From: Microcaldota archaeon
GTDB taxonomy: Archaea > Micrarchaeota > Micrarchaeia > Anstonellales > JAHKLY01
Direction: 5' to 3'
Assembly: GCA_020854825.1 (NCBI GenBank)
Contig: JAHKLY010000001.1
Location: 1-64,000, forward strand
Length of the DNA: 64,000 nucleotides
Below, piece after piece: positions 1-64,000 of the stretch. Within the stretch, counting starts at the first letter, position 1; each line of letters opens with the position of its first letter. The notes below the pieces were generated by a model, which was given only the letters and a program-made list of their open reading frames with translations, had not been told where the DNA came from and searched no databases. The position numbers were made by a program, and so were the translations under genes.

Positions 1-1701
1 AGTTATATTTTCACAATCATTAAGAGTTTGATTTACTCCTCCATCAAGCGAATAAGAACAATTACCTTCCCCAATAAGAGTATAATTCAAATCTATAGTT
101 GTTTTATTGTATGTTATATTTAATGGACTCAAAATATTTATAGTAGGATGAATATTTTCAATAGTTCTATTATCCGAAACTCCAATTATTCCCAATCCTT
201 CTTCCCAACACCTAATATTCCATAAATACGTTCCAAATTCAAGAATAGTTTCTAGGTTAGTTTCAGTTGAATTTTCTACAGAAGTAGAATTTTTTATTGA
301 ATCTTCAATAAATAAACTACATATACTTGAAGTAGAATTTTGATGATTTGTTATAAAACTAAATAAGACGGAATCTAAGGTGCTTGTTGCAGTTTCGTTT
401 TCAGGAGAAACCAGTTCAACAGTTGGCGCAAAATCTGGCGGAGTTACATGATATGGATACTCAACACTAGTTCCAATTCCACTGCAGTTAAACCTCACAT
501 GGATATATCCACTTAGGCCCCAACCGGAGCCCCAGCTGTTTTTAACTATCCAGTAGCTTGTGTCTATGTTCCCTGTGTCATTGTATCCCACAAGCACAAC
601 GCCATGGTTAAGGTCGTTCCAGTATGACTGGCCTGCGCAGGTAAATATGCCGCTGCTGTATGGGCTCCATCCGTTAGCATTTACTGCGATTGCAAGTGGG
701 CCATGGTCAATGAGCATCTGCTTAAGCTCTTCATTGCTCACATTTATTTCTGCCGGATTCTCTGCAGAATTGCGCGAGAAATACCCCTCAATTGTCCAAA
801 GCCTGTCGCCGTAGTCTGCGCACCTGTCCGAGCATAAAACTGGCGTTTCATTGCATGAGCCGGCATCACACCCATAGCTGTCAATTGCCTGGTACGAAAA
901 ACAGGCTTCGTCTAAGACTCCCTCTTCAATAATGTAGTCATACGCCTGGTTCATATTTCCCCCATTGCACCCATTATTATTGATGTTGTCGCATGAGACC
1001 TCGTGTTGTTCTGAAAGGTCAGGGTTAAGCCTAGACTCGTTCTGCTCAATGTTATATTTCGCTTCCATGGCACCCAAGGCTGAAAATGCCCAGCATGAGC
1101 CACAATATGCCTGGTTTTTAACTGATGTTGTCCACCCTAGCGGCGTGTCAAAGTACAAATAGTTTGATGCTGAATATACTGTCCCGTTCGGCGGGCTTCT
1201 CCAGTCCCATTCTGCATAATCGCTTGCATTGTAAATGCTCACGCCAAGCTCGCGCACATCCTCATATCTTAAGGCAGTTTGCAGGCCGCTTTTTTTTTCA
1301 AGCTCATCATGCGCTATGCCCGCGCCTAACAACTCACTAAGCCCCATTTCTTCCTCAAGTGCAGTGCCAAGCTTTGCCGGCTCGCCGTCTTCAACGCATA
1401 CTGCATATTCGCTTCCATTTTCGCGCAATGTTTTTACGGACTTTCCAATCTGTTCGCAATAAGAATACTCTTCACCGCACTTGCCTTTCAAAAAGTCCCA
1501 ACCTTCACAAGAAGTTCCATCTGGTAAGAAACAAACACCATATTGATTATTATTTTCATCAAATTGAAGTATATATTCATAATCTCCATATAGAGAAGAC
1601 AATTCATTGCAATAAACTGCCGAAGGATTCGCAAGCGCAAATAACTGGCCAAATAACATAAACATTACTAATATAGATATAATAAATATTCTTTTTTCCA
1701 T
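1..1701 (-). CDS. papain-like (C1A) cysteine protease, exported, C-terminal part outside the window
   Basis: Read on the minus strand from ATG at 1701; the frame is open to base 1, so the C-terminus is missing (567 codons visible). Residues 1-24 are a signal peptide ending LFALA. The papain triad is intact: Cys203 in CGSCWAF, His366 in LNHGVVLVGY and Asn388 in KNSWGSGWG; a GCNGG motif follows the Cys helix. After about residue 410 come Ser/Thr/Asn-rich beta-type repeats (VSPENET, LSPLNITY) like those of archaeal surface proteins. The likely role is an extracellular or cell-surface protease. Composition is mosaic: the catalytic core (about 380-1500) is near 50% GC, while both ends match the AT-rich neighbours. 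A TATA-like ATTTAAATA lies just upstream at about 1720-1730. Confidence 0.93.
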   Translation of the reverse strand, partial: MEKRIFIISILVMFMLFGQLFALANPSAVYCNELSSLYGDYEYILQFDENNNQYGVCFLPDGTSCEGWDFLKGKCGEEYSYCEQIGKSVKTLRENGSEYAVCVEDGEPAKLGTALEEEMGLSELLGAGIAHDELEKKSGLQTALRYEDVRELGVSIYNASDYAEWDWRSPPNGTVYSASNYLYFDTPLGWTTSVKNQAYCGSCWAFSALGAMEAKYNIEQNESRLNPDLSEQHEVSCDNINNNGCNGGNMNQAYDYIIEEGVLDEACFSYQAIDSYGCDAGSCNETPVLCSDRCADYGDRLWTIEGYFSRNSAENPAEINVSNEELKQMLIDHGPLAIAVNANGWSPYSSGIFTCAGQSYWNDLNHGVVLVGYNDTGNIDTSYWIVKNSWGSGWGLSGYIHVRFNCSGIGTSVEYPYHVTPPDFAPTVELVSPENETATSTLDSVLFSFITNHQNSTSSICSLFIEDSIKNSTSVENSTETNLETILEFGTYLWNIRCWEEGLGIIGVSDNRTIENIHPTINILSPLNITYNKTTIDLNYTLIGEGNCSYSLDGGVNQTLNDCENIT

Positions 1702-1818
1702 GAATACCTTTTTTAGGAAATATTTAAATTAGTGTCTATATGAAAAAAATTGAATTTCATTATTCTTTCCTAATTTTATGTTTTTTTTAGCAAGGCCATT
1801 TAGATCACAATCTATCAG

Positions 1819-1935
1819 AATTCTGTAACCCATTTATTAGAAGCAGGAGCAGACATAAGATATATCCAGCAGTTATTAGGACATGAAAATCTAAAAATAA
1901 CACAACAATACAAATGTAACAAACAAAAATATTAA
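1819..1935 (+). pseudogene. C-terminal remnant of a tyrosine recombinase (XerC/D-type integrase)
   Basis: The frame at 1819-1935 encodes [20 protein letters not shown] followed by [10 protein letters not shown] and a stop. This is the conserved end of the catalytic domain of tyrosine recombinases: the helix before the second Arg/His motif, LLGH with the catalytic His, and the start of the segment carrying the nucleophilic Tyr. Only about 38 codons survive. Upstream the frame is broken by a stop at about 1802 and the first catalytic Arg region cannot be read. It is therefore a dead fragment, marking past integration next to the compositionally mosaic protease gene. Confidence 0.8.
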
Positions 1936-2043
1936 TAAACTTGTAAAAATTAATTTAACTTTTGTTTTGTATATACTATTAAAAAATATTCAAAATGGAG
2001 CTAAACTATATGTTTTTAAATATTCCGTTCTCTATTAATCAAA

Positions 2044-2901
2044 ATGAAATTTTTATATATTTTAATTGTATTGCTATTAAGTATCCCAATAGTTTTAAGT
2101 ATCGACTCTTCAATATGCCAGAGCGCTAATCCAGAAGAAGAATATAAATCTTGTATAAAAATGCAGGAGCCATTAAAATTATTATGGGAACTAAAAAGTG
2201 ATGAAGTTGATAAATACTCTACTGATTTTTTTGCAGCAGATTCTGAATATAATTTATGCAGGTATAATACATGTGCAAAAGGATCAATAAATCCAATTAC
2301 AACAACAGAAATTAAAACAGATAATGATGAAAGTTATTGTATACAATTAATCTGCGAACCTTTATTAAAAGCATATAATAAAAAAATAAAAATCCTAGAA
2401 GCTGAAGAAGACAAATTAAGAAATGATTATAATCTAGCACAATGTGATAATTGTCTTATCCCTTTTTGTAGATATCAAATACATATAGATTGTACATATT
2501 TAGGAAAATTTTGCAAAGAAATTTCTTCAATAACAAATACAGATTATATTGGGTGTATAGAAACACCCATTGAAACCCCTTCAGTTAAAACTACTACTCC
2601 TCAAACAACTACTCCAAAACAAACAACAGCCTCTAAAACAATAACTACAAATCAACAAAACAAAACAAATTTACAAATTCTAAATGAAAACAAGATAGAT
2701 GAAATTTCAAAAAAGAATAATATTGAAATTAAAGAAATTGAAACAAAAAACGGCAAAAAGAAGATTATACTTACAAATCCTGATAATTCAAAAGCAAATA
2801 TTGCTAATAAAGATATGTATTATAAACAAAATGAAATAAAAAAACTATGTCAGATCAAATTGGGGATGTTCCAATTATTGGACCATACAAAGATTATATA
2901 A
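2044..2901 (+). CDS. unknown exported protein, Cys-containing with Thr-rich linker
   Basis: A 285-aa product. Residues 1-20 form a signal peptide (MKFLYILIVLLLSIPIVLS). A region of about 160 residues with many cysteines follows (around 12), then a Thr/Pro/Gln-rich linker (TPQTTTPKQTT) near residues 180-205, and a charged helical tail. A TATA-like TTTTTAAATA lies at about 2013-2022, close to the ATG. I recognise no family. The last ~20 residues look unnatural: the reading frame appears to slip at a seven-A run (2838-2844), and the +1 frame continues smoothly into the next ORF, so the two may be one gene of about 440 codons. Confidence 0.7.
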   Translation: MKFLYILIVLLLSIPIVLSIDSSICQSANPEEEYKSCIKMQEPLKLLWELKSDEVDKYSTDFFAADSEYNLCRYNTCAKGSINPITTTEIKTDNDESYCIQLICEPLLKAYNKKIKILEAEEDKLRNDYNLAQCDNCLIPFCRYQIHIDCTYLGKFCKEISSITNTDYIGCIETPIETPSVKTTTPQTTTPKQTTASKTITTNQQNKTNLQILNENKIDEISKKNNIEIKEIETKNGKKKIILTNPDNSKANIANKDMYYKQNEIKKLCQIKLGMFQLLDHTKII

Positions 2902-3362
2902 TGAAATTCTTTGATGACCAAAAAAGTGATGAAGAAAAAACAACAGATACTCAAGTTAACTTAGGAGTTGGAAAAAATGCTGCAAATCTATTTAACCAAA
3001 TGGACGGCACAGGAGATAAAGAACTATCTCTCTCAATTGGAAAAAATTTAATACCTACTTCTACTACTACAAAACCTTATGAATTTATTTTTGATCAGTT
3101 AGGAGGAACAGTAAAAAAAACAATGGCTCATGGATATAATAGTGAATATAATTCAGTTCTTGAAGAAGCAAGATTATTAAGAGAAAGCGGTTCAACATGG
3201 AGCCAGACAATCAAGCAAACTGCTTTTTTAGTTGGTGAAGCAAATGAAGGCAAGAGATGGTCACAAACGCTGTCAGCATATTCAAAAGATGAATTTAAAA
3301 CATTTGAAAGTAGAGTTAATCTTTATATTCTTCAAATGAAAGAAAATGGTGAACTTCAATGA
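2847..3362 (+). CDS. unknown protein; probably the C-terminal half of the preceding gene
   Basis: A 171-aa frame that overlaps the previous ORF by 55 bases. It has no ribosome binding site before the ATG at 2847, no signal peptide and no membrane helix, although it lies between two exported or anchored proteins. Adding one A to the run at 2838-2844 fuses it in frame to the upstream protein (NEIKK-TMSDQIGDVPIIG). The sequence is mixed alpha/beta and polar with no motif I recognise. As drawn it could be a separate translationally coupled gene, but a frameshift (real, programmed or a sequencing error) is the more natural reading. Confidence 0.6.
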   Translation: MSDQIGDVPIIGPYKDYIMKFFDDQKSDEEKTTDTQVNLGVGKNAANLFNQMDGTGDKELSLSIGKNLIPTSTTTKPYEFIFDQLGGTVKKTMAHGYNSEYNSVLEEARLLRESGSTWSQTIKQTAFLVGEANEGKRWSQTLSAYSKDEFKTFESRVNLYILQMKENGELQ

Positions 3363-4384
3363 AAATAGGAATAATTATATTTTTAATATTTATTTGTTTG
3401 ATGGGTTTTTATCTATTTTCAAATCCATCAATCCTCCAAGATAATGCTCCAGAAATCAGTAATGCTATTGAAACAATAAAAAATATGTTTGATAATAGTT
3501 TTACTCAGACAAACGGAAATAGTTATTCTCCCCAGGCAAATGAGATATCTACATATTTAAAAGAAAATAACCTAAACCTAATAGATATAAATAATGAAAA
3601 TGATTTTGTATTAATCAAATTTAGTTCTGATTCATTTTTAGATATGGATCAATTAATATATAATACAGCTTTAGAAGCATATAAAATATTTCAAAAACCA
3701 ATTAAGATAGAAGGATATTATTTAGAAGAACCCTTTTTAGCATTAGAAACAAATAATCCTAATGATGAGAATTCACTACAGTTTATAGATATAAGGAATC
3801 CAGAATTTATGATTGAAAATGATTTAATGATTTTTGATGTATTAGTTGAAGATATTAATATAAATGATAATTCAATTTTAGTTGAACTTCAATATGAAGG
3901 CTCAGAAAATGATTTTTTTAATGATTTTACTGCAATTTGTTTTGTAATTGTTCAAGATGCACCCCAAATATATGATATTTCTATTAAATATCTTAAAAAT
4001 AATTTATGCTTATCTATGAAAACAACTTCAATTGAGGTATTAAAATTTTATGATGGGGAAATTTCAATGGATCAATTTTTAGGAAATCTTAAATTAGAAA
4101 AATGCAGTTCTGAAAAAATAGATACACACAAATTAAATAATGAGCAGGAAAACCAGAATTTAAATGATTCTAAATTAAATAGCCAAGAATTAACTGAATG
4201 CCCCACAGGGGAAGAATTAGATTCATTAAGTGCTCAAAGCCAAAATAGGTTATTTGCTTTAATGGCTGCAGGAAAAGGAGATACGCCAGAAGGACAGGAA
4301 GCATATAAAGTAATGAAATTTTATCATGACTGCTACTCTACAGAAGTAGAAGAAATAGAATATCCTAATGAAGATGAAAGTTAA
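3359..4384 (+). CDS. unknown membrane-anchored extracellular protein
   Basis: A 341-aa product whose ATG overlaps the previous stop as ATGA (3359-3362), suggesting translational coupling. Residues 3-21 are a hydrophobic anchor or signal (IGIIIFLIFICLMGFYLF); the rest is acidic and Asn/Asp-rich. Two cysteines lie in the middle and three more toward the C-terminus (CSSE, TECPTGEE, DCYSTEVE). No family is recognised. Together with 2044-3362 it forms a three-ORF exported cassette just downstream of the integrase remnant, which fits an accessory surface system. Confidence 0.75.
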   Translation: MKIGIIIFLIFICLMGFYLFSNPSILQDNAPEISNAIETIKNMFDNSFTQTNGNSYSPQANEISTYLKENNLNLIDINNENDFVLIKFSSDSFLDMDQLIYNTALEAYKIFQKPIKIEGYYLEEPFLALETNNPNDENSLQFIDIRNPEFMIENDLMIFDVLVEDININDNSILVELQYEGSENDFFNDFTAICFVIVQDAPQIYDISIKYLKNNLCLSMKTTSIEVLKFYDGEISMDQFLGNLKLEKCSSEKIDTHKLNNEQENQNLNDSKLNSQELTECPTGEELDSLSAQSQNRLFALMAAGKGDTPEGQEAYKVMKFYHDCYSTEVEEIEYPNEDES

Positions 4385-4521
4385 AATAAATATCTGATCA
4401 AGCCACAAGTGGACAGTATAATTTTTAATCTATTGAAATTAAGTATTAAAAATATTTTTGAATATAAATTATGTATAAGTTTTAAAATTTTTATATATAA
4501 AAATTTAATTTGGTGAGAATT

Positions 4522-5442
4522 GTGTATGTTAAAGATATCAAATGGAAAAAAGGAATAAAAGTTAATGAATTAGTAGAACAAATGGGTTCAACAGGTTTTC
4601 AAGGTGTTGAACTCAAAAAAGCAGCAGATGTAATTATTAAAATGAAGAAATCAGGAGCTAAAATTTATTTAACATTTACATCTAATATGGTTACGTCAGG
4701 ATTAAGAGGATTTTTTGCACAATTAATTAAATTAGGTATGGTAGATGTAATAGTAACAACAGTCGGAGGAATAGAAGAAGACATTATGAGATCAATAGGA
4801 GAAAAATTTACAATTGGAGATTTTTATTCAGATGATGTTGAATTATATGAAAAAGGTGTTAATAGAGTTGGAAATCTATTTATTAAAAATGAAAGTTATG
4901 CTAAATTTGAAGATTGGATGAGACCTTCTTTAAAAAAACTTTATGAACAAAAAAAAATTTGGCCTGTTTCAGAAATGTTAAATGAAATGGGAAAAACAAT
5001 TGAAGATGAAAATTCTATATTATATCAAGCATCTAAACAGAATGTTCCAATATTCTGTCCTGCAATAACAGACGGTGCTTTTGGTTTTCATTTATATTTA
5101 TTCCAACAAGATAATGAGGGATTTGTTGTTGATGTAGTAAAGGATTTTGCAAATATTTTATTTTCTACATCACAAGATGAAACAAAAGGATTAATAGCAT
5201 TGGGCGGAAGCATTTCAAAACATCATGCATTATTAGCTTGTTTATTAAATGGTGGAATTGATTACGCAGTTTATTTAACTACGGCAAGATCTACCTCTGG
5301 AAGTATGTCCGGAGCTACTACAAAAGAGGCTAAATCTTGGGGAAAAATAAAAGATGACTCAGACGCAGCAACAGTAATAGGGGATGTAACAATAACATTC
5401 CCATTAATTATGTCATACGTTCTAGATGAATTAGGTATTTAA
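4522..5442 (+). CDS. dys: deoxyhypusine synthase
   Basis: Transfers the aminobutyl group of spermidine to a lysine of translation factor aIF5A, the first step of hypusine formation; NAD-dependent and cytosolic. The family is clear throughout: KDIKWKKGIKVNELVEQMG at the N-terminus, TFTSNMVTSGLRG, TTVGGIEED, the ITDGAFG segment, and EAKSWGKI near residue 275 carrying the catalytic lysine. Length (306 aa) is normal. I chose GTG at 4522 because GGTGA at 4512-4516 sits five bases before it; TTG 4510 and GTG 4513 overlap that site. The decarboxylase that follows starts on the next base, so the two are probably co-transcribed. Confidence 0.95.
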   Translation: MYVKDIKWKKGIKVNELVEQMGSTGFQGVELKKAADVIIKMKKSGAKIYLTFTSNMVTSGLRGFFAQLIKLGMVDVIVTTVGGIEEDIMRSIGEKFTIGDFYSDDVELYEKGVNRVGNLFIKNESYAKFEDWMRPSLKKLYEQKKIWPVSEMLNEMGKTIEDENSILYQASKQNVPIFCPAITDGAFGFHLYLFQQDNEGFVVDVVKDFANILFSTSQDETKGLIALGGSISKHHALLACLLNGGIDYAVYLTTARSTSGSMSGATTKEAKSWGKIKDDSDAATVIGDVTITFPLIMSYVLDELGI

Positions 5443-6489
5443 ATGGCAAAATTTATTTTACATAAATCAAAAGTATTTGAACAATACAATTTAATTAAAA
5501 AAAAAGCAGACTTAGTTTCATACAGCTTTAAAACAAATCAAGAAGTTGGAGAAATTTTGGAGATTGGTACTGACTGCTTTTTCAGTATTCACACAATTGA
5601 ATCATTGGAAAAAATTAAAGATAAAAAAAGAGTATGGTTTTTTGCTCAAGCCTGGGATAATAAAGAGATAGAAAAATTACTTTCTTTAGGTGTTGAATCT
5701 TTTGTTATTGATAATTTAAAGGATTTAGAACTAATATTTGAAATTTTAAAAGAAAAAGACATAAAAATAAACTTATTATTAAGAATGAGATTAAAAGAAC
5801 ATACAATACATACTGGAAAACATTTTGTTTTTGGAATGTATTCTGAAACTATAAATAATAAAATTAAAGAGATAAGAGAAAATTCTGAATTTAATAAAAA
5901 AATAAATAAATTAGGAATTCATTTTCATAGAAAAACCCAAAATGTTAGTGAATGGAATTTAAAACAAGAATTAGAAGATATTTTAGATAAAAAAACATTG
6001 GAAAATATTGATTATATCAATATTGGAGGAGGATTACCTTCAATATATAAAAATTTCAGTTCAGATATTTTAATAGATATTTTTGATAAAATCAAAGAAA
6101 CAAAAGAGTGGTTCAATAAAAATAATATTAAGATGATTATTGAACCTGGTAGATTTATTGCAGCACCTTGTATTGAATTAGAAACTTCAATAAAAAATAT
6201 TTATAATGATAATATTATTGTTAATGCATCTGTATATAACAGCGCAATGGACACATTTATTGCACATATTAGATTATTAATTAAAGATGAATTAAATACA
6301 AAGGATAAAGACGCTAAACCATATACTATAAAGGGTTGTACACCTGATTCATTAGACATATTTAGATATAGAATTTACTTAAAAGATCCAAAAATAGGAG
6401 ATAAAATTATCTTCCTAAATGCAGGTGCATACAACTTTCACACAAATTTTTGCAACCTACCAAAAATACAAACTGAGATTAAAGACTAA
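5443..6489 (+). CDS. PLP-dependent fold-type III (Orn/DAP/Arg) decarboxylase
   Basis: The 348-aa alanine-racemase-fold decarboxylase has the expected landmarks: the PLP lysine Lys30 (SYSFKTN), GIHFHRK in place of the HVGSQ loop, the glycine loop NIGGGLPS, EPGRF for phosphate binding, and a C-terminal GAYNFH. The active-site loop reads GCTPDSLD (Cys299) where ornithine decarboxylases have GPTCDGLD, so Cys and Pro are exchanged. It abuts deoxyhypusine synthase, which uses spermidine, so a role in polyamine synthesis (ornithine, arginine or carboxyspermidine-type substrate) is likely. The substrate cannot be settled from sequence alone. Confidence 0.85.
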   Translation: MAKFILHKSKVFEQYNLIKKKADLVSYSFKTNQEVGEILEIGTDCFFSIHTIESLEKIKDKKRVWFFAQAWDNKEIEKLLSLGVESFVIDNLKDLELIFEILKEKDIKINLLLRMRLKEHTIHTGKHFVFGMYSETINNKIKEIRENSEFNKKINKLGIHFHRKTQNVSEWNLKQELEDILDKKTLENIDYINIGGGLPSIYKNFSSDILIDIFDKIKETKEWFNKNNIKMIIEPGRFIAAPCIELETSIKNIYNDNIIVNASVYNSAMDTFIAHIRLLIKDELNTKDKDAKPYTIKGCTPDSLDIFRYRIYLKDPKIGDKIIFLNAGAYNFHTNFCNLPKIQTEIKD

Positions 6490-6526
6490 ATAAAGTAATT
6501 TAAATCTATTCACAGAAAATAATATT

Positions 6527-7039
6527 ATGAACTTAAAAAAACTGTTTTTAATGCAAATAACAAACGGCATCTCAGAGGAGATTTATACTATTTTAGACAT
6601 TAAAGATAAACAAAAATTAAAAAAAGAAGAAAATATGTATTATCTTAAAAAAGAATATAGAAACAAATTGAAAATTGTAATAACTGGAGGAGTATTTGAT
6701 ATTATACATTACGGTCATATTTATACTTTAGAAAAAGCAAAAGAAAGAGGAGACATATTAATAGTAATAGTGGCAAATGATAAAACAGTTTTCAAAAATA
6801 AAACCAGAAAACCAATACATTCACAAGAACACAGACAAAAAATTGTTAGTTCATTAAAACCAGTTGATTTATGTTTAATTGGAGAAGAAGATCCAATAAA
6901 AATGACAGAAAAAATAAACCCTGATTTAATAGTTTATGGATATGACCAAAAACCTTTTATAACCAATTATCCATATATTAAATTAGATAAAACAGAAGAA
7001 TATAAAACATCAAAAATTATTGAAGAATTAGGTATTTAG
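6527..7039 (+). CDS. cytidylyltransferase-family nucleotidyltransferase (FAD synthase RibL-like)
   Basis: A 170-aa protein whose residues about 47-170 are a complete nucleotidyltransferase domain: TGGVFDIIHYGH contains the HxGH motif (61-64), followed by RKPIHSQEHRQKIVSSLKPVD and YGYDQK, which resembles the GYDQ motif of archaeal FAD synthase (RibL). Such enzymes join a nucleotide to a phosphorylated substrate. The first ~45 residues are an extra lysine-rich segment not found in the short family members; Met37 is an alternative start. FMN is the best guess for the substrate; glycerol-3-phosphate or another alcohol phosphate is possible. Confidence 0.82.
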   Translation: MNLKKLFLMQITNGISEEIYTILDIKDKQKLKKEENMYYLKKEYRNKLKIVITGGVFDIIHYGHIYTLEKAKERGDILIVIVANDKTVFKNKTRKPIHSQEHRQKIVSSLKPVDLCLIGEEDPIKMTEKINPDLIVYGYDQKPFITNYPYIKLDKTEEYKTSKIIEELGI

Positions 7040-7047
7040 GTGATAAA

Positions 7048-8100
7048 ATGGATTTTTTAGAAACAGTAGTATTTGGAACAACTATATTAAACTATACATA
7101 TTTCTTATTCACAATTTTAGGAACTATTATTTTAGCTAAAATAGTATATTACATTCTTAAAGGAGCTATAAGCAGATTTACTAAAAAAACAAAAACAAAA
7201 TTAGATGATCTATTAATGTCTGCTTTAGAAAAACCATTTATAGTTTTAATCTTAATTTTTGGACTACAATTTGGTTTAGGGTTTTTATCTTTACCGAATG
7301 AATATGGAGAAACAGCACAAAATATTTTGGGAGTATTATTAACATTCACAATAGCATGGTTTGTAGTCGGCGTATTAAATTCATTTATTGAAAATTATGT
7401 TGAACATCTAACAAAACAAACAGAATCAAAATTAGATGATCAAATATTACCTATTTTCAAAAAAGGTATTTTTGCGATTGTTTTTATATTAGCTTTAATA
7501 AGTGCATTAAATAATTTTGGATATGATGTAACCGCATTATTAGGAGGGTTAGGTATTGCAGGTATTGCTGTTGCAATGGCTGCCCAAAGTACTTTAGGAG
7601 ATTTATTAGGAGGAGTAAATATATTTACTGGAAGACCTTTTGAAGTTGATGACTGGATAAGTTTTGGAGGAAAGGGAGGACAAGTTACTGAAGTAGGAAT
7701 GAGAAATACAAGACTTAAATCTTTTGATGGAACTTTATTAACAGTACCTAATTCCATTTTAGGAAAAGAAGTTATTGAAAATTATTCAAAAGCTGAAAAA
7801 AGAAGAATTAGGTTTAATATTGGTTTAACTTATGATACTTCTGCTAAAAAACTAAAAAATGCAAAAGATATTTTATTAAAAATTACAAAAGAAGTTGAAG
7901 GAATTGAAAAAGACAGCACAACAATTCATTTTAAAGAATTTGCAGATTCTTCAGTAAATCTAATGTTTACATATTATATTACTGATACCAGTAAATTTTG
8001 GGATATTCAAGATGAAGTTAATATGAAAATAAAAGAGCGCTTTGACAAAAATAAATTAGATTTTGCATTCCCAAGTCAGACTGTTTATTTGAAAAAATAA
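7048..8100 (+). CDS. mscS: small-conductance mechanosensitive channel (MscS family)
   Basis: A 350-aa membrane protein, longer than E. coli MscS. N-terminal helices are near residues 15-40, 60-80, 85-110 and 130-155, followed by the pore helix GGLGIAGIAVAMAAQSTLGD and the beta domain (VDDWISF, NTRLKSFDGTLLTVPN). The C-terminus is the alpha/beta cytoplasmic vestibule. It relieves osmotic stress by opening under membrane tension. The ribosome binding site GGTGAT overlaps the stop of the preceding gene (TAGGTGATAAAATG), so the two are probably co-transcribed. Confidence 0.93.
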   Translation: MDFLETVVFGTTILNYTYFLFTILGTIILAKIVYYILKGAISRFTKKTKTKLDDLLMSALEKPFIVLILIFGLQFGLGFLSLPNEYGETAQNILGVLLTFTIAWFVVGVLNSFIENYVEHLTKQTESKLDDQILPIFKKGIFAIVFILALISALNNFGYDVTALLGGLGIAGIAVAMAAQSTLGDLLGGVNIFTGRPFEVDDWISFGGKGGQVTEVGMRNTRLKSFDGTLLTVPNSILGKEVIENYSKAEKRRIRFNIGLTYDTSAKKLKNAKDILLKITKEVEGIEKDSTTIHFKEFADSSVNLMFTYYITDTSKFWDIQDEVNMKIKERFDKNKLDFAFPSQTVYLKK

Positions 8101-8129
8101 ATTTGATTAACAAGATATAACACAAAAGA

Positions 8130-8336
8130 TTAATTTGCTAAAGATAAAAAGTTAGAATTTAAACTCATTCTGAAATTGTACAAACCGTTTCCTCCTTGTT
8201 TCAAATAACCATTTAAACCAAAAATAGAACAAATGAGGTGTTTTTTCATAAATTTATCACAATCAGAGGACAAAAATTCTTTAAATAATTCCATTTTTTC
8301 TAATATTCTTTTTTGCCGGGATTCCCGGTAAATCAC
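8130..8336 (-). pseudogene. possible 5' fragment of an IS91-like transposase (weak)
   Basis: A 68-codon frame beginning MIYRESRQKRILEKMELFKE. The first ~35 residues resemble the opening of zinc-binding IS91-type transposases as I remember them, but the zinc-finger cysteines and everything downstream are absent and the remainder looks random. It lies in a 319-base gap (8101-8419) with no other gene. A 13-bp near-palindrome CCGGGATTCCCGG is at 8316-8328. It could equally be a chance ORF. Confidence 0.25.
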
Positions 8337-8358
8337 GATACTTTAAAAACCGACTTTT

Positions 8359-8381
8359 GAAAATGAAAGTCTTTCATTTTC
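8359..8381. repeat. perfect 11-bp inverted repeat
   Basis: GAAAATGAAAG and CTTTCATTTTC flank a single T, forming a 23-bp palindrome between the end of the relE-like gene and the small frame at 8130-8336. No T-run follows on either strand, so a terminator is not obvious. It may be a protein-binding site or the end of a degraded element. Confidence 0.7.
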
Positions 8382-8419
8382 TTAAGATAATATATAAGAT
8401 TAAACAAAAAAATAAGTTT

Positions 8420-8680
8420 TCATATAAAGCTGCGATACCATTTTTCATATTCTTTATGCGTTGCAAAACAGTGATGAATATAAAGTATGTCTTTTTCTTC
8501 TTCATAAACTAATCTTGCCTGTCTTGTAACATTTTCAACACACTGTGGAATACCATATTTCATGTGTCTTCTAGGGGGCATTTTTTCTAGTTTTTCAATA
8601 TGTTTTATAAAAAAGGATTGAAGTCTTTTATCAAGAGATAAAAACTCTTTTCTTGCCTGGGGAAGAAAAATAACTTTCAT
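8420..8680 (-). CDS. RelE/ParE-family toxin
   Basis: An 86-aa basic protein with the RelE/ParE fold pattern: VIFLPQARKEFLSLDKRLQ at the N-terminus, MKYGIPQ, and the strands ARLVYEEEKDILYIHHCF and HKEYEKW at the end. RelE-type toxins cut ribosome-bound mRNA; ParE-type toxins poison gyrase. The pattern with conserved Arg/Tyr at the end favours the RelE superfamily, but the activity cannot be assigned. Its ATG overlaps the stop of the antitoxin (TAATG at 8680), the typical antitoxin-first arrangement. Confidence 0.85.
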   Translation of the reverse strand: MKVIFLPQARKEFLSLDKRLQSFFIKHIEKLEKMPPRRHMKYGIPQCVENVTRQARLVYEEEKDILYIHHCFATHKEYEKWYRSFI

Positions 8681-8916
8681 TAAAAACCCGCCTCTTTTTT
8701 TATCTCTTCTAAAGAATATCCTTTGGTTTTTTTAGATTTAAATTCCTGCATTTCAAATTTAACTGCTTTATACACCAGTTCTGCTTCTTCTTCTTCAATT
8801 TGTCGATCATATGCCATTATTGCCTGACGCATTGCTTCAGTTTGGTTACCTGCATACCCTTTTCTAACTATTTTTCTAAGTAATACCTCAAAGGGTTCTC
8901 CTAAATTAACATTCAT
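8680..8916 (-). CDS. ribbon-helix-helix antitoxin (ParD/CopG-like)
   Basis: A 78-aa partner of the toxin. The N-terminus (MNVNLGEPFEVLLRKIVRKG, then NQTEAMRQAIMAY) is a ribbon-helix-helix DNA-binding domain; the acidic C-terminal part (EEEEAELVYKAVKFE) would wrap the toxin. GGTGAT three bases before the ATG sets the start. AT-rich alternating tracts at about 8925-8955 probably hold the promoter and an autoregulatory operator. It sits on the accessory island between mscS and endonuclease Q. Confidence 0.85.
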   Translation of the reverse strand: MNVNLGEPFEVLLRKIVRKGYAGNQTEAMRQAIMAYDRQIEEEEAELVYKAVKFEMQEFKSKKTKGYSLEEIKKEAGF

Positions 8917-8987
8917 TTAATCACCTAATATATCATTTAATAATATATTTAATACATCAATGAATATATAAATGTTTGTACAATAAA

Positions 8988-9410
8988 TTAATTTCTTTTT
9001 ATTTTATTTATATTTTCAATAGAAATCCAGGCAGTCATATTGCCGTATCCTGTTTTGTCTATTTCAAAAGATTTTATCTTTTTTGGTTTTTTTAAGAAAA
9101 TTAAAATACAATATTTCTTAGATTTTAATTGATTTAAGTAACTTAAATCTATACAAATCTTTTTTCCATATTTTTTAATTATCTCTTTTATCTTTTTCTC
9201 ATTTAATTCAGCAAATGTTAATACTTTTTCAACATTTGCTTTTGCGCTTACTGGTTCTCCTGATTCTTTAAAATATATTATATCTCCTTTTGAAATAGAT
9301 CCAAAAGGAGGCCTCTTAAATTTATACCATCTTGATTCGATTTGTTTTTCCCCTGAAAGAATTTTATCTAAAAATTTTCCTTTTTTTGAAAGTATTGCTA
9401 GATGTTCCAT
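8988..9410 (-). CDS. ASCH/PUA-like domain protein
   Basis: A 140-aa protein with the ASCH signature GxKxxExR near residue 20 (LSGEKQIESRW) and the beta-barrel segment GDIIYFKESGEPVSAKANVEKV. ASCH proteins are PUA-related, bind RNA, and include N4-acetylcytidine amidohydrolases and minimal ribonucleases. Here the C-terminal ~60 residues are a lysine-rich alpha/beta extension. It is followed 17 bases upstream by a GNAT gene on the same strand. A role in RNA or nucleoside metabolism is inferred. Confidence 0.75.
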   Translation of the reverse strand: MEHLAILSKKGKFLDKILSGEKQIESRWYKFKRPPFGSISKGDIIYFKESGEPVSAKANVEKVLTFAELNEKKIKEIIKKYGKKICIDLSYLNQLKSKKYCILIFLKKPKKIKSFEIDKTGYGNMTAWISIENINKIKRN

Positions 9411-9427
9411 ATCTACTCATTCTAAAA

Positions 9428-9994
9428 TCAAATTTTTATGTCTTTGCACAAAATTGCTTCTTTTTTGTTTGTATAAAGAGTTTCTTCTACATCAATAAAG
9501 TAGCCCATTTTTATCATAAACTCTATAACTGGGTTGTCAGAATGTGCATCTCCTTGAATTCTTTTAAAACCCTGCTCTTTTGCGAGCTGTTCTACTGCTT
9601 TTATTAATTTTGATCCAATTTTTTTTCCTTCAAAAACCGGATGCACCCTCAAATTTTTAAGCTCTAAAATAGACTGGTCTTCTTTATGTTTTTGAAAAAT
9701 TAAAGAACCTAATATTATGCCTTCTGGATTTGTAATATATACTGCCTGCTTATATTCTAATTCTAGTTCTCTTCTGCATTTATCAAGCCATAATTCATAA
9801 TCAGGATAATCAAGAGAAAATCTTTTTACAAATGTATAAATTGTGCATATAGTTTTAGAATCTGTTAAAAGTACAGGCTTGCATATTTTTGAATTTGTAT
9901 CAATCATTTTTTCTACTCTTAGATTGGTTAAAATCTCTGATTTTTTATTTTCACCCATTTTAACAATGTGTATATTTTCAGTGTCCAAATTCAT
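9428..9994 (-). CDS. GNAT-family N-acetyltransferase
   Basis: A 188-aa protein. Residues about 85-175 form a GNAT domain: NLRVHPVFEGKKIGSKLIKAVE is motif A with the acetyl-CoA pyrophosphate loop (EGKKIG), followed by GDAHSDNPVIEFMIKMGY (motif B). The first ~60 residues are a poorly conserved extension. The substrate is unknown. It precedes the ASCH gene on the same strand with 17 bases between, so the pair may be co-transcribed. Confidence 0.8.
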   Translation of the reverse strand: MNLDTENIHIVKMGENKKSEILTNLRVEKMIDTNSKICKPVLLTDSKTICTIYTFVKRFSLDYPDYELWLDKCRRELELEYKQAVYITNPEGIILGSLIFQKHKEDQSILELKNLRVHPVFEGKKIGSKLIKAVEQLAKEQGFKRIQGDAHSDNPVIEFMIKMGYFIDVEETLYTNKKEAILCKDIKI

Positions 9995-10078
9995 ATTACC
10001 TATTATGTATCAAATATTTAAAAAATGTGTTATTTTAGTATTAAATAGTCTTTTATTATTTGTTTTCTTAATTTGTAT

Positions 10079-11329
10079 ATGAAAATTTTAGCTGACTTAC
10101 ACATACATTCAAAATATGCTATGGCTACTTCTCCAAGAAGTGATCTAGATAGTTTTTCAGAATGGGCAAAATTCAAAGGAATTGATTTATTAGGAACTGG
10201 TGATTTCTGTCATCCATTATGGTTTAAAGAATTAAAAGAAAAACTTAAAGAAACAGAAAAAGGAATATATGAATATAAAGGAATTAATTATATCTTACAA
10301 AACGAGGTTTCTACTATTTATTATAAAAATGGAAAATGCAAAAAAATCCACCATATTTTGTATGCGCCTTCATTAGAAATTGTTGAACAAATAAGCGATG
10401 TACTCGGAAAAAAATGTGATTTAAAATCAGACGGCAGACCCATCTTTAAAATCAGTTCTCCTGAATTAGTTGAAACAATAATGAATATCTCAAGAGATAA
10501 TGAAGTTGTAAGTTCGCATTGCTTTACGCCGTGGTTCGGTGTTTTTGGATCAAAAGGAGGTTTTGATTCTTTAGAAGATTGTTATGAAGATCAAACAAAA
10601 CACATACATGCATTAGAAACAGGATTATCTGCGGATCCACCAATGTTTTGGAGAATTTCTAATTTAGATAAATATAATTTAATATCAAACTCAGATTGTC
10701 ATTCACCTGAAAAACTAGGAAGAGAATTAAATGAATTAGGATTAGAAGAATTATCATATAAAAATATTTTACAAACTTTAAGAACAAAAAATGAAAAGAA
10801 TAAAATAACAAAAACATATGAATTTTATCCAGAAGAAGGAAAATATCATGTTGATGGACATAGACATTGTAAAATATCGTTAAATCCTCAAGAGAGTAAA
10901 AAATATAATAACATCTGTCCTGTTTGTAGAAAACAGTTAACATTAGGAGTATTACATAGGGTTGATGATTTAGCAGACAGAGAAATTGGAAAAAAGCCAT
11001 TAACTGCTATTCTGTTTCAACATTTAGTTCCTTTAAGACAAATAATTGCAAAAGTACTTAATAAAGGAGAAAATACAAAAACAGTTGAAGAAGAATATTT
11101 TAAATATATAACATATTTTGGAAATGAATTTAAAGTTTTAACTGCTTCTAAAGAAAGTTTAAATTTAGCAGGTAAATCAGAGATATCTGAAGCTATTTGG
11201 AGAGCGCAAAATGAAAACTTAACAGTAATACCAGGATATGATGGAGTTTTTGGAAAAATAGAATTTAAAGAAGATTTAAAAAAAGAAAAACTAAAGCGCC
11301 CAAAACAAGATTCTTTATTAAATTATTAA
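10079..11329 (+). CDS. endQ: endonuclease Q (PHP-domain DNA repair nuclease)
   Basis: A 416-aa protein with a PHP metal-binding core: ADLHIHSKYA at residues 4-13, GTGDFCHP, SSHCFTPWFG and SNSDCHSPEK. These supply the His/Asp ligands seen in archaeal EndoQ, which nicks DNA 5' of uracil, hypoxanthine or abasic sites. A zinc-finger-like segment follows (HRHCKISLNP, then CPVCRKQL), then a C-terminal domain. I start at ATG 10079; the TTG at 10073 is unlikely. Preceding AT-rich DNA has no clear SD, so the mRNA may be leaderless. EndoQ is absent from most bacteria and common in Thermococcales, methanogens and some DPANN. Confidence 0.9.
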   Translation: MKILADLHIHSKYAMATSPRSDLDSFSEWAKFKGIDLLGTGDFCHPLWFKELKEKLKETEKGIYEYKGINYILQNEVSTIYYKNGKCKKIHHILYAPSLEIVEQISDVLGKKCDLKSDGRPIFKISSPELVETIMNISRDNEVVSSHCFTPWFGVFGSKGGFDSLEDCYEDQTKHIHALETGLSADPPMFWRISNLDKYNLISNSDCHSPEKLGRELNELGLEELSYKNILQTLRTKNEKNKITKTYEFYPEEGKYHVDGHRHCKISLNPQESKKYNNICPVCRKQLTLGVLHRVDDLADREIGKKPLTAILFQHLVPLRQIIAKVLNKGENTKTVEEEYFKYITYFGNEFKVLTASKESLNLAGKSEISEAIWRAQNENLTVIPGYDGVFGKIEFKEDLKKEKLKRPKQDSLLNY

Positions 11330-11425
11330 ATATTTGTTTAACAATAATTTTATTGATTAATTTATATCATTTAATTTTATATTAGATATTTCAATTATTT
11401 AATAATATCTATCAATTTTATAGAT

Positions 11426-11575
11426 ATTAGTCGCATTTGCAACCAATTTTGAATGAAATTGGTCGGTTTTGCGACTAATTTGAATATAAAAATTTATGAA
11501 TGAAAAACCTTGTTAAGAAATTGGTCGTATTTTCAACCAATTCAGCTTGAAATTGGTCGTTTTTCCGACTAATTT
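11426..11575. repeat. four successive ~26-bp palindromes (AAATTGGTCG-N6-CGACTAATTT type)
   Basis: Four related imperfect palindromes lie between endQ and scpA. Unit 2 (11456-11481) is AAATTGGTCG / loop GTTTTG / CGACTAATTT; unit 4 (11550-11575) is AAATTGGTCG / TTTTTC / CGACTAATTT, each a 10-bp stem with one G-T pair. Unit 3 (11518-11543) has the same left arm and CAACCAATT on the right. Unit 1 (11426-11450) starts ATTAGTCG and ends CAACCAATT, and can also pair with unit 2 as a longer hairpin. All have 6-base loops. They lie in a 379-base gap with no gene. Confidence 0.9.
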
Positions 11576-11606
11576 TATATTTTACGTATAAAAATACAAA
11601 AATATT

Positions 11607-11648
11607 CAGTATACTAAACAAAAAACAGTAAATTTGTTCGCTATACTG
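11607..11648. repeat. 16-bp imperfect inverted repeat upstream of scpA
   Basis: CAGTATACTAAACAAA (11607-11622) and TTTGTTCGCTATACTG (11633-11648) are inverted copies (13 Watson-Crick pairs plus one G-T) separated by 10 bases. The half sites also read as direct repeats TATACTAAACAAAA / TATACTGGACAAAA. It lies 60 bp before the scpA start and may be an operator or a bidirectional signal; its sequence differs from the four-palindrome array just before it. Confidence 0.8.
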
Positions 11649-11708
11649 GACAAAATAATTTAAATAATTGAGATTAACTTTTTATACTTCTCTTTTTTAA
11701 ATAAAAAC

Positions 11709-12440
11709 ATGGTTAAGGATAAAGCGCAAACTAAACTAGATTTAGAGAAAATGGTTTCATATCCCTCTTGGAGAGAAATGTTGATGGATTTAGTGGTTGA
11801 AGAAGAGTTTGACCCTTGGGATATTGATATAAGTGCTATCACTTCAAAATATATACAACAAATTAAAGAAATGAAAACTTTAGAATTACAAATTCCAGCT
11901 AATTTAATTCTCGCTGCCTCTATCTTATTAAAATTAAAAAGTAAAGATTTAGTTTTTGAAGAAGAAGTCCAAATAGAAGTAGATGAAACATTTGTAGATG
12001 AAGAAGAAGGCCCAATAGAAATACCTATGTTAGAATTAAGAACAAGAATTCCTCCAAAACGAAGAGTATCTTTAGAAGAATTAGTAGAAGCGGTTGAAGA
12101 AGTGTTTAAAGAAGAACAAAATAGAATTGAAAAACAAAGTAAAATCGAAATCCCAAAAAAAATGATTTTACAATTACCTGAAATAACAATAGATGAACAG
12201 ATAAATGAAGTAAAACAAAGAATGTTAAATTTAAAAGATGAAAAAGGAATGGTATTATTTTCTAATTTAATAAAAAACAAAACACCAAATGAAAAAGTTT
12301 TTGCGTTATTACCTTTATTATATTTACAACAAAAACATGAGGTTTTTTTAATACAAGAAAAACTTTTTGGGGAGATTATAATACACGTTAACTTTAATAA
12401 ATTAAAGGAACTAGATGATAAACATGGAAAAATCGCTTGA
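11709..12440 (+). CDS. scpA: segregation and condensation protein ScpA
   Basis: A 243-aa kleisin that bridges the heads of an SMC dimer in chromosome condensation. Typical features are the N-terminal PSWREMLMDLVVEEEFDPWDIDIS, LILAASILLKLKSKDLV, an acidic linker (residues ~80-105), and a C-terminal winged helix (NEKVFALLPLLYLQQKHEVFLIQEKLFGEI). It is followed directly by scpB with overlapping reading frames. No SMC gene is in the window. The palindrome-rich leader described above precedes it. Confidence 0.92.
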   Translation: MVKDKAQTKLDLEKMVSYPSWREMLMDLVVEEEFDPWDIDISAITSKYIQQIKEMKTLELQIPANLILAASILLKLKSKDLVFEEEVQIEVDETFVDEEEGPIEIPMLELRTRIPPKRRVSLEELVEAVEEVFKEEQNRIEKQSKIEIPKKMILQLPEITIDEQINEVKQRMLNLKDEKGMVLFSNLIKNKTPNEKVFALLPLLYLQQKHEVFLIQEKLFGEIIIHVNFNKLKELDDKHGKIA

Positions 12441-12891
12441 AAAACAGAAAATAATTGAAGCTGCATTATTTATGTCAACTAAACCATTATCAGTTGCTGA
12501 TTTAGCTAAATTATTAAATATAGCTGCAATTGGTTATGTAACTAAGGAGATAAAAACCATTCAAAAACAATACGAGGATAGAAATGGACCTATACAAATA
12601 TTTGAAGAAAATGGAAAATATATTATGACTTTAAAAGCCGAATATGCAAGAGAAGTAAAAGATTTTGCAAAAGAAGCTGAAATAAATCCTCATGCATTGA
12701 AAACATTGGGATATATTGCAAAAAGAGATGGAATTTTAAAGTCTGATTTATGCAAAAAACTAGGAAGTACAATTTATCAAGATGTTATAGAATTAAATGA
12801 AAAAGGATTTATTACACAAAAAAAATCAGGGAGAACAAAAAAAATATTTTTAACTCAAAAATTCAAAGATTATTTTAAAGGAGAGTTATGA
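12424..12891 (+). CDS. scpB: segregation and condensation protein ScpB
   Basis: A 155-aa protein with the ScpB arrangement of two winged helices: IIEAALFMSTKPLSVADLAKLL and, from about residue 90, PHALKTLGYIAKRDGILKSDL. It binds ScpA and stabilises the SMC complex. It overlaps the end of scpA. ATG 12415 would add three residues; I prefer 12424 because GATGAT lies four bases upstream, but the choice is not secure. Confidence 0.9.
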   Translation: MEKSLEKQKIIEAALFMSTKPLSVADLAKLLNIAAIGYVTKEIKTIQKQYEDRNGPIQIFEENGKYIMTLKAEYAREVKDFAKEAEINPHALKTLGYIAKRDGILKSDLCKKLGSTIYQDVIELNEKGFITQKKSGRTKKIFLTQKFKDYFKGEL

Positions 12892-12895
12892 TATT

Positions 12896-14149
12896 ATGAA
12901 ATTAGAAAATGCAAAAGGAACCAGAGATTTTATGCCTGAAGACCAAATTTTAATAGAAGAAATACTGGATAAAATTAAAGAAATTTTCAAAATATATGGA
13001 TATCAACCTTTACAAACCCCTGCTTTAGAAAGACTTGATGTATTAACTGCTAAGTATGCAGGAGGAAGTGAATTACTAAAAGAAACATTTACATTGGAAG
13101 ACCAAGGAAAAAGAAAATTAGCACTAAGAAATGAATTTACTGTGCCTTTAGCAAGAATAATGGCATCTAGAAGAGATATAAAATTTCCGTTTAAAAGATA
13201 CCAAATTGGCTCAATTTGGAGAGATGGTCCTGTAGAAAAAAACAGATATAGAGAATTTCTACAATGTGATGTAGACATAATTGGATGTAAAGAAATGACT
13301 GCAGAAGCAGAATTAATGCTTATGACAGGCCAAATATTTGACCTTTTGGGATTAAAATATGAAATTTTAATAAATAATAGAAAAATTCTGAATGAATTAA
13401 TGAAATACTTTAAAATCTCAGATTTAAATCAAACTTTAATTTCTTTGGATAAACTAGATAAAATAGGAAAAAACGGAGTAAAAGAAGAATTAAAAGAAGT
13501 AAAAAATGCAGAAAAGCTATTAGAATTCATAGATAAAATAAATAATAAAAAAAATGAAGATATATTAAAAGAAATAGAAAAAATTTCAAAACAAGGAGTT
13601 GAAGAACTAAAAGAAATATTAAAATTGACTGGAAAAACAAATATAAAAATAGCTCCATATTTAGTAAGAGGATTAGGATATTATACAGGACCAATATTTG
13701 AAGTCATACTTATAAACTCAGAAATTAAAGTATCAGTAGCAGGAGGAGGAAGATGGGACGATATGATAAAAGAGTATGCAAATGAAACAAAAGAATTTCC
13801 TGCAGTTGGGATTTCATTTGGAGTTAGTAGAATATTTGATGAATTAAAGAAAACGCAGATTAAAAAAACAACAACTGAAGTTTTTGTGATCCCTATTAAT
13901 ACATTCAAACAATCTTTAGAAATAACTCAAAAATTAAGAAAACAAGGAATTAATACAGATATTGATTTAGTTGGTAAAGGATTGAGTAAAAATTTAAATT
14001 TTGTTAATTCTCTAGGAATACCCTATGTATTATTTATTGGTGATGAAGAACTTAAAACTGATAAATTAAAATTAAAAAATATGGAAACTGGATTAGAAGA
14101 GTCGATTACTCTGGATAAATTAATTAAAAAATTGGAGGATAATAAATGA
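12896..14149 (+). CDS. hisS: histidyl-tRNA synthetase
   Basis: A 417-aa class II synthetase. Motif 1 region is at KGTRDFMPEDQ to PLQTPALERLDVL; motif 2 is FKRYQIGSIWRDGPVEKNRY with REFLQCDVDIIG; the histidine-specific loop is RGLGYYTGPIFE (HisA); motif 3 is near AVGISFGVSRIFDEL. The C-terminal anticodon-binding domain (about 325-417) is present. It follows scpB by four bases and its stop overlaps the next ATG (ATGA), so scpA-scpB-hisS-exchanger probably form one operon. Confidence 0.97.
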   Translation: MKLENAKGTRDFMPEDQILIEEILDKIKEIFKIYGYQPLQTPALERLDVLTAKYAGGSELLKETFTLEDQGKRKLALRNEFTVPLARIMASRRDIKFPFKRYQIGSIWRDGPVEKNRYREFLQCDVDIIGCKEMTAEAELMLMTGQIFDLLGLKYEILINNRKILNELMKYFKISDLNQTLISLDKLDKIGKNGVKEELKEVKNAEKLLEFIDKINNKKNEDILKEIEKISKQGVEELKEILKLTGKTNIKIAPYLVRGLGYYTGPIFEVILINSEIKVSVAGGGRWDDMIKEYANETKEFPAVGISFGVSRIFDELKKTQIKKTTTEVFVIPINTFKQSLEITQKLRKQGINTDIDLVGKGLSKNLNFVNSLGIPYVLFIGDEELKTDKLKLKNMETGLEESITLDKLIKKLEDNK

Positions 14150-15093
14150 TTTTTTCAATACTTGCTTTTGTAATTTCGATACTAATACTCGCTAAAGCAT
14201 CAGATTGGACAATAACTGGAGCAATAAGTATTGCAAGATATTTAAAATTAAGTGATTTAGTGATTGGTTTTTTTCTAATATCTTTTGCCACTTCCTTACC
14301 TGAATTATCTGTTGCTATATCTTCCGGTTTATCTCATGCAGGAGGAATCTCATTAGGAAATATTTTAGGTTCAAATATTGTTAATATCGCATTAACTGCA
14401 GGAGTAATGGGAATATTAGGAAAAACAATATTTATCAAAAAAGAGGATATTAAAAAGCTAAATAAAATGATTCTTATATCTATTATAATTATCCCATTTA
14501 TCTTATTGAGTCCGCAACTAGGAGTATTAGAAGGAATAATTCTAATTCTATTATTTTTAATTTTTCTCATGTACACAATAAAAAATGAAATTTCTTTAGA
14601 ATATGAAGGAAAACGCCCGACTAGAAAACAAGCAATTACTGGCTTAAGTTATTTTCTAATAGGTATATCTTTGGTTATATTTTCATCATCATATGCAGTA
14701 GAAAATGGAATTCATATCATTGTAAATTTTGGTATAACACAAAGCTTTTTAGGTGCAACTTTGATAGCGATAGGAACCACCTTACCTGAATTAATGGTTA
14801 GTGTAAAGGCATTACAAAAAAAACATTTTAATTTAGCCTTAGGGAATATCTTAGGAAGCTGTATAATTAATCTAACTCTAATATTGGGAATTGGTGCAGT
14901 TTTAGCACCAATTATTATAGAACAACCTATCATTTTTATAATAAGCTTCTTTCTAATGGTATCTATAATAACATTACATCATTTCTTAAGAACAGATAAT
15001 AGACTCAAAAGAAATGAAGGGATTGTTTTAGTAATGGTATATATTGTTTATTTATTAACATTATTTGCTATTCAAACCCATATACTTCTTTGA
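14146..15093 (+). CDS. CaCA-family Na+/Ca2+ (cation) exchanger
   Basis: A 315-aa membrane protein with about ten helices and the two inverted alpha repeats of the family: FATSLPELSVAISSG with GNILGSNIVNIALT in the first half, and AIGTTLPELMVSVKAL with LGNILGSCIINLTLIL in the second. It exchanges Na+ or H+ for Ca2+ across the membrane, as in Methanocaldococcus NCX. The start overlaps the hisS stop. No regulatory cytosolic domain is present. Confidence 0.92.
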   Translation: MIFSILAFVISILILAKASDWTITGAISIARYLKLSDLVIGFFLISFATSLPELSVAISSGLSHAGGISLGNILGSNIVNIALTAGVMGILGKTIFIKKEDIKKLNKMILISIIIIPFILLSPQLGVLEGIILILLFLIFLMYTIKNEISLEYEGKRPTRKQAITGLSYFLIGISLVIFSSSYAVENGIHIIVNFGITQSFLGATLIAIGTTLPELMVSVKALQKKHFNLALGNILGSCIINLTLILGIGAVLAPIIIEQPIIFIISFFLMVSIITLHHFLRTDNRLKRNEGIVLVMVYIVYLLTLFAIQTHILL

Positions 15094-15141
15094 TGGGTAA
15101 TCTTTTAATATTTCTCTTATGAATAATATTAGGTGAATTCT

Positions 15142-15645
15142 ATGAAAAATGAAAAAAGTCCAGAAGAAATTATTGAAGAAACTCTCAAAGAGGGAGGAGT
15201 GTTAGCAGAAATCTATTTTGACTTACATGGCAGTTCTTCAGAAATAGTAAAAAACATAATGACTGATACTATCTCAAAATTAACTCAAGAACCTGGAGTT
15301 GTTTTTGCATATGGGGAGATTGAAGATGCATTAGAATATGAAAATAACTTATATTCAACATATGCTCAAGGTAGAGTTTTAGCAAAAGACCTAGAATCTC
15401 TATTAAATATATGTATGAAATATGCACCTATGGGAATTGAAATTGTTAAACCTCATAGAATGAATGTAGATGCAGGTACCTTACAAAGATTATTCCTTAA
15501 TGCTGCTTCATTTAGTTATAATTTCACCGAAATGTATTTAAGAAAAACTTTAACAGATAAAGATAAAATTGAATATGGGTTAAAAATGAAAATGAGAGAA
15601 GAAATGGGTAAAAAACTATTAGAAAAAATACAAAAAGATGATTGA
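15142..15645 (+). CDS. unknown conserved alpha/beta protein upstream of a KaiC-like ATPase
   Basis: A 167-aa soluble acidic protein. I do not recognise a family. It reads as a mixed alpha/beta domain (GVLAEIYFDLHGSSSEIVKN, GVVFAYGEIEDALE) followed by a helical tail. GGTGA at 15132-15136 fixes ATG 15142. Its end overlaps the KaiC-like ATPase start by eight bases, and trpS overlaps the ATPase in turn, so the three are likely made together; a regulatory partnership with the ATPase is an inference. Confidence 0.75.
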   Translation: MKNEKSPEEIIEETLKEGGVLAEIYFDLHGSSSEIVKNIMTDTISKLTQEPGVVFAYGEIEDALEYENNLYSTYAQGRVLAKDLESLLNICMKYAPMGIEIVKPHRMNVDAGTLQRLFLNAASFSYNFTEMYLRKTLTDKDKIEYGLKMKMREEMGKKLLEKIQKDD

Positions 15646-16384
15646 TATGGAAAAAATAAAAAGTGGTATTAAAGAATTAGATAAAATTCTTGGAGGAGGA
15701 ATACCAAAAGAAAACATAACAGTAATTTCTGGGGGAGTTGGTACTGGTAAATCCACACTTGGCATGCAGTTTTTAGAAGAGGGCATAAAAAATAATGATG
15801 AAACTGGATTATATATTTCTTTTGAAGAAAAAAAAATCCCAACTTTAAAACACATGCAGGAATTAGGATTAAATATTAAAAAACTTGAAGAAGAAAAAAA
15901 ATTAATTTTTATTGAATTTCCAGTAAGTGAATTAGAACAATTATTTGAACAAGAAGATGCAATTAAAACAATGATTGAAACAACAGATGTTAAAAGAGTA
16001 GTTATAGATCCAATCACTCCCTTTGGTTTATTACAAAAAAATGAATTAGAAAAAAGACAAAATTTATTACATTTTATAGCCAAAGTAAGAACTTGGGGAA
16101 CAACTACTCTTCTAATAGGAGAAGATGGACGATTCAAAGAAAATGATATTCCTAAAACTGTCTCAGGTATAGAAAATTTTACAGATGGATTTATACATTT
16201 GTCTAATAAATTAGAAAATAGAAAACGTAGAAGAGGATTAGAAATAGTAAAAATGAGAGGGTGTTGTTTTGAAGAAAAAATATATGATTTTATAATTACT
16301 AAAAAAGGGATTGAAATAATAGAAAATGATACCGTAAAAACTAAAAAAACACAAAAAATACATAAAAAAGAGGGTTATTTATGA
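15638..16384 (+). CDS. KaiC-like RecA-superfamily ATPase
   Basis: A 248-aa single-domain KaiC/RadA-like ATPase: SGIKELDKILGGGIP leader, Walker A GGVGTGKSTLG near residue 30, Walker B RVVIDPITPFGL near 125, and a C-terminal KMRG motif (EIVKMRG) typical of archaeal KaiC-like proteins. Such proteins regulate other systems (motility, signalling) by ATP-dependent assembly; the target here is unknown. Met4 (15647) is an alternative start. The stop overlaps trpS as ATGA. Confidence 0.87.
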   Translation: MIDMEKIKSGIKELDKILGGGIPKENITVISGGVGTGKSTLGMQFLEEGIKNNDETGLYISFEEKKIPTLKHMQELGLNIKKLEEEKKLIFIEFPVSELEQLFEQEDAIKTMIETTDVKRVVIDPITPFGLLQKNELEKRQNLLHFIAKVRTWGTTTLLIGEDGRFKENDIPKTVSGIENFTDGFIHLSNKLENRKRRRGLEIVKMRGCCFEEKIYDFIITKKGIEIIENDTVKTKKTQKIHKKEGYL

Positions 16385-17511
16385 ATAGTATTGTAACTCC
16401 TTGGGAAGTAAAGGGTAATATTGATTATAATAAACTAATTACTGAGTTTGGTTTGTCTAAACTAGATAATAAAATGATTAAAAGAATTGAAAAACATACT
16501 GGTGAGATACATTATTTTTTAAAAAGAGGAATATTTTTTGCTCATAGAGATATGAACTTTATTTTAGATGAATATGAAAAAGGAAATAAATTTTTCTTAT
16601 ATACTGGCAGGGCGCCTTCAGGACATACTCATCTAGGTCATTTAATACCATGGATATTTACTAAATGGTTGCAAGATAAATTTGGAGTTGAATTATGGTT
16701 TCAATTTCCTGATGAAGAAAAATTTCTATTTAAACAAGAGTTAGAATATGATAAAGTTCAAGAAATGGTTTATGAAAATATGCTTGATGTTATTGCATTA
16801 GGATTTGACCCTAAAAAAACTCACTTTTTAATTGATACTAAACATGCAGACATCATGTATCCAGAAGCAATAAAAGTTGCTAAAAAAATAACTTTTTCAA
16901 CAGTACGTTCAGCATTTGGTTTTGAAAATGACCAAAATATAGGAGCTATATTTTATACTGCGATGCAGGCAGTTCCAGCTTTTTTACCAAATATACTTGA
17001 AAAAAATAAAAAACCAAGACCTTGTTTAATTCCACATGCGATTGACCAAGATCCACATTTCAGAGTTTCGAGAGATGTTATCCCAAAATTAGGATATTAT
17101 AAACCTGCATCTATCCAATGCAGATTCCTACCTGGATTGGCAGGAATAGAAAGTGATGGAAAAATGTCTTCGTCATCAGGAAATAATGCAACCATCTTTA
17201 CAACTGATGATGCAAAAACTGTTAAGAAAAAAATTAATAAATATGCTTTTTCAGGTGGGCGTGAAACTGTCGAAGAACATAGAAAAAAAGGAGGAATACC
17301 TGAAATAGATGTGTCTTATCAATGGCTTACATTTTTTGAAGAAGATGATAAAAAACTTAAAAAAATATATGAAGATTACAAATCAGGCGCATTACTAAGC
17401 GGTGAATTAAAAGCTATTTTAATAGATAAAATAAACGAATTTCTTAAAAAACATCAAGAAAAACGCGAAAAAGCAAAATCCCAATTAAATAATTTTATTT
17501 ACAAAAAATAA
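16381..17511 (+). CDS. trpS: tryptophanyl-tRNA synthetase
   Basis: A 376-aa class I synthetase of the archaeal/eukaryotic type. GRAPSGHTHLGHLIPW holds the HIGH-like motif near residue 80; KMSSSSGNNATIF is the KMSKS loop near 260; AIDQDPHFRVSRDV is the conserved ATP/Trp-binding segment. The N-terminal WEVKGNIDYNKLITEFG is typical of archaeal TrpRS. Length is normal. It is the last gene of the 15.1-17.5 kb run and is convergent with the cupin gene. Confidence 0.97.
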   Translation: MNSIVTPWEVKGNIDYNKLITEFGLSKLDNKMIKRIEKHTGEIHYFLKRGIFFAHRDMNFILDEYEKGNKFFLYTGRAPSGHTHLGHLIPWIFTKWLQDKFGVELWFQFPDEEKFLFKQELEYDKVQEMVYENMLDVIALGFDPKKTHFLIDTKHADIMYPEAIKVAKKITFSTVRSAFGFENDQNIGAIFYTAMQAVPAFLPNILEKNKKPRPCLIPHAIDQDPHFRVSRDVIPKLGYYKPASIQCRFLPGLAGIESDGKMSSSSGNNATIFTTDDAKTVKKKINKYAFSGGRETVEEHRKKGGIPEIDVSYQWLTFFEEDDKKLKKIYEDYKSGALLSGELKAILIDKINEFLKKHQEKREKAKSQLNNFIYKK

Positions 17512-17512
17512 T

Positions 17513-17854
17513 TTACTTTAAATAAGAATCTCCTTTTCTAAAATTTATTTTTAAAACAAGTAATTTTAACTCTTTATCAGTTTTATTCTCAAAACCATGC
17601 ATCTCTTGTTTTTTAATAAAAATCATATCTCCTGGTTTAACTTCAAATCTCTTATTTTCAACTATCATAATAGCCGAATTTTCAGTTATATAAAATATTT
17701 CATCTGTATATTCATGTTTATGTTGAGGAACTATTTGATTAGGTAATATTATTACGTCTTGAATAAGATTTACTTTATCTGCTAAATCATCTATTAATAT
17801 TCTTTTTTTATATCCTTTTCCTTCTATCCATTTATCTGTTTTTATAAATTCCAT
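17513..17854 (-). CDS. cupin-fold protein
   Basis: A 113-aa single-domain cupin. Motif 1 is PQHKHEYTDEIFYI (His-His-Glu metal ligands around residues 45-55) and motif 2 is VKPGDMIFIKKQEMHGFEN with the last His. It could be a small isomerase, dioxygenase or sensor; the substrate is unknown. GTGATATT precedes the ATG. It is convergent with trpS, with a one-base gap between the stops. Confidence 0.85.
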   Translation of the reverse strand: MEFIKTDKWIEGKGYKKRILIDDLADKVNLIQDVIILPNQIVPQHKHEYTDEIFYITENSAIMIVENKRFEVKPGDMIFIKKQEMHGFENKTDKELKLLVLKINFRKGDSYLK

Positions 17855-17930
17855 AATATCACTTAGTAGTTCACATTTATAAATTTTAAACCTATGAAAG
17901 CTTTAAACTATTTACTGTAGTACCATATAC

Positions 17931-18605
17931 ATGAAAAACGAAATAATAGTATTATTATGTTTAGTTCTTTGTACTTCTATTATTTTTGCGCAACAGCAAG
18001 GAGTACAAAAACAAACAATAGTATCAATAGGAGAAAATACGTCTTCTGAAAATAATCAACCATCTGCACAAATTCAAACAAACACTCAAACTTCAGAAGA
18101 AAATAAAGGACAAACAAATCAAATACAACAAACTGTTACTGCAAAAATAAGAACAGGTAACTATACAACTGAAACTGGAGAAAATATACAAATACAAGAA
18201 CAAAAAAATAATCAAATAAAAATAAGTTCAAAAGAAATCTCTGCAAATACTAATTTAAATGTCACTTCGGAAAATGAAGGTGAAAAAACAAAATTAAAAT
18301 TAAAACTTAGTAATGGAATGAATATTGAATTAAAGATTATGCCGGATACAGCTTCTGAAACAGCAATACAAGCATTAAAATTAAATATTTGTACTGAAGA
18401 AAATAATTGTCAAATAGAATTAAAGGAAGTAGGTCAAGGAGAACAAATACAAGCAGCTTACGAGATTAAAGCACAAAAACAAGTTAAAATTTTAGGAATA
18501 TTTCAAACACAAATGCAGGTACAAACACAAGTAAATGCAGAAAACGGAGAACTCATAAAAACAGAAAAACCCTGGTGGGCTTTTTTAGTAACTGAATCAG
18601 AATAA
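17931..18605 (+). CDS. unknown exported Gln/Asn/Thr-rich protein
   Basis: A 224-aa product with a signal peptide (residues 1-20, ending IIFAQQ), a low-complexity Q/N/T/E region to about residue 85, then a beta-rich segment with two cysteines (ICTEENNCQIEL) and a C-terminal PWWAFL segment. No family is recognised. It resembles the small secreted proteins common in DPANN genomes. It is separately transcribed, with AT-rich promoter sequence just before it. Confidence 0.7.
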   Translation: MKNEIIVLLCLVLCTSIIFAQQQGVQKQTIVSIGENTSSENNQPSAQIQTNTQTSEENKGQTNQIQQTVTAKIRTGNYTTETGENIQIQEQKNNQIKISSKEISANTNLNVTSENEGEKTKLKLKLSNGMNIELKIMPDTASETAIQALKLNICTEENNCQIELKEVGQGEQIQAAYEIKAQKQVKILGIFQTQMQVQTQVNAENGELIKTEKPWWAFLVTESE

Positions 18606-18643
18606 AGCATTACTTTTTAATTTCTTTTTTTTATAAAATTGTT

Positions 18644-18880
18644 ATGACTAAAGACATTAAAGAACGAATTGAAATAGATCTGCGAAAATTCGAAGATTCA
18701 ATAAAAGAAATAGATTCTGAAACAAAAGAGAAATATAAACATATTATAGACTTAGCAGAGCGATATTACTATGATACAAAATACTTTGTTGAAAAAAAAG
18801 ATTTGACAACTGCTTTTGGCGCAATTGTTTATGCGCACGGCTTAATAGATGCTTTGAAAAAATTAAATGAAAAAGAATAA
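18644..18880 (+). CDS. DUF357 family protein
   Basis: A 78-aa all-helical protein with the DUF357 pattern: a first charged helix, then KHIIDLAERYYYDTKYFVEKKD and AFGAIVYAHGLIDAL. The fold is a helical hairpin widespread in archaea; its function is not established. It lies just upstream of trm1 and is probably co-transcribed with it. Confidence 0.85.
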   Translation: MTKDIKERIEIDLRKFEDSIKEIDSETKEKYKHIIDLAERYYYDTKYFVEKKDLTTAFGAIVYAHGLIDALKKLNEKE

Positions 18881-18906
18881 ACTGTATACAGAATAGAAGT
18901 GAAAAA

Positions 18907-20058
18907 ATGGAAAAAGTAAAAGAAAACACAACAGAAATTCATACAAAAGAAAATATCTTCTATAATCCGCATATGGAATTATGCAGAGATATATCTTCAT
19001 TATGTGTTGGTGCAATTAAAGATAAACTAAGAATATGTGATGGCTTTAGTGCAACAGGTATTAGAGGTATAAGATATATAAAAGAAAATGAAAATGTTGA
19101 ATCTATTGCATTAGTAGATGCTAACAGACACGCGCTTCCTTTAATGAAAAAAAATATTAAATACAATAAAGTAACTAGTAAAAAAGCAACAGCTTATAAT
19201 GCAGATATTTTACAGCATTTATTTGGCAAAGATTACAATTTTATTGAGTTAGATCCATTTGGTTCACCCCAAAGTTTCTTAAGAAGTGCAATAGGCGAAT
19301 TTGCTTCTAAATCATATATAAAAACTGCATATCTATCTGTTACAGCAACTGATACTGCTGTTTTATGCGGAGCAAAACGAAAAGCTTGTATTAAATTATA
19401 TCATTCTTTTCCAATGAATAATTATTTATGTCATGAAATGGGTTTGCGAATTTTATTAGCAAATATAAGTTATGCTGCTACCGAATATGATTTTTCAATA
19501 GAACCTTTATTTTCATTATCTCACAGACATTATTTCAAAACAATCATTAAATTAGAGCGAGGCGCTGAAAAAACAGCTGAAACTTCAAGAAAAATTGGAT
19601 ATTTGGAATTTAATCCTTCTACTCTAGAGATACAAACAAATGAATTACCTAAAAATACAAACAAAAAGAAAACAGAAGAAAAAGGCAATGAGAATGGAAA
19701 AGCGGATAAACTTGAAAATACAAACAAAAATGAAAACTGGGAAATAGCAGGACCATTATGGTTAGGTAATTTACATAATAAAAACATACTTCAAAACATG
19801 AGAGAACTAAATGAAAAGCGCAATTACAAAAATAAATATAAATTAAATACTTTACTAATTACTCTTATTGAAGAAACTGATATGCCTGTTGGGTTCTATA
19901 GAACAGACAGATTATCAAAAATATTAAAAAAAGAATCACCAAAATTAGAAAAACTAATTGAAAAATTAAATAAAAAAAATAAAACAACTAAAACTCATTT
20001 TGATTCAATGGGCTTCAAAACAAGCATAAATATAAAAGAAATAAAAAAGAAATTTTAA
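18907..20058 (+). CDS. trm1: tRNA (guanine26-N2)-dimethyltransferase Trm1
   Basis: A 383-aa SAM-dependent enzyme that makes N2,N2-dimethylguanosine at position 26 of tRNA. Family marks are the N-terminal HTKENIFYNPHMELCRDIS, the SAM loop DGFSATGIRGIRYI, ALVDANRHAL, the catalytic ELDPFGSP and TATDTAVLCG. The C-terminal part has GPLWLGNL and TDRLSKILK. A Lys/Asn/Glu-rich insert at about residues 243-272 breaks the C-terminal domain, and the zinc-binding cysteines found there in many archaeal Trm1 proteins are missing. Confidence 0.95.
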   Translation: MEKVKENTTEIHTKENIFYNPHMELCRDISSLCVGAIKDKLRICDGFSATGIRGIRYIKENENVESIALVDANRHALPLMKKNIKYNKVTSKKATAYNADILQHLFGKDYNFIELDPFGSPQSFLRSAIGEFASKSYIKTAYLSVTATDTAVLCGAKRKACIKLYHSFPMNNYLCHEMGLRILLANISYAATEYDFSIEPLFSLSHRHYFKTIIKLERGAEKTAETSRKIGYLEFNPSTLEIQTNELPKNTNKKKTEEKGNENGKADKLENTNKNENWEIAGPLWLGNLHNKNILQNMRELNEKRNYKNKYKLNTLLITLIEETDMPVGFYRTDRLSKILKKESPKLEKLIEKLNKKNKTTKTHFDSMGFKTSINIKEIKKKF

Positions 20059-20459
20059 GAAACTAAAACTCCATTGATTACACCATCTTGACCAGGTCTA
20101 CTTGTTACTTTTACTTTTCCAATATTGGTTTCTAAAATTGAACCTTTTGCAATAATATTCATCCTAGCATGATGTCTATTTTCTGGAGATTGTGCTACAG
20201 ACTTTACTTCTGCTTTTTTAATTATATTTTTTCCATTTTCTTTAACTGCAACATTAACCAAAAATGATTTTCTTGGTTTAATTTTTTCGTTTCCTCCTCT
20301 TGTCCTAACAATCTTTAATTCCTCACTTGTTTTTTGATTAACTACTCTTGTATTTATTGATGGTCCTCCTACTTTTGACAATTTTTTGTCGCTCTTTTTT
20401 CTAACCCTTGCTCCTGTACCCCTATTTGTCTTTTTAGATCTTCCATGATATTGTTCCAT
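20055..20459 (-). CDS. rps8e: 30S ribosomal protein S8e
   Basis: A 134-aa archaeal-length S8e: YHGRSKKTNRGTGARVRKKSDKK at the N-terminus, RTRGGNEKIKPRKSF, NRHHARMNIIAKG and RPGQDGVINGVL at the end. It binds 16S rRNA in the small subunit. The ATG at 20459 is chosen because GAGGTG lies eight bases before it; the TTG further up is inside the leader. The stop overlaps the end of trm1 by four bases in convergent orientation. Confidence 0.96.
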   Translation of the reverse strand: MEQYHGRSKKTNRGTGARVRKKSDKKLSKVGGPSINTRVVNQKTSEELKIVRTRGGNEKIKPRKSFLVNVAVKENGKNIIKKAEVKSVAQSPENRHHARMNIIAKGSILETNIGKVKVTSRPGQDGVINGVLVS

Positions 20460-20547
20460 AATATTACACCTCAAATATAAAAATACTAGAATTTAAATTC
20501 TAGCTAAAACAGTACTATTTTATATATATAGTCTTATTTAAAAAAGT

Positions 20548-21009
20548 ATGGTTTTACTAAGGATATACTCTGAAATAGAAGATATTAAAAAATTATTCCA
20601 AATTATTAATGATTTAATCAAAAATGAAATATACCAACTGATTGACCCAAAATATATTGTTTCTGAGAGACAAATAGAAATTGCATTGGATAAAGCTAAG
20701 AATGCGTTTAAACAAGGAAAAAACAAGTCTAAGTCATTAAATAATGAATTATTACTATGGATATGTGCTGAAAAACATGTTTCTCAAGCCATTAAAAAAG
20801 CAGGCGCCAAAAAAACATCTGATTTTTTCCTTTTTTACAAAGGAAATAAAAAAATCGAAAACATTTTAGAACAAATACAAGCTAAAAAACTTAAATTAGA
20901 ATTTACTCCTGATTTAAAAGCACTTAAAATAGACAAAAAACTACTTAAAACTTATAAATTAGAAGACCTAGTTTTAGAAAAAATGGCTGTTTCATATTTA
21001 GAAAGATAA
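20548..21009 (+). CDS. cgi121: KEOPS complex subunit Cgi121
   Basis: A 153-aa protein matching archaeal Cgi121/TPRKB: SERQIEIALDKAKNAFKQGKN, then NELLLWICAEKHVSQAIKKAGAKK in the middle. In KEOPS it binds the CCA end of tRNA and supports Kae1/Bud32 in making t6A37. The sequence starts within a few bases of the presumed TATA box (TATATATAG at 20521-20529), as for a leaderless message. Other KEOPS genes are not in the window. Confidence 0.8.
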   Translation: MVLLRIYSEIEDIKKLFQIINDLIKNEIYQLIDPKYIVSERQIEIALDKAKNAFKQGKNKSKSLNNELLLWICAEKHVSQAIKKAGAKKTSDFFLFYKGNKKIENILEQIQAKKLKLEFTPDLKALKIDKKLLKTYKLEDLVLEKMAVSYLER

Positions 21010-21012
21010 AAA

Positions 21013-21032
21013 AAGATAATTAGAATTATCTT
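21013..21032. terminator. bidirectional hairpin between convergent genes
   Basis: AAGATAAT and ATTATCTT pair across a short TAGA loop directly after cgi121 and within the last codons of the convergent gene at 21026-21358. Adjacent A and T tracts suit termination on both strands. The evidence is sequence symmetry only. Confidence 0.45.
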
Positions 21033-21358
21033 AGTGCATAATTATCTCTTGTTTTTTGCTTTAAATCTATTCTTGCTACTTTTTCCATCTTTTGTGGTTT
21101 TGCTCTTGCGCATGCAATTAACATATCTACATTTGGGTCTCTTTGTGATGTAAAATGAGGTACTATAGGCCCCTGTTTTTTAATAACTGGTTTTGAATAT
21201 TTATCTAAATGTTTTGCTCTTTCAATATTAGATACTGCAGTTGATACTCCAATTAATACTAAAACCACACATATTGAAGCTTCTAGTTTATTTTTAAAAT
21301 TCTTAAAAAATTTTGAATTGTGTATAACTTTCTCTATCTCTTCCATCATCTCATCCAT
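21026..21358 (-). CDS. unknown small membrane protein
   Basis: A 110-aa product with an amphipathic N-terminal helix, one transmembrane segment at about residues 28-44 (ASICVVLVLIGVSTAV) and a basic C-terminal tail that would be on the other side of the membrane (KPQKMEKVARIDLKQ). A GGTGAT ribosome binding site precedes the ATG at 21358. I recognise no family. It sits between the KEOPS gene and the winged-helix gene of the pilus region. Confidence 0.65.
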   Translation of the reverse strand: MDEMMEEIEKVIHNSKFFKNFKNKLEASICVVLVLIGVSTAVSNIERAKHLDKYSKPVIKKQGPIVPHFTSQRDPNVDMLIACARAKPQKMEKVARIDLKQKTRDNYALR

Positions 21359-21496
21359 ATCATCACCTTTTTGCTCTTTTGAAACTGGTTATTACATTTT
21401 GAAAAATAGATTTATAAAACTATTGATGGTTACGAGGAAAAAATACCAGATTATTATTTTTAAACACAAATACACTAAAACAATTGAAAAATTAAG

Positions 21497-22765
21497 TTAG
21501 GAAATACCCAATTGGCTATACATCATTTGTTTTGTTAAAGGAAGTTCAATATCCAAAACATTGTGTATGAATATAAATACTTCAACTACTAAATGAGGAT
21601 CAATCCCCGTAATTTTGACAATGTCTTTAAAAGAGGGAACTCTACCTATTAATTCATATACATAAACTCCTTCTCTCCCATATTTTTTATATATTGCAAA
21701 TCCTTCATCCCCATATTTATACCTTATTTGCTCTCTGTCCATTGATTTAAATAAAGCAGCGTCTCTTATTGCTAAAAATTCCATCAATTCATCAATTTTA
21801 ATTAATTTCATATTAAGTTCTACTGCTAAATCAATAACAGTTCTTTCACCATCTATCAAATCAAAAACTTTAGTTCCATCAGAACCAAATTTTAATGCTA
21901 TTTCAGGTCCAATTCTTAATTTTTGTGAAAAATTCAATTTAGATTTAACTGGTATGTCAATAGGTATGATATTCTTATCATCTGCTTCTGGTTCTACTCC
22001 TTCTAGTTCATACTCAGTTAAAGGAGATAATTTCTTCAAATGTTTTTCTTTAGAAGGTTTCTCTAATTTAATTATTCCTTGTTTATCTAAAAACTCTAAA
22101 ATTTCAATTAATTTAACTTCTGTTACTCCTGTTTTTCTAAGTATTTCTTCTGCTGTCCTTTGACCATCTATTAAATTATAAACATTAACACCTGAGTCTC
22201 CATATTTATCAAAAATTATTTTTTCTATTGGAGATAAATTTTGTTCCTCTTTCTTTGGTTTTTCTGGGGGTTTTGGAGGTTCTTTTGGTTTTATTTTGGG
22301 TTCTTCTTTTATCTCTTCTTCAGCTGGATAAACAGGGGGTTTTCTATTTTGCTTAACTATTTCGGTTGGCTCTTCACGTATTATTTCTTCCCCTCTCGTT
22401 TCAGTTGCATCTTTTAAAACTAGTTCTGTTTCTTCTGGTTTTTTATGATTTTCTTCAATATTCTGAGAGATACTTTTTTTGATATCTTCAACTTCTTCTT
22501 TAGTGACTATTGGCTCAGGTTGATCAATAGGTAAATCTAAAGTACCTTGAATTTCAATTATGTCTTTTTTTTCCATAATTTGAAGCATTTCAAGTAATTG
22601 TTCTTTAGTTGTTCCTGTTTCTTTTATTAATTTTTCAAAGGATACTGAAGTTTTAATACTAATATACACTTTGATTCCAATTTCACCAAACTTTTTTCTT
22701 ATCCAATTTTGATTCTTTATTGAAGTTAATGGATCTTTTTTCTTTCTCCTAATATCTGTACACAT
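21497..22765 (-). CDS. protein with four winged-helix-like repeats
   Basis: A 422-aa soluble protein built from four related ~55-residue modules: KFGEIGIKVYISI (near residue 25), KYGDSGVNVYNLIDGQRT (near 180), KFGSDGTKVFDLIDGERT (near 290) and KYGREGVYVYELIGRVPS (near 355). Each continues with a helix-turn-helix and ends in a wing-like strand (for example DKQGIIKL). Modules 1 and 2 are joined by a long acidic/Pro-rich linker. It may act as a scaffold or transcription regulator. It is divergent from the coiled-coil gene with about 50 bp between starts, just before the pilus genes. The GTG at 22780 is an alternative start. Confidence 0.75.
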   Translation of the reverse strand: MCTDIRRKKKDPLTSIKNQNWIRKKFGEIGIKVYISIKTSVSFEKLIKETGTTKEQLLEMLQIMEKKDIIEIQGTLDLPIDQPEPIVTKEEVEDIKKSISQNIEENHKKPEETELVLKDATETRGEEIIREEPTEIVKQNRKPPVYPAEEEIKEEPKIKPKEPPKPPEKPKKEEQNLSPIEKIIFDKYGDSGVNVYNLIDGQRTAEEILRKTGVTEVKLIEILEFLDKQGIIKLEKPSKEKHLKKLSPLTEYELEGVEPEADDKNIIPIDIPVKSKLNFSQKLRIGPEIALKFGSDGTKVFDLIDGERTVIDLAVELNMKLIKIDELMEFLAIRDAALFKSMDREQIRYKYGDEGFAIYKKYGREGVYVYELIGRVPSFKDIVKITGIDPHLVVEVFIFIHNVLDIELPLTKQMMYSQLGIS

Positions 22766-22818
22766 ATTGTTAATTATCACAGAAATCTTTATAAGTCTTT
22801 AAACCATGATTACATAGT

Positions 22819-24504
22819 ATGGAATTTGATGAATTACTTATTAGTACTGGTGTTGATGCATTAATCAAACTAGTTCACGAGAGAGAAAAAATAGAATTAG
22901 AAAAAGCAGCAGACGAATTGGAACTCCCATTTCAAACTGTTGAAAGTTGGGCCCAAGTATTAGAAGAGCAAGGAATTATAAAAATAGATTACCAATTTAC
23001 AAAAGTTTATTTGAGTTGGATTCAAGGTGCAGAGGGAAAAATTCTTGAAAAAGTAGGTGATGTTAAAACACAAAAAGAAAATTTAAAACAAATGATTAAT
23101 TCAATTAAAAAAAGGATTGAAGAAAAATCAAAAGAATTAGAGGATATTGAAAAAGAGTATCACAACATTTTGAATCTTTTTGATCCAAAATTGGTATACA
23201 TTCAACAAAAAGTTAAAGAAATGGAAAAATTAGGGACGGATGCACAAGAGATTCTGCAACAACATCATTCAAAATTAAATAATTTAAAAATTGATTTAGA
23301 CTCATTTTCAGAACATTTAATAAAAAAAGAAAAAGAATGGAAAGAGTTATACGCTAACATATCAGATCCCAATAATAGACTTAAAGGATTTAAAGAATTA
23401 AAATATATTGAACTAAAACTTAAAACAGATATGGAAAATTCTATCAAAGAAATAGAAAATATACAAAATATAATCAAAGAACAAAAAAGTGCGTATTCTG
23501 AATTTAAAAATATGGACCAGCAATTGGAGTCTACTAAAAAAGAAATAGAAATCTTAAAAAAAATTATAACACAAACAAAAGAACAAACAGAAGATATAAA
23601 TTCAACTTATAAAACAATTAAACAAAACTTAAAAAATGGATCATTTGAAGATACAATTTTTGCTTTAAAAAACATCAAAGGTACAATCCCCGAAATAATC
23701 AAACAAACTGAAGAGATTAAAAATAAAATAGAAACCCAAATAATTGAAATAAACAAATTGGAGAATGCATACAAAAAAATTGAAACAAAAGAAGGAAAAC
23801 TACTTTTAGAAATATTAGAAAAAAGATTAAAAACATTTGAAGAAAATACTATAAACTTAGAAAAAATAATAAAAAAGGTAGAAAATACAAAAAAGACAAA
23901 AATAGACATTAAAAAACAAACTGTCGAATTAGAAAATTTAGACAAAGAAGTAAGCAAACAAAAAGACGTTCTAATTAAAAAAACACAAAAAATAAAAGAA
24001 GAAATAGACAAAGTTTTAGATCCAATAAATGAATTTGATTCTAAATACAAAAACCTTAAAGAAACTGTATTATTTTATTCTAAAAGAATGGAAAATTTAG
24101 AAAAAGAGTATAATTCAAAAAGGGAAAGTATAAAAAATGAACAAGAAGAAATAACAAAAAAGATGGGAGAATATAATAAATTGGTAAAACAAGAAATAAT
24201 AAAAATAAATGAATCAATAGAAAAATATGAAACTATAATAAAAGAAAAAAATGACATTGATAGAGTTTTTATTAAAATAAGAGAGATTAAAGAAATGAAA
24301 AATAATATAACGATTGAACTAGAAGTATTAAACAAAAAAATAGATTTGGTAAGATTACCAAGGAAAAAAGGAGAGGCAATAGAAATATCTAGTGAAATAA
24401 GAGAATTTGGAGATGCTGTTGAATTAAATAAAACAGAAGAAAAAATATTGCAAAGAAAAAGAAAAGAATTGAGAGATTTAATAAAAGAAATGTGGGAAAG
24501 TTAA
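22819..24504 (+). CDS. winged-helix protein with ~470-residue coiled coil
   Basis: A 561-aa soluble protein. Residues 1-70 are a winged helix (KAADELELPFQTVESWAQVLEEQGIIKI). From about 75 to 545 it is almost continuous Lys/Glu/Ile heptad sequence, interrupted near residues 110-125 (NLFDPKLVYI) and 270-290. It has no ATPase motifs, so it is not an SMC protein. It lies 105 bp upstream of the pilus ATPase on the same strand and is divergent from the four-module winged-helix gene. A link with pilus assembly is suggested by context only. Confidence 0.75.
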   Translation: MEFDELLISTGVDALIKLVHEREKIELEKAADELELPFQTVESWAQVLEEQGIIKIDYQFTKVYLSWIQGAEGKILEKVGDVKTQKENLKQMINSIKKRIEEKSKELEDIEKEYHNILNLFDPKLVYIQQKVKEMEKLGTDAQEILQQHHSKLNNLKIDLDSFSEHLIKKEKEWKELYANISDPNNRLKGFKELKYIELKLKTDMENSIKEIENIQNIIKEQKSAYSEFKNMDQQLESTKKEIEILKKIITQTKEQTEDINSTYKTIKQNLKNGSFEDTIFALKNIKGTIPEIIKQTEEIKNKIETQIIEINKLENAYKKIETKEGKLLLEILEKRLKTFEENTINLEKIIKKVENTKKTKIDIKKQTVELENLDKEVSKQKDVLIKKTQKIKEEIDKVLDPINEFDSKYKNLKETVLFYSKRMENLEKEYNSKRESIKNEQEEITKKMGEYNKLVKQEIIKINESIEKYETIIKEKNDIDRVFIKIREIKEMKNNITIELEVLNKKIDLVRLPRKKGEAIEISSEIREFGDAVELNKTEEKILQRKRKELRDLIKEMWES

Positions 24505-24609
24505 AAAATAAGTAATTTTTCTGTTTCTTTAAGTAAATTACTCTTTTAGAAAGACTTTAAATAGTTAATGTTTATATCTTTATTATATGATAATACAGCT
24601 GGTGGTTAG

Positions 24610-26187
24610 ATGACTAATAAAAAGAATACAAAAAATGATGTTGAAGAATCTACTCCATTAAAACCTGTAATAAGTAGTGTAGAACAATTAAGAACTACTG
24701 GAACAGGAGGAGTTATAGATTCATACTTTTTTAAAAGTGAAAATATTCCCGTAAATATTAAGATTTTAGATACAAAAGATTATGTGCCTCATTATGTAGT
24801 AACTATTCCTGGATTAGCAGAAGGGACAAAAATCATATTAAACACATTAAAAGGAGAATTGGTTACAGATGTTAAATTAGATATATCTGAATTGATTGAC
24901 CCAAAAAAAGCAGAGCAAGTTAAGAGAAAATTTGGAGATAAGGCATTAAAACTTTTAGACAAACATTTTCCTTCTTTAACTCCAGAAACAAAACAAGTAC
25001 TGGCCTCTTATTTAATACAAAATACACTGGGATTGGGCGACTTAGAAGTCCCAATGCACGACGATAATTTAGAAGAAGTTGTAATTAATTCATCTGAAGA
25101 TCCTATATGGGTATATCATAAAAGATACGGATGGTTAAAAACAAATATTAAAATAAAAAATGAAGAATCAATATATGATTATGCTGCAATGATAGCAAGA
25201 AAAGTAGGACGACAGATAAATATTCTAAATCCTTTATTAGATGCACATTTACAAACAGGAGATAGAGTAAATGCCACTTTATCTCCAGTATCAACTTTTG
25301 GAAATACAATAACTATAAGAAAATTCTCAAAAAATCCTTGGACTATGCCTTTATTTGTTAAAACTAAATGTATTTCTCCAGAATTAGCAGGACTTTTATG
25401 GTTATGTGTACAAAATGAATTATCTTTATTAATTGCTGGGGGTACTGCGTCAGGTAAAACTTCATTTTTAAACGCACTTGCAGGGTTTATACCTCCAAAT
25501 CAGAGAATTGTATCAATCGAAGATACAAGAGAATTAACTTTACCTTCATTCTTACACTGGATTCCTATGAGCACAAGAGAACCAAATCCAGAAGGAAAAG
25601 GAGAAATAACTATGCTTGATCTTATGGTAAATTCATTAAGACAAAGACCAGATAGGATAATAGTTGGTGAGGTTAGAAGACAAAGAGAAGCAGAAGTTAT
25701 GTTTGAAGCTATGCACACAGGACACTCAGTATACGCAACAGTACATGCAGATAATGTTGAACAAACAATAACAAGACTCGTTAATCCCCCAATAAATGTT
25801 CCGAATACAGTTTTAGATGCATTAGCTGGAATCGTAGTTCAATTCAGACATAGAAGATTTGGGATTAGAAGAACATTAGAATTTGCAGAAGTGATGAAAG
25901 GTGGAGAATTAAACATGTTACACCAATGGGATATTAAAACTGATAAACTAAAAGAAGTTGGAAAAACTATATCAATAGCAAATACATTACAATTATATGC
26001 AGGTATGTCAATAAGAGAGATTGAAAAAGATATAAGTGAAAAAGCAGAAATTATTGAATGGATGAATAAAAATAATTATATCAAAGTTGATGAAGTAGGA
26101 CACATAGTCGCACAATATTATAAAAACCCAGAAATATTACAAGAATTTGTGAAAAAAGATAAAAAATGGGCGTTTGATTATGAATGA
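24610..26187 (+). CDS. type IV pilus/secretion assembly ATPase (VirB11/PilT/FlaI family)
   Basis: A 525-aa hexameric ATPase of archaeal type IV pili. Walker A is LIAGGTASGKTSFLN near residue 280; the Asp box is VSIEDTRELTLP; Walker B is RPDRIIVGEVRRQREAEVMF; the His box is GHSVYATVHADN. A ~160-residue N-terminal domain precedes the conserved NTD2. It powers pilin polymerisation from the cytosolic face. GGTGGT is close to the ATG. It overlaps the next gene, giving an operon of ATPase, linker protein, two platform proteins and pilin. Confidence 0.95.
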   Translation: MTNKKNTKNDVEESTPLKPVISSVEQLRTTGTGGVIDSYFFKSENIPVNIKILDTKDYVPHYVVTIPGLAEGTKIILNTLKGELVTDVKLDISELIDPKKAEQVKRKFGDKALKLLDKHFPSLTPETKQVLASYLIQNTLGLGDLEVPMHDDNLEEVVINSSEDPIWVYHKRYGWLKTNIKIKNEESIYDYAAMIARKVGRQINILNPLLDAHLQTGDRVNATLSPVSTFGNTITIRKFSKNPWTMPLFVKTKCISPELAGLLWLCVQNELSLLIAGGTASGKTSFLNALAGFIPPNQRIVSIEDTRELTLPSFLHWIPMSTREPNPEGKGEITMLDLMVNSLRQRPDRIIVGEVRRQREAEVMFEAMHTGHSVYATVHADNVEQTITRLVNPPINVPNTVLDALAGIVVQFRHRRFGIRRTLEFAEVMKGGELNMLHQWDIKTDKLKEVGKTISIANTLQLYAGMSIREIEKDISEKAEIIEWMNKNNYIKVDEVGHIVAQYYKNPEILQEFVKKDKKWAFDYE

Positions 26188-26806
26188 TTTGAACAATAAA
26201 GGCTTTGAAGAAATAGTTATAGAAATTCAAGAATATGAACAAAATCTTAAAAAATCAAAAAAAATAAATTATGAAATAGAAGGAATAGACTTAGGAAAAA
26301 CAATAAAAACAAAAATAACTGGTCTGACTTTTGACCAATTAATAACCGAAGTTCAAAAAATTGAAAAAATGATAGCTGCAAAATCATATAATACTGAAAT
26401 GTTAAGTGAGATTTCATCTATAAAAGATGAAACTATAAAAGAACAATTTAAGGAAGTTATAAAACCCCAACAAAAAAGAATTAAAATTGAAAAAAAACCG
26501 TTAATAAAAGAAGCGATTGCAGAAAAAAAAGACGAAAAAATTGAAAAAATTAGTTGGGAAGACCAAATTAATAAGATAGATGAAATAAACTCAATGAGAG
26601 ATTATATTTTAATATCTTATGCTCGTGAATATATAAAGGAATTATATGATAAATTCAATTCAGGAGAAATATCTCCTGAGGAATTTAGATATGAAACAAG
26701 GAAAAAAATGGCTATAAACCATGGAATTTCCGAGGAATTAATACAAGAAAGAATCAAAAAAGAGAAAAATCCATTTGAAGAATTAAGTCAAACTGATAGA
26801 GGATAA
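26180..26806 (+). CDS. unknown helical protein in the pilus operon
   Basis: A 208-aa soluble protein, highly charged and helical, with no membrane segment and no motif I recognise. It lies between the ATPase (8-base overlap) and the first platform protein (five-base gap), so it is made with the pilus machinery. It could be a cytosolic adaptor between ATPase and platform. The TTG at 26174 is a less likely start than the ATG at 26180. Confidence 0.75.
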   Translation: MNDLNNKGFEEIVIEIQEYEQNLKKSKKINYEIEGIDLGKTIKTKITGLTFDQLITEVQKIEKMIAAKSYNTEMLSEISSIKDETIKEQFKEVIKPQQKRIKIEKKPLIKEAIAEKKDEKIEKISWEDQINKIDEINSMRDYILISYAREYIKELYDKFNSGEISPEEFRYETRKKMAINHGISEELIQERIKKEKNPFEELSQTDRG

Positions 26807-26811
26807 TAAAA

Positions 26812-27720
26812 ATGAAAGAAGAACAAGAAGCAAAACACCCATACATTTCAAAACCAGTTAGAAGAAAAAAGATAGATATTAAAAGATCTGACAAATTATC
26901 TAACCTTGCAGAATCTATTGCTGCATATTTTCCAAATTTAGAAAAAAATTTAAAAATGGCAAAAATGGACACAGATACTGGAAATTTTGTTATTAAAGTA
27001 TTAATTACTTCTGTAATTTATACATTTGCAATTATAATCGCTTTATTCGCAATTTTATTCACATTCAATTTACAATTATTATATTTATTACCTGGCACCA
27101 TTCTATTATTCACATTTATGTTTTTCTTTTGGATGTCTTTACCTGCAGTTAAAATGCTTCAAAGAGCTAGAAAAATTGATCAAGATATTGTTTTTGCAGG
27201 AAGACACATTGTAATTGCATTAAAATCAGGTATACCTTTTTTTGATGCTATGGTTGGAGTGACAGAAGGGTATGGTGCAGTAAGTGAAGAATTTAATAAA
27301 ATAATAGAAGATATAAGTTTAGGAAAACCAGAAACTACTGCTTTAAGAGAAGCAGGAGATAATTGCCCCTCAAAATATTTCAATAGGGTAATTTTACAAA
27401 TGGTTAATGCAATTGTTTCTGGAACAGATATTGCAGTTGCTTTAGATTCTACATTAGATCAAATAGCAAAAGAACAAGTTATTAGTTTAAAGGCATATGG
27501 TCAAAAACTAAACCCATTAAGTATGTTCTTTATGCTTTTTGGTATTATATTTCCTTCATTGGGAGTTGTTTTTTTAATAGTTATACTATCATTTGCAGGT
27601 GGTGAAGCACTAACAATAGCCCCTGTATTATTACCCTTAATATTTTTACTTATAGTCGCGATACAATTTTCATTTGTATCTATAATGGAGTCTTCAAGAC
27701 CAAGATTTGAATTAACTTAG
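26812..27720 (+). CDS. pilus platform protein, first half (TadC/FlaJ-like, T2SSF domain)
   Basis: A 302-aa membrane protein. Two helices at about residues 63-85 and 88-108 precede a T2SSF domain (VFAGRHIVIALKSGIPFFDAM, then LGKPETTALREAGDNCPSKYF), followed by two C-terminal helices. It is half the size of FlaJ/ArlJ, and a second platform gene follows at once, so the integral membrane platform is made from two polypeptides as in Tad systems. Confidence 0.9.
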   Translation: MKEEQEAKHPYISKPVRRKKIDIKRSDKLSNLAESIAAYFPNLEKNLKMAKMDTDTGNFVIKVLITSVIYTFAIIIALFAILFTFNLQLLYLLPGTILLFTFMFFFWMSLPAVKMLQRARKIDQDIVFAGRHIVIALKSGIPFFDAMVGVTEGYGAVSEEFNKIIEDISLGKPETTALREAGDNCPSKYFNRVILQMVNAIVSGTDIAVALDSTLDQIAKEQVISLKAYGQKLNPLSMFFMLFGIIFPSLGVVFLIVILSFAGGEALTIAPVLLPLIFLLIVAIQFSFVSIMESSRPRFELT

Positions 27721-27729
27721 GTGGATAAA

Positions 27730-28830
27730 ATGGCAAACGCACCATATGAAAGAATAGGAAGGTTGTTTACAAGGAAACAAATTAGAGGTACTGCTGAAAC
27801 CTTAGATTCTGCAGGTATAAATATGGCCGCAGAATCATATATGGGATTTTTAGTTGTATTTGTTTTTTTATCCTCAATATTAGTTTCAATCTTATCTCTA
27901 TGGAATGACTTCACATTTGGTTATTTAATTAGAACTATTGAATTTATAGCTCCAACTTTAATTTCTAATGAATCTCCAGTATTAATTCCTCTATTAATAA
28001 CACTTTCACTTATGTTTTCATTTATAATAATGACTCTTACTACAATTATGGCTAGTTATGTATTTTTAATGCTTAGAATTGACGATAGAAGAAAGAAAAT
28101 GGAAGAATTTCTACCTGACTTCTTACTATTAGCTGCAGCAAATGTAAGAGGAGGTATGAATGTAGATCAAGCTTTATGGTATGCTGCTAAACCAGAATTT
28201 GGGTTATTATCTTTAGAAGTTGAATTAGTAGCAAGAAGAACTTTTGGTGGAGAACCTGTTGATAAAGCCTTAGATAGACTAGGGGCAAGATTTGCATCAA
28301 GATCATTAAATAGAGCAATTTCATTAATAAAACAAGGTATGGCTACTGGTGGTGAAATAGCTAATATTTTAGAAAGAACTGGGGAGGAAGCAAGAGAAAC
28401 ACAAATAATCAAAAAAGAAATTTCAACCTCCTTATTAATGTATGTTATATTTATCGCATTTGCAGCTGCTGTTGCAACTCCCTTTCTATTTGCAGTTGCA
28501 CATCAATTATTAATGAGATTAGAACAAGTATTTTTACAAGTCCCAGATACGACAAGTTTTTCAAGTATTAATGCAAACGCAGGCCCCATGGGGAATTTTG
28601 CATCAATGAAATTCAGTCAAGTACCAATATCTAGTGATGATTTCTTTTTATTCTCTATTTTAACTCTATTATTAACTGTTACTATCTCAAGTTTGATTAT
28701 AGGAGTAATACAACATGGTGAGAAAAAAGAAGGTTTGAAATTTTTCCCATTATTATTAGTTGCTTCAGTAATAATTTACTTTATTATTGGTGCAGTATTA
28801 ACAACTGTGTTAAGATCCTTAACTTGGTAA
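27730..28830 (+). CDS. pilus platform protein, second half (TadB/FlaJ-like, T2SSF domain)
   Basis: A 366-aa membrane protein with helices near residues 35-60, 80-110, 230-255, 300-320 and 335-360 and a T2SSF domain in between (FLPDFLLLAAANVRGGMNVDQA, LARFASRSLNRAIS-like segment, GGEIANILERTGEEARETQ). ATG 27730 is used because GGTGGAT is just before it; the GTG at 27721 is inside that site. It is the partner of the preceding platform gene. Confidence 0.9.
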   Translation: MANAPYERIGRLFTRKQIRGTAETLDSAGINMAAESYMGFLVVFVFLSSILVSILSLWNDFTFGYLIRTIEFIAPTLISNESPVLIPLLITLSLMFSFIIMTLTTIMASYVFLMLRIDDRRKKMEEFLPDFLLLAAANVRGGMNVDQALWYAAKPEFGLLSLEVELVARRTFGGEPVDKALDRLGARFASRSLNRAISLIKQGMATGGEIANILERTGEEARETQIIKKEISTSLLMYVIFIAFAAAVATPFLFAVAHQLLMRLEQVFLQVPDTTSFSSINANAGPMGNFASMKFSQVPISSDDFFLFSILTLLLTVTISSLIIGVIQHGEKKEGLKFFPLLLVASVIIYFIIGAVLTTVLRSLTW

Positions 28831-28834
28831 GAAG

Positions 28835-28842
28835 GTATAAAA
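28835..28842 (+). promoter_or_regulatory. TATA box of the prepilin gene
   Basis: GTATAAAA lies 67-74 bp before the prepilin ATG, between the platform gene stop and the inverted repeat. Transcription would start about 25 bp downstream, near the first arm of that repeat. This suggests the pilin is also transcribed separately from the assembly genes. Confidence 0.6.
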
Positions 28843-28861
28843 ATCTAATGTTCGTTATTGA

Positions 28862-28886
28862 GATACACGATTTAATCGTGAATATC
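28862..28886. promoter_or_regulatory. inverted repeat in the prepilin leader
   Basis: GATA-CACGATT-T-AATCGTG-A-ATATC: a perfect 7-bp inverted repeat around one T, extended by GATA/TATC after a one-base bulge. It falls at the expected mRNA 5' end, downstream of the TATA box and 20 bp before the GAGGTG ribosome binding site. It could be an operator or a 5' stabilising hairpin for an abundant transcript. Confidence 0.65.
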
Positions 28887-28908
28887 TTATAATTGAGGTG
28901 AGTAAAAA

Positions 28909-29469
28909 ATGAATGGAAAGAAAAAAGGACAAGCAGCTATGGAATATTTAATGACTTATGGCTGGGCGCTTTTAGTAATTGTAATTGTATTAGCGCTATT
29001 ATTAATAATATTAGGAGGATATTTAAGAGGAACTCCTTCTTGTGTGTTTGGGGAAGCAGGTTTTTCATGCAGTGAAATAACTCCAATAATTAAAGGAGGT
29101 GCAACTGGAGAAATTTATGGACAATTTAAACATATGAAAGAAGAAGACATAGAAATTAAAGGAGCAACTTTTATTGCTGGCCAAGTAAATAAAGACTTTA
29201 TAGATACTAATCACTTATGGCAATACATTAGTGGTTCAAAGTCACTTGCACCTAGAACGCCTTATTCATTTGGTGATTTAATAGTGCCTCCACTTTCTGC
29301 ACCTGGACTTAAAGTTTATGGTACAGATGGAACTCATGAAAATACATTAACTCCAGGATCTCAAATAAGAGGACAGCTATGGATAAGGTATAATTTAAGA
29401 AGTGATACACAAATTGGATATACAGGTTATAGAACAGCAGTAGCAACAGTTATTGCAAACGTAGAATAA
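28909..29469 (+). CDS. type IV prepilin (class III signal peptide)
   Basis: A 186-aa secreted subunit. MNGKKKG is the short basic leader; cleavage is expected after Gly7, before QAAMEYLMTYGWALL, with Glu at mature position 5. The hydrophobic assembly helix runs to about residue 40. The head domain is beta-rich with two cysteines (PSCVFGEAGFSCSE) that may form a disulfide. GAGGTG lies before the ATG. The gene ends in a hairpin terminator. The prepilin peptidase at 62752-63612 is the likely processing enzyme. Confidence 0.93.
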   Translation: MNGKKKGQAAMEYLMTYGWALLVIVIVLALLLIILGGYLRGTPSCVFGEAGFSCSEITPIIKGGATGEIYGQFKHMKEEDIEIKGATFIAGQVNKDFIDTNHLWQYISGSKSLAPRTPYSFGDLIVPPLSAPGLKVYGTDGTHENTLTPGSQIRGQLWIRYNLRSDTQIGYTGYRTAVATVIANVE

Positions 29470-29490
29470 GCGCGTCTTATTCTCTTTTTT
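29463..29490 (+). terminator. hairpin and T-run after the prepilin gene
   Basis: AGAATAAG and CTTATTCT form an 8-bp stem with a CGCGT loop, followed by a run of seven Ts. The stem includes the stop codon (TAA at 29467-29469). Confidence 0.7.
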
Positions 29491-29563
29491 TATATTTTTT
29501 TAGATTTTAAAAAAGAAATAAAGTAGGTAAATAATAATTTAATATTATCAAGTTTCGCGCGTT

Positions 29564-30772
29564 TTAAAGACCTAATAAATAAGTTATAATGGGCATTAAA
29601 TGTTTTCCATATATTAAACCTAACTCTCCTTTTGCGCAATTCTTTTCATTAAATACCTTAATCTTATCATTAGGTATTTCATCTGCATAAATCAAAATAG
29701 GCACTGGATCTGAAGTATGCTCGCCAATAGAACAAGGAGTTGCATGATCCCCAGTAATAATTATTGGAGTATTTTTTAACTTCATTAATGGTTTAATAGC
29801 TTTATCTATTTTTTCAATAAATTCTATCTTTTTCTTGCAATTTTTATCATGTCCAAAAACATCAGTTGCTTTAATATGTAAAAATACTAAATCATATTTT
29901 TTAACTGCTTTAAGAGTTGCTTTGATTTTAGCGTTTAAATCAGTAAATTCATCACCTGTTGCGCCTTTTACGTTAATATTATCCATACCTACATAACAGG
30001 CACACCCTTTATATAAAGCTCCGCCAGCAATACAACAAGCCTTTATTCCGAAACGTTCTTTCATTGGTGCTATAGGACAATAATACCCAGGACCGCGTAG
30101 TAATAATATATTTGCAGGCAATATTCTACTTTTGTTCATCTTATTTTTTGAAAGTATCTCTATTGATTTTTTTGTGAATTCATTTATTATTTCGGCAGTT
30201 CTTTTAGCCTCTTTTGAGTTCTTAATAGGAACACTTTTTAGATATTTTTTATTTTTCCAATTTGAAATTAATTCTCCCTCTTTTGGATGTGCTGGATCAG
30301 TATTTGTTATTTCATGGGACAAACCTTTTCCTCGTAATATTAATACTCCTCTATGATCTACTGTTTGTTTAAATATTATTTCTGCTCCTTTAATTTTAAT
30401 TGAATTTATCTCTTTTTCTAATTTTTTAGCTTCTTTAGATTTTATTCTTCCTGCCCTTCTATCTAACACTTTTCCTTTTGAATCAATTGTTGCAAAATTA
30501 GTTCTAAACGCAATATCTCCATTACATAATTTTATTCCTGCACCCAATGCTTCTAATGGTCCTCTTCCTTTAAGATATATTTCTGGAGAGTAACCAAATA
30601 ATTCTAAATGCGCACCTTCACTTTCAGGAACTCTTTTATCAGAATGTATTTGAATTAAACCACAGGTCCCATTTTTCAATAAACTATCCATATTTGGATG
30701 TTTAGATTTAGATAAAGCACTTGTATTTATTTTCCCTCCTAATCCATCTAAAATCATTAAAATTACTGCCAT
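29564..30772 (-). CDS. apgM: 2,3-bisphosphoglycerate-independent phosphoglycerate mutase, archaeal type
   Basis: A 402-aa alkaline-phosphatase-superfamily enzyme of the ApgM family, interconverting 3- and 2-phosphoglycerate in glycolysis/gluconeogenesis. It starts ILMILDGLGG (metal-binding Asp), with SESEGAH-like PESEGAHLELFGY near the catalytic Ser, FRTNFATID, KATDVFGHDKN and ITGDHATPCSIGEHTSDPVP carrying the metal ligands. Length is normal. It is transcribed away from the pilus locus. Confidence 0.94.
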   Translation of the reverse strand: MAVILMILDGLGGKINTSALSKSKHPNMDSLLKNGTCGLIQIHSDKRVPESEGAHLELFGYSPEIYLKGRGPLEALGAGIKLCNGDIAFRTNFATIDSKGKVLDRRAGRIKSKEAKKLEKEINSIKIKGAEIIFKQTVDHRGVLILRGKGLSHEITNTDPAHPKEGELISNWKNKKYLKSVPIKNSKEAKRTAEIINEFTKKSIEILSKNKMNKSRILPANILLLRGPGYYCPIAPMKERFGIKACCIAGGALYKGCACYVGMDNINVKGATGDEFTDLNAKIKATLKAVKKYDLVFLHIKATDVFGHDKNCKKKIEFIEKIDKAIKPLMKLKNTPIIITGDHATPCSIGEHTSDPVPILIYADEIPNDKIKVFNEKNCAKGELGLIYGKHLMPIITYLLGL

Positions 30773-30809
30773 ATAAAAATAAAGAAAAGAAGGTTTTTAA
30801 TTGTGTCTC

Positions 30810-31754
30810 TTATTTGGAAACACAATAATATAATCTATCACTTGATGGATTTAAATCACAAGAGGTTCCTGTTGAACAATGACTGTCACTTCCACACATG
30901 CCATGTTTTAGAGCACATCTATATGTAACAATATCACACATTTCCCAAGGATTACATTGTGAATCATAATTACAATAACCTGCTAATGCCTCACATTTAT
31001 TAGTTGATTGAACACATTTTTCATGTTTCATACAATCTTTATCAGTTAAACAGTATCCAGACTTGGGTTTACAAGTATTTGATGTTCTATCACATAATTG
31101 CCAGTTTAGACAGTCTACATCAGTCCCACATCTCCCTTTAGAAGCAAAACACCTTCTAAGATTTAAATTACAAGTTTGCCAAGAGTCACAATTTAAATCA
31201 TTATTACAAAACCCATCTCTTGGCTCACAATAATTTGTTTTTTCATTACATATTTCCCATTCATTGCAATCTAATGTTATAGTACATCTGCCTTCCAATG
31301 GATAACATCTCCCCATGGAAACATCACATAATTCCCAGGCTTCACAATGAAAATTATTCTCACATAACCCCGATTTTGGAACACATTGGTGTGTTAATTT
31401 AGAACACTCTTGAGTATAAATATTGCATTGAGAATCTTCAGTACAATATCCTGATTTTGCATAACAAGTATTTATTGAAGAATCACATAATTGCCAATAT
31501 TGACAATCTGCATCAACTCTACAGGCATTAGTTTTGAAAACACACTTTCCCGTTTCTGAATTACATTCTTTTAATTCATCTCCACATTCAGAATCTAACA
31601 CACAATATCCTGGTTTTGCTTCACATACTCCAGTTGCAGTATTACACTTTTCATATGATCTGCATTGTGCATCTAATTTACATCCACTATTTTGTGTGCA
31701 TCCCATTAATATAAAAAGTCCAAAAATAATACAAACAAGAATTATTTTTTTCAT
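30810..31754 (-). CDS. lipoprotein with eleven 26-residue Cys repeats
   Basis: A 314-aa surface protein. The N-terminus is a lipoprotein-like signal with Cys near residue 19 (FILMGC). The rest is about eleven tandem repeats of roughly 26 residues, each with four cysteines in the pattern C-x5-C-x6-C-x6-C-x6, often with a Trp (YWQLCD, AWELCD, NEWEIC) and a GYC/GRC junction. Each repeat probably closes two disulfides, giving a rigid stalk or adhesin. It overlaps the NHL gene by four bases, so both are in one operon. Confidence 0.85.
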   Translation of the reverse strand: MKKIILVCIIFGLFILMGCTQNSGCKLDAQCRSYEKCNTATGVCEAKPGYCVLDSECGDELKECNSETGKCVFKTNACRVDADCQYWQLCDSSINTCYAKSGYCTEDSQCNIYTQECSKLTHQCVPKSGLCENNFHCEAWELCDVSMGRCYPLEGRCTITLDCNEWEICNEKTNYCEPRDGFCNNDLNCDSWQTCNLNLRRCFASKGRCGTDVDCLNWQLCDRTSNTCKPKSGYCLTDKDCMKHEKCVQSTNKCEALAGYCNYDSQCNPWEMCDIVTYRCALKHGMCGSDSHCSTGTSCDLNPSSDRLYYCVSK

Positions 31755-33553
31755 ATATATCTACCTCTTTTTGTTTTTTTGAAAACTTTATGTGATAAAA
31801 ATAAAGCTAATAAAAGAACTAAGATTATTATTAAAAATCCCATATTCACTACGTCAAATGAGCTTCCTAATGCTTTTTCTGCTATCTCTTTTGCAGCTTC
31901 TGGATCTTCATAAACTATTGTTTTTGCTTTTTTCAATTCATTATTAAAAATAGGATTATTTTTTGATTCTGCTTCTATTATTTTTTCTAGTGCTTGGTCT
32001 ATTTTACTCTTAGTTTCTGAAAAAGATATATTCAATAAATCAAATTCAGTATCAAAAATATCTAAAGACTTCCTTGTATTTATTAAATCTCCTACTTCAA
32101 CATAAGAAATTGCAACTTCTAATTTCTGATCTAATGAATTAAAATTTATAGTTTGTTTATATTTTTCAGCTTGAAATTTTAATAAATCTAACTCTTCTTT
32201 TGAATTATTTAATCGTTCTTCAATAAATTCATCAGTTTCTAATAAAACTTCGTTTGGATTTTTAAAATTTTCTAAAGATAAATGTATACTATATAAGTAC
32301 TCTAAAGATTCAATATATTCATCATTAAAAAAAGAGTATTCAAATCTAATAAACAACTCTTGCTCCGGCGATAAATTATATAAATTTGAATAATATAAAA
32401 GATAAGATTCAATATCTTTTGAAACTTCTTGTAATTCTGCCTCTAAAATTTCGTTTATTTCTTTAATTGCTTCGTCATATTTTTTATCAAATTCTTCAAT
32501 TTTTTCTTGAGATAATTGATAGTTTGATTCTAAATAATAATACTCTGCACTTTTATAATACTCACTTATATCTATGCTACTATTTATCCCCAATTTATTT
32601 GTTTTTTCTAATGTTAATTGTAAACTCTCTAATTTTTCTTCTGCTATATTCAATTTTTCTAAAGTAGTATCCATTAAAAGTTCAAATTCAAAATCATAAA
32701 TTTCTACTCTTGAATTCCCCGTATCTGCAACATATACTTTACCATCAAAATAAAAAACGTCTTCTGGGTTATAAAACTCATACTTTTCATCTCCTTCTGT
32801 CCCAAGTGTTTCTAATAAATTACCTAATAAATCAAAAACCACTATCCTATTATTACCTGTATCTGCTACAAACACAAACTTATCATTTACAAAAACTCCT
32901 CTAGGATCTTTTAAAAAAATATCATCCCTACCTTTTCCTATATTTCTTATAAAATTAAAATCTTGGTCTACAACTTGAATTCTATTATTACCAGAATCTG
33001 CAATATATAAATAATTATTTGGGCCAACAAAAATATCTGATGGACCATCAAATTGACTATTAAACCTTCCTTTATTTATATACGTTTGATTGTATGATTC
33101 ATCACTATTATGTATATATACTCTACTACTAGATTTATCCAATATATAAAAATATCTGTCTACAAATGCAATCGCATAAGGATCTGAATAAAAATGGATA
33201 TTTTTAGAAAATACATCTAAACTAGGTCTTTTTTTATAAATCTTAATCTCTTTGTCATCACATATATATATTTCTTCATTAAATAAAAATATCCCTTTTG
33301 GTTCGTCTAATTCATTGATACTTGATCTTGAATATCCTATTTTTTTCTGCACTTCTCCATTGTATTCTAACATATATACAATTTGCATGCTGGTGTCTGA
33401 AACATAAATATAATTTTCATCCACCCATAAACTAATTGGATTATTAAATAATTCATCTCCTTTTGTTCCATTTAATGTTTTATCATAGATAAATTCTGCA
33501 TTTATTATAGAAAAACTTAACAATATGATGAATACAATACATAATTTCTTCAT
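31751..33553 (-). CDS. exported NHL-repeat protein with coiled coil and C-terminal membrane anchor
   Basis: A 600-aa protein. After a signal peptide (ending FSIINA) come about six NHL beta-propeller blades to residue ~285, with repeated IYVSDTS / YIADSGNNRIQV / FVADTGNNRIVVFD / VYVADTGNSRVEIYD strands. A ~270-residue helical coiled-coil stalk follows, then one transmembrane helix near the end (FLIIILVLLLALFL) and a basic tail. It would display a propeller outside the cell for protein or glycan binding. ATG 33553 follows AGGTGA that overlaps the TRAM gene stop. Confidence 0.88.
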   Translation of the reverse strand: MKKLCIVFIILLSFSIINAEFIYDKTLNGTKGDELFNNPISLWVDENYIYVSDTSMQIVYMLEYNGEVQKKIGYSRSSINELDEPKGIFLFNEEIYICDDKEIKIYKKRPSLDVFSKNIHFYSDPYAIAFVDRYFYILDKSSSRVYIHNSDESYNQTYINKGRFNSQFDGPSDIFVGPNNYLYIADSGNNRIQVVDQDFNFIRNIGKGRDDIFLKDPRGVFVNDKFVFVADTGNNRIVVFDLLGNLLETLGTEGDEKYEFYNPEDVFYFDGKVYVADTGNSRVEIYDFEFELLMDTTLEKLNIAEEKLESLQLTLEKTNKLGINSSIDISEYYKSAEYYYLESNYQLSQEKIEEFDKKYDEAIKEINEILEAELQEVSKDIESYLLYYSNLYNLSPEQELFIRFEYSFFNDEYIESLEYLYSIHLSLENFKNPNEVLLETDEFIEERLNNSKEELDLLKFQAEKYKQTINFNSLDQKLEVAISYVEVGDLINTRKSLDIFDTEFDLLNISFSETKSKIDQALEKIIEAESKNNPIFNNELKKAKTIVYEDPEAAKEIAEKALGSSFDVVNMGFLIIILVLLLALFLSHKVFKKTKRGRYI

Positions 33554-33558
33554 ACCCT

Positions 33559-33741
33559 TCACCTTACCCCAGTTGCGTAATAATTTTTAATATCTACTAT
33601 TTTTATTTTTAATTCTTCTCCTTTTTTAGCATTTTTAATATATATGGGAAAATTTTCTATTTTAGCAATTCCTTCATGATTAGCTGTTTCTGATATTATG
33701 TTAACTAAATATTTTTTCCCTTTTTCAATAGGAACTATCAT
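33559..33741 (-). CDS. small TRAM-domain protein
   Basis: A 60-aa protein consisting of one TRAM beta-barrel (GKKYLVNIISETANHEGIAKI, then FPIYIKNAKKGEELKIKI). Stand-alone TRAM proteins in archaea bind RNA and can act as cold-shock-type chaperones. It heads an operon with the NHL protein and Cys-repeat lipoprotein, which is an odd partnership for a cytosolic RNA binder. It is divergent from the AMMECR1 gene with a 53-bp shared promoter region. Confidence 0.85.
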   Translation of the reverse strand: MIVPIEKGKKYLVNIISETANHEGIAKIENFPIYIKNAKKGEELKIKIVDIKNYYATGVR

Positions 33742-33794
33742 ATATAAATTTTAATCCAAAAGTATTTATAAATACGTCTATTATAAAGTAATAC

Positions 33795-34400
33795 ATGGTT
33801 TCCGAATTACAAGCAGACTATTTAATAAAATTAGCTAGAAATGCAGTAGAACAATACATTGAAACTAATAAAAAAATAACTCCTACTTTAAAAGACCAAG
33901 AATTAAATGAAGAAGCAGGTGTTTATGTTACTCTTAAATCTTTCCCTGAAGAAGAATTAAGAGGAGAAATTGGATATCCATATCCTATGGGAGAAATAAG
34001 TAGTAATATTATAGATAACGCCATAAGTGCAGCATTACATGACCCTAGATTTCCTTCTATTAAAAAGGATGAATTAAATACAATAATATTTGAGATCAGT
34101 ATACTATCAAGACCAAAAATATTGACTGTTTCTTCCCCTGAAGATTATATATCGAAAATAAAAATAGGAAAAAATGGATTGATTATAAAATATGGTGGGG
34201 CAACAGGGGTGTTATTGCCTCAAATCCCCATAGAATATAATTGGGGAGCCAAAGAATTCCTATGTCAAACATGTCAAAAAGCAGGATTACCCAAAGAGAT
34301 GTGGAAACGGCCCACTGTTGAAATATATACATTTGAAGCAGAAATAATAAAAGAAGAAAAACCACTAGGAAAAGTAATTAAAAAACGTTTATTTAGGTGA
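33795..34400 (+). CDS. AMMECR1-domain protein
   Basis: A 201-aa protein of the AMMECR1 family: LRGEIGYPYPMGEISSNIIDNA (family consensus LRGCIG), AALHDPRFPSIKKDELN, and WGAKEFLCQTCQKAGLPKEMW near the C-terminus. The family is universal in archaea and eukaryotes, but its biochemical role is not settled. The conserved Cys of LRGCIG is Glu here. The stop overlaps the GTG of the following gene (GTGA). Confidence 0.9.
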   Translation: MVSELQADYLIKLARNAVEQYIETNKKITPTLKDQELNEEAGVYVTLKSFPEEELRGEIGYPYPMGEISSNIIDNAISAALHDPRFPSIKKDELNTIIFEISILSRPKILTVSSPEDYISKIKIGKNGLIIKYGGATGVLLPQIPIEYNWGAKEFLCQTCQKAGLPKEMWKRPTVEIYTFEAEIIKEEKPLGKVIKKRLFR

Positions 34401-35098
34401 TTAAAATATCTGTTGTAAAAGTGAATAATAAATATTTCATTGAAATATCAGAAGAAATTGCAAAGTACTTAGGACAAAATATAAACATAACAAAAACAAA
34501 TGATGGAATATTAATAAAAAAAGATAAAAATGTTATAACCAAAGAAGAATTTTCAGTTTTAAAAAAATTAAATTCTTTTAAATTTGAAAAAAGAATCCCT
34601 TCTGAAGTTAATAAAATACTTACAAAATATGAAAAAGATGCATTAGATTCATTAATTTCTAAAAAAACAGTTTCTATATATAAAGAAGGAAAATATAAAA
34701 AAACAGGAGTATATAGTATATCCCAATCTATATACCCTAGATTATTGAATAAAAACAAAGAAGTAGAAAAAAAAGGTGTTTTTGGTAATGATAATTACCT
34801 AATAATAACTGATGAAAATGAAGCAAAAAGAATAAGCAATCAACTAAAAGAAGAAATAAAAAATAGAGATATAAGAGGAACACGTGGTTTTGATGGGAAA
34901 TTTTATATTGCAACTAAAGAGTTTTATGAAAAATATAAACTACCTATTTTAAAAATACTTGAAGGTAAAAATTTAAAATTGAGTGAAATAAGCAGCAATA
35001 TAAAAATACCTGAAACTGCTTGTTTAGTAGCATTAAGACTTTTAGACGAAGATGGAGAAATATTAGAAAAGAAAAAAAATGTTTTTTGTTTAATTTAA
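34397..35098 (+). CDS. unknown protein with AbrB-like N-terminus and winged-helix-like C-terminus
   Basis: A 233-aa protein coupled to AMMECR1 by a GTGA overlap; no ATG is available near the start. Residues 1-45 (VVKVNNKYFIEISEEIAKYLGQ) resemble the SpoVT/AbrB swapped-hairpin DNA-binding domain. The middle is Lys-rich, and the last ~50 residues (LKLSEISSNIKIPETACLVALRLLDEDGEI) look like a winged helix. A transcription regulator is the simplest idea; this is inference from pattern only. Confidence 0.6.
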   Translation: MIKISVVKVNNKYFIEISEEIAKYLGQNINITKTNDGILIKKDKNVITKEEFSVLKKLNSFKFEKRIPSEVNKILTKYEKDALDSLISKKTVSIYKEGKYKKTGVYSISQSIYPRLLNKNKEVEKKGVFGNDNYLIITDENEAKRISNQLKEEIKNRDIRGTRGFDGKFYIATKEFYEKYKLPILKILEGKNLKLSEISSNIKIPETACLVALRLLDEDGEILEKKKNVFCLI

Positions 35099-35515
35099 AC
35101 AAATATCTGGTTTTATATCATAATGCTGGCAGATCCAATCTATTAATGCGCTTTTTTCTAAATAGCCTGTGTAAAAATAGGTTTCATTATTTTTATGAAG
35201 TGCATATGCAGGTACGCCTTGAATCTTATTCATATCTTTATATTCTTCTTGTATTTTCATTATTTCTGGGTTGGTATGGCGCTCTGTTAAATTAATATAT
35301 TTAACTATTAATTGCTCTTCTATAATTTCATCTTCCATATCTTTAACAATTAAAAGAGCAGGCAAACAAAACTCTTCACACCCATCTGCATATAAAAACT
35401 CTAATTTTAACTGCTCTTGAGTTAAATCATTTTGAATTGGTGTTTCTGTAATGCCTTGCTGTATACATCCAGGTAAAAAAATGATAAAACATAACACATA
35501 TATTATTTTAATCAT
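35090..35515 (-). CDS. lipoprotein with thioredoxin-like fold
   Basis: A 141-aa product with a lipobox-like signal (IIFLPGC) and a thioredoxin-like pattern: a strand LKLEFLYADGCEEFC with cysteines in CxxxC spacing, IVKYINLTERH, and the cis-Pro loop QGVPAYALHKN followed by the last strand and helix. The spacing is not the usual CxxC. It may be an extracytoplasmic redox or binding protein. ATG 35515 follows GGTGA that overlaps the apt gene end. Confidence 0.7.
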   Translation of the reverse strand: MIKIIYVLCFIIFLPGCIQQGITETPIQNDLTQEQLKLEFLYADGCEEFCLPALLIVKDMEDEIIEEQLIVKYINLTERHTNPEIMKIQEEYKDMNKIQGVPAYALHKNNETYFYTGYLEKSALIDWICQHYDIKPDICLN

Positions 35516-35523
35516 GTCTTTCT

Positions 35524-36063
35524 TCACCTATCTTTAAATTTAATTAAAGAATGTACTTCATAATCTTTAAATTCATCTCTGGCTTTTAAATTAGTTAATT
35601 CAATTAAAAAACCTAATCCAACTATTGTTGCGCCTTGTTTTTCTATAGATTTTACTGCTGTTTTTGCAGTAGCCCCTCCTGCAAGTACATCATCAAAAAA
35701 TAATACTCGCTCTCCTCCCCTTATTGAATTTTGAGGCATTTCAAGGATATTTGCCCTGTAATCTAAACCATATTCTTTACTTAATGTCATATTTGATTTT
35801 CCTTTTCTTCTCATAGGGATGAAAGCAGCACCTAATGCAACTGCTAATGACGCACCAACTATAAAACCTCTTGGTTCAACAGCAACTACTGCTTCAACTT
35901 TTTGATTTTTATAATGTTCTTTTAACAAATTAATAGTATTATTAAACGATTCTGAATCAGTTAATATGGGTGTTATGTCTCTAAAATGTATTCCTGGTTT
36001 TGGAAAATTAGAAATATTATTAATTTTCTTTTTTAATTCAAATAATAAATCTTGTTTATGCAT
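35524..36063 (-). CDS. apt: adenine phosphoribosyltransferase
   Basis: A 179-aa purine salvage enzyme joining adenine and PRPP to AMP. Marks are FPKPGIHFRDITPIL, VAVEPRGFIVGASLA, FIPMRRKGK and the PRPP loop VLFFDDVLAGGATAKTA. The ATG at 36063 follows an AGGTGGGGG ribosome binding site. Salvage fits the limited biosynthetic capacity typical of DPANN genomes. Confidence 0.94.
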   Translation of the reverse strand: MHKQDLLFELKKKINNISNFPKPGIHFRDITPILTDSESFNNTINLLKEHYKNQKVEAVVAVEPRGFIVGASLAVALGAAFIPMRRKGKSNMTLSKEYGLDYRANILEMPQNSIRGGERVLFFDDVLAGGATAKTAVKSIEKQGATIVGLGFLIELTNLKARDEFKDYEVHSLIKFKDR

Positions 36064-36132
36064 TTTTCTCGCCCCCACCTATAGAATTAGGTGTTAACTA
36101 ATATATGAAAGCTATTAAAAAGGGATTGGAGA

Positions 36133-37452
36133 TTAATTTATCTTCAAAAGTAGTATTTGAATAATATTTGATTTTTCTTTTAATTCATATTTTGCTTTTA
36201 AAATAGGAACTTTGGTTTTAATTAATAATTTCAAATCAATAGGCGTTCCAGATACTATATAATCCAATTTTTCTTTTTTATGAATATTTAAAATTATCTT
36301 TTCTAATTCTTTAATCTGTTCTTTTGAATATCCCATTGCAGGTAATACTCTCCCATCTAAATGAGAGTATTTTTCGAACGTTTGTTTAATACTTCCAGAA
36401 ATATATTTTTTACAATTAATTATTTTTGGATTTTCAGGAATAACTGCCTTGTAACCAGCACCAAATGACATTCCTCCATGTGTTAAAGTAGGACCATCTT
36501 CAATAATTAAAATTTTTTTATTTTTTATAATTATATTTCCTTCTAATGTAATAATAGAGTCTGCATGGATTATTTTAGCTTTTGAATTCATATTCTTTGC
36601 ATTTAATACTATTGTATCAATATCTCGGTTATTTGCTGTATTCTCCTTATTTATTATAATCGCATCTGCAATCCTAAATGTTATTTCTCCAGGATAAAAA
36701 AGTTTTTCGTGACCTGGTCTTAATGCATCTGCAACTGTAAACATCAGATCTGGTTTATAAAAAGGTGTGTCATTATTTCCCCCATCCCAAATTATTACAT
36801 CTGCTTCCAATTCTGCTTGTTTTAGAATCCTTTGATAATCTACCCCTGCATAAACTATAAATCCATTTTTTATATGCTCTTCATACTCCTCTCTTTCTTC
36901 AATAGTAGTATTATATTTTTCTAAATCTTGTAAAGTTTCAAATCTTTGCACTACTTGTTTTGATAAATCTCCATATGGCATTGGGTGCCTAATTATAATT
37001 ACCCGTTTTCCTTTTTGTTTTAAATAATTTGCAATATATCTAGTAGTTTGACTTTTACCACAACCTGTTCTAACAGCACAAACAGCAATAACTGGTTTTT
37101 TAGATTTTAACATTGTGCTTTCTGCTGAAAGCATTTTAAAATCAGCACCAGCTGAATTAACACGAGATGCCAAATTCATAACATAATTATAAGAAAGATC
37201 ACTATAACTTAAAATACATTCATCAATTTTATATTTTTTAATTAATTTTTCTAAATCCTGTTCTGGATAAATGGGGATTCCTTTAGGATACATTTTTCCA
37301 CTTAATATTTTAGGATATTTTCTTCCATCTATCCCTGGGATTTGAGTTGCTGTAAAACAAATAACCTCATATTCATTATTATCTTTAAATAAAACATTAA
37401 AATTATGAAAATCTCTTCCTGCTGCACCAATAATTACTATCTTTTTTTTCAT
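36133..37452 (-). CDS. cyclic 2,3-diphosphoglycerate synthetase-like P-loop protein
   Basis: A 439-aa protein of the cDPG synthetase family: KKIVIIGAAGRDFHNFNV at the N-terminus, Walker A AVRTGCGKSQTTRYIA near residue 130, VIIWDGGNNDTPFY near 222, ADALRPGHE and EDGPTLTHGGMSFGAG. Characterised members make cyclic 2,3-diphosphoglycerate, a thermoprotectant and phosphate store of methanogens. Many archaeal homologues lack proof of that activity, so the reaction is provisional. It is followed by apt and preceded closely by pth2 on the same strand. Confidence 0.82.
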   Translation of the reverse strand: MKKKIVIIGAAGRDFHNFNVLFKDNNEYEVICFTATQIPGIDGRKYPKILSGKMYPKGIPIYPEQDLEKLIKKYKIDECILSYSDLSYNYVMNLASRVNSAGADFKMLSAESTMLKSKKPVIAVCAVRTGCGKSQTTRYIANYLKQKGKRVIIIRHPMPYGDLSKQVVQRFETLQDLEKYNTTIEEREEYEEHIKNGFIVYAGVDYQRILKQAELEADVIIWDGGNNDTPFYKPDLMFTVADALRPGHEKLFYPGEITFRIADAIIINKENTANNRDIDTIVLNAKNMNSKAKIIHADSIITLEGNIIIKNKKILIIEDGPTLTHGGMSFGAGYKAVIPENPKIINCKKYISGSIKQTFEKYSHLDGRVLPAMGYSKEQIKELEKIILNIHKKEKLDYIVSGTPIDLKLLIKTKVPILKAKYELKEKSNIIQILLLKIN

Positions 37453-37460
37453 AAAAAAAC

Positions 37461-37850
37461 CTAAAGTAATTTTAGATCTTTGGTAAATTTATCTATTTGA
37501 TCTTCATACCAAGGTCCAATTGCAAAACAAGTTTTTGTTCCTGGTTTTATTTGAGTTAATCCTGCATCTCTAATTAAGGCAACTGGTATCTTTTTATCTT
37601 TTAATTTCTGAAATAAATCAACTAATTCTTTTTCGTTTTCAACTTTAACTACGACTTTTTTTTCCCCCCACATTTCCCATTTAGCTACTACTTCTGGATT
37701 ATCTCCCATCACAATTCTATATCCTGCTACTGCTGCATGGGCTACTTGCCCTGCTAATTTTCCTTTACCTAAAGTTATATCTTTCCTAATAACTATGACT
37801 TGTTTAATGGGAGAATTTGGGGTATTATTAGCTTTTTTTAAGAATATCAT
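37461..37850 (-). CDS. pth2: peptidyl-tRNA hydrolase 2
   Basis: A 129-aa Pth2-type enzyme releasing peptides from stalled peptidyl-tRNA. Family marks are KQVIVIRKDITLGKGKLAGQ, AHAAVAGY, EKKVVVKVENEKEL, and LIRDAGLTQIKPGTKTCFAIGP. The first ~15 residues are an extra tail; an internal start is possible. It is eight bases upstream of the cDPG synthetase-like gene and probably co-transcribed. Confidence 0.95.
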   Translation of the reverse strand: MIFLKKANNTPNSPIKQVIVIRKDITLGKGKLAGQVAHAAVAGYRIVMGDNPEVVAKWEMWGEKKVVVKVENEKELVDLFQKLKDKKIPVALIRDAGLTQIKPGTKTCFAIGPWYEDQIDKFTKDLKLL

Positions 37851-37925
37851 ATTTGAATTATAATATGAAGATTAATAAAGATTTATCTTTTTTGTTTTGA
37901 AATTAGGTTAAAAATAGTAGAAGTT

Positions 37926-37959
37926 TTCGTTTTACAACGAAGAATAACGTTTATAAATA
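37926..37959 (+). promoter_or_regulatory. palindrome and TATA box before a small membrane protein gene
   Basis: TTCGTT-TTAC-AACGAA (37926-37941) is a perfect 6-bp inverted repeat ending nine bases before the TATA box TTTATAAAT (37951-37959). GGTGA and the ATG at 37992 follow. The palindrome occupies the place of the TFB recognition element, where activators or repressors act. Confidence 0.6.
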
Positions 37960-37991
37960 TAGTGATTGTAGTTCTTACTGGTGACCGATAT

Positions 37992-38345
37992 ATGGCAAAA
38001 GCAAAATCAATGGAAAAAATCGGAGGCTACCTATTCATTCTAGGTATTATTTTAGCAGTAATACTTGGAGTAATGGGATCTGATCCAATGCTACTAGCAT
38101 TATTAGTAGTATTCGGAATAATTGTCGGTATCCTAAACATAAGCGACAAAGAAATTATAAATTTCTTAATTGCTGCAATTGCTTTAGGAATAGCAGGAAG
38201 TGCATTAGTAGGATTATCTGCAATCTTACCAGGTGACATCGGTGCATGGATTCTAGGAATCTTTAGTGCATTAGTTATGTTCATCGGAGGAGCAGTCATA
38301 TTCCCAGCACTAAAAGTTATATACGACATAGCAGCCGATAACTAA
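37992..38345 (+). CDS. unknown four-helix membrane protein
   Basis: A 117-aa protein with a short basic N-terminus (MAKAKSMEKIGG) and four hydrophobic helices at about residues 12-30, 36-52, 58-78 and 85-108. No charged residues of note lie inside the membrane, apart from a Ser/Asp loop. It has a strong-looking promoter (palindrome plus TATA), GGTGA eight bases before the ATG and a hairpin terminator, so it is a single-gene unit, perhaps abundantly expressed. No family is recognised. Confidence 0.75.
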   Translation: MAKAKSMEKIGGYLFILGIILAVILGVMGSDPMLLALLVVFGIIVGILNISDKEIINFLIAAIALGIAGSALVGLSAILPGDIGAWILGIFSALVMFIGGAVIFPALKVIYDIAADN

Positions 38346-38363
38346 GAAACTATAACATCTATT

Positions 38364-38390
38364 AAGGGAATTTATTTTTTCCCTTTTTTT
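38364..38390 (+). terminator. hairpin and T-run after the four-helix protein
   Basis: AAGGGAA and TTCCCTT form a 7-bp stem with a T-rich loop, followed by further Ts, 18 bases after the stop codon. Confidence 0.7.
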
Positions 38391-38471
38391 CTTTTATTTT
38401 TAAAATATATTTAGGTTTTGGCTAATTCATTTTTAATGTTAATAAGTTTATTAGTTTAAATATACACAATT

Positions 38472-38516
38472 TTATGCAGGGAAAATGTCTGATTCTAACC
38501 ATATCCTAAGGCGTCT
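38472..38516 (-). pseudogene. vestigial 3' end of a paralogue of the 38544-39167 gene
   Basis: On the minus strand this stretch reads RRLRIWLESDIFPA-stop, the same as the end of the next gene (RRLRIFLESEEL-stop). At DNA level 38488-38516 matches 38554-38582 at 27 of 29 positions. Nothing further upstream matches, so it is either a short tandem duplication of the gene end or the last scrap of a deleted copy. Confidence 0.7.
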
Positions 38517-38543
38517 TACTTAAATTTACTTCATTAATCCTAT

Positions 38544-39167
38544 TTATAATTCTTCTGATTCTAAAAATATCCTAAGGCGTCTGCCTCGCTCACGATCTTC
38601 AGGATTCTCGGATTTTTCAAGCTCAGCCATTAATTTTATTATTTCTTGAATTTCCCAGTCTTCATCATCCATTGCATAACCTGCTCCAAAAAATTTATAT
38701 GAATCTGTATCTCCTAGTTTTTCTGCAAGTAGTTTTCCTTTTTCAATACACTCATCTCTTTCAGGATCTGCACCTCTGTATTTAGGTTTAATAGAATAAC
38801 GCTCTCCTTTTTTATACATATCTAATGCTTTAGAATAATTTACTTCTTGGATATGCGGGCTAATATGATATTCTGCACGTAATTCATAAAATTGACCTGC
38901 ATATAAATATTTATTATCTGATTCTAGAGATATTGCCAATTTTTTAGCAATTGATACCCAATGGATAATATTTGCAGCTGAATTAGTAACTGTTGCTTTT
39001 ATTATATTTAATATCTCTCTATATTCTTTTTTATCTAATGCTGTTATAAATTTATTTATACTATCTACATCTGTATTACAAAAAGGAGTGAAACTGAAAT
39101 TTATAGAAGATATAACTATTGGTTGAAAATCAACTGTTGTTTTTTCTTCAAGTATTTTAAATCCCAT
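38544..39167 (-). CDS. helical-repeat protein, larger gene of cassette A
   Basis: A 207-aa soluble acidic protein. The middle (IHWVSIAKKLAISLESDNKYLYAGQFYELRAEYH) is TPR-like and aligns with ILWVSLTVQTAIKFKELGQYQYAGELLELRAENF of the gene at 44011-45174, so the two are paralogues. The first ~55 residues are beta-rich. The gene is preceded directly by the small cassette gene (one-base spacing). No known family is recognised; a scaffold or adaptor role is likely for such helical repeats. Confidence 0.75.
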   Translation of the reverse strand: MGFKILEEKTTVDFQPIVISSINFSFTPFCNTDVDSINKFITALDKKEYREILNIIKATVTNSAANIIHWVSIAKKLAISLESDNKYLYAGQFYELRAEYHISPHIQEVNYSKALDMYKKGERYSIKPKYRGADPERDECIEKGKLLAEKLGDTDSYKFFGAGYAMDDEDWEIQEIIKLMAELEKSENPEDRERGRRLRIFLESEEL

Positions 39168-39602
39168 TTAATCCTCTTTTATTTTTGATTTTTGTTGATT
39201 GGTTTTTTCTATTTCTCCATATAATTTACTTAAATATTCAATCTTTTTTTGGCAGTGCTGTATATCTTGATTTTGTAAATCCAGTCTTTTAGTCTCTTCT
39301 GTCCATGAACTAATTGCATATCTAATGTGTTCAAGTGCCTCATCTATCTGTTTTGTTTCAACATATTTTAAAGCGATTTTTTCAAATAAAATAGCACAAT
39401 CATGAAAAAGAGGAATAGAAGTACGAAACTCTTCAGCAAGATAATTAGAAGCTGATGTTAAATCCCCAATTTCAAAACTTCTTTTTGCAAGAAAAATATA
39501 TGCCTTTAATTCTTCTGCTTCTTTAAATGTCTCATTAAAAATAGTGGCTTGTTTTTGTATTTCTGGTTTAACCCCTAATATATTTTTTGACTGTACTCCC
39601 AT
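39168..39602 (-). CDS. helical-repeat protein, small gene of cassette A
   Basis: A 144-aa helical protein. It is clearly paralogous to 45176-45607: AYIFLAKRSFEIGDLTSASN / AYIFNAKKFLDRGDLESTFL, CAILFEKIALKYVE / CARLFETLAIKYEE, and ALEHIRYAISSW / ALENIEYSISSW. The A-x-x-Y-x-x-A spacing indicates TPR-like hairpins, and a conserved Cys opens the second. TTTATAAATA about 20 bp upstream of the ATG suggests its own promoter and a leaderless message. Confidence 0.78.
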   Translation of the reverse strand: MGVQSKNILGVKPEIQKQATIFNETFKEAEELKAYIFLAKRSFEIGDLTSASNYLAEEFRTSIPLFHDCAILFEKIALKYVETKQIDEALEHIRYAISSWTEETKRLDLQNQDIQHCQKKIEYLSKLYGEIEKTNQQKSKIKED

Positions 39603-39638
39603 AATATTATATTGAACTTTATATTTATAAACATTTAC

Positions 39639-41921
39639 TTATTTTATTCTTTCTACTTTAGTAGCTTCATCTTTAGTTTTATCTCTTTCTAATTTATAAA
39701 GAGCATTAAAATCATTATTTAATAAGGATTCATCGTGTGTAATAACGAATGTTTGTTCTACTATTCCTGGAATCTTGTCTTGTAATGTTTCTGAAAACAT
39801 ATTAACTGCTTGTACATCCAAATTATGAGTGGGTTCGTCTAAAATAAGCCATGATAAATTTGGAGTCAAAACCATTGCAAATGCAATCCGCATTGTTAAG
39901 CTTAAACAAGCTTTTTCACCACCAGATGCTGTTGCATCTAAATCTCTCCAAACATTGTTTTTATATAATTGAGTAACATAATCTTTTTCTTGAGGATCCA
40001 ATCGTATTCGTTCATAATCCCCATATGGATAAATAATGGGCCATATTTCCATCATTGCAGTATTAATAGCCTCTATTAATCCTTTTCTAACTTCTGTTTG
40101 TGTTTCAATTATACAATTTTTATAAATTGAATATTGTTCTTCTTTTTTATTAAAATATTCGATATCTTTTTTTAATTTGTTGATTTTTTCTGATTCCTTT
40201 GTATTTAATTCCAATATCTCCTGTTTATTTTTTAATTCTAAATTAATACTCTTAAGTTCATACTCAAATTTATTTGATTGATTATTTTTTTCTTGTAATT
40301 CTTTGTTTATTTTATTAAATATCTCTTCATCATACTCTAATTCTTTCAATTTATCTTTCTCTTGTTTAAGTTTAGTATCTAATTCTTGTTTTTCTTTTAA
40401 TTTTTTAGAATATTCCTCTATAACTCTTATCTCTTCTCTTAATTTATCTTTTTGCTCTCTTTTTTCTTTTATTGATTTTTCTAAAGTTTCCTTATTTATT
40501 TTTAATTCAGTTATTTGGTTTTCAATATTTGCTAATTGAACATTTAATTCAGTCATATCTTTTTTCTCTTTATTTAATTCGTCTATTTTATCTCTTTTCT
40601 TTTCTATTTGTTTTATCTTTGATTCTAATTCCTCTTTTTTTTGTTTTATATCTTGTTTTTCTTTTAGTAATTCTAATTCCTGTTCTTGAATTAATCTTTT
40701 TTCTTGTGTTTTTTCCATAATCAAAGTATTTCTATGTTCAGTAGATAGTTCAGAATCGCATACTGGACATTTAGATAATCCTTCAGTATTTAATTCTTGA
40801 ACTGCTTTTTCTAAATCTTTTTTCTTAATTTCTCCTTCTGATATCTGTTTTTTTATATTTTCTAGTTTTTCTTCTGTATTTTTTAAGTTTTTCTTTAATT
40901 CTTCAATATCTATGTTCTTCAAAAATTCTTGTGATTCTTTAATTTGAGTTATAATATTATTTGTTCTTTCTATATCTGAAAGTAATTTTGATTTTTTAGA
41001 TATTAATTTATTATTTTGTTTTAATAATTCCGAAATCTGTTCTTCTACTTTTTCAATATTTAATGCCCCTAATTCTTTCTTTTTTTCTTCTAAATTAAGT
41101 TTTTTATAGCAGTCTAAATTTATTAATTCTTTTTCTAATTTACTTAATAATTCTTCTTTTCGTATAATTGAATCTTTTAAATTTTGATACTCTTTTTTCT
41201 GTTTTTCTAATTTTAAAACTGTATTTCCTAATTGTTGCACATATCCCTTTAAGTTTTCATATTCTTTTGAATTAATTTTTTTTTTATTATGTAATTCTCC
41301 AATCTCTTCTTTAAGTTCGTTAATTTTTTTATCTAACTCATGTTCCTTTTCAACATCTATATTTTCCTTTAAAAATACAATTTGTTCTTTAACTTTATTT
41401 ATTATCTTCGTAGTATTTACTCTTGCAGTTTCAAATCTATCTAACCCCAATAAAATATCAATTTCCTCTTTTCTTTTACCTGGTCTTAATGAAAAAAAAT
41501 AATCTATATTATTCTGCTCAGAATATATAATTTTATTAAATAAATCATAATCCACATTTAGAATTTTTTCTATTTCTGTAGTCACTGCTTTTGGGCTTTT
41601 TTGTATTAATACATCTCTCTCATATAATAAAGCATCACTACTTTTTTTTGTTATTATTCTTTCAACTTCATATTCTTTTCCTTCAAGGTTAAATCTCAGT
41701 CTTATCTTTGCTTCTTCTTGATTATATTTGATTACATCTTCCAATTTTGCCCCTCCTCTTCTTAAATTTGGAAATGTACCATATAATCCAAAGGAAATTG
41801 CATCTAAAATACTACTTTTGCCCGAACCCATAATGCCGATTAATACATTTGTACCTTTAGAAAAATCTAGCAAAGTTTCATCATGAGATTTCCAATTAAA
41901 AAGACTTAAAGATTGGATCAT
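39639..41921 (-). CDS. rad50: Rad50-type SMC ATPase
   Basis: A 760-aa DNA-repair ATPase. Walker A GIMGSGKSSILD is at residues 29-40; the zinc hook CPVC is at 385-388 between two long coiled coils; the signature ATASGGEKACLSLTMRIAFA and Walker B SWLILDEPTHNLD are near 660-715. With Mre11 it tethers and trims DNA ends. No mre11 gene is in the window, and the upstream neighbour is aEF-1 beta; the helical-repeat cassette A follows. The message looks leaderless. Confidence 0.93.
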   Translation of the reverse strand: MIQSLSLFNWKSHDETLLDFSKGTNVLIGIMGSGKSSILDAISFGLYGTFPNLRRGGAKLEDVIKYNQEEAKIRLRFNLEGKEYEVERIITKKSSDALLYERDVLIQKSPKAVTTEIEKILNVDYDLFNKIIYSEQNNIDYFFSLRPGKRKEEIDILLGLDRFETARVNTTKIINKVKEQIVFLKENIDVEKEHELDKKINELKEEIGELHNKKKINSKEYENLKGYVQQLGNTVLKLEKQKKEYQNLKDSIIRKEELLSKLEKELINLDCYKKLNLEEKKKELGALNIEKVEEQISELLKQNNKLISKKSKLLSDIERTNNIITQIKESQEFLKNIDIEELKKNLKNTEEKLENIKKQISEGEIKKKDLEKAVQELNTEGLSKCPVCDSELSTEHRNTLIMEKTQEKRLIQEQELELLKEKQDIKQKKEELESKIKQIEKKRDKIDELNKEKKDMTELNVQLANIENQITELKINKETLEKSIKEKREQKDKLREEIRVIEEYSKKLKEKQELDTKLKQEKDKLKELEYDEEIFNKINKELQEKNNQSNKFEYELKSINLELKNKQEILELNTKESEKINKLKKDIEYFNKKEEQYSIYKNCIIETQTEVRKGLIEAINTAMMEIWPIIYPYGDYERIRLDPQEKDYVTQLYKNNVWRDLDATASGGEKACLSLTMRIAFAMVLTPNLSWLILDEPTHNLDVQAVNMFSETLQDKIPGIVEQTFVITHDESLLNNDFNALYKLERDKTKDEATKVERIK

Positions 41922-41953
41922 AATTTTATATTTATTGCAAACACTTTAAACAA

Positions 41954-42205
41954 TTATTGTCTATCCATAGAAAGTACATCTATTTCACTTATGCCTTCTA
42001 TTGCTTTAATCCTTTCTTCTACTTCATCAAAACCCTCCTCTTTGTCTTCAACAAAGATTTGAGCTTTAATTACTTTAATACCAAATCCCACATCTTCTAA
42101 TTCTGCCATATTTAATCTGCATACCTCTTTTATTTTTTCGATCATTTCTTGGATTCTATCTTGATCTTCAGTAGATATTCTAACATTTACAACTACATCT
42201 GCCAT
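41954..42205 (-). CDS. ef1b: translation elongation factor aEF-1 beta
   Basis: An 83-aa nucleotide exchange factor for aEF-1 alpha: VVNVRISTEDQDRIQEM, VGFGIKVIKAQIFVEDKEEG and VEERIKAIEGISEIDVLSMDR. It has the ferredoxin-like fold of the family and normal length. It follows the small zinc-ribbon gene, whose stop lies in its ribosome binding site (GAGGTG), so the two form an operon, a neighbourhood common in archaea. Confidence 0.95.
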   Translation of the reverse strand: MADVVVNVRISTEDQDRIQEMIEKIKEVCRLNMAELEDVGFGIKVIKAQIFVEDKEEGFDEVEERIKAIEGISEIDVLSMDRQ

Positions 42206-42214
42206 TAAAACACC

Positions 42215-42364
42215 TCATGGACCTTCAATTTTGCATTTTTTACATACATATGGGACTCCTAATTCTCTGCAATGAAGACATCTTATTATTGTTTCTCCAC
42301 AGTCTGGACATGGAAATTCCACAAATTTTGCTGCAACTTTTCCGCAACCATCACATTTCTTCAT
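42215..42364 (-). CDS. small zinc-ribbon protein with four CxxC motifs
   Basis: A 49-aa protein, MKKCDGCGKV at the start, then CPDC, CLHC and CKKC: four CxxC pairs that would bind two zinc ions. It belongs with the small archaeal zinc-finger proteins encoded next to EF-1 beta (HVO_2753 type), which are thought to bind RNA. The stop TGA (42215-42217) overlaps the GAGGTG of ef1b. GGTGATATT precedes the ATG. Confidence 0.88.
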   Translation of the reverse strand: MKKCDGCGKVAAKFVEFPCPDCGETIIRCLHCRELGVPYVCKKCKIEGP

Positions 42365-42431
42365 AATATCACCTAATACCTAAAATAAGCAATATTATTT
42401 AAAGGGAAACCTCTTTAAAATACTTACTATT

Positions 42432-42505
42432 GCCCTTATAGTATAACTTGGATAGAATAGAACCTTGCGGAGGTTAAGATCGGGGTTCAAATCCCCGTAG
42501 GGGCA
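42432..42505 (+). tRNA. tRNA-Arg (anticodon GCG)
   Basis: A 74-nt tRNA without intron. The acceptor GCCCTTA pairs with TAGGGGC, discriminator A. The T arm is CGGGG-TTCAAAT-CCCCG. The anticodon loop TTGCGGA is closed by AACC/GGTT, giving GCG, which reads CGC/CGU. A20 next to G18G19 suits arginine identity. The D stem (GTAT/GAAT) has an A12-A23 mismatch. No CCA is encoded. It is head-to-head (3' to 3') with the tRNA-Gly gene. Confidence 0.9.
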
Positions 42506-42513
42506 TTAATTAG

Positions 42514-42688
42514 TGCGCCTGCCGGGAATCGAACCCGGTTCTCAAGCTTTTTCCAAAAATTATTTTTAGGATTTAAATTTTCGTAGCAACCTGTATTTTT
42601 AAATTTTCTTTTTTGAGTAAAGACCTTTTCTTTTTTAAAAAAAAAGGATTTATGGGAAGCTCGTATCCTACCGGTAGACTACAAGCGC
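42514..42688 (-). tRNA. tRNA-Gly (anticodon CCC) with a 104-nt intron
   Basis: Exon 1 is 42688-42653 and exon 2 is 42548-42514; the mature tRNA is 71 nt. The acceptor GCGCTTG pairs with CAGGCGC, discriminator A. The D arm is GTCTACCGGTAGGAT, the T arm CCGGG-TTCGATT-CCCGG. The intron (42652-42549) is at the canonical 37/38 site, with a strict BHB: outer helix CGAGC/GCTTG, central helix TTCC/GGAA, bulges CA|T and AA|A, inner helix AAAT/ATTT. The loop after splicing is TTCCCAA, anticodon CCC. The 5' end abuts the stop codon of the next gene. Confidence 0.93.
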
Positions 42689-43186
42689 TTAAATTTTTGA
42701 ACCTAAGAAACAACTAATTCCTCCAATTAAAAGTGAAGATGCTAAATATAAAATTATATCTTGAACTAAAATATTAAAAAGAAATAATACCGAAATAACA
42801 AAAATAACTAAAACACTTGAAACCACTCCTATTAAACAACCACTACAAGAACAACAAATTGCAGATTTCTTTTTTTGTTTTGCTAATATTCTAGAGGCAA
42901 GCATAGAAAATACAAACACAAAAAACAAATTTAAATATAGTATTTTAGAAACAAATAAGTATGTTATAAGAGAAAAAACAAACGCTAAAAATGAAAAACT
43001 TAACACTAACATTAGTTTATGAGGTTTTGAAAATTCTTCAGGAGCATTTCTAGGCAATTCTACTTTTTCTTTTTTAGATATTGTTTTCTTCGTTACTGTC
43101 TTTTTCTTAGTATTTGATTTCTTTTTAGCTGTCTTTTTTTTAGTAGTTTTTGATCTTCTACTTTTTGAATTTTTCTTAGTTACCAT
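42689..43186 (-). CDS. unknown membrane protein with poly-basic N-terminus
   Basis: A 165-aa protein. Residues 1-45 are Lys/Ser/Thr-rich and strongly basic, probably binding nucleic acid or membrane lipid on the inside. Four hydrophobic helices follow (about 57-77, 82-100, 110-135, 140-162) with a Cys cluster before the third (ICCSCSGC). No family is recognised. Its stop codon is directly adjacent to the 5' end of tRNA-Gly, so the two may share a transcript. Confidence 0.7.
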   Translation of the reverse strand: MVTKKNSKSRRSKTTKKKTAKKKSNTKKKTVTKKTISKKEKVELPRNAPEEFSKPHKLMLVLSFSFLAFVFSLITYLFVSKILYLNLFFVFVFSMLASRILAKQKKKSAICCSCSGCLIGVVSSVLVIFVISVLFLFNILVQDIILYLASSLLIGGISCFLGSKI

Positions 43187-43239
43187 AAAATAATTAAAAT
43201 CCTATAATATTTAAATGTTCTCTCTTACTAAATAACAAT

Positions 43240-44010
43240 ATGAAAATAAAGATAAATGTTAAAAAATCATTAAATGATAATGCTTCAGATTATTACAGTA
43301 AAAGTAAATTTGCAAGAAAAAAAATAGAAAGATTAGAAAAAGAAATAGAAAAAACAAAAGAATTATTGAAAAAAGAAGAATCAAAGCCTAAACCTAAGAA
43401 AAAAACAAGAATAAAAAGAGAAAAGGAATGGTTTGAAAGATTTAGATGGTTTTTAACCTCAAAAGGAAAATTAGTAATTGCAGGTAGAGATGCAAAACAA
43501 AATGATGTTTTATACTCTCAATATTTAGAGGATAATGACTTATTTTTTCATGCAGATATTCAAGGTGCACCAGCAACAATTCTAAAAGACGGAATAAATG
43601 CAACAGAAGAAGAAAAGGAAGAAACAGCTATCTTTGCAGCTTCATATTCTAGCGCATGGAAAACTGGATATACAACTGTAGACGTATATGCACTTAGAAA
43701 AGAACAAGTAGGAAAACACTCACAAGGAGGATCAGTAGGTAAAGGTGCATTTACTTTAACTGGTGAAAGAGAATGGTTTAAAAATACTATTCTAGGATTA
43801 ACTCTTTTTACTGAAAAAAATAAAAAAAATATTGAGATTGTAAAGGTTTTACCAGGTGAAAATAAAAGCGCAGGAAAAAAACGAGTCATAATCAAACCTG
43901 GAAATAAAGAAAAGGGAGAAATTGCAAAAATAATAGCTAAAAAATTAGATGCTGAAATAGATGAAATTCTACAAATTTTACCTCAAGGCACTACTGATAT
44001 TATAGAATAA
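43240..44010 (+). CDS. stand-alone NFACT-R (DUF814) protein, NEMF/RqcH C-terminal homologue
   Basis: A 256-aa protein. Residues 1-60 are a short coiled coil; from about 65 comes an NFACT-R domain: RFRWFLTSKGKLVIAGRDAKQND, DLFFHADIQGAPATIL, and YTTVDVYALRKEQVGKHSQGGSVGKG. In NEMF/Rqc2/RqcH this domain belongs to a ~600-residue ribosome-rescue factor. The N-terminal NFACT-N, HhH and middle domains are missing here and not nearby, so the protein is either a split half or a reduced form. It is convergent with cassette B. Confidence 0.88.
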   Translation: MKIKINVKKSLNDNASDYYSKSKFARKKIERLEKEIEKTKELLKKEESKPKPKKKTRIKREKEWFERFRWFLTSKGKLVIAGRDAKQNDVLYSQYLEDNDLFFHADIQGAPATILKDGINATEEEKEETAIFAASYSSAWKTGYTTVDVYALRKEQVGKHSQGGSVGKGAFTLTGEREWFKNTILGLTLFTEKNKKNIEIVKVLPGENKSAGKKRVIIKPGNKEKGEIAKIIAKKLDAEIDEILQILPQGTTDIIE

Positions 44011-45174
44011 CTATTCCTGAGCTAATTGAGTTTCAATAGTTCTTGTTTCTGATTTTAAAATAGTAAGCATCTCTTGTCTAGAAGTTGAAACATTTAATTT
44101 TTGAATAACTAATATAGCATAAGAAATTTTACTTAATTCTTGTTCTGTTGAATCACTTTCATAAACCCAACGTTTTACTTGAGTTAAAAATTCACCAATA
44201 GCCTTTTTTAATTTATCATTAGAAATTTTTAATTTGATTAAGTCATCTACTTCTATATATTCAATATAAGATGTATCTTTTTCTAATTCTGCTGCAACTA
44301 AATGATTATAAAAAGGGTTAATTATACTTTTATATTTAAAAGCTTCTGCTTCTTCTGCTTTTCGTTTTTCTTCTTTTTCTGCCAAAATTCTCTCTTCACC
44401 AACTAAAAAGTGAGTAGCATAATCATCAAAAGATTTTTTTTTATGGTCAGAATATCCTTGGTTTGCGGCTGGTTTAAATTCTTCTGGTAATCTATCAAAA
44501 TAATTTACTTTATAATCATCTAAAATAAATGTTTCATCAAATTTAACCTTATTACTTTTATCTTGAAATAATACTATAATTCCTACTAATTCTTTAACTG
44601 CTTCTTCTGTTAGTGTATATTTTTTAAGAGATAATACATCATCTCTGAATACTTTTTTAACATCAGATAAAACACTATCCATAAATCCTTCTCCAGTTAA
44701 ATTTTCTGCTTCTCTTGCTATTTGTGCATATGCTTCTAAATCATCTGCTTTTAATGCTGCTTGCATTCCTTTTTTTATACATTCTCTAGCAATTAAATAA
44801 TTTCTATTTTCATTTCTAATATTTAAATGGTATATCGCTCCTTCTAAATATGTTTCATATGCTAACCTTTGCCTATCTTGTTTAGCATCTTCTCTAAAAT
44901 TCTCAGCTCTAAGTTCTAATAATTCTCCTGCGTACTGATACTGTCCTAGTTCCTTAAATTTAATTGCAGTTTGAACAGTTAATGAAACCCAAAGAATATT
45001 ATCCTCTGTATTAATACCTTGTCTTGTTAATTGAACTGCTCTAGCATAATCCTTATTTTGAATTGCATCTTCTAATTGTTGAACTATTTTTGCTTGTTGT
45101 TCATTAGCTGGAGTTACGAGATAATTTATTGACTTCATATATATCTCTGTTTTTTGTACATATTCTGGGGACAT
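44011..45174 (-). CDS. helical-repeat protein, larger gene of cassette B
   Basis: A 387-aa soluble protein. Residues about 30-175 are TPR-like helical repeats (LWVSLTVQTAIKFKELGQYQYAGELLELRAENF), paralogous to 38544-39167. A long charged helix (EERILAEKEEKRKAEEAEAF) and a further helical domain follow, which cassette A lacks. It follows the small cassette gene with one base between. No known family is recognised. Confidence 0.75.
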   Translation of the reverse strand: MSPEYVQKTEIYMKSINYLVTPANEQQAKIVQQLEDAIQNKDYARAVQLTRQGINTEDNILWVSLTVQTAIKFKELGQYQYAGELLELRAENFREDAKQDRQRLAYETYLEGAIYHLNIRNENRNYLIARECIKKGMQAALKADDLEAYAQIAREAENLTGEGFMDSVLSDVKKVFRDDVLSLKKYTLTEEAVKELVGIIVLFQDKSNKVKFDETFILDDYKVNYFDRLPEEFKPAANQGYSDHKKKSFDDYATHFLVGEERILAEKEEKRKAEEAEAFKYKSIINPFYNHLVAAELEKDTSYIEYIEVDDLIKLKISNDKLKKAIGEFLTQVKRWVYESDSTEQELSKISYAILVIQKLNVSTSRQEMLTILKSETRTIETQLAQE

Positions 45175-45175
45175 A

Positions 45176-45607
45176 TCAATTTCCTCGTTTTATTTTAAAT
45201 TCTGAATTAATTTTATTTTCTAAATTAATTGAAATTTTTTCCAATCTTTCTATATTATTATGACATGATTCAACATCTCGTTCTTGAGATTTTAATCTTT
45301 CAGCTTCTTTAATCCAAGAACTAATCGAATATTCAATATTCTCTAATGCTTTTCTAAAATCTCCTACTTCTTCATATTTTATGGCTAATGTTTCAAATAA
45401 TCTTGCACACCTATAATAATTAGGAGTTTCTTTATGAAAAGCTTTTGATAAATTTAAAAACGTTGATTCTAAATCTCCTCTATCTAAAAATTTTTTAGCA
45501 TTAAAAATATATGCTTCGAATGTTTCTCCTTCTTCTATGGTAGTATCAAATTTTTTACCTTCAATTGTTTTACCAGGAGTTATATTTAATTTATCAAGTA
45601 ATGTCAT
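45176..45607 (-). CDS. helical-repeat protein, small gene of cassette B
   Basis: A 143-aa paralogue of 39168-39602, similar over almost the full length (shared FEAYIF-type start, GDLxS, CAxLFE, IxYxISSW, and a final Cys followed by IExL). It is TPR-like. The ATG at 45607 lies close to an AT-rich promoter (TTTTTAAATG). The two cassettes have the same gene order and orientation. Confidence 0.78.
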   Translation of the reverse strand: MTLLDKLNITPGKTIEGKKFDTTIEEGETFEAYIFNAKKFLDRGDLESTFLNLSKAFHKETPNYYRCARLFETLAIKYEEVGDFRKALENIEYSISSWIKEAERLKSQERDVESCHNNIERLEKISINLENKINSEFKIKRGN

Positions 45608-45767
45608 ATATTTTGTATGGAGTTTAACATTTAAAAAGGTTTTCTTAAATTTGAATTATGTTTGTTTAATAGAATATATACTCTGATATTTTTAAGATGT
45701 TTTAATAAAAGTAAGATAATGGAAAGGTTTATAAAGTCAGAATGCGCTATTTATGTGGGTTGATTAT

Positions 45768-46073
45768 ATGAAAATGAAGACAAAAGTATTTATTGGATTG
45801 CTTGCAGTCAGTTCAATTTTTGGTCAAAATAGAATAAATCCCTTTGATAATATTAAACCAAGTTCGGATTACTTAAAAATAGAAGAAATTGGAACTGATA
45901 CTAAAGAAAAAATAAAAAATACTATCTCATCCCCTAAGAAAAAAGAAGGAAAATCAAGAAGAAAAGGAAAAGAAAATAAAGAAAAAAGATGGGAAAAAAC
46001 CCCTCCGGAAAAAAGGGATTATTTTGAAATAGAAAATTGGAAATCAAGAGAAGGAAAGTTCGTTTATTGTTAA
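45768..46073 (+). CDS. unknown small exported basic protein
   Basis: A 101-aa product with a signal peptide (MKMKTKVFIGLLAVSSIFGQ) and a strongly basic Lys/Arg/Glu-rich mature part (KKKEGKSRRKGKENKEKR). TTTATAAA at 45728-45735 is a good TATA box about 33 bp before the ATG. It is the only plus-strand gene inside the 44.0-50.6 kb minus-strand block. No family is recognised. Confidence 0.6.
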   Translation: MKMKTKVFIGLLAVSSIFGQNRINPFDNIKPSSDYLKIEEIGTDTKEKIKNTISSPKKKEGKSRRKGKENKEKRWEKTPPEKRDYFEIENWKSREGKFVYC

Positions 46074-46077
46074 ACAA

Positions 46078-48612
46078 TTAATATATAACTCCCATAATTG
46101 TTTCCGCTGAAATGTTTTGATTGGGTGAGGATGTTTTATCAATTTTTGAAGAACTTACTCGTTTTAAAAGGCCTGATTTTTTAAACAAAAAATTATTAAT
46201 TCTTAGTTTGTATAACTCTACATCTACTTTTAAAGAATTTAATACAAATCCCCTATGAAATTCAACTGTTGAAATTTCTCCATTTTTATTATATGCAATA
46301 AGTAAATTATGTGTGTTGTTAGTTCCCCAATGACTAACCTTCTCTTCAAGATAGTCACCGGGTTCTATTTCTCCCAACATATTATTTACATCTTGTCCAA
46401 AATTATGAGTTATTTCTATGGCCCTCTCTCCAGAAACAAAATGTAAGGGTATTTGATCACTTATGCTTCCCGTACTTTTAAACCAAATAACTCCTGGATA
46501 ATTACTAGTTGATCTTATAAATATATTTTGTTTTGTTTTTGTAGAATGGCTCGCATTTATATTAAATAAATTTTCTTTTACATTTGTTAAACCTAAATGC
46601 TCCTTTATTTTAAAAGGTATCTTAGTTAAATCTATTATTTGTCTTCTAGAACTTAATTGAGTTCTAATAGTTCCCAAATTATCATTTGTTTTTAAAATTC
46701 CATATATGGAAAATACTTTCCATTCTTCCACTGTCGGAGATGAAGTTTTGTCTCTTTGAAGATATAGATTATCTAACGTTCTTTCTAAAACTTTAATAAA
46801 TAATTCTTTATTCCTTCCGCCTAATCTCTGTTGAATTGTAGTAGCATCAGTCCACTGATTAGAAGCAATATAATTAAATGTTGCTTGCATTTCCTCTTTA
46901 TTATTTACTTGAAACCCATACCACCAGAAAATTTCTAATTTTACTAATGCATCATAACAATCATTAAACTTAGGTACATAAAGACCCATATCTATCTTTG
47001 TTTCAAATATTAACATACCATAAAAAGATACAAATAACTTGTGTAAATGATTATTTTCATTTTGATTTAAATTTACTCTATTATAATAATAAATACTCAG
47101 CATATCTTTTACGGATATATCCTGTTTTCCAGTTTCATAAGAATTTTTTTGAAAACCCACTATTGTTTCTAATATCTTTTCATTTGTTGAAATTCCTTCT
47201 AAATTAGCTCTGAAACAATTCTGTTTTTTTCCTTGTAAATTATGAAACACTTCATCTAATATAAAAAAGGAGAACACAGTTGTAAAATAATTTTCATAAT
47301 TTTTTTGGTGTGGGTAAAACTTTCTGCTTCTTAAAAATTCTGTGGTTTTTTGGATTAACTGAGAAAATTTAGGCAATGTTTCTTGGTTTAAATATGATTC
47401 TATTTTGGGAGGGTGAATGTTTTGTGATTTTAAAAATTGTTTTCCTTCCTCAGGCATATTTTCCATTATGGCCTCCCATCTACTTTGAGTAGAATTAAAA
47501 TCTCCATAAATAATTTTGATTGCTTCTTCTGGAAGGAATTGTTTTATTCTATTTATCATAAATTCAAAAGAAGAATTTAAAGTTTCATTAGTGTTAATAT
47601 TACTTTCAATATTTTTGGTTATTTGATCTACTATATTCGAAAGAGTATAAAAATGAGTAATATCTCTAAATCTAAATTTTGCTATTTTTTCTAGATCTTG
47701 AGCTGAAAAAACTTGTTTTCCAATTGAAGTTATATATTCAGAAGAATAAATTGAATTTAAAGAAAGAAATATTTTGTAAACTTCATATTGGGATTCTTTT
47801 TTAGTTTTTAGTAAACTATTTAACATAAATAAAGTTGGAGTATCTCTATTATTTATAATAAAACTCTCTAAGATATATCCTGTTTTTGAAATTACTCCTT
47901 TTTCAGATAATTCACTGATTGTGTATGGATTTCTCCTCTCGGGGAATTGATTCTTTAGGGTTTCAATCATTAAATATGCTTCTAACATTGATTTTTCTTG
48001 ATCATATAACTGTGCTTTTTCAAGTATCCCCGTATTGGTATCTATAATTAATGAACTAAATGACTCATCTATTTCTGTAATGTGTCTTTCTATATCCCCT
48101 ATTGACGTTTGTGTTTGGACTTTAAATTTCATATCAAATATATTCCATTTTACTATTTCACATAACTGATCTGCCATATCTGTGTTGTTATGTTCAAAAG
48201 AAAAATTTAAATAAAATTTAGATAAATTAAAATATGATAAATCCTGACCTTCAAAGGAAACATCAAAAAATGAATTATATACAATTCTCTCTGCATCTTC
48301 TTTAGTAATTAATAAATTAATTCCTTGATTTTGAAAATAGTGAATCGCAGTAGCAGTGTTAATTAAAATTTCTTGTATTTTTTCTATTCTTGTTGCTTTA
48401 TTTGGTATGTCTATTAAACAAGAATTTAAATCAATTATCAAAAAATTTAATATTTTTATTGCTGAATTATAGTCTTCTTCAGTAAACTTAATTTCTCCTC
48501 TTCCAAAAGATTTGTTTCTATCTAACCCATTTTGCATTAAATAAAAATATGATGGGAAGATTGGATTTACATCTATATTCACTTCTGGTTTAAAATTGAA
48601 CTCCACTTTCAT
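46078..48612 (-). CDS. unknown 844-aa soluble protein
   Basis: A large cytosolic protein with no signal or membrane segment. Residues 1-640 are largely helical, with many Phe/Tyr/Asn and no ATPase or nuclease motif visible. From about 645 to 805 it becomes beta-rich (NYPGVIWFKSTGSISDQI, EPGDYLEEKVSHWG). It overlaps the preceding 672-aa gene by 23 bases, so both are co-translated. I do not recognise a family. It may be a scaffold working with the neighbouring helical-repeat cassettes. Confidence 0.75.
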   Translation of the reverse strand: MKVEFNFKPEVNIDVNPIFPSYFYLMQNGLDRNKSFGRGEIKFTEEDYNSAIKILNFLIIDLNSCLIDIPNKATRIEKIQEILINTATAIHYFQNQGINLLITKEDAERIVYNSFFDVSFEGQDLSYFNLSKFYLNFSFEHNNTDMADQLCEIVKWNIFDMKFKVQTQTSIGDIERHITEIDESFSSLIIDTNTGILEKAQLYDQEKSMLEAYLMIETLKNQFPERRNPYTISELSEKGVISKTGYILESFIINNRDTPTLFMLNSLLKTKKESQYEVYKIFLSLNSIYSSEYITSIGKQVFSAQDLEKIAKFRFRDITHFYTLSNIVDQITKNIESNINTNETLNSSFEFMINRIKQFLPEEAIKIIYGDFNSTQSRWEAIMENMPEEGKQFLKSQNIHPPKIESYLNQETLPKFSQLIQKTTEFLRSRKFYPHQKNYENYFTTVFSFFILDEVFHNLQGKKQNCFRANLEGISTNEKILETIVGFQKNSYETGKQDISVKDMLSIYYYNRVNLNQNENNHLHKLFVSFYGMLIFETKIDMGLYVPKFNDCYDALVKLEIFWWYGFQVNNKEEMQATFNYIASNQWTDATTIQQRLGGRNKELFIKVLERTLDNLYLQRDKTSSPTVEEWKVFSIYGILKTNDNLGTIRTQLSSRRQIIDLTKIPFKIKEHLGLTNVKENLFNINASHSTKTKQNIFIRSTSNYPGVIWFKSTGSISDQIPLHFVSGERAIEITHNFGQDVNNMLGEIEPGDYLEEKVSHWGTNNTHNLLIAYNKNGEISTVEFHRGFVLNSLKVDVELYKLRINNFLFKKSGLLKRVSSSKIDKTSSPNQNISAETIMGVIY

Positions 48613-50608
48613 TTCCCCCTACTCTTTTTGCTTCTTGTAATTTTTTAATATCCTCATCTAAAAGTTTTAATTCTTCTGAGAGTATCCTTCTTTCATCTGA
48701 AGATGCAAAGGTAAACTCTTTTAATAACTCTTCTTTTCTTTTTGTTAAATTTTCTAATTCAGTTTTTTGAATTGCACTTTTTTGATCTTCTTTTTGAACA
48801 GGAAGAATCCTTGTTGTTTCAAAGATTTGCCTATTGTCCTCATTTTTTATTTGCCAAGGATTAACTGGTTCGGATTCTAACTCTCTTTTTGTTTCTTCTG
48901 TTTTTGATTCAGAAACTACTATCTTTTTTGGTGTTTCTTTTTGAGATGTATATATTTCCTCTTTCTTTGATTCTTTTAATACAATTGAAGGTACTATAGG
49001 ACCTAAAATAATTTTTAGATTTTTTCTTTTTGTTTCTTCAACAACTAAAACTTCTGGTTCTTTTCCGGTTAATTTTGAATATTTTTCTCTTTCAAATTCA
49101 AGATCTGCATTTCTACTTTCTAAATCCAATAATATTTTTTCTGCTTCTTTTTCATGTACTTTTGCAAGTTCTATTTTTCCTTGTTTTTTATATTCTGCAC
49201 TAATTGCTAATTCATCTAAATATTCCATAGTAAGTATGCTCACATCTCTTTGAGCTAAAGATATCAAAACAAATAAATTTGCCTCTTCCTTTGTTATTTC
49301 TCCTGCTTTAATAGCTTCTGCAAATGGTTCAGTATTAGGATCAAAAAATGCATATTTTTCAATTCTATTTCCCTTTCTAATTTCTCTTATTTTATATGGG
49401 ACTTCTATTCCGGGGAACATTTCAACTGTTCCTTCATATTCTACTCTTTGATTAAATGAAGGAAATTCACGTGAATCTGATTTAGATAAATCTTTAGAAA
49501 TAGAAGCTGTCCAAACATTCTTTTCTATCTTTCTTTCTAACTCTTCAATTTCCTGCGCAATTTGATCTTCTTCTGGAATAATTGGAGATTTTTCAACTCG
49601 TTGTTGTTCTTCTCTTATAAATTGTTTTTCAGTTTCTTTAATTTCTTTACCAGATTTAAGTTTTAATTCTTCTTTTTCTGCTGTTACCTCACGTTCCTTA
49701 GGAGGTATTGGAGTTGAGTCTAAAATAGGGATTTCAATAATCTTTTCAGCAGTAACATCTACATTATATTTATCTCTAAATTCTAAAATCTTATTAATTT
49801 CTTTTTCTTTATTATTTAGCCATTCTACATAATTTTCATATATATGATATTTTTCTTTTAAATTTTCAATATCCTTTTTAAATTCTTCTAATTTATCACT
49901 AAAAAGAGAACGAACATCCCTGCCTATTGCATCTGTAATTTCTTCTGGAACTGGTAATTTAATTTGACCAAAACCCTCTTCAGAAATAATTGGAGACTTT
50001 TGAATTCTTTCTTTCTCTTCTATTATAAATTCAGATTTTGGAGGTTCTCTAATTGAACGACTTCTCAAAGTAGGAACCATTTGGCTATATTTTTTATCAA
50101 GTATCTCTCTTTCTCTTGGAGTTATATCTAAAGACCTTTCTTCTGCTCTTAATTCTATTTTTCCAATTGGCAATAAATATTCAGCTACATCTTGCCTCTC
50201 TTGCATCCAATTTATACAGTATTTTTTGATGCTATTATTTTCAATTTGATTAACAAATTGTTCTGCTAATGTTCCTTTTTTAGAAGAATCTAAATTATGT
50301 AAATAGCTTCTAATTAAGTTATCTCTTTCTTTAGAATAACCATAATGATAATATGTCAAAGCGATTACTTCTCTCAATTCGGGATTCCCTGCCCTAAATA
50401 TTTCTTTATATTTTTCATTTTTTTCTAAGTTATATGCTCTAAAAACAGCTTCATCAATTTTTGTCAATTGAATACCATACGGAACACCAGAAAAATATGC
50501 TAATTTTGTTCTTAAATCAATTTGTTCTTCTGGAGCATTTCTCCTTTCATACGCATAATAATTCCCTTTAATCGTGTCCATATGTGAAATTGATATATAA
50601 TCTGCCAT
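48590..50608 (-). CDS. unknown 672-aa charged protein, first gene of the operon
   Basis: A soluble, Glu/Lys-rich protein. The N-terminal ~150 residues look globular and helical (MADYISISHMDTIKGNYYAY). A long linker contains two copies of a short motif (ERIQKSPIISEE near 205 and QRVEKSPIIPEE near 340), which may be docking sites. A second globular part follows (GTVEMFPGIEVPYKIREI to residue ~520), then a coiled-coil C-terminus. GAGGGTTGA precedes ATG 50608. No family is recognised. Confidence 0.72.
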   Translation of the reverse strand: MADYISISHMDTIKGNYYAYERRNAPEEQIDLRTKLAYFSGVPYGIQLTKIDEAVFRAYNLEKNEKYKEIFRAGNPELREVIALTYYHYGYSKERDNLIRSYLHNLDSSKKGTLAEQFVNQIENNSIKKYCINWMQERQDVAEYLLPIGKIELRAEERSLDITPREREILDKKYSQMVPTLRSRSIREPPKSEFIIEEKERIQKSPIISEEGFGQIKLPVPEEITDAIGRDVRSLFSDKLEEFKKDIENLKEKYHIYENYVEWLNNKEKEINKILEFRDKYNVDVTAEKIIEIPILDSTPIPPKEREVTAEKEELKLKSGKEIKETEKQFIREEQQRVEKSPIIPEEDQIAQEIEELERKIEKNVWTASISKDLSKSDSREFPSFNQRVEYEGTVEMFPGIEVPYKIREIRKGNRIEKYAFFDPNTEPFAEAIKAGEITKEEANLFVLISLAQRDVSILTMEYLDELAISAEYKKQGKIELAKVHEKEAEKILLDLESRNADLEFEREKYSKLTGKEPEVLVVEETKRKNLKIILGPIVPSIVLKESKKEEIYTSQKETPKKIVVSESKTEETKRELESEPVNPWQIKNEDNRQIFETTRILPVQKEDQKSAIQKTELENLTKRKEELLKEFTFASSDERRILSEELKLLDEDIKKLQEAKRVGGNESGVQF

Positions 50609-50698
50609 ATTCAACCCTCTTTTATATATATTTGGTATCTTTTTCTGTTTTTATATCTTTCGCAAGCTTTATTATTGTTTTTACAGGATTAAATATAT

Positions 50699-51709
50699 AT
50701 GAATATACTTATTACTGGTGCTACTGGACACTTAGGAGCTTATTTATTAGAAGAACTTGCAGATACAAATTATAATTTAAGAATACTTCTAAAAAATCCT
50801 GATGAAACCTCTAAATTAGAAAATTATCCCCATATTGAATTATTTTATGGAGATTTAACAGATCCAGAAACATTAGAAGGAGTAACAAAGGAAATACAGG
50901 TAGTTATACATCTAGCAGCAGTTATTGATTATATTGCTCCTGAAAGTACATTATATTCAGTTAATTATGAAGGTACAAAAAATCTAATACGAGAATGTGC
51001 TAAAACAGGAATTAAAAAATTTATATTTATTAGTTCCACCGCAGTTTATGGAAAAAATTTACCTAACTATCCAATAAAAGAAGATTATAGATTAAAACCA
51101 AATAATGCTTATGGAAAATCTAAAATGCTGGCTGAACAAGAGTTATTAAAATTCAAAGATGAGATGGATATTATAATACTTAGATTGTCTATGTTATATG
51201 GTAGAGGATTTAATAAAGGATACTTTTATATTTTAAGATCTATTGAAAATAAAAATATGAAAATTATAGGTGATGGAAAAAATCATATCCCTCTCCTACA
51301 TGCTAAAGATGCCATACAAGCAATAATATTAAGTTTAGAAAATAAAACAAAAAGTGGTTCAATATATAACGTTACAAATAAAAATACAATAACACAAAAC
51401 GAATTATTGCAAATAAGTGCAAAAGAGTTAAACATAGAGCCACCAAAAAATAAAACTCCTATTTTTATACCAAAAATATTAGCAGGTTTGGAAATATTAA
51501 CAAGCTATTTAACAATGAGTGAACCAAAATTATTAAATGAATATATTGATAAAATATCTTCTGACAGACAATTTAGTATATATACGATTGAAATTGAATT
51601 GGGATTTATTCCAAAAATGGACATAAAAAAAGGTATAAAAGAGATGGTTGAATATTATATACAAGAAGAATATAATAAAACGGAGGGAACAAAAAATGAA
51701 GAAAATTGA
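50699..51709 (+). CDS. NAD-dependent epimerase/dehydratase (extended SDR)
   Basis: A 336-aa extended SDR. NAD binding GATGHLGAYL is at residues 7-16; ISSTAVYGK and the catalytic YGKSK (Tyr about residue 138) follow; the C-terminal half carries the sugar-nucleotide-type substrate domain (GDGKNHIPLLHAKDA). UDP-sugar 4-epimerases and 3-beta-HSD-like reductases share this plan, so the substrate is open. Its end overlaps GGGP synthase by 14 bases, suggesting lipid or glycan head-group chemistry. Confidence 0.85.
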   Translation: MNILITGATGHLGAYLLEELADTNYNLRILLKNPDETSKLENYPHIELFYGDLTDPETLEGVTKEIQVVIHLAAVIDYIAPESTLYSVNYEGTKNLIRECAKTGIKKFIFISSTAVYGKNLPNYPIKEDYRLKPNNAYGKSKMLAEQELLKFKDEMDIIILRLSMLYGRGFNKGYFYILRSIENKNMKIIGDGKNHIPLLHAKDAIQAIILSLENKTKSGSIYNVTNKNTITQNELLQISAKELNIEPPKNKTPIFIPKILAGLEILTSYLTMSEPKLLNEYIDKISSDRQFSIYTIEIELGFIPKMDIKKGIKEMVEYYIQEEYNKTEGTKNEEN

Positions 51710-52463
51710 AAAATATATTAAAGAGGAATTAAGTAAAAAAGGAGCCTTATTTTTCGGAGTTATTGACCCTGTTGACTATAAAGACCTAAATTCCTGTATA
51801 ATTACTGCAAAAAAAACTGCAGATGCAGGTGCAGATATTTTATTATTAGGAGGAAGTATAGGTGTACAAGGAGAAATTTTAGATAATGTAACCAAAGGAA
51901 TAAAAGAAAAAACAAACACACCAGTAGTATTATTCCCTGGAAATATAGGAACAGTTACTCCTTATGCAGATGCTATGTACTTTATGTCTTTATTAAATAG
52001 TAGAAATGCTTATTGGATATCACAAGCACAAACTTTAGCAGCACCTATGATTAAACAATATAAAATCGAAACAATACCTGTGGGATACTTAATAGTAGAA
52101 CCAGGCGGAACTGCAGGTTGGGTAGGTGATGTAAATTTAATACCTAGGGCAAGACCAAAAATAGCTGCGGGTTTAGCTATGGCTGCTGAATTATCTGGGT
52201 CTGCAATGGTAATAACAGATACGGGGAGCAATCCTGAAACTGGCCACGTCCCATTAGATATGATACAAATTGTATCTCAAAGTATTGATGTACCTTATAT
52301 AGTAGCAGGAGGAATAAAAACTCCAGAACATGCAAAAAATGTTATAAAAGCAGGAGCAGACATAATACAAGTTGGAACTGGATTAGAAGATTCAAAAAAT
52401 ATTGAAGAATATGTAAAAAAAATGATTAAATCCGTAAGAGAAGAAGGTAAAAAAAGAGTGTGA
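51696..52463 (+). CDS. geranylgeranylglyceryl phosphate synthase
   Basis: A 255-aa TIM-barrel prenyltransferase making the first ether bond of archaeal lipids from G1P and GGPP. Marks are ADILLLGGSIGVQGE, VVLFPGNIGTVTPYADAM, VGYLIVEPGGTAGWVG, and the phosphate-binding AGGIKTPEHA and VGTGLE. ATG 51696 follows GGAGGG. Its presence argues for some lipid-building capacity, which many DPANN genomes lack. Confidence 0.93.
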   Translation: MKKIEKYIKEELSKKGALFFGVIDPVDYKDLNSCIITAKKTADAGADILLLGGSIGVQGEILDNVTKGIKEKTNTPVVLFPGNIGTVTPYADAMYFMSLLNSRNAYWISQAQTLAAPMIKQYKIETIPVGYLIVEPGGTAGWVGDVNLIPRARPKIAAGLAMAAELSGSAMVITDTGSNPETGHVPLDMIQIVSQSIDVPYIVAGGIKTPEHAKNVIKAGADIIQVGTGLEDSKNIEEYVKKMIKSVREEGKKRV

Positions 52464-52467
52464 TTTA

Positions 52468-53685
52468 GTGAAAAAAATATATTTTGATCATGCAGCTACT
52501 ACTCATTTAGATTCAAAAGTATTAGAAAAAATGCTGCCTTATTTAAAAACCAAATACGGAAATGCATCTTCTCTACATAATTATGGACAAGAATCTAAAG
52601 ATGCAATAGAAAAAGCAAGAAAAGAATTAGCAAATATATTAAAGTGTTCATCAGAAGAAATAATTTTTACTTCATGTGGTTCAGAATCTGATTCATTAGC
52701 CATAATTGGTTATGCATTAGCTAATAAATCAAAAGGAAACCACATTATTACATCTAAATTTGAACATCCTGCTGTGTTAGAGGCATGTAAATTCTTAGAA
52801 ACACAGGGTTTTGAAATATCATATATTTCAATAACAAAACAAGGATTAGTTGATATTGAAAAATTAAAAAAATCAATTACAAAAAAAACTATTTTAGTTT
52901 CTATAATGCACGCAAATAATGAAATAGGAACTATTCAACCAATTGAAGAAATTTATAAAATTTGTAAAGATAAAAGCAATGAATATAAAACAAAAATCGT
53001 ATTTCATACAGATGCTGTTCAAACATTTGGAAAAATTGAAATAAATTCTTCTATGGCAGATATGATCTCTATTTCAGCACATAAATTTTACGGCCCAAAA
53101 GGAATTGGTTTGCTATACAAAAAATCAGGAATAAATATTAAACCAATAATACACGGCCATCAAGAAAAGAATTTACGAGGAGGAACATATAATACAGCTT
53201 CAATAGTCGGAATGGCTGAAGCTGCCAAAATAGCTCAAAAAGAAAAAGATGTAATAAATAAAAAATTAAAAAATTTAACTGAAAAATTAACAAATGAAGT
53301 TCTTAAAATAGAAAACACTTGGATAAATGGGATAGGAAAAGGCGCAGGAGAAAATAAACTTCCAGGTTTAGTTAATTTTGGTTTTCTATTAATCGAAGGA
53401 GAATCAATTCTTATGCATTTAGATAACAAAGGGATTATGTGCTCAACAGGATCTGCATGTTCATCAGATTCATTACAAGCATCACATGTTTTACTCGCAC
53501 TTGGATTAAAACCTGAAGAAGCGCATGGTTCATTGCGCATAAGTTTAGGAAAAGAAAATACTGAAGAAGATATTGACTATTTCTTATCAGTACTGCCAGA
53601 AATAGTGGAAAAATTAAGAAATATGTCGCCTTTTAAAAACAAGGCGCAATTAAAAAGTTTCAAAGGCAATTCAACATGTCGTTAA
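52468..53685 (+). CDS. iscS: cysteine desulfurase (IscS/NifS)
   Basis: A 405-aa PLP enzyme that supplies sulfur for Fe-S clusters and tRNA thiolation. YFDHAATTHLD begins the protein (after a GTG start); HANNEIGTIQPI, the PLP lysine in SISAHKFYGPKG (near 208), RGGTYNT, and the active-site Cys loop CSTGSACSSD (near 330) are all present. The IscU gene lies 1 kb downstream. GTG at 52468 is the only start in place; it follows the GGGP synthase stop by five bases. Confidence 0.95.
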   Translation: MKKIYFDHAATTHLDSKVLEKMLPYLKTKYGNASSLHNYGQESKDAIEKARKELANILKCSSEEIIFTSCGSESDSLAIIGYALANKSKGNHIITSKFEHPAVLEACKFLETQGFEISYISITKQGLVDIEKLKKSITKKTILVSIMHANNEIGTIQPIEEIYKICKDKSNEYKTKIVFHTDAVQTFGKIEINSSMADMISISAHKFYGPKGIGLLYKKSGINIKPIIHGHQEKNLRGGTYNTASIVGMAEAAKIAQKEKDVINKKLKNLTEKLTNEVLKIENTWINGIGKGAGENKLPGLVNFGFLLIEGESILMHLDNKGIMCSTGSACSSDSLQASHVLLALGLKPEEAHGSLRISLGKENTEEDIDYFLSVLPEIVEKLRNMSPFKNKAQLKSFKGNSTCR

Positions 53686-53713
53686 AACTTAACAATACAA
53701 ACATTAATAAATA

Positions 53714-54544
53714 ATGAGATACACAAGAAATAAAGGTAAAATTATAAAAAAATCAATCATTATGTTGTCAGTTTTGTTAGCGATACTACTATTTCTGTTA
53801 GATTGTACAGAAACAATACACCCCGTACATATAACTAATGACAATCAAACAGATGAACAAACACAACTTAATAATCAGACAAACTCAGTTATTTCCCAAT
53901 CAACAAAAAACTCATTGGAAAAAATTGAAGCTTTTTTAAAACTTGATGAAGGATTGGAATATAAGGCCCAGTATTCCATTTATACAAATAAAACTACTCT
54001 GCTCACAAATAGTACGTTTTATCAAAAAGGAAATAAATATTACTTAAACATTAACCCAATATTTAAATCAGAAGAAGGAATTAATGAAAATTATTCTGGT
54101 GGACATTTATTCCAGTTAATTAATGAAACATATATTTGTGAAGAAAAAGTAAATACTAATCTAACCTGTTATGTCCCTCCCCAACCTATTTTTTATCAAA
54201 CAATATTATTAGTGGGAGATCCAGCATTACTATTGGAAGATGAGATAAACAAAAAAGGGATTGAACGTGTTTTTTCTAAAGATGATAATTATTCCTTTTA
54301 TCAGGAAACTCATGCTGGCATAATGAGTAATTGCTTTCATGCAGATGTAGACCCGGGACAATATGGCTCTAGTAATATGTTTAAATTTTGTTTTGCACCT
54401 AATGGAGTAGTAACCTATTTCGCTCGCAAAAGTATTAATGAAGTACTTTTATCACAGGAATTAATATCTGTTTCTTATAGTGTTTCTGATAATATATTTA
54501 ATTTACCTGTTGAACCTACGGAATATACCCAACCAAATTCCTAA
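53714..54544 (+). CDS. unknown lipoprotein-like surface protein
   Basis: A 276-aa product. Residues 14-30 are hydrophobic and end in a possible lipobox (LLFLLDC). A Thr/Asn/Gln-rich linker follows, then a beta-rich domain with about five cysteines (ETYICEEKVNTNLTCYVPPQ, NCFHADVD, KFCFAPNG). No family is recognised; the layout resembles LolA-like or periplasmic beta domains of archaeal surface lipoproteins. It lies between two Fe-S genes without obvious link to them. Confidence 0.68.
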   Translation: MRYTRNKGKIIKKSIIMLSVLLAILLFLLDCTETIHPVHITNDNQTDEQTQLNNQTNSVISQSTKNSLEKIEAFLKLDEGLEYKAQYSIYTNKTTLLTNSTFYQKGNKYYLNINPIFKSEEGINENYSGGHLFQLINETYICEEKVNTNLTCYVPPQPIFYQTILLVGDPALLLEDEINKKGIERVFSKDDNYSFYQETHAGIMSNCFHADVDPGQYGSSNMFKFCFAPNGVVTYFARKSINEVLLSQELISVSYSVSDNIFNLPVEPTEYTQPNS

Positions 54545-54670
54545 TTTCTTTCTCTTTTCTCAGGTATTTATCCTTAAATTATTTTTAGGAACTATGTTAT
54601 ATCTGAACACTAATATTTTTATAGATATATAACAAAATAATATATCTTTTAAATATTTTAGGAGATTAGA

Positions 54671-55057
54671 ATGGAAAAATACAATAAAAAAGTAATGGAT
54701 CATTTTTTGAATCCGCGCAATATGGGTAAAATGCAAAACCCAACAGTTACTGGTGAAGCAGGAAACGCAGTATGCGGAGACGTTTTATTTTTATATCTAA
54801 AAATAGAAAAGAATGAGGAAGGAAAAGACATAATCAAAGATGTTAAATTTGAAACATTTGGATGTGCAGCAGCAATAGCAACTTCTTCAGCGCTTACTGA
54901 AATAATCAAAGGAAAAACAATTGATGAAGCGCAAAGGGTTTCAAACAAAGATGTTGAAGAATATTTAGGTCAATTACCTTTAATTAAAAAACACTGCTCA
55001 AACTTAGCAGAAGATGCATTAAAAGATGCTTTGAAAAAATTAAAAGACAAAAAATAA
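54671..55057 (+). CDS. iscU: Fe-S cluster scaffold IscU/NifU-N
   Basis: A 128-aa scaffold with the three cluster ligands in place: Cys in NAVCGD (near 35), FGCAAAIATSS (near 63) and KKHCSNLA (near 112), and Asp next to the first. It assembles Fe-S clusters using sulfur from the desulfurase upstream. It follows a 126-bp gap holding a promoter (TATATAACA, then TTTTAAATATTTT) and AGGAG before the ATG. Confidence 0.95.
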   Translation: MEKYNKKVMDHFLNPRNMGKMQNPTVTGEAGNAVCGDVLFLYLKIEKNEEGKDIIKDVKFETFGCAAAIATSSALTEIIKGKTIDEAQRVSNKDVEEYLGQLPLIKKHCSNLAEDALKDALKKLKDKK

Positions 55058-55059
55058 AA

Positions 55060-55572
55060 TTAAATCTTTTCATAAAATTCTTCTAAAGGTTTTCTCTTTC
55101 TTTCACCTTGTTTAATATCTGGATAACCTATTGGAATTACGAAGGGAATTAAATATTTGTCTGGAATATCTAAAACTTGTTTTATCTTATTTTCATCTAT
55201 CACACCAACATAACATGTTCCTAAACCTAATTCAGTTGCTTTTAATACTAAAAATGTAGATGAAATCGTGCAATCAATAATAGCAAATTTTTTTCCCCTT
55301 TCTTCTGGGTCTGGATATGGTGTTGGATCAACAGCACAAATAAGAATAGAAGGTGCAGTATAAACAAAATCCTGTTTAAATGCTTGTTCTTTTTTTAACT
55401 TATCTTTTAAATCGTTTGAATTAATAATGTAAATTTTTTGTGATTGAGTATTTCTTGCTGTTGGTGCTAATCTAGCAACATTTATTAATTTTTTAATTAA
55501 ATCATCGGGTATTTCATCTGATTTGAATTTTCTTACACTATATCTCGCATCTATAACTTTATCTAAATTCAT
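55060..55572 (-). CDS. nitroreductase-family flavoprotein
   Basis: A 170-aa FMN-binding nitroreductase-fold protein: DARYSVRKFKSDEIPDDLI at the N-terminus (RxSxRxF motif), LAPTARNTQSQKIYI, LKATELGLGTCYVG and PFVIPIGYPD. Family members reduce quinones, nitro compounds or flavins. Substrate unknown. It is convergent with iscU. Confidence 0.9.
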   Translation of the reverse strand: MNLDKVIDARYSVRKFKSDEIPDDLIKKLINVARLAPTARNTQSQKIYIINSNDLKDKLKKEQAFKQDFVYTAPSILICAVDPTPYPDPEERGKKFAIIDCTISSTFLVLKATELGLGTCYVGVIDENKIKQVLDIPDKYLIPFVIPIGYPDIKQGERKRKPLEEFYEKI

Positions 55573-55659
55573 AATATCAACTCCTACATATAGTTATAAA
55601 ACTTAATATTTATATATCAGATTAACAAATTTTAAAATGTTTATTAGATAGGTGATTAA

Positions 55660-55842
55660 ATGGTAAGTGTAGATAAAGAAAAATGTATAGGATGCGGCGC
55701 ATGTGTAGCAGTATGTTCAGAAGTATTTGAATTAACATCAGAAGGAAAAGCAAAAGTAAAAGATAGTTATGCTGGTGGAAATGAAGAATGTATTGATCAA
55801 GCGGTTAGTATCTGTCCGGTTCAAGCAATTAAAAAGTTTTAA
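55660..55842 (+). CDS. ferredoxin, single 4Fe-4S cluster
   Basis: A 60-aa ferredoxin: CIGCGACVAVC gives three ligands (with CSEVFEL) and CPVQAI the last; a further Cys (EECIDQAV) may replace a second cluster as a disulfide. Monocluster ferredoxins of this type serve as low-potential electron carriers. GGTGATTAA precedes the ATG. It may serve the nitroreductase encoded next to it on the other strand. Confidence 0.92.
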   Translation: MVSVDKEKCIGCGACVAVCSEVFELTSEGKAKVKDSYAGGNEECIDQAVSICPVQAIKKF

Positions 55843-55843
55843 T

Positions 55844-57187
55844 TTATCCGAGAATCTCATCAGCTATTTGATCTGGTTTGAAAGGAATAAGATCTTCGTA
55901 TTCTTGTCCTACACCAACATAAACAACTGGTATATTTGTTGCGCGAGGTATGGAAATTGCATTTCCTCCTTTTGCATCACAATCTAATTTTGTTAAAATA
56001 ACACCCTGTATTTTTACAGCTTGGTTGAATTCTTTTATTTGATCTATAACAGAATGCCCTGCTATACTCTCACCAATATAAATAGTTAAATCAGGTTCAA
56101 TAATTCGTCCTAATTTCCTTAATTGATCTACTAAATTTTTGTTTGTTTCTTGTCTGCCTGCAGAATCAATTAAAACCGCATCTAAATTATTGGACTTTGC
56201 ATGATTAACAGCATCATATGCAATAGAAGTTGGGTCTGCACCATATTTGCCTTTTATTACTTTTTTATTTAATCTTTCACCATGAATGCCTATCTGCTCA
56301 ATGGCTGCTGCTCTAAAAGTATCTGATGCTGATAAAACAGAACTTAAATTATTATTTTCAAGAAGTTTTGATACTTTTGCAATTGTTGTTGTTTTTCCTG
56401 CACCATTGGGCCCTATAAATAAAATCTTGTACGGTTTTTTACCGTATTTTACTTTTTCTACTAAATCAAATCTATCTTCATGATCCATTATGTTAATTAA
56501 AGCTTGTTTTATTGATTCTCTAATTTGTTCTTCTAAGTCAGATTTATCTAATTCCTTATCCACTAAAGAAGTTCTTATCTCTTCTTTCAACGCACTTGCT
56601 ACATCTAAATTAACATCACTTTCTAATAATGAAAGTTCTAATTCCTCTAATAAAGAATTGATATCTTTTTCTTTTATTTTAATTTTTCTTGAAATTAATC
56701 CTCTTAATCTACTTTCTAAACTTAGTTTAATCTTTTTATCTTGTTTAGGTTTAATTTCTTCTATTGGTTTTTCAATCTTTGGTTCTTGTTTAGGTTTTTC
56801 AATTTCTATTTCTTCGTGTTTTTCAATTACTTGTTTAATTTCTACTGGTTTTTCTTCTTCGTTTTCTTCAATTTTTTCTTTTTCTTTTGGTTCATCTTTT
56901 AATTCTTTATTTTCAATTTTTTCCTTTTCTTCTGTTGCTTCTTTCTCCTCAGTTTTTTTCTTTACTTCTTTCTTTTCTTTTGGTTTTTCATCTTCTTGTG
57001 TTTTAGTTGTTTCTTGTTTTTTTGGTTCTTGCTGTTTTTCTGGTGCATTGTCTAGTGTTTCCTCCTCTTTTGAGTCTTCATTTATCTCTTCAATCTCTTC
57101 TTTAATCTCTTCCTTCTGTTTTTCTTCTTCTTTTTTTGTTAATTTATTAACAAACCCACTTAATTTATCTTTAAGAAGACCAAACAT
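55844..57187 (-). CDS. ftsY: signal recognition particle receptor FtsY
   Basis: A 447-aa SRP receptor GTPase. The first ~160 residues are an extreme Lys/Glu/Pro-rich region (repeated KEKKE, EEKPVEI, KPKQE-like runs). The NG domain follows: GPNGAGKTTTIAKV (G1, near 265), SASDTFRAAAIEQ, DSAGRQETNKNL (G3), TKLDCDAKGG (G4) and YVGVGQEYEDLIPF. It docks ribosomes with SRP at the membrane. ATG 57187 follows GGTGGT. It is the last gene of the pfdA-rplX-eif6-L31e-L39e-PDCD5-S19e run. Confidence 0.96.
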   Translation of the reverse strand: MFGLLKDKLSGFVNKLTKKEEEKQKEEIKEEIEEINEDSKEEETLDNAPEKQQEPKKQETTKTQEDEKPKEKKEVKKKTEEKEATEEKEKIENKELKDEPKEKEKIEENEEEKPVEIKQVIEKHEEIEIEKPKQEPKIEKPIEEIKPKQDKKIKLSLESRLRGLISRKIKIKEKDINSLLEELELSLLESDVNLDVASALKEEIRTSLVDKELDKSDLEEQIRESIKQALINIMDHEDRFDLVEKVKYGKKPYKILFIGPNGAGKTTTIAKVSKLLENNNLSSVLSASDTFRAAAIEQIGIHGERLNKKVIKGKYGADPTSIAYDAVNHAKSNNLDAVLIDSAGRQETNKNLVDQLRKLGRIIEPDLTIYIGESIAGHSVIDQIKEFNQAVKIQGVILTKLDCDAKGGNAISIPRATNIPVVYVGVGQEYEDLIPFKPDQIADEILG

Positions 57188-57199
57188 TAATACCACCAA

Positions 57200-57598
57200 T
57201 TACTCTTTTTCAGATTCTTGTACATTTTTACTCAAATCTTGTAGTTTTTGTATTAAATTTTGGAATTCTTTACTCATTTTTTCTAATTCTGTTGAATATA
57301 TGTTTATATCTGTGTCTAATTTTTCTAAAACTGCGTTTGCATCCTGTTCTGAGAATAATCCATTAGAAAAAGCTGCTATTACCTTTTTTGAATCTTTAAT
57401 TTCTACTTTTGCGAAAATACCTGCGCCTAATGGCAATAACGCAGTTTTTGAGTTTTCTAAATTAACAACTGCTTCTTTAGACATCATTAATTCCTGTAAT
57501 GCTTGTTCTATTTGTTGAATTGTATTCTGCATTTGTCTTGCCTGATACTCATACATTTGCATTTCATATGCAATTTTATGTTTTCCTTCTTCATTCAT
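57200..57598 (-). CDS. pfdA: prefoldin subunit alpha
   Basis: A 132-aa chaperone subunit with two coiled-coil arms joined by a beta hairpin: the first helix to about residue 40, SKTALLPLGAGIFAKVEI with GLFSEQDANAVLEKLDT in the centre, and the last helix to the end. It binds unfolded proteins and hands them to the thermosome. It lies between rplX and ftsY, an arrangement conserved in archaea. Confidence 0.94.
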   Translation of the reverse strand: MNEEGKHKIAYEMQMYEYQARQMQNTIQQIEQALQELMMSKEAVVNLENSKTALLPLGAGIFAKVEIKDSKKVIAAFSNGLFSEQDANAVLEKLDTDINIYSTELEKMSKEFQNLIQKLQDLSKNVQESEKE

Positions 57599-57600
57599 AA

Positions 57601-57777
57601 TTACACCTTTTCTACTTTATCAATTTTTATTTGGGTTCTTTTTAATTTTTGATGTTTTGAACCAAAAAATTTGTATATTTTTTCTGTTGCATCAAATTCT
57701 CCTTTTGCTTCAATCCCTTTTTTAAAGGTTCTACTTTCTCTACCCAACTTTATTGTACCTATAATATTATATTTCAT
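57601..57777 (-). CDS. rplX: 50S ribosomal protein LX (L18Ae family)
   Basis: A 58-aa protein with the LX pattern: YNIIGTIKLGRESRTFKKGI and ATEKIYKFFGSKHQKLKRTQI. It is found only in archaea, as a short version of eukaryotic L18a. ATG 57777 follows GAGGTG. It lies between eif6 and pfdA as in most archaea. Confidence 0.9.
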   Translation of the reverse strand: MKYNIIGTIKLGRESRTFKKGIEAKGEFDATEKIYKFFGSKHQKLKRTQIKIDKVEKV

Positions 57778-57787
57778 AAATTTCACC

Positions 57788-58453
57788 TCATATCAATTCT
57801 AATCCCTCTTGGATTCTTTGTAATTCAAATCCAGTTGTTAAATCTCCTACAACACAGCCTTTGGAATTTGCAACAAGACATAATCCCACAAAATATGATC
57901 CTGTGTTTGCAGTACTATTTATTCCATTTACTTTAAATATTTCTTCTAACTCTTTTAATTGCGTTTCTCGTATATCATTATATACTACAAATCCTTTATT
58001 TGTTACTGCGCAAAGACTACCTACTACTTCATAACCTTTGATATCTATGGGAACTAGATTAATCCCTAAAAATTCACTGAATCTGTCTGCTTCTTCTTTT
58101 GGAATATTTTTATTAATTATTCCTCCTTTATCATTTATTGATAAATTATTGCCAATCGCATTAAACTTTCCTTCAGATACATATACATTTAAATTCAATT
58201 TTTTTAATTCTTCTAATTCAACATCAGAAATCAAAGAAGGAACAATAATTCCATTTGAATTCAAAACTGCATATATTCCTAAAAGCCCTGTACCTCCAAT
58301 TGATACTTTTTTTGTCTCCACTCCTAAAGTATTTTGTATTTTTTCTACTAGTTCATCTGGCATGTGTTTTGCAACTAAGCAAATACTGTCATTTGCTATT
58401 GCATAAACACCAATGAATGGGTTGCCATATACGCTTGCTTTTGTGTTTCTCAT
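57788..58453 (-). CDS. eif6: translation initiation factor aIF6
   Basis: A 221-aa anti-association factor for the large ribosomal subunit, built from five similar alpha/beta blades: the N-terminal GNPFIGVYAIANDSIC, GGTGLLGIYAVLNSNGII, GKFNAIGNNLSINDKGG, VVGSLCAVTNKGFVV and YFVGLCLVANSKGCVVGD. Length is normal. It is in an operon with L31e upstream and LX downstream. Confidence 0.96.
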   Translation of the reverse strand: MRNTKASVYGNPFIGVYAIANDSICLVAKHMPDELVEKIQNTLGVETKKVSIGGTGLLGIYAVLNSNGIIVPSLISDVELEELKKLNLNVYVSEGKFNAIGNNLSINDKGGIINKNIPKEEADRFSEFLGINLVPIDIKGYEVVGSLCAVTNKGFVVYNDIRETQLKELEEIFKVNGINSTANTGSYFVGLCLVANSKGCVVGDLTTGFELQRIQEGLELI

Positions 58454-58459
58454 ATTAAT

Positions 58460-58894
58460 CTACTTCTTTAAATCCTTAATCATCTCTTTTTTTGGGGCTG
58501 CTGCTATTTTTTGTTCTCTTTGTATTTCCTTCTCTAACTCTTTTTTCTTTTCATCTGCTTTTATCTCTTCTTCTGTCCTTTCATCTTCTTTAGGCTTTGG
58601 TTTTTCTTTTGGTTTTTCTATTTTTTTCTCTACTTTTTCATCTATCAATCTTGCAATTAATTTATCTCCTTCTTTAGTTACCTTAATTTTTATTTTTCTT
58701 GGCGGTTTTTTAATTCCTCTTTGCCAGATAGTTGAATTTACAGCCTCACTTAAAAAAACGTGATCTATTGTTACTTTCATGTGTTTTGCTAAAAATTCCC
58801 GTATTACTTTAATCGCTTTTGGAACTCTTCTTGGTCGTGGAACATCAAAAACTTTTCTTAATGGTATTGTATATACTCTTTCTATATCTGTCAT
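58460..58894 (-). CDS. rpl31e: 50S ribosomal protein L31e with a charged C-terminal extension
   Basis: A 144-aa protein. Residues 1-88 are a standard L31e (ERVYTIPLRKVFDVPRPRR, KHMKVTIDHVFLSEAVNSTIW). The last ~55 residues form a Lys/Glu/Pro-rich tail ending AAAPKKEMIKDLKK, absent from typical members of about 90 residues. ATG 58894 follows GGTGAG. The protein sits near the peptide exit tunnel, where a tail could reach into solvent. Confidence 0.93.
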   Translation of the reverse strand: MTDIERVYTIPLRKVFDVPRPRRVPKAIKVIREFLAKHMKVTIDHVFLSEAVNSTIWQRGIKKPPRKIKIKVTKEGDKLIARLIDEKVEKKIEKPKEKPKPKEDERTEEEIKADEKKKELEKEIQREQKIAAAPKKEMIKDLKK

Positions 58895-58899
58895 TTTTC

Positions 58900-59118
58900 T
58901 CACCTTCTTTTATTTTTTCCTCTCCTTATTTTTGGTTCTGTTTGTTTCTTATTTAATGTTGAACCGACTTTAAGGCTGTTTCTTCTCCAATGTCTTCTTT
59001 CCTTATTCTGTACTACTTTTCTATTTGTTTTTGCTACTACCCATACAGGCATTCTCCTATTCTGCTTTTTTGCTTTTACAAGAATGTCTTTTTCATCTTT
59101 ATTTTTTATACTTCCCAT
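58900..59118 (-). CDS. rpl39e: 50S ribosomal protein L39e with a basic C-terminal extension
   Basis: A 72-aa protein. Residues 1-51 are L39e ([19 protein letters not shown] and [10 protein letters not shown]). The remaining ~20 residues ([20 protein letters not shown]) are an extra basic tail; family members usually stop near residue 51. ATG 59118 follows AAGGTGATATTT. L39e lines the exit tunnel. It lies between the PDCD5-like and L31e genes. Confidence 0.93.
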
Positions 59119-59123
59119 AAATA

Positions 59124-59384
59124 TCACCTTTTTATTTCAAACTTGGGTTCATAATTACTTCTTAAAGACTGCAATATTTCAATTATTTCATCTTCTTTTA
59201 ATCTTTTTTTAATTTCATTTATGTTTTGTAATAACAAAGCTACTGTTGAAAAATATAACTTTTCATTGCTTAGTCTTACATTCATAAGTCTTTCATATGC
59301 TTTAGGTTCTAATATTCTATTTATCTTTACTTTTATTTGTTGCTCTTTTCTTATCTTTTCTTGCAGTTTCTCTTTATCTATCAT
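59124..59384 (-). CDS. PDCD5/TFAR19-family DNA-binding protein
   Basis: An 86-aa helical protein, ending in KFEIKR as in archaeal PDCD5 homologues. The core reads [22 protein letters not shown] and [19 protein letters not shown]. The family forms a three-helix bundle and binds DNA; its place beside S19e and L39e is conserved in archaea and suggests a ribosomal or translation-linked role. Its ATG overlaps the rps19e stop by one base. Confidence 0.88.
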
Positions 59385-59800
59385 TATTGTCCCTCTGCAA
59401 CCTGTTTTGCAATATTATCTAGGAATTTTTTCCCTTTACCTGTTATAACTCTGCCTGTTTTTGCTTTTTTTATAAATCCTTGTTTTTCTAATTCTTGTAG
59501 TCCTCTCCTAATTATTGCTCCGCCTGCATCATAATGTTTTGAAGGTCTTCTACCTCTATTTTTTTTTCCTCCATAGTGAGTTCTCAATCTATTAACACCT
59601 ACTGAAGGAGTAGTATATGCCTGTCTCAACAAAGATGCCATTCTAATATACCAAAAGTTTGGTTGATCTGGTCTCCTTTCAACATGAGCTCCAGATTTAA
59701 CATATTTAATAAATTCTGGTCTTTCTATGCCCATCTTTTCCAATTCGTCTGCTGCTTGTTCTATAAGCTTTCCTGGTTGTACATCAAATACAGTTACCAT
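59384..59800 (-). CDS. rps19e: 30S ribosomal protein S19e
   Basis: A 138-aa S19e: VFDVQPGKLIEQAADELEKM, FIKYVKSGAHVERRPDQPN, FWYIRMASLLRQAY, RTHYGGKKNRGRRPSKH and GLQELEKQGFIKKAKTGRVI. It is needed for small-subunit maturation. GAGGTG lies before the ATG at 59800. It heads the S19e-PDCD5-L39e-L31e-eif6-LX-pfdA-ftsY operon. Confidence 0.96.
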   Translation of the reverse strand: MVTVFDVQPGKLIEQAADELEKMGIERPEFIKYVKSGAHVERRPDQPNFWYIRMASLLRQAYTTPSVGVNRLRTHYGGKKNRGRRPSKHYDAGGAIIRRGLQELEKQGFIKKAKTGRVITGKGKKFLDNIAKQVAEGQ

Positions 59801-59814
59801 TCATTTCACCTCAT

Positions 59815-59936
59815 TTCCATTATCTTCTAAGAAACTCAAAATCAGCTGGAAAATCTCAACTGGAAATTGCTTTGTGGATTAAACTCCTAACCACTAACTT
59901 TGCCTGGAATGTATATTCTTATTAAAAGAAGGATAT
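59815..59936 (-). promoter_or_regulatory. leader of the rps19e operon with direct repeats
   Basis: A 120-base gene-free stretch upstream of rps19e. On the minus strand it holds two copies of a short direct repeat, TTTCCAGTTGA and TTTCCAGCTGA, 15 bases apart, and a weak GTGG/CCAC hairpin upstream of them. It contains the operon promoter and could be an autoregulatory mRNA leader, but no known ribosomal-protein leader motif is recognised. Confidence 0.3.
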
Positions 59937-60215
59937 TTAAAGCTTTCTTTCTGTGTCACAAGCTTTGCAAATATAAATATCTGGTAGTTTTGCGCATTTT
60001 TTAATTTCTAGCGTTTTTCCTTTTATCCATAAAGTATGGCATTTCTTACAAAATAGCTTTTTTTGCTCCTTTGTTAAGCGCAAATTAACTTTTGTTCTTA
60101 TTTTATCAACTAATTCTAAATATCGTTTAGATCTTTCAGGATGTTTATCAAACTCCTCTTGCGCTAACTTAAATAGAATTTCAATCCTTTCCTGCGCTAT
60201 TTTTTGTTTATTCAT
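59937..60215 (-). CDS. rnp4: ribonuclease P protein component 4 (Rpp21/Rpr2)
   Basis: A 92-aa protein. The N-terminal two-helix part (AQERIEILFKLAQEEFDKHP, RSKRYLELVDKIRTKV) and zinc ribbon (FCKKCHTLWI, then IYICKACDTER) match RNP4/Rpp21. The fourth ligand pair is CxxC as usual. It binds the specificity domain of RNase P RNA with RNP1. ATG 60215 lies 19 bases from the 3' end of the tRNA-Ile gene, so a joint transcript of tRNA and a tRNA-processing protein is possible. Confidence 0.9.
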   Translation of the reverse strand: MNKQKIAQERIEILFKLAQEEFDKHPERSKRYLELVDKIRTKVNLRLTKEQKKLFCKKCHTLWIKGKTLEIKKCAKLPDIYICKACDTERKL

Positions 60216-60234
60216 TTTTATCACAAATAGAAAA

Positions 60235-60466
60235 TGGGCCAGGGGAGATTTGTTCTACCTGTTTCTTTCTTTTTGGTTGAGATTTTTCTTTCTTTTTAAA
60301 GAAAGAAAAAGGTCATTGAACTCCCGGCCACCGGTTAGCTTAGAGCTATATAATGCCCACAAATTAATGTGCAAACATCATAGGTCATATAAGACCGGCG
60401 CTCCAACCATTTTAGGTCTTGGTTGAAATAATATTTTCAACACAAAGCTGACTAAGCTACTGGCCC
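60235..60466 (-). tRNA. tRNA-Ile (anticodon UAU) with three introns
   Basis: The 232-nt gene gives a 75-nt tRNA after removal of introns at 60449-60410 (D loop, 40 nt), 60387-60337 (37/38, 51 nt) and 60315-60250 (T loop 58/59, 66 nt). Mature arms: acceptor GGGCCAG/CTGGCCC with discriminator A; D stem GCTT/GAGC with loop AGTC|TGGTTG; anticodon stem CCGGT/ACCGG with loop CTTATA|A; T stem GGGAG/CTCCC with loop TTCAA|AT. Central BHB helices: TTAG/CTAA (bulges TC|A, AA|T), CTTA/TAAG (TA|T, CT|A) and GTTC/GAAC (AA|T, relaxed 3' bulge AA|ATC). Intron 3 holds a 12-bp hairpin (TTTTTCTTTCTT/AAGAAAGAAAAA). Confidence 0.9.
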
Positions 60467-60564
60467 ATAAATAATTTTTGTACTAATATTGTTATTGCAC
60501 ATCTTTAAAAAGATTTTTACTGCTTAGAAACTCTTTTAAAAGGGATTAATTAAATAATAATTGT

Positions 60565-61893
60565 ATGGTAGACTTAGGAAAAGGACTTAGAAACGCATTA
60601 GCTAAAATAACAGGCGCATCAATAGTTGATGAAAAAGCAGTTAAAGAACTAGTAAAAGAACTACAAAGAGTCCTTATTTCAAATGATGTAAATGTAAAAC
60701 TTGTTTTTGAATTAACAAAAGAAATTGAAAAAAAAGCATTGGATGCAGAACTTTTAAAAGGACTTTCAATGCGTGAACATGTTGTAAAAGTAGTTTATGA
60801 AGAATTAGCAAATTTATTAGGTAAAGATTACAAACCAGAATTAAAAAAACAAAGAATAATGGTACAAGGATTATTTGGTAGTGGAAAAACCACTTCAGTC
60901 GGTAAAATGGCATTATTTTATAAGAAAAAAGGTTTATCAACTGCGTTAATTGCATGTGATGTAGAAAGACCTGCAGCTTATGAACAATTAGAACAATTAT
61001 CTAAACAAGTTAATTGCGCATTTTATGGAATTAAAGGAGAAACAGATGTTAAAAAAATAATTAAATATGCGTTAGAAAAAACAAAAGAAGATATTTTAAT
61101 TTTAGACTCAGCAGGAAGAAGTGCATTTGATGAAAGACTAACTGAAGAACTTAAAAAAATAGTTGATGCATATAATCCAGATAAAAAATTCTTAGTTATA
61201 TCCGCAGATATAGGTCAAGTTGCTGGAAAACAAGCTGAACAATTTAATAATTCAGTAGGAATAGACGGAGTAATAATAACAAAAATGGATGGTAGTGCAA
61301 AAGGAGGCGGTGCATTAAGTGCAGTCTCAGTTTCAAATTCTAATATAGCATTTATAGGATATGGAGAAAAAATGGAAGATTTAGAACCTTTTGATTCTAA
61401 AAAATTCGTTGGCAGACTTTTAGGTTTCCCAGATTTAGAAACATTAATGGAAAAAGCAAAAACAATTGCTGAAGAACAACAAATGGATCCTGAAAAATTA
61501 CTGGAACAGGAATTAACTTTGAAAACATTTTATGAACAATTAAAAGCAGCAAAAAAAATGGGTCCCTTAGGAAAAGTATTAGGTATGATGGGTGCACCTG
61601 ATGTACCAAAAGAATTTGTTGAACAAAGTGAAGGTAAAATGAAAAAATATGAATCTGTTATTAATTCCTTAACAGAAGAAGAAAAAAACGACTATAATTT
61701 ATTGAAAAAAAGTAGTACAAGAATACAAAGAATATCAAAAGGAGCGGGTGTTTCTGTTGAAGATGTTAAAACTCTGTTAAGAGAATTTGAAAAAGCAAAA
61801 AAAATGATGAACCTGTTTAAGAAAAATCGTGGTATGCGCGGAAAAATAGAAAAAATGATGAAATCAGGCAATTTCAAACTACCTGGAATGTAA
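60565..61893 (+). CDS. srp54: signal recognition particle 54-kDa protein
   Basis: A 442-aa SRP GTPase. N domain to about residue 90; G domain with GLFGSGKTTSVGKMA (G1, near 103), ACDVERPAAYEQL, DSAGRSAFDERL (G3) and TKMDGSAKGGGAL (G4); the Met-rich M domain from about 300 (MGPLGKVLGMMGAP, MRGKIEKMMKSG) binds signal peptides and 7S RNA. Length is normal. Its receptor FtsY is in the same window at 55.8-57.2 kb. The gene is divergent from the tRNA-Ile gene. Confidence 0.97.
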   Translation: MVDLGKGLRNALAKITGASIVDEKAVKELVKELQRVLISNDVNVKLVFELTKEIEKKALDAELLKGLSMREHVVKVVYEELANLLGKDYKPELKKQRIMVQGLFGSGKTTSVGKMALFYKKKGLSTALIACDVERPAAYEQLEQLSKQVNCAFYGIKGETDVKKIIKYALEKTKEDILILDSAGRSAFDERLTEELKKIVDAYNPDKKFLVISADIGQVAGKQAEQFNNSVGIDGVIITKMDGSAKGGGALSAVSVSNSNIAFIGYGEKMEDLEPFDSKKFVGRLLGFPDLETLMEKAKTIAEEQQMDPEKLLEQELTLKTFYEQLKAAKKMGPLGKVLGMMGAPDVPKEFVEQSEGKMKKYESVINSLTEEEKNDYNLLKKSSTRIQRISKGAGVSVEDVKTLLREFEKAKKMMNLFKKNRGMRGKIEKMMKSGNFKLPGM

Positions 61894-61917
61894 AATAAAA
61901 AAAATTAGGAGAAGAAA

Positions 61918-62649
61918 TTATCTTTTTCTTCTTGCGCTTTCTTTTTCAATTAATTCAGATAAAGTTTCTTTTCTTATAAATCTTCTTCCACCAATTTTCT
62001 CATGTGGAATTCTTCCTCTATCCAATCTTCTTTCAAATGCATTTCTTTTAATTTTTAACCCATTTTTAGATAATTCCTTTATTGAACCTGCAACATCATA
62101 ATAATTATCTGCTACATGTGTTAAGCTATCTATTGCATCTCTTGGAATCCATCTTTGAGTTCCTATTTTTACTGAAGGAATTGATCTTTTTTCTACTCTG
62201 CCTATAAATGCTCTAAAGTTAATATTTTCGTGTTTTTTTAAAGTAGTATATGCTTGTCTTACTGTATAAAATTTGTTGTATAACTGAACCCAGTCTTGTA
62301 AAACTAATGAAGGGATGTATCTTTTTCTGCCAACTTTTACAGAATATAAACTTTTTCTTTCAATTCTGCCACCAAATGCCCTAAATGAAATTTCAACACC
62401 ACTTTTTTTAACTTTATCAAATGCTTCTTCTAAAGTGTATAATCCTAATCCTTTTAATTTTCTTTTTTCTGCTCTTCTTTGTTTTTGTAAATCTTGTGCA
62501 GTTTTAACAACTGTTGCTACATTTAAATATAATTCTTTTTCTCTATCTTTTCTTTCTTTTTTTATTTTTGCAGGTTTGATTCGCTTAAGTTTTTCAACTT
62601 CTAAATCTTTTTTCATTTTTTTTAATTCAATTACTTTTTTACGTGGCAT
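61918..62649 (-). CDS. protein with three tandem excisionase/MerR-like helix-turn-helix repeats
   Basis: A 243-aa highly basic protein. A Lys/Arg/Glu-rich helical N-terminus (to about residue 70) is followed by three ~55-residue repeats, each with a helix-turn-helix and a wing ending in a basic strand: FRAFGGRIERKSLYSVKVGR, FRAFIGRVEKRSIPSVKIGT and RNAFERRLDRGRIPHEKIGG. The S-x-K-x-G-x-x-R/Y-I-P pattern is that of excisionase-type (HTH_17) domains, but three in a row is unusual. ATG 62649 follows GGGGTGAAA. It is convergent with srp54. Confidence 0.75.
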   Translation of the reverse strand: MPRKKVIELKKMKKDLEVEKLKRIKPAKIKKERKDREKELYLNVATVVKTAQDLQKQRRAEKRKLKGLGLYTLEEAFDKVKKSGVEISFRAFGGRIERKSLYSVKVGRKRYIPSLVLQDWVQLYNKFYTVRQAYTTLKKHENINFRAFIGRVEKRSIPSVKIGTQRWIPRDAIDSLTHVADNYYDVAGSIKELSKNGLKIKRNAFERRLDRGRIPHEKIGGRRFIRKETLSELIEKESARRKR

Positions 62650-62751
62650 AAATTTCACCCCTAATACACAATATTATTGTATCACACACTCTTTTTAATA
62701 CTTTGTATTTCTTCAGTATACTTTATATATCTTTCTGCTAACTATTCTAAT

Positions 62752-63612
62752 ATGATAGACTTATTCTATACAAATTTAACAATGAACTATGAAATCCTAA
62801 GAATATTATTTGCAGTAATTGGAACATCTATATCTGCATATTTTGATATTTTTAATAAAAAAAACATACCTGATTTAGTACTTTATATCTTTCTTGTATT
62901 ATCTTTAATAATTGTTTTTATTGATTTCAATCTAACATTAATAATATATTCAATTGGATGTGCGCTTATTGTTGGTATAATAGGTTATTTATTTTATAAA
63001 GCAGGACAAATAGGGGGAGCTGATGTTTTTATATTGTGCTCTTTAGCATTATTGTTGCCCGTACAACCAAAACTATTTGGGAATACTAGTAATATCAATT
63101 TACCCTTCATTTTTTCAATAATTTCAGTAGCAGGATTTGTATTTATCATATATGTACTGTTTAAGTACACGCCTATGGTTCTTAAAAGAAAAGAAAAAAT
63201 TGAATTAAAAAGAATAATTTATTCTTTACCGCTTATTTGTATTTTTTTAATATTTATATTGCTGTCAAAGAAGATAGATTTACCTGCAATATATTTAATT
63301 TTGATTGGTTTTTTAATTTGTGTTTCTATATATTTTTCAATATTTAAAGAACGTTTTATGAAAACATTAATAGAAAAAATACCTTTAAATAAAATAGAAA
63401 ACGAAGATGTTATTGCAATTGAGTATATGAATAAGAAAATTGTTGAAAAATACAATATACCTAGGGTAGTCTCTAGTTCTGATTTAAAAAGATTAAAAAA
63501 CGCAAAAATTTCAAAATATCCTGTTTATACTAAATTGCCTATGTTTGTCCCATTTATATTAATTGGATTGTTATTTTCATTATATTTTGGAAGCCTTTTA
63601 TTCTTATTTTAA
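62752..63612 (+). CDS. archaeal prepilin peptidase (A24, PibD/FlaK-like)
   Basis: A 286-aa membrane aspartyl protease with about eight helices. The two catalytic aspartates are Asp32 (SAYFDIFNKKNIPD) and Asp91 in the GxGD-like motif GQIGGADVF. It removes the short basic leader from class III prepilins, so the protein at 28909-29469 is a likely substrate. A cytosolic insert near residues 205-250 (LNKIENEDVIAIEYMNKK) is also seen in FlaK-type enzymes. A TATA-like TTTATATATC precedes the ATG at 62752 closely. Confidence 0.88.
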   Translation: MIDLFYTNLTMNYEILRILFAVIGTSISAYFDIFNKKNIPDLVLYIFLVLSLIIVFIDFNLTLIIYSIGCALIVGIIGYLFYKAGQIGGADVFILCSLALLLPVQPKLFGNTSNINLPFIFSIISVAGFVFIIYVLFKYTPMVLKRKEKIELKRIIYSLPLICIFLIFILLSKKIDLPAIYLILIGFLICVSIYFSIFKERFMKTLIEKIPLNKIENEDVIAIEYMNKKIVEKYNIPRVVSSSDLKRLKNAKISKYPVYTKLPMFVPFILIGLLFSLYFGSLLFLF

Positions 63613-64000
63613 ATAAATAAAAACCCTAATATCAAACCTATAATTGCACAAATAATATTGGTTGTCATTTTTGTTCCTATGCCTTTTTCTTCAAAAACCC
63701 CAAATATGGAATCAACAACAGATCCCGAAAATCCAATCCCCCCTATTAAAAGAACACTCCATAAGTTATATTCTTCAAAAAACAATAATGCAGACATACC
63801 TATCAATAGTGCTCCTACTAAAGACATCCATGTTCCAAATAAACTAATTGCTCCGCTTGTTCCTCGTTTTGTTTTCTTAAAATCTCTAAGATCTATTGGA
63901 TCCTCTCCTAAAATTCCTAATTCAGATGCAAATTTATCAGACATTACTGCTGCTACTGCACCTATAAATGCTCCGGGAGAAATTAAAGCTCCAATTAAAG
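63609..64000 (-). CDS. DUF92 (TMEM19-like) membrane protein, 5' end outside the window
   Basis: The C-terminal ~130 residues of a membrane protein, open to the window edge. The frame continues upstream of Met 63944 (LIGALISPGAFIGAVAAV), so that Met is internal. The segment GAVAAVMSDKFASELG and SGAISLFGTWMSLVGALLIG match the conserved end of DUF92/TMEM19 proteins, a family that includes phytyl-phosphate kinase homologues. Its stop overlaps the prepilin peptidase stop by four bases in convergent orientation. Confidence 0.85.
   Translation of the reverse strand, partial: LIGALISPGAFIGAVAAVMSDKFASELGILGEDPIDLRDFKKTKRGTSGAISLFGTWMSLVGALLIGMSALLFFEEYNLWSVLLIGGIGFSGSVVDSIFGVFEEKGIGTKMTTNIICAIIGLILGFLFI

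Follow-up and report, generated by a model that had tools for sequence, protein, structure and literature searches.

A tRNA-Ile(UAU) gene with three predicted introns in a Micrarchaeota genome and probable agmatidine-independent AUA decoding across the phylum

Structure and neighborhood of the tRNA-Ile(UAU) gene

The window that we analyzed is a 64-kb stretch, bases 1-64000 of contig 3, of a Micrarchaeota assembly of 828,311 bases that is 97.6% complete. It contains a tRNA-Ile(UAU) gene on the minus strand (60466->60235; Table 1), the strand having been left unstated in the first-pass annotation. Removal of 40 nt from the D loop, 51 nt at 37/38, and 66 nt from the T loop at 58/59 left a 75-nt sequence, GGGCCAGUAGCUUAGUCUGGUUGGAGCGCCGGUCUUAUAAACCGGUGGCCGGGAGUUCAAAUCUCCCCUGGCCCA, in which the four stems were paired and all invariant positions were intact. 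ARAGORN identified this spliced sequence as tRNA-Ile(tat). The same program found no tRNA in the unspliced gene, even when introns were allowed, and scans of the whole window with the Rfam tRNA model and with ARAGORN both missed the gene. We found no other UAU tRNA gene in this genome.

Within 59124-60466, the tRNA is followed on the same minus strand by genes for an RNase P protein, for S19e, and for a PDCD5-like protein, in that order. Inspection of the listed ORFs downstream of tRNA-Ile(UAU) in 18 relatives revealed no evident RNase P neighbor.

Table 1. Positions of the tRNA-Ile(UAU) gene segments and of other features in the window
Feature	Position	Strand	Description
Exon 1	60450..60466	-	Acceptor 5' strand, U8-A9, D-stem 5' strand, and start of D loop; matches intron-free orthologues
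Intron 1, D loop, 40 nt	60410..60449	-	4/4 central helix UUAG/CUAA, bulges UCA and AAU
Exon 2	60388..60409	-	Remaining D arm, anticodon stem 5' strand, C32 to A37
Anticodon UAU (34-36)	60389..60391	-	ARAGORN anticodon tat in the spliced sequence
Intron 2, canonical 37/38, 51 nt	60337..60387	-	Strict bulge-helix-bulge CUUA/UAAG, bulges UAU and CUA
Exon 3	60316..60336	-	A38, anticodon stem 3' strand, variable loop, T-stem 5' strand, UUCAA
Intron 3, T loop 58/59, 66 nt	60250..60315	-	Pyrimidine tract and two purine tracts complementary to it; central helix GUUC/GAAC
Exon 4	60235..60249	-	A59-U60, T-stem 3' strand, acceptor 3' strand, discriminator A73
RNase P protein, Rpr2/Rpp21 family	59937..60224	-	Pfam PF04032, E 2.4e-13; 10 nt downstream of tRNA-Ile(UAU)
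tRNA-Gly(CCC)	42514-42688	-	104-nt intron at 37/38; missed by window scans with ARAGORN and Rfam

The central helices were fully paired (4/4) at all three predicted junctions (UUAG/CUAA, CUUA/UAAG, and GUUC/GAAC) and were accompanied by 3-nt bulges; such pairing arises by chance in 2.4% of random site pairs. The first-pass annotation had described two of the three junctions as strict, those of the D loop and the anticodon loop, and the T-loop junction fits as well if the T stem is slipped by two nucleotides. Intron-free orthologues in related Micrarchaeota have the same 75-nt layout with identical loop and stem lengths and share 53-61 of 75 positions with the spliced product, and because they share this layout, the splice sites are fixed. 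A same-order relative (L197) carries introns at the same three sites. These orthologues and relative, together with the ARAGORN result, uphold the initial description of a tRNA-Ile(UAU) with three introns and a 75-nt cloverleaf. Across the phylum, the gene is conserved with 53-64 of 75 identities. The D-loop site is also occupied in this genome's own tRNA-Ile(GAU) (L014) as well as in L197, and nearly all same-order Ile(UAU) genes have an intron at 37/38.

Splicing enzymes encoded in the genome

The first-pass annotation had predicted that a broad-specificity endonuclease would be needed, and we found an EndA of the epsilon2 type, a single chain of 414 aa with three endonuclease units. Its best PDB match was ARMAN-2 EndA (4fz2; 53% identical, residues 21-414, E 2e-136), and its sequence was closest to the EndAs of Candidatus Micrarchaeota. 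The catalytic residues Y236, H251, and K282 and the bulge-binding residues R275 and W384 are conserved, as are the loop residues Y160 and K161, which have been shown to be required (PMC12397907). The tRNA ligase RtcB is also encoded. The RtcB gene (L260 266-3073, G000:C1) contains an in-frame insert of ~450 aa with intein-like ends (CLTGNT...HNFVANGIIVSN-C). The machinery for splicing relaxed motifs is present in this genome and presumably acts on tRNA-Ile(UAU).

Introns in the other tRNA genes and a shared T-loop element

Our tRNA census combined searches with targeted stretches and yielded 29 modeled genes, 24 automatically and five by hand. These contained at least 43 introns (~1.5 per gene), a count that is a lower bound because detection is most difficult for the most heavily interrupted genes. 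T-loop introns were the commonest class (19 of the 29 genes), with 10 introns at 37/38, 10 in the D loop, three at 53/54, and one at 29/30. Only the initiator tRNA-Met and tRNA-Arg(GCG) were intron-free, and three introns were also present in elongator tRNA-Met (L150) and tRNA-Arg(CCU). All 19 spliced sequences that we tested read as tRNAs. Among the genomes assessed in PMC8450103, the highest intron load is 71 in 46. The tRNA-Arg(GCG) gene (42432-42505) adjoins tRNA-Gly(CCC) on the opposite strand.

T-loop introns resembling that of tRNA-Ile(UAU) occurred in Lys(CUU), Ile(GAU), Ala(CGC), Ser(GCU), and other tRNA genes of this genome. In the introns sharing this plan (60250-60315 and those of L006, L008, L009, L012, L014, L015, L016, and L018), a pyrimidine tract is followed by two purine tracts. 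Each purine tract is complementary to the pyrimidine tract at 11-14 of 13-16 positions, giving two mutually exclusive hairpins. The copies in Ala(CGC), Ser(GCU), and Leu(CAA) were near identical, a likeness that points to recent transposition. In tRNA-Leu(CAA) (L012), the T-loop insert of 98 nt consists of the shared 62-nt intron and ~36 additional nt, possibly two introns in tandem at one site. The pyrimidine-purine-purine element was also observed outside tRNAs but adjoining them (upstream of the L150 tRNA and in the flanks of L019 and L021), once on the opposite strand. We rejected a purine-motif triplex of the pyrimidine tract with the mirror-like purine tracts, as closure of these introns by their flanking pairs requires the second purine tract in ordinary antiparallel pairing. 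We also rejected a repeat spread throughout the genome: within the 64-kb window, tRNA-Ile(UAU) was the only place with this hairpin type, although stray copies were seen next to other tRNA genes.

Probable AUA decoding without agmatidine

AUA accounted for 814 of the 1725 Ile codons (47%) in the long ORFs of the window, in agreement with the first-pass description of AUA as very common, and at this frequency an AUA reader is essential. Both TiaS domains, PF08489 (TiaS_FLD) and PF22641 (TiaS_TCKD), were absent from this genome, with 4/4 archaeal controls positive, and PF08489 was absent from 146/146 Micrarchaeota genomes, 84 of them of high quality. The only CAU tRNAs that we found in this genome were initiator Met (L001) and elongator Met (L150). 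No CAU tRNA-Ile2 was found in the 97.6% complete assembly with Rfam hits and a pattern that requires the D stem through position 37 to be uninterrupted.

We also scanned the same 146 genomes for NAU anticodon arms, with counts taken from the 66 genomes listed. A UAU tRNA was present, with GAU alongside, in at least 49 of these 66 genomes. The genomes listed had one CAU tRNA of the elongator-Met type and never two elongator-context CAU tRNAs in one genome, as seen with a pattern that overlooks CAU tRNAs whose D arm is unusual or that are interrupted by an intron between positions 22 and 37. Neither component of the TiaS/agmatidine system (TiaS and a CAU tRNA-Ile2) was thus found. Because TiaS and CAU tRNA-Ile2 were not found and UAU tRNAs recur across genomes, the proposal that AUA is decoded without agmatidine is supported, and phylum-wide. 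These sequence comparisons support AUA being read by a genomic UAU tRNA as a trait of the phylum sample and not of one species, and the phylum seems to have replaced the usual archaeal agmatidine route by this tRNA. Reading of AUA by a plain UAU anticodon, thought to be rare and limited to two archaea, would then be the normal situation throughout a phylum without TiaS, and dozens of genomes are now available for asking how U34 avoids AUG.

A functional, spliced tRNA as the favored interpretation

We consider it very probable that the locus encodes a functional tRNA-Ile(UAU) whose three introns are cut by the epsilon2-type EndA, whose exons are joined by RtcB, and which reads AUA without TiaS. 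The transcript would carry one intron after C17 in the D loop, another at 37/38 in the anticodon loop, and a third at 58/59 in the T loop. EndA would cut it at its bulge-helix-bulge motifs, and RtcB would join the exons. The mature tRNA would read AUA via its genomic U34, so that neither TiaS nor CAU tRNA-Ile2 would be needed, and tRNA-Ile(GAU) would cover AUU and AUC. Transcription, splicing in vivo, charging with isoleucine, and avoidance of AUG by U34 are steps that we infer for this tRNA.

The gene ranks with the most interrupted tRNA genes found here and is missed by standard finders, features that would also suit a decayed pseudogene left as a relic of intron invasion, with the reading of AUA left to another tRNA or to a CAU tRNA-Ile2 that escaped detection. 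Such decay is very improbable considering the intact stems and invariant positions after splicing, the retention of the gene across the phylum, the absence of TiaS from every genome searched, and the need for a reader of nearly half of the Ile codons. A slimmer chance still is that the segments are not introns and that the RNA works unspliced with long loop insertions. Insertions in the T loop of 19 of 29 tRNA genes make structural tolerance imaginable, but an insert at 37/38 would block decoding, the junctions fit bulge-helix-bulge motifs, a broad-specificity EndA and RtcB are encoded, and intron-free orthologues exist. Predicted joints of this kind can slip, and a true joint at 36/37 or 38/39 would yield an anticodon other than UAU; we give this equally little credence, as intron-free orthologues have the seven-nucleotide anticodon loop CUUAUAA and the strict motif at 37/38 yields the same loop.

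Stepwise intron numbers in relatives

The Ile(UAU) gene of relatives contains from none to four introns. A four-intron tRNA-Ile(UAU) gene (56, 42, 56, and 33 nt) that yields a 75-nt tRNA was found on the minus strand of a same-order relative (L236; G084:C4:19200-20100), with introns in the D loop, at 37/38, at 53/54, and at 58/59 or 59/60. We regard the four as separate introns because each is missing in at least one related genome. The T-loop junction of this gene is relaxed, with 1/4 central pairs for a cut at 58/59 and 3/4 at 59/60 when fitted by hand. The reviews cited here state three introns as the maximum per archaeal tRNA (PMC4033280, PMC4090602), and the four of L236 exceed this figure. 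The Ile(UAU) gene preserves a series of stepwise intron gains, from none through one, two, and three up to the four of one relative, in the setting of a broad-specificity endonuclease.

A conserved module in the anticodon intron

In most related families, the 37/38 intron starts with a 17-nt module at fixed spacing, UGRCNCGYUCURRYACA (families f2, part of f4, f5, f6, f7, f12, f13, part of f15, and f20; carriers include L224, L226, L231, L232, L234, L243, and L256), which ends in ACA or AUA. Nucleotides 6-14 of the module pair with the 3' strand of the D arm (mean 7.2/9 versus ~3.4 at other registers), and nucleotides 2-4 pair with G30-C32. In the module alignment, 88% of cells were paired compared to 34-51% for slid partners. 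Covariation is suggestive, with six double changes versus 1.9 in shuffled alignments, the double changes falling in only two pairs. In folding of 11 module-carrying precursors, the helix between D arm and intron had a mean probability of 0.60-0.99 and the D stem had almost none; the helix is expected to take the place of the D stem in the unspliced RNA. We identified no upper guide pocket or K-turn, and in family f3 and part of f15, ACA occurs at the same place without D-arm pairing. The anticodon intron in the window retains 5/9 D-arm pairs, with the module largely lost.

In yeast, tRNA-Ile(UAU) acquires Psi-A-Psi in an intron-dependent manner. The archaeal anticodon intron might likewise be a cis guide, in which pairing of the module with the D arm places the anticodon in a hairpin loop, with the ACA box after it, and directs Cbf5 to pseudouridylate U34/U36 before splicing, an idea that we put forward as a long shot. 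It is a reasonable one to raise because Cbf5 is present and the Pus1/TruA family is absent from 97/97 genomes. Specifically, the TruA/Pus1/Pus3 family (PF01416) was absent from this genome and from 97/97 Micrarchaeota genomes, with 12/14 control genomes positive, and we rejected a Pus1-like protein as the modifier of tRNA-Ile(UAU) in the phylum. If a cis guide exists, it would be an archaeal counterpart of the yeast pathway, and lineages in which the module has moved or been lost, including the genome of the window, would show its decay. The conserved intron element makes intron-dependent modification of tRNA-Ile(UAU) testable in archaea.

We also observed that the 37/38 introns of elongator tRNA-Met genes (L150, L193, L195, L199, L203, L207, and L208) share UAUGAGU-[AC]UGA. 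This sequence is complementary to the anticodon loop and places C34 five nucleotides from a D-box-like UGA. By analogy with haloarchaeal tRNA-Trp, this intron resembles a guide of the box C/D type that acts in cis to direct Cm34.

Comparison with known systems

The closest known system is ARMAN-2 (Micrarchaeum; PDB 4fz2 and 9w2k) of the same phylum, which has an intron-bearing tRNA-Ile(UAU) and an epsilon2 EndA with the same conserved catalytic and loop residues. In vitro, the pre-tRNA-Ile(UAU) of ARMAN-2 is a substrate that the EndA from this archaeon cleaves (PMC12397907). The present genome differs from ARMAN-2 in being AT-rich and in having many T-loop introns. As in this genome, Nanoarchaeum equitans and Korarchaeum cryptofilum have a UAU anticodon and no CAU tRNA-Ile2 (PMC6000648, PMC8450103), and the Korarchaeum gene contains an intron and resembles its GAU paralogue (PMC6000648, PMC8450103). 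These two archaea have been treated as isolated species, whereas the trait and the loss of TiaS described here span a sample of 146 genomes. The first-pass annotation named UAU tRNA-Ile as a rare alternative reported for Nanoarchaeum and Korarchaeum; it is not limited to these two, given the published ARMAN-2 tRNA (PMC12397907) and its counterparts across the phylum.

An intron in tRNA-Ile(UAU) (ARMAN-2) and tRNAs with three introns were already known, the latter in Thermoproteales (PMC4033280, PMC8450103), and together with the frequency of T-loop introns in this genome and the red algal case below, they make the description of three introns and a T-loop intron as exceptional overstated. What stands out is the trait shared across the phylum, the relative with four introns, and the conserved element of the anticodon intron. 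In the nuclear tRNA-Ile(UAU) of the red alga Cyanidioschyzon merolae, introns have the same D, anticodon, and T layout (PMC9602550), but this organism is a eukaryote with a different endonuclease, and we do not claim shared ancestry of the D and T introns. Thermoproteales tRNAs contain up to three bulge-helix-bulge introns, also at noncanonical sites (Sugahara 2008; Fujishima 2010; via PMC4033280, PMC4090602), and alike introns in different tRNAs suggest transposition there, as they do here. In contrast to the (alpha-beta)2 endonuclease of Thermoproteales, the enzyme in this genome is of the epsilon2 type; most introns here are at T-loop sites, and a single tRNA of one relative contains four.
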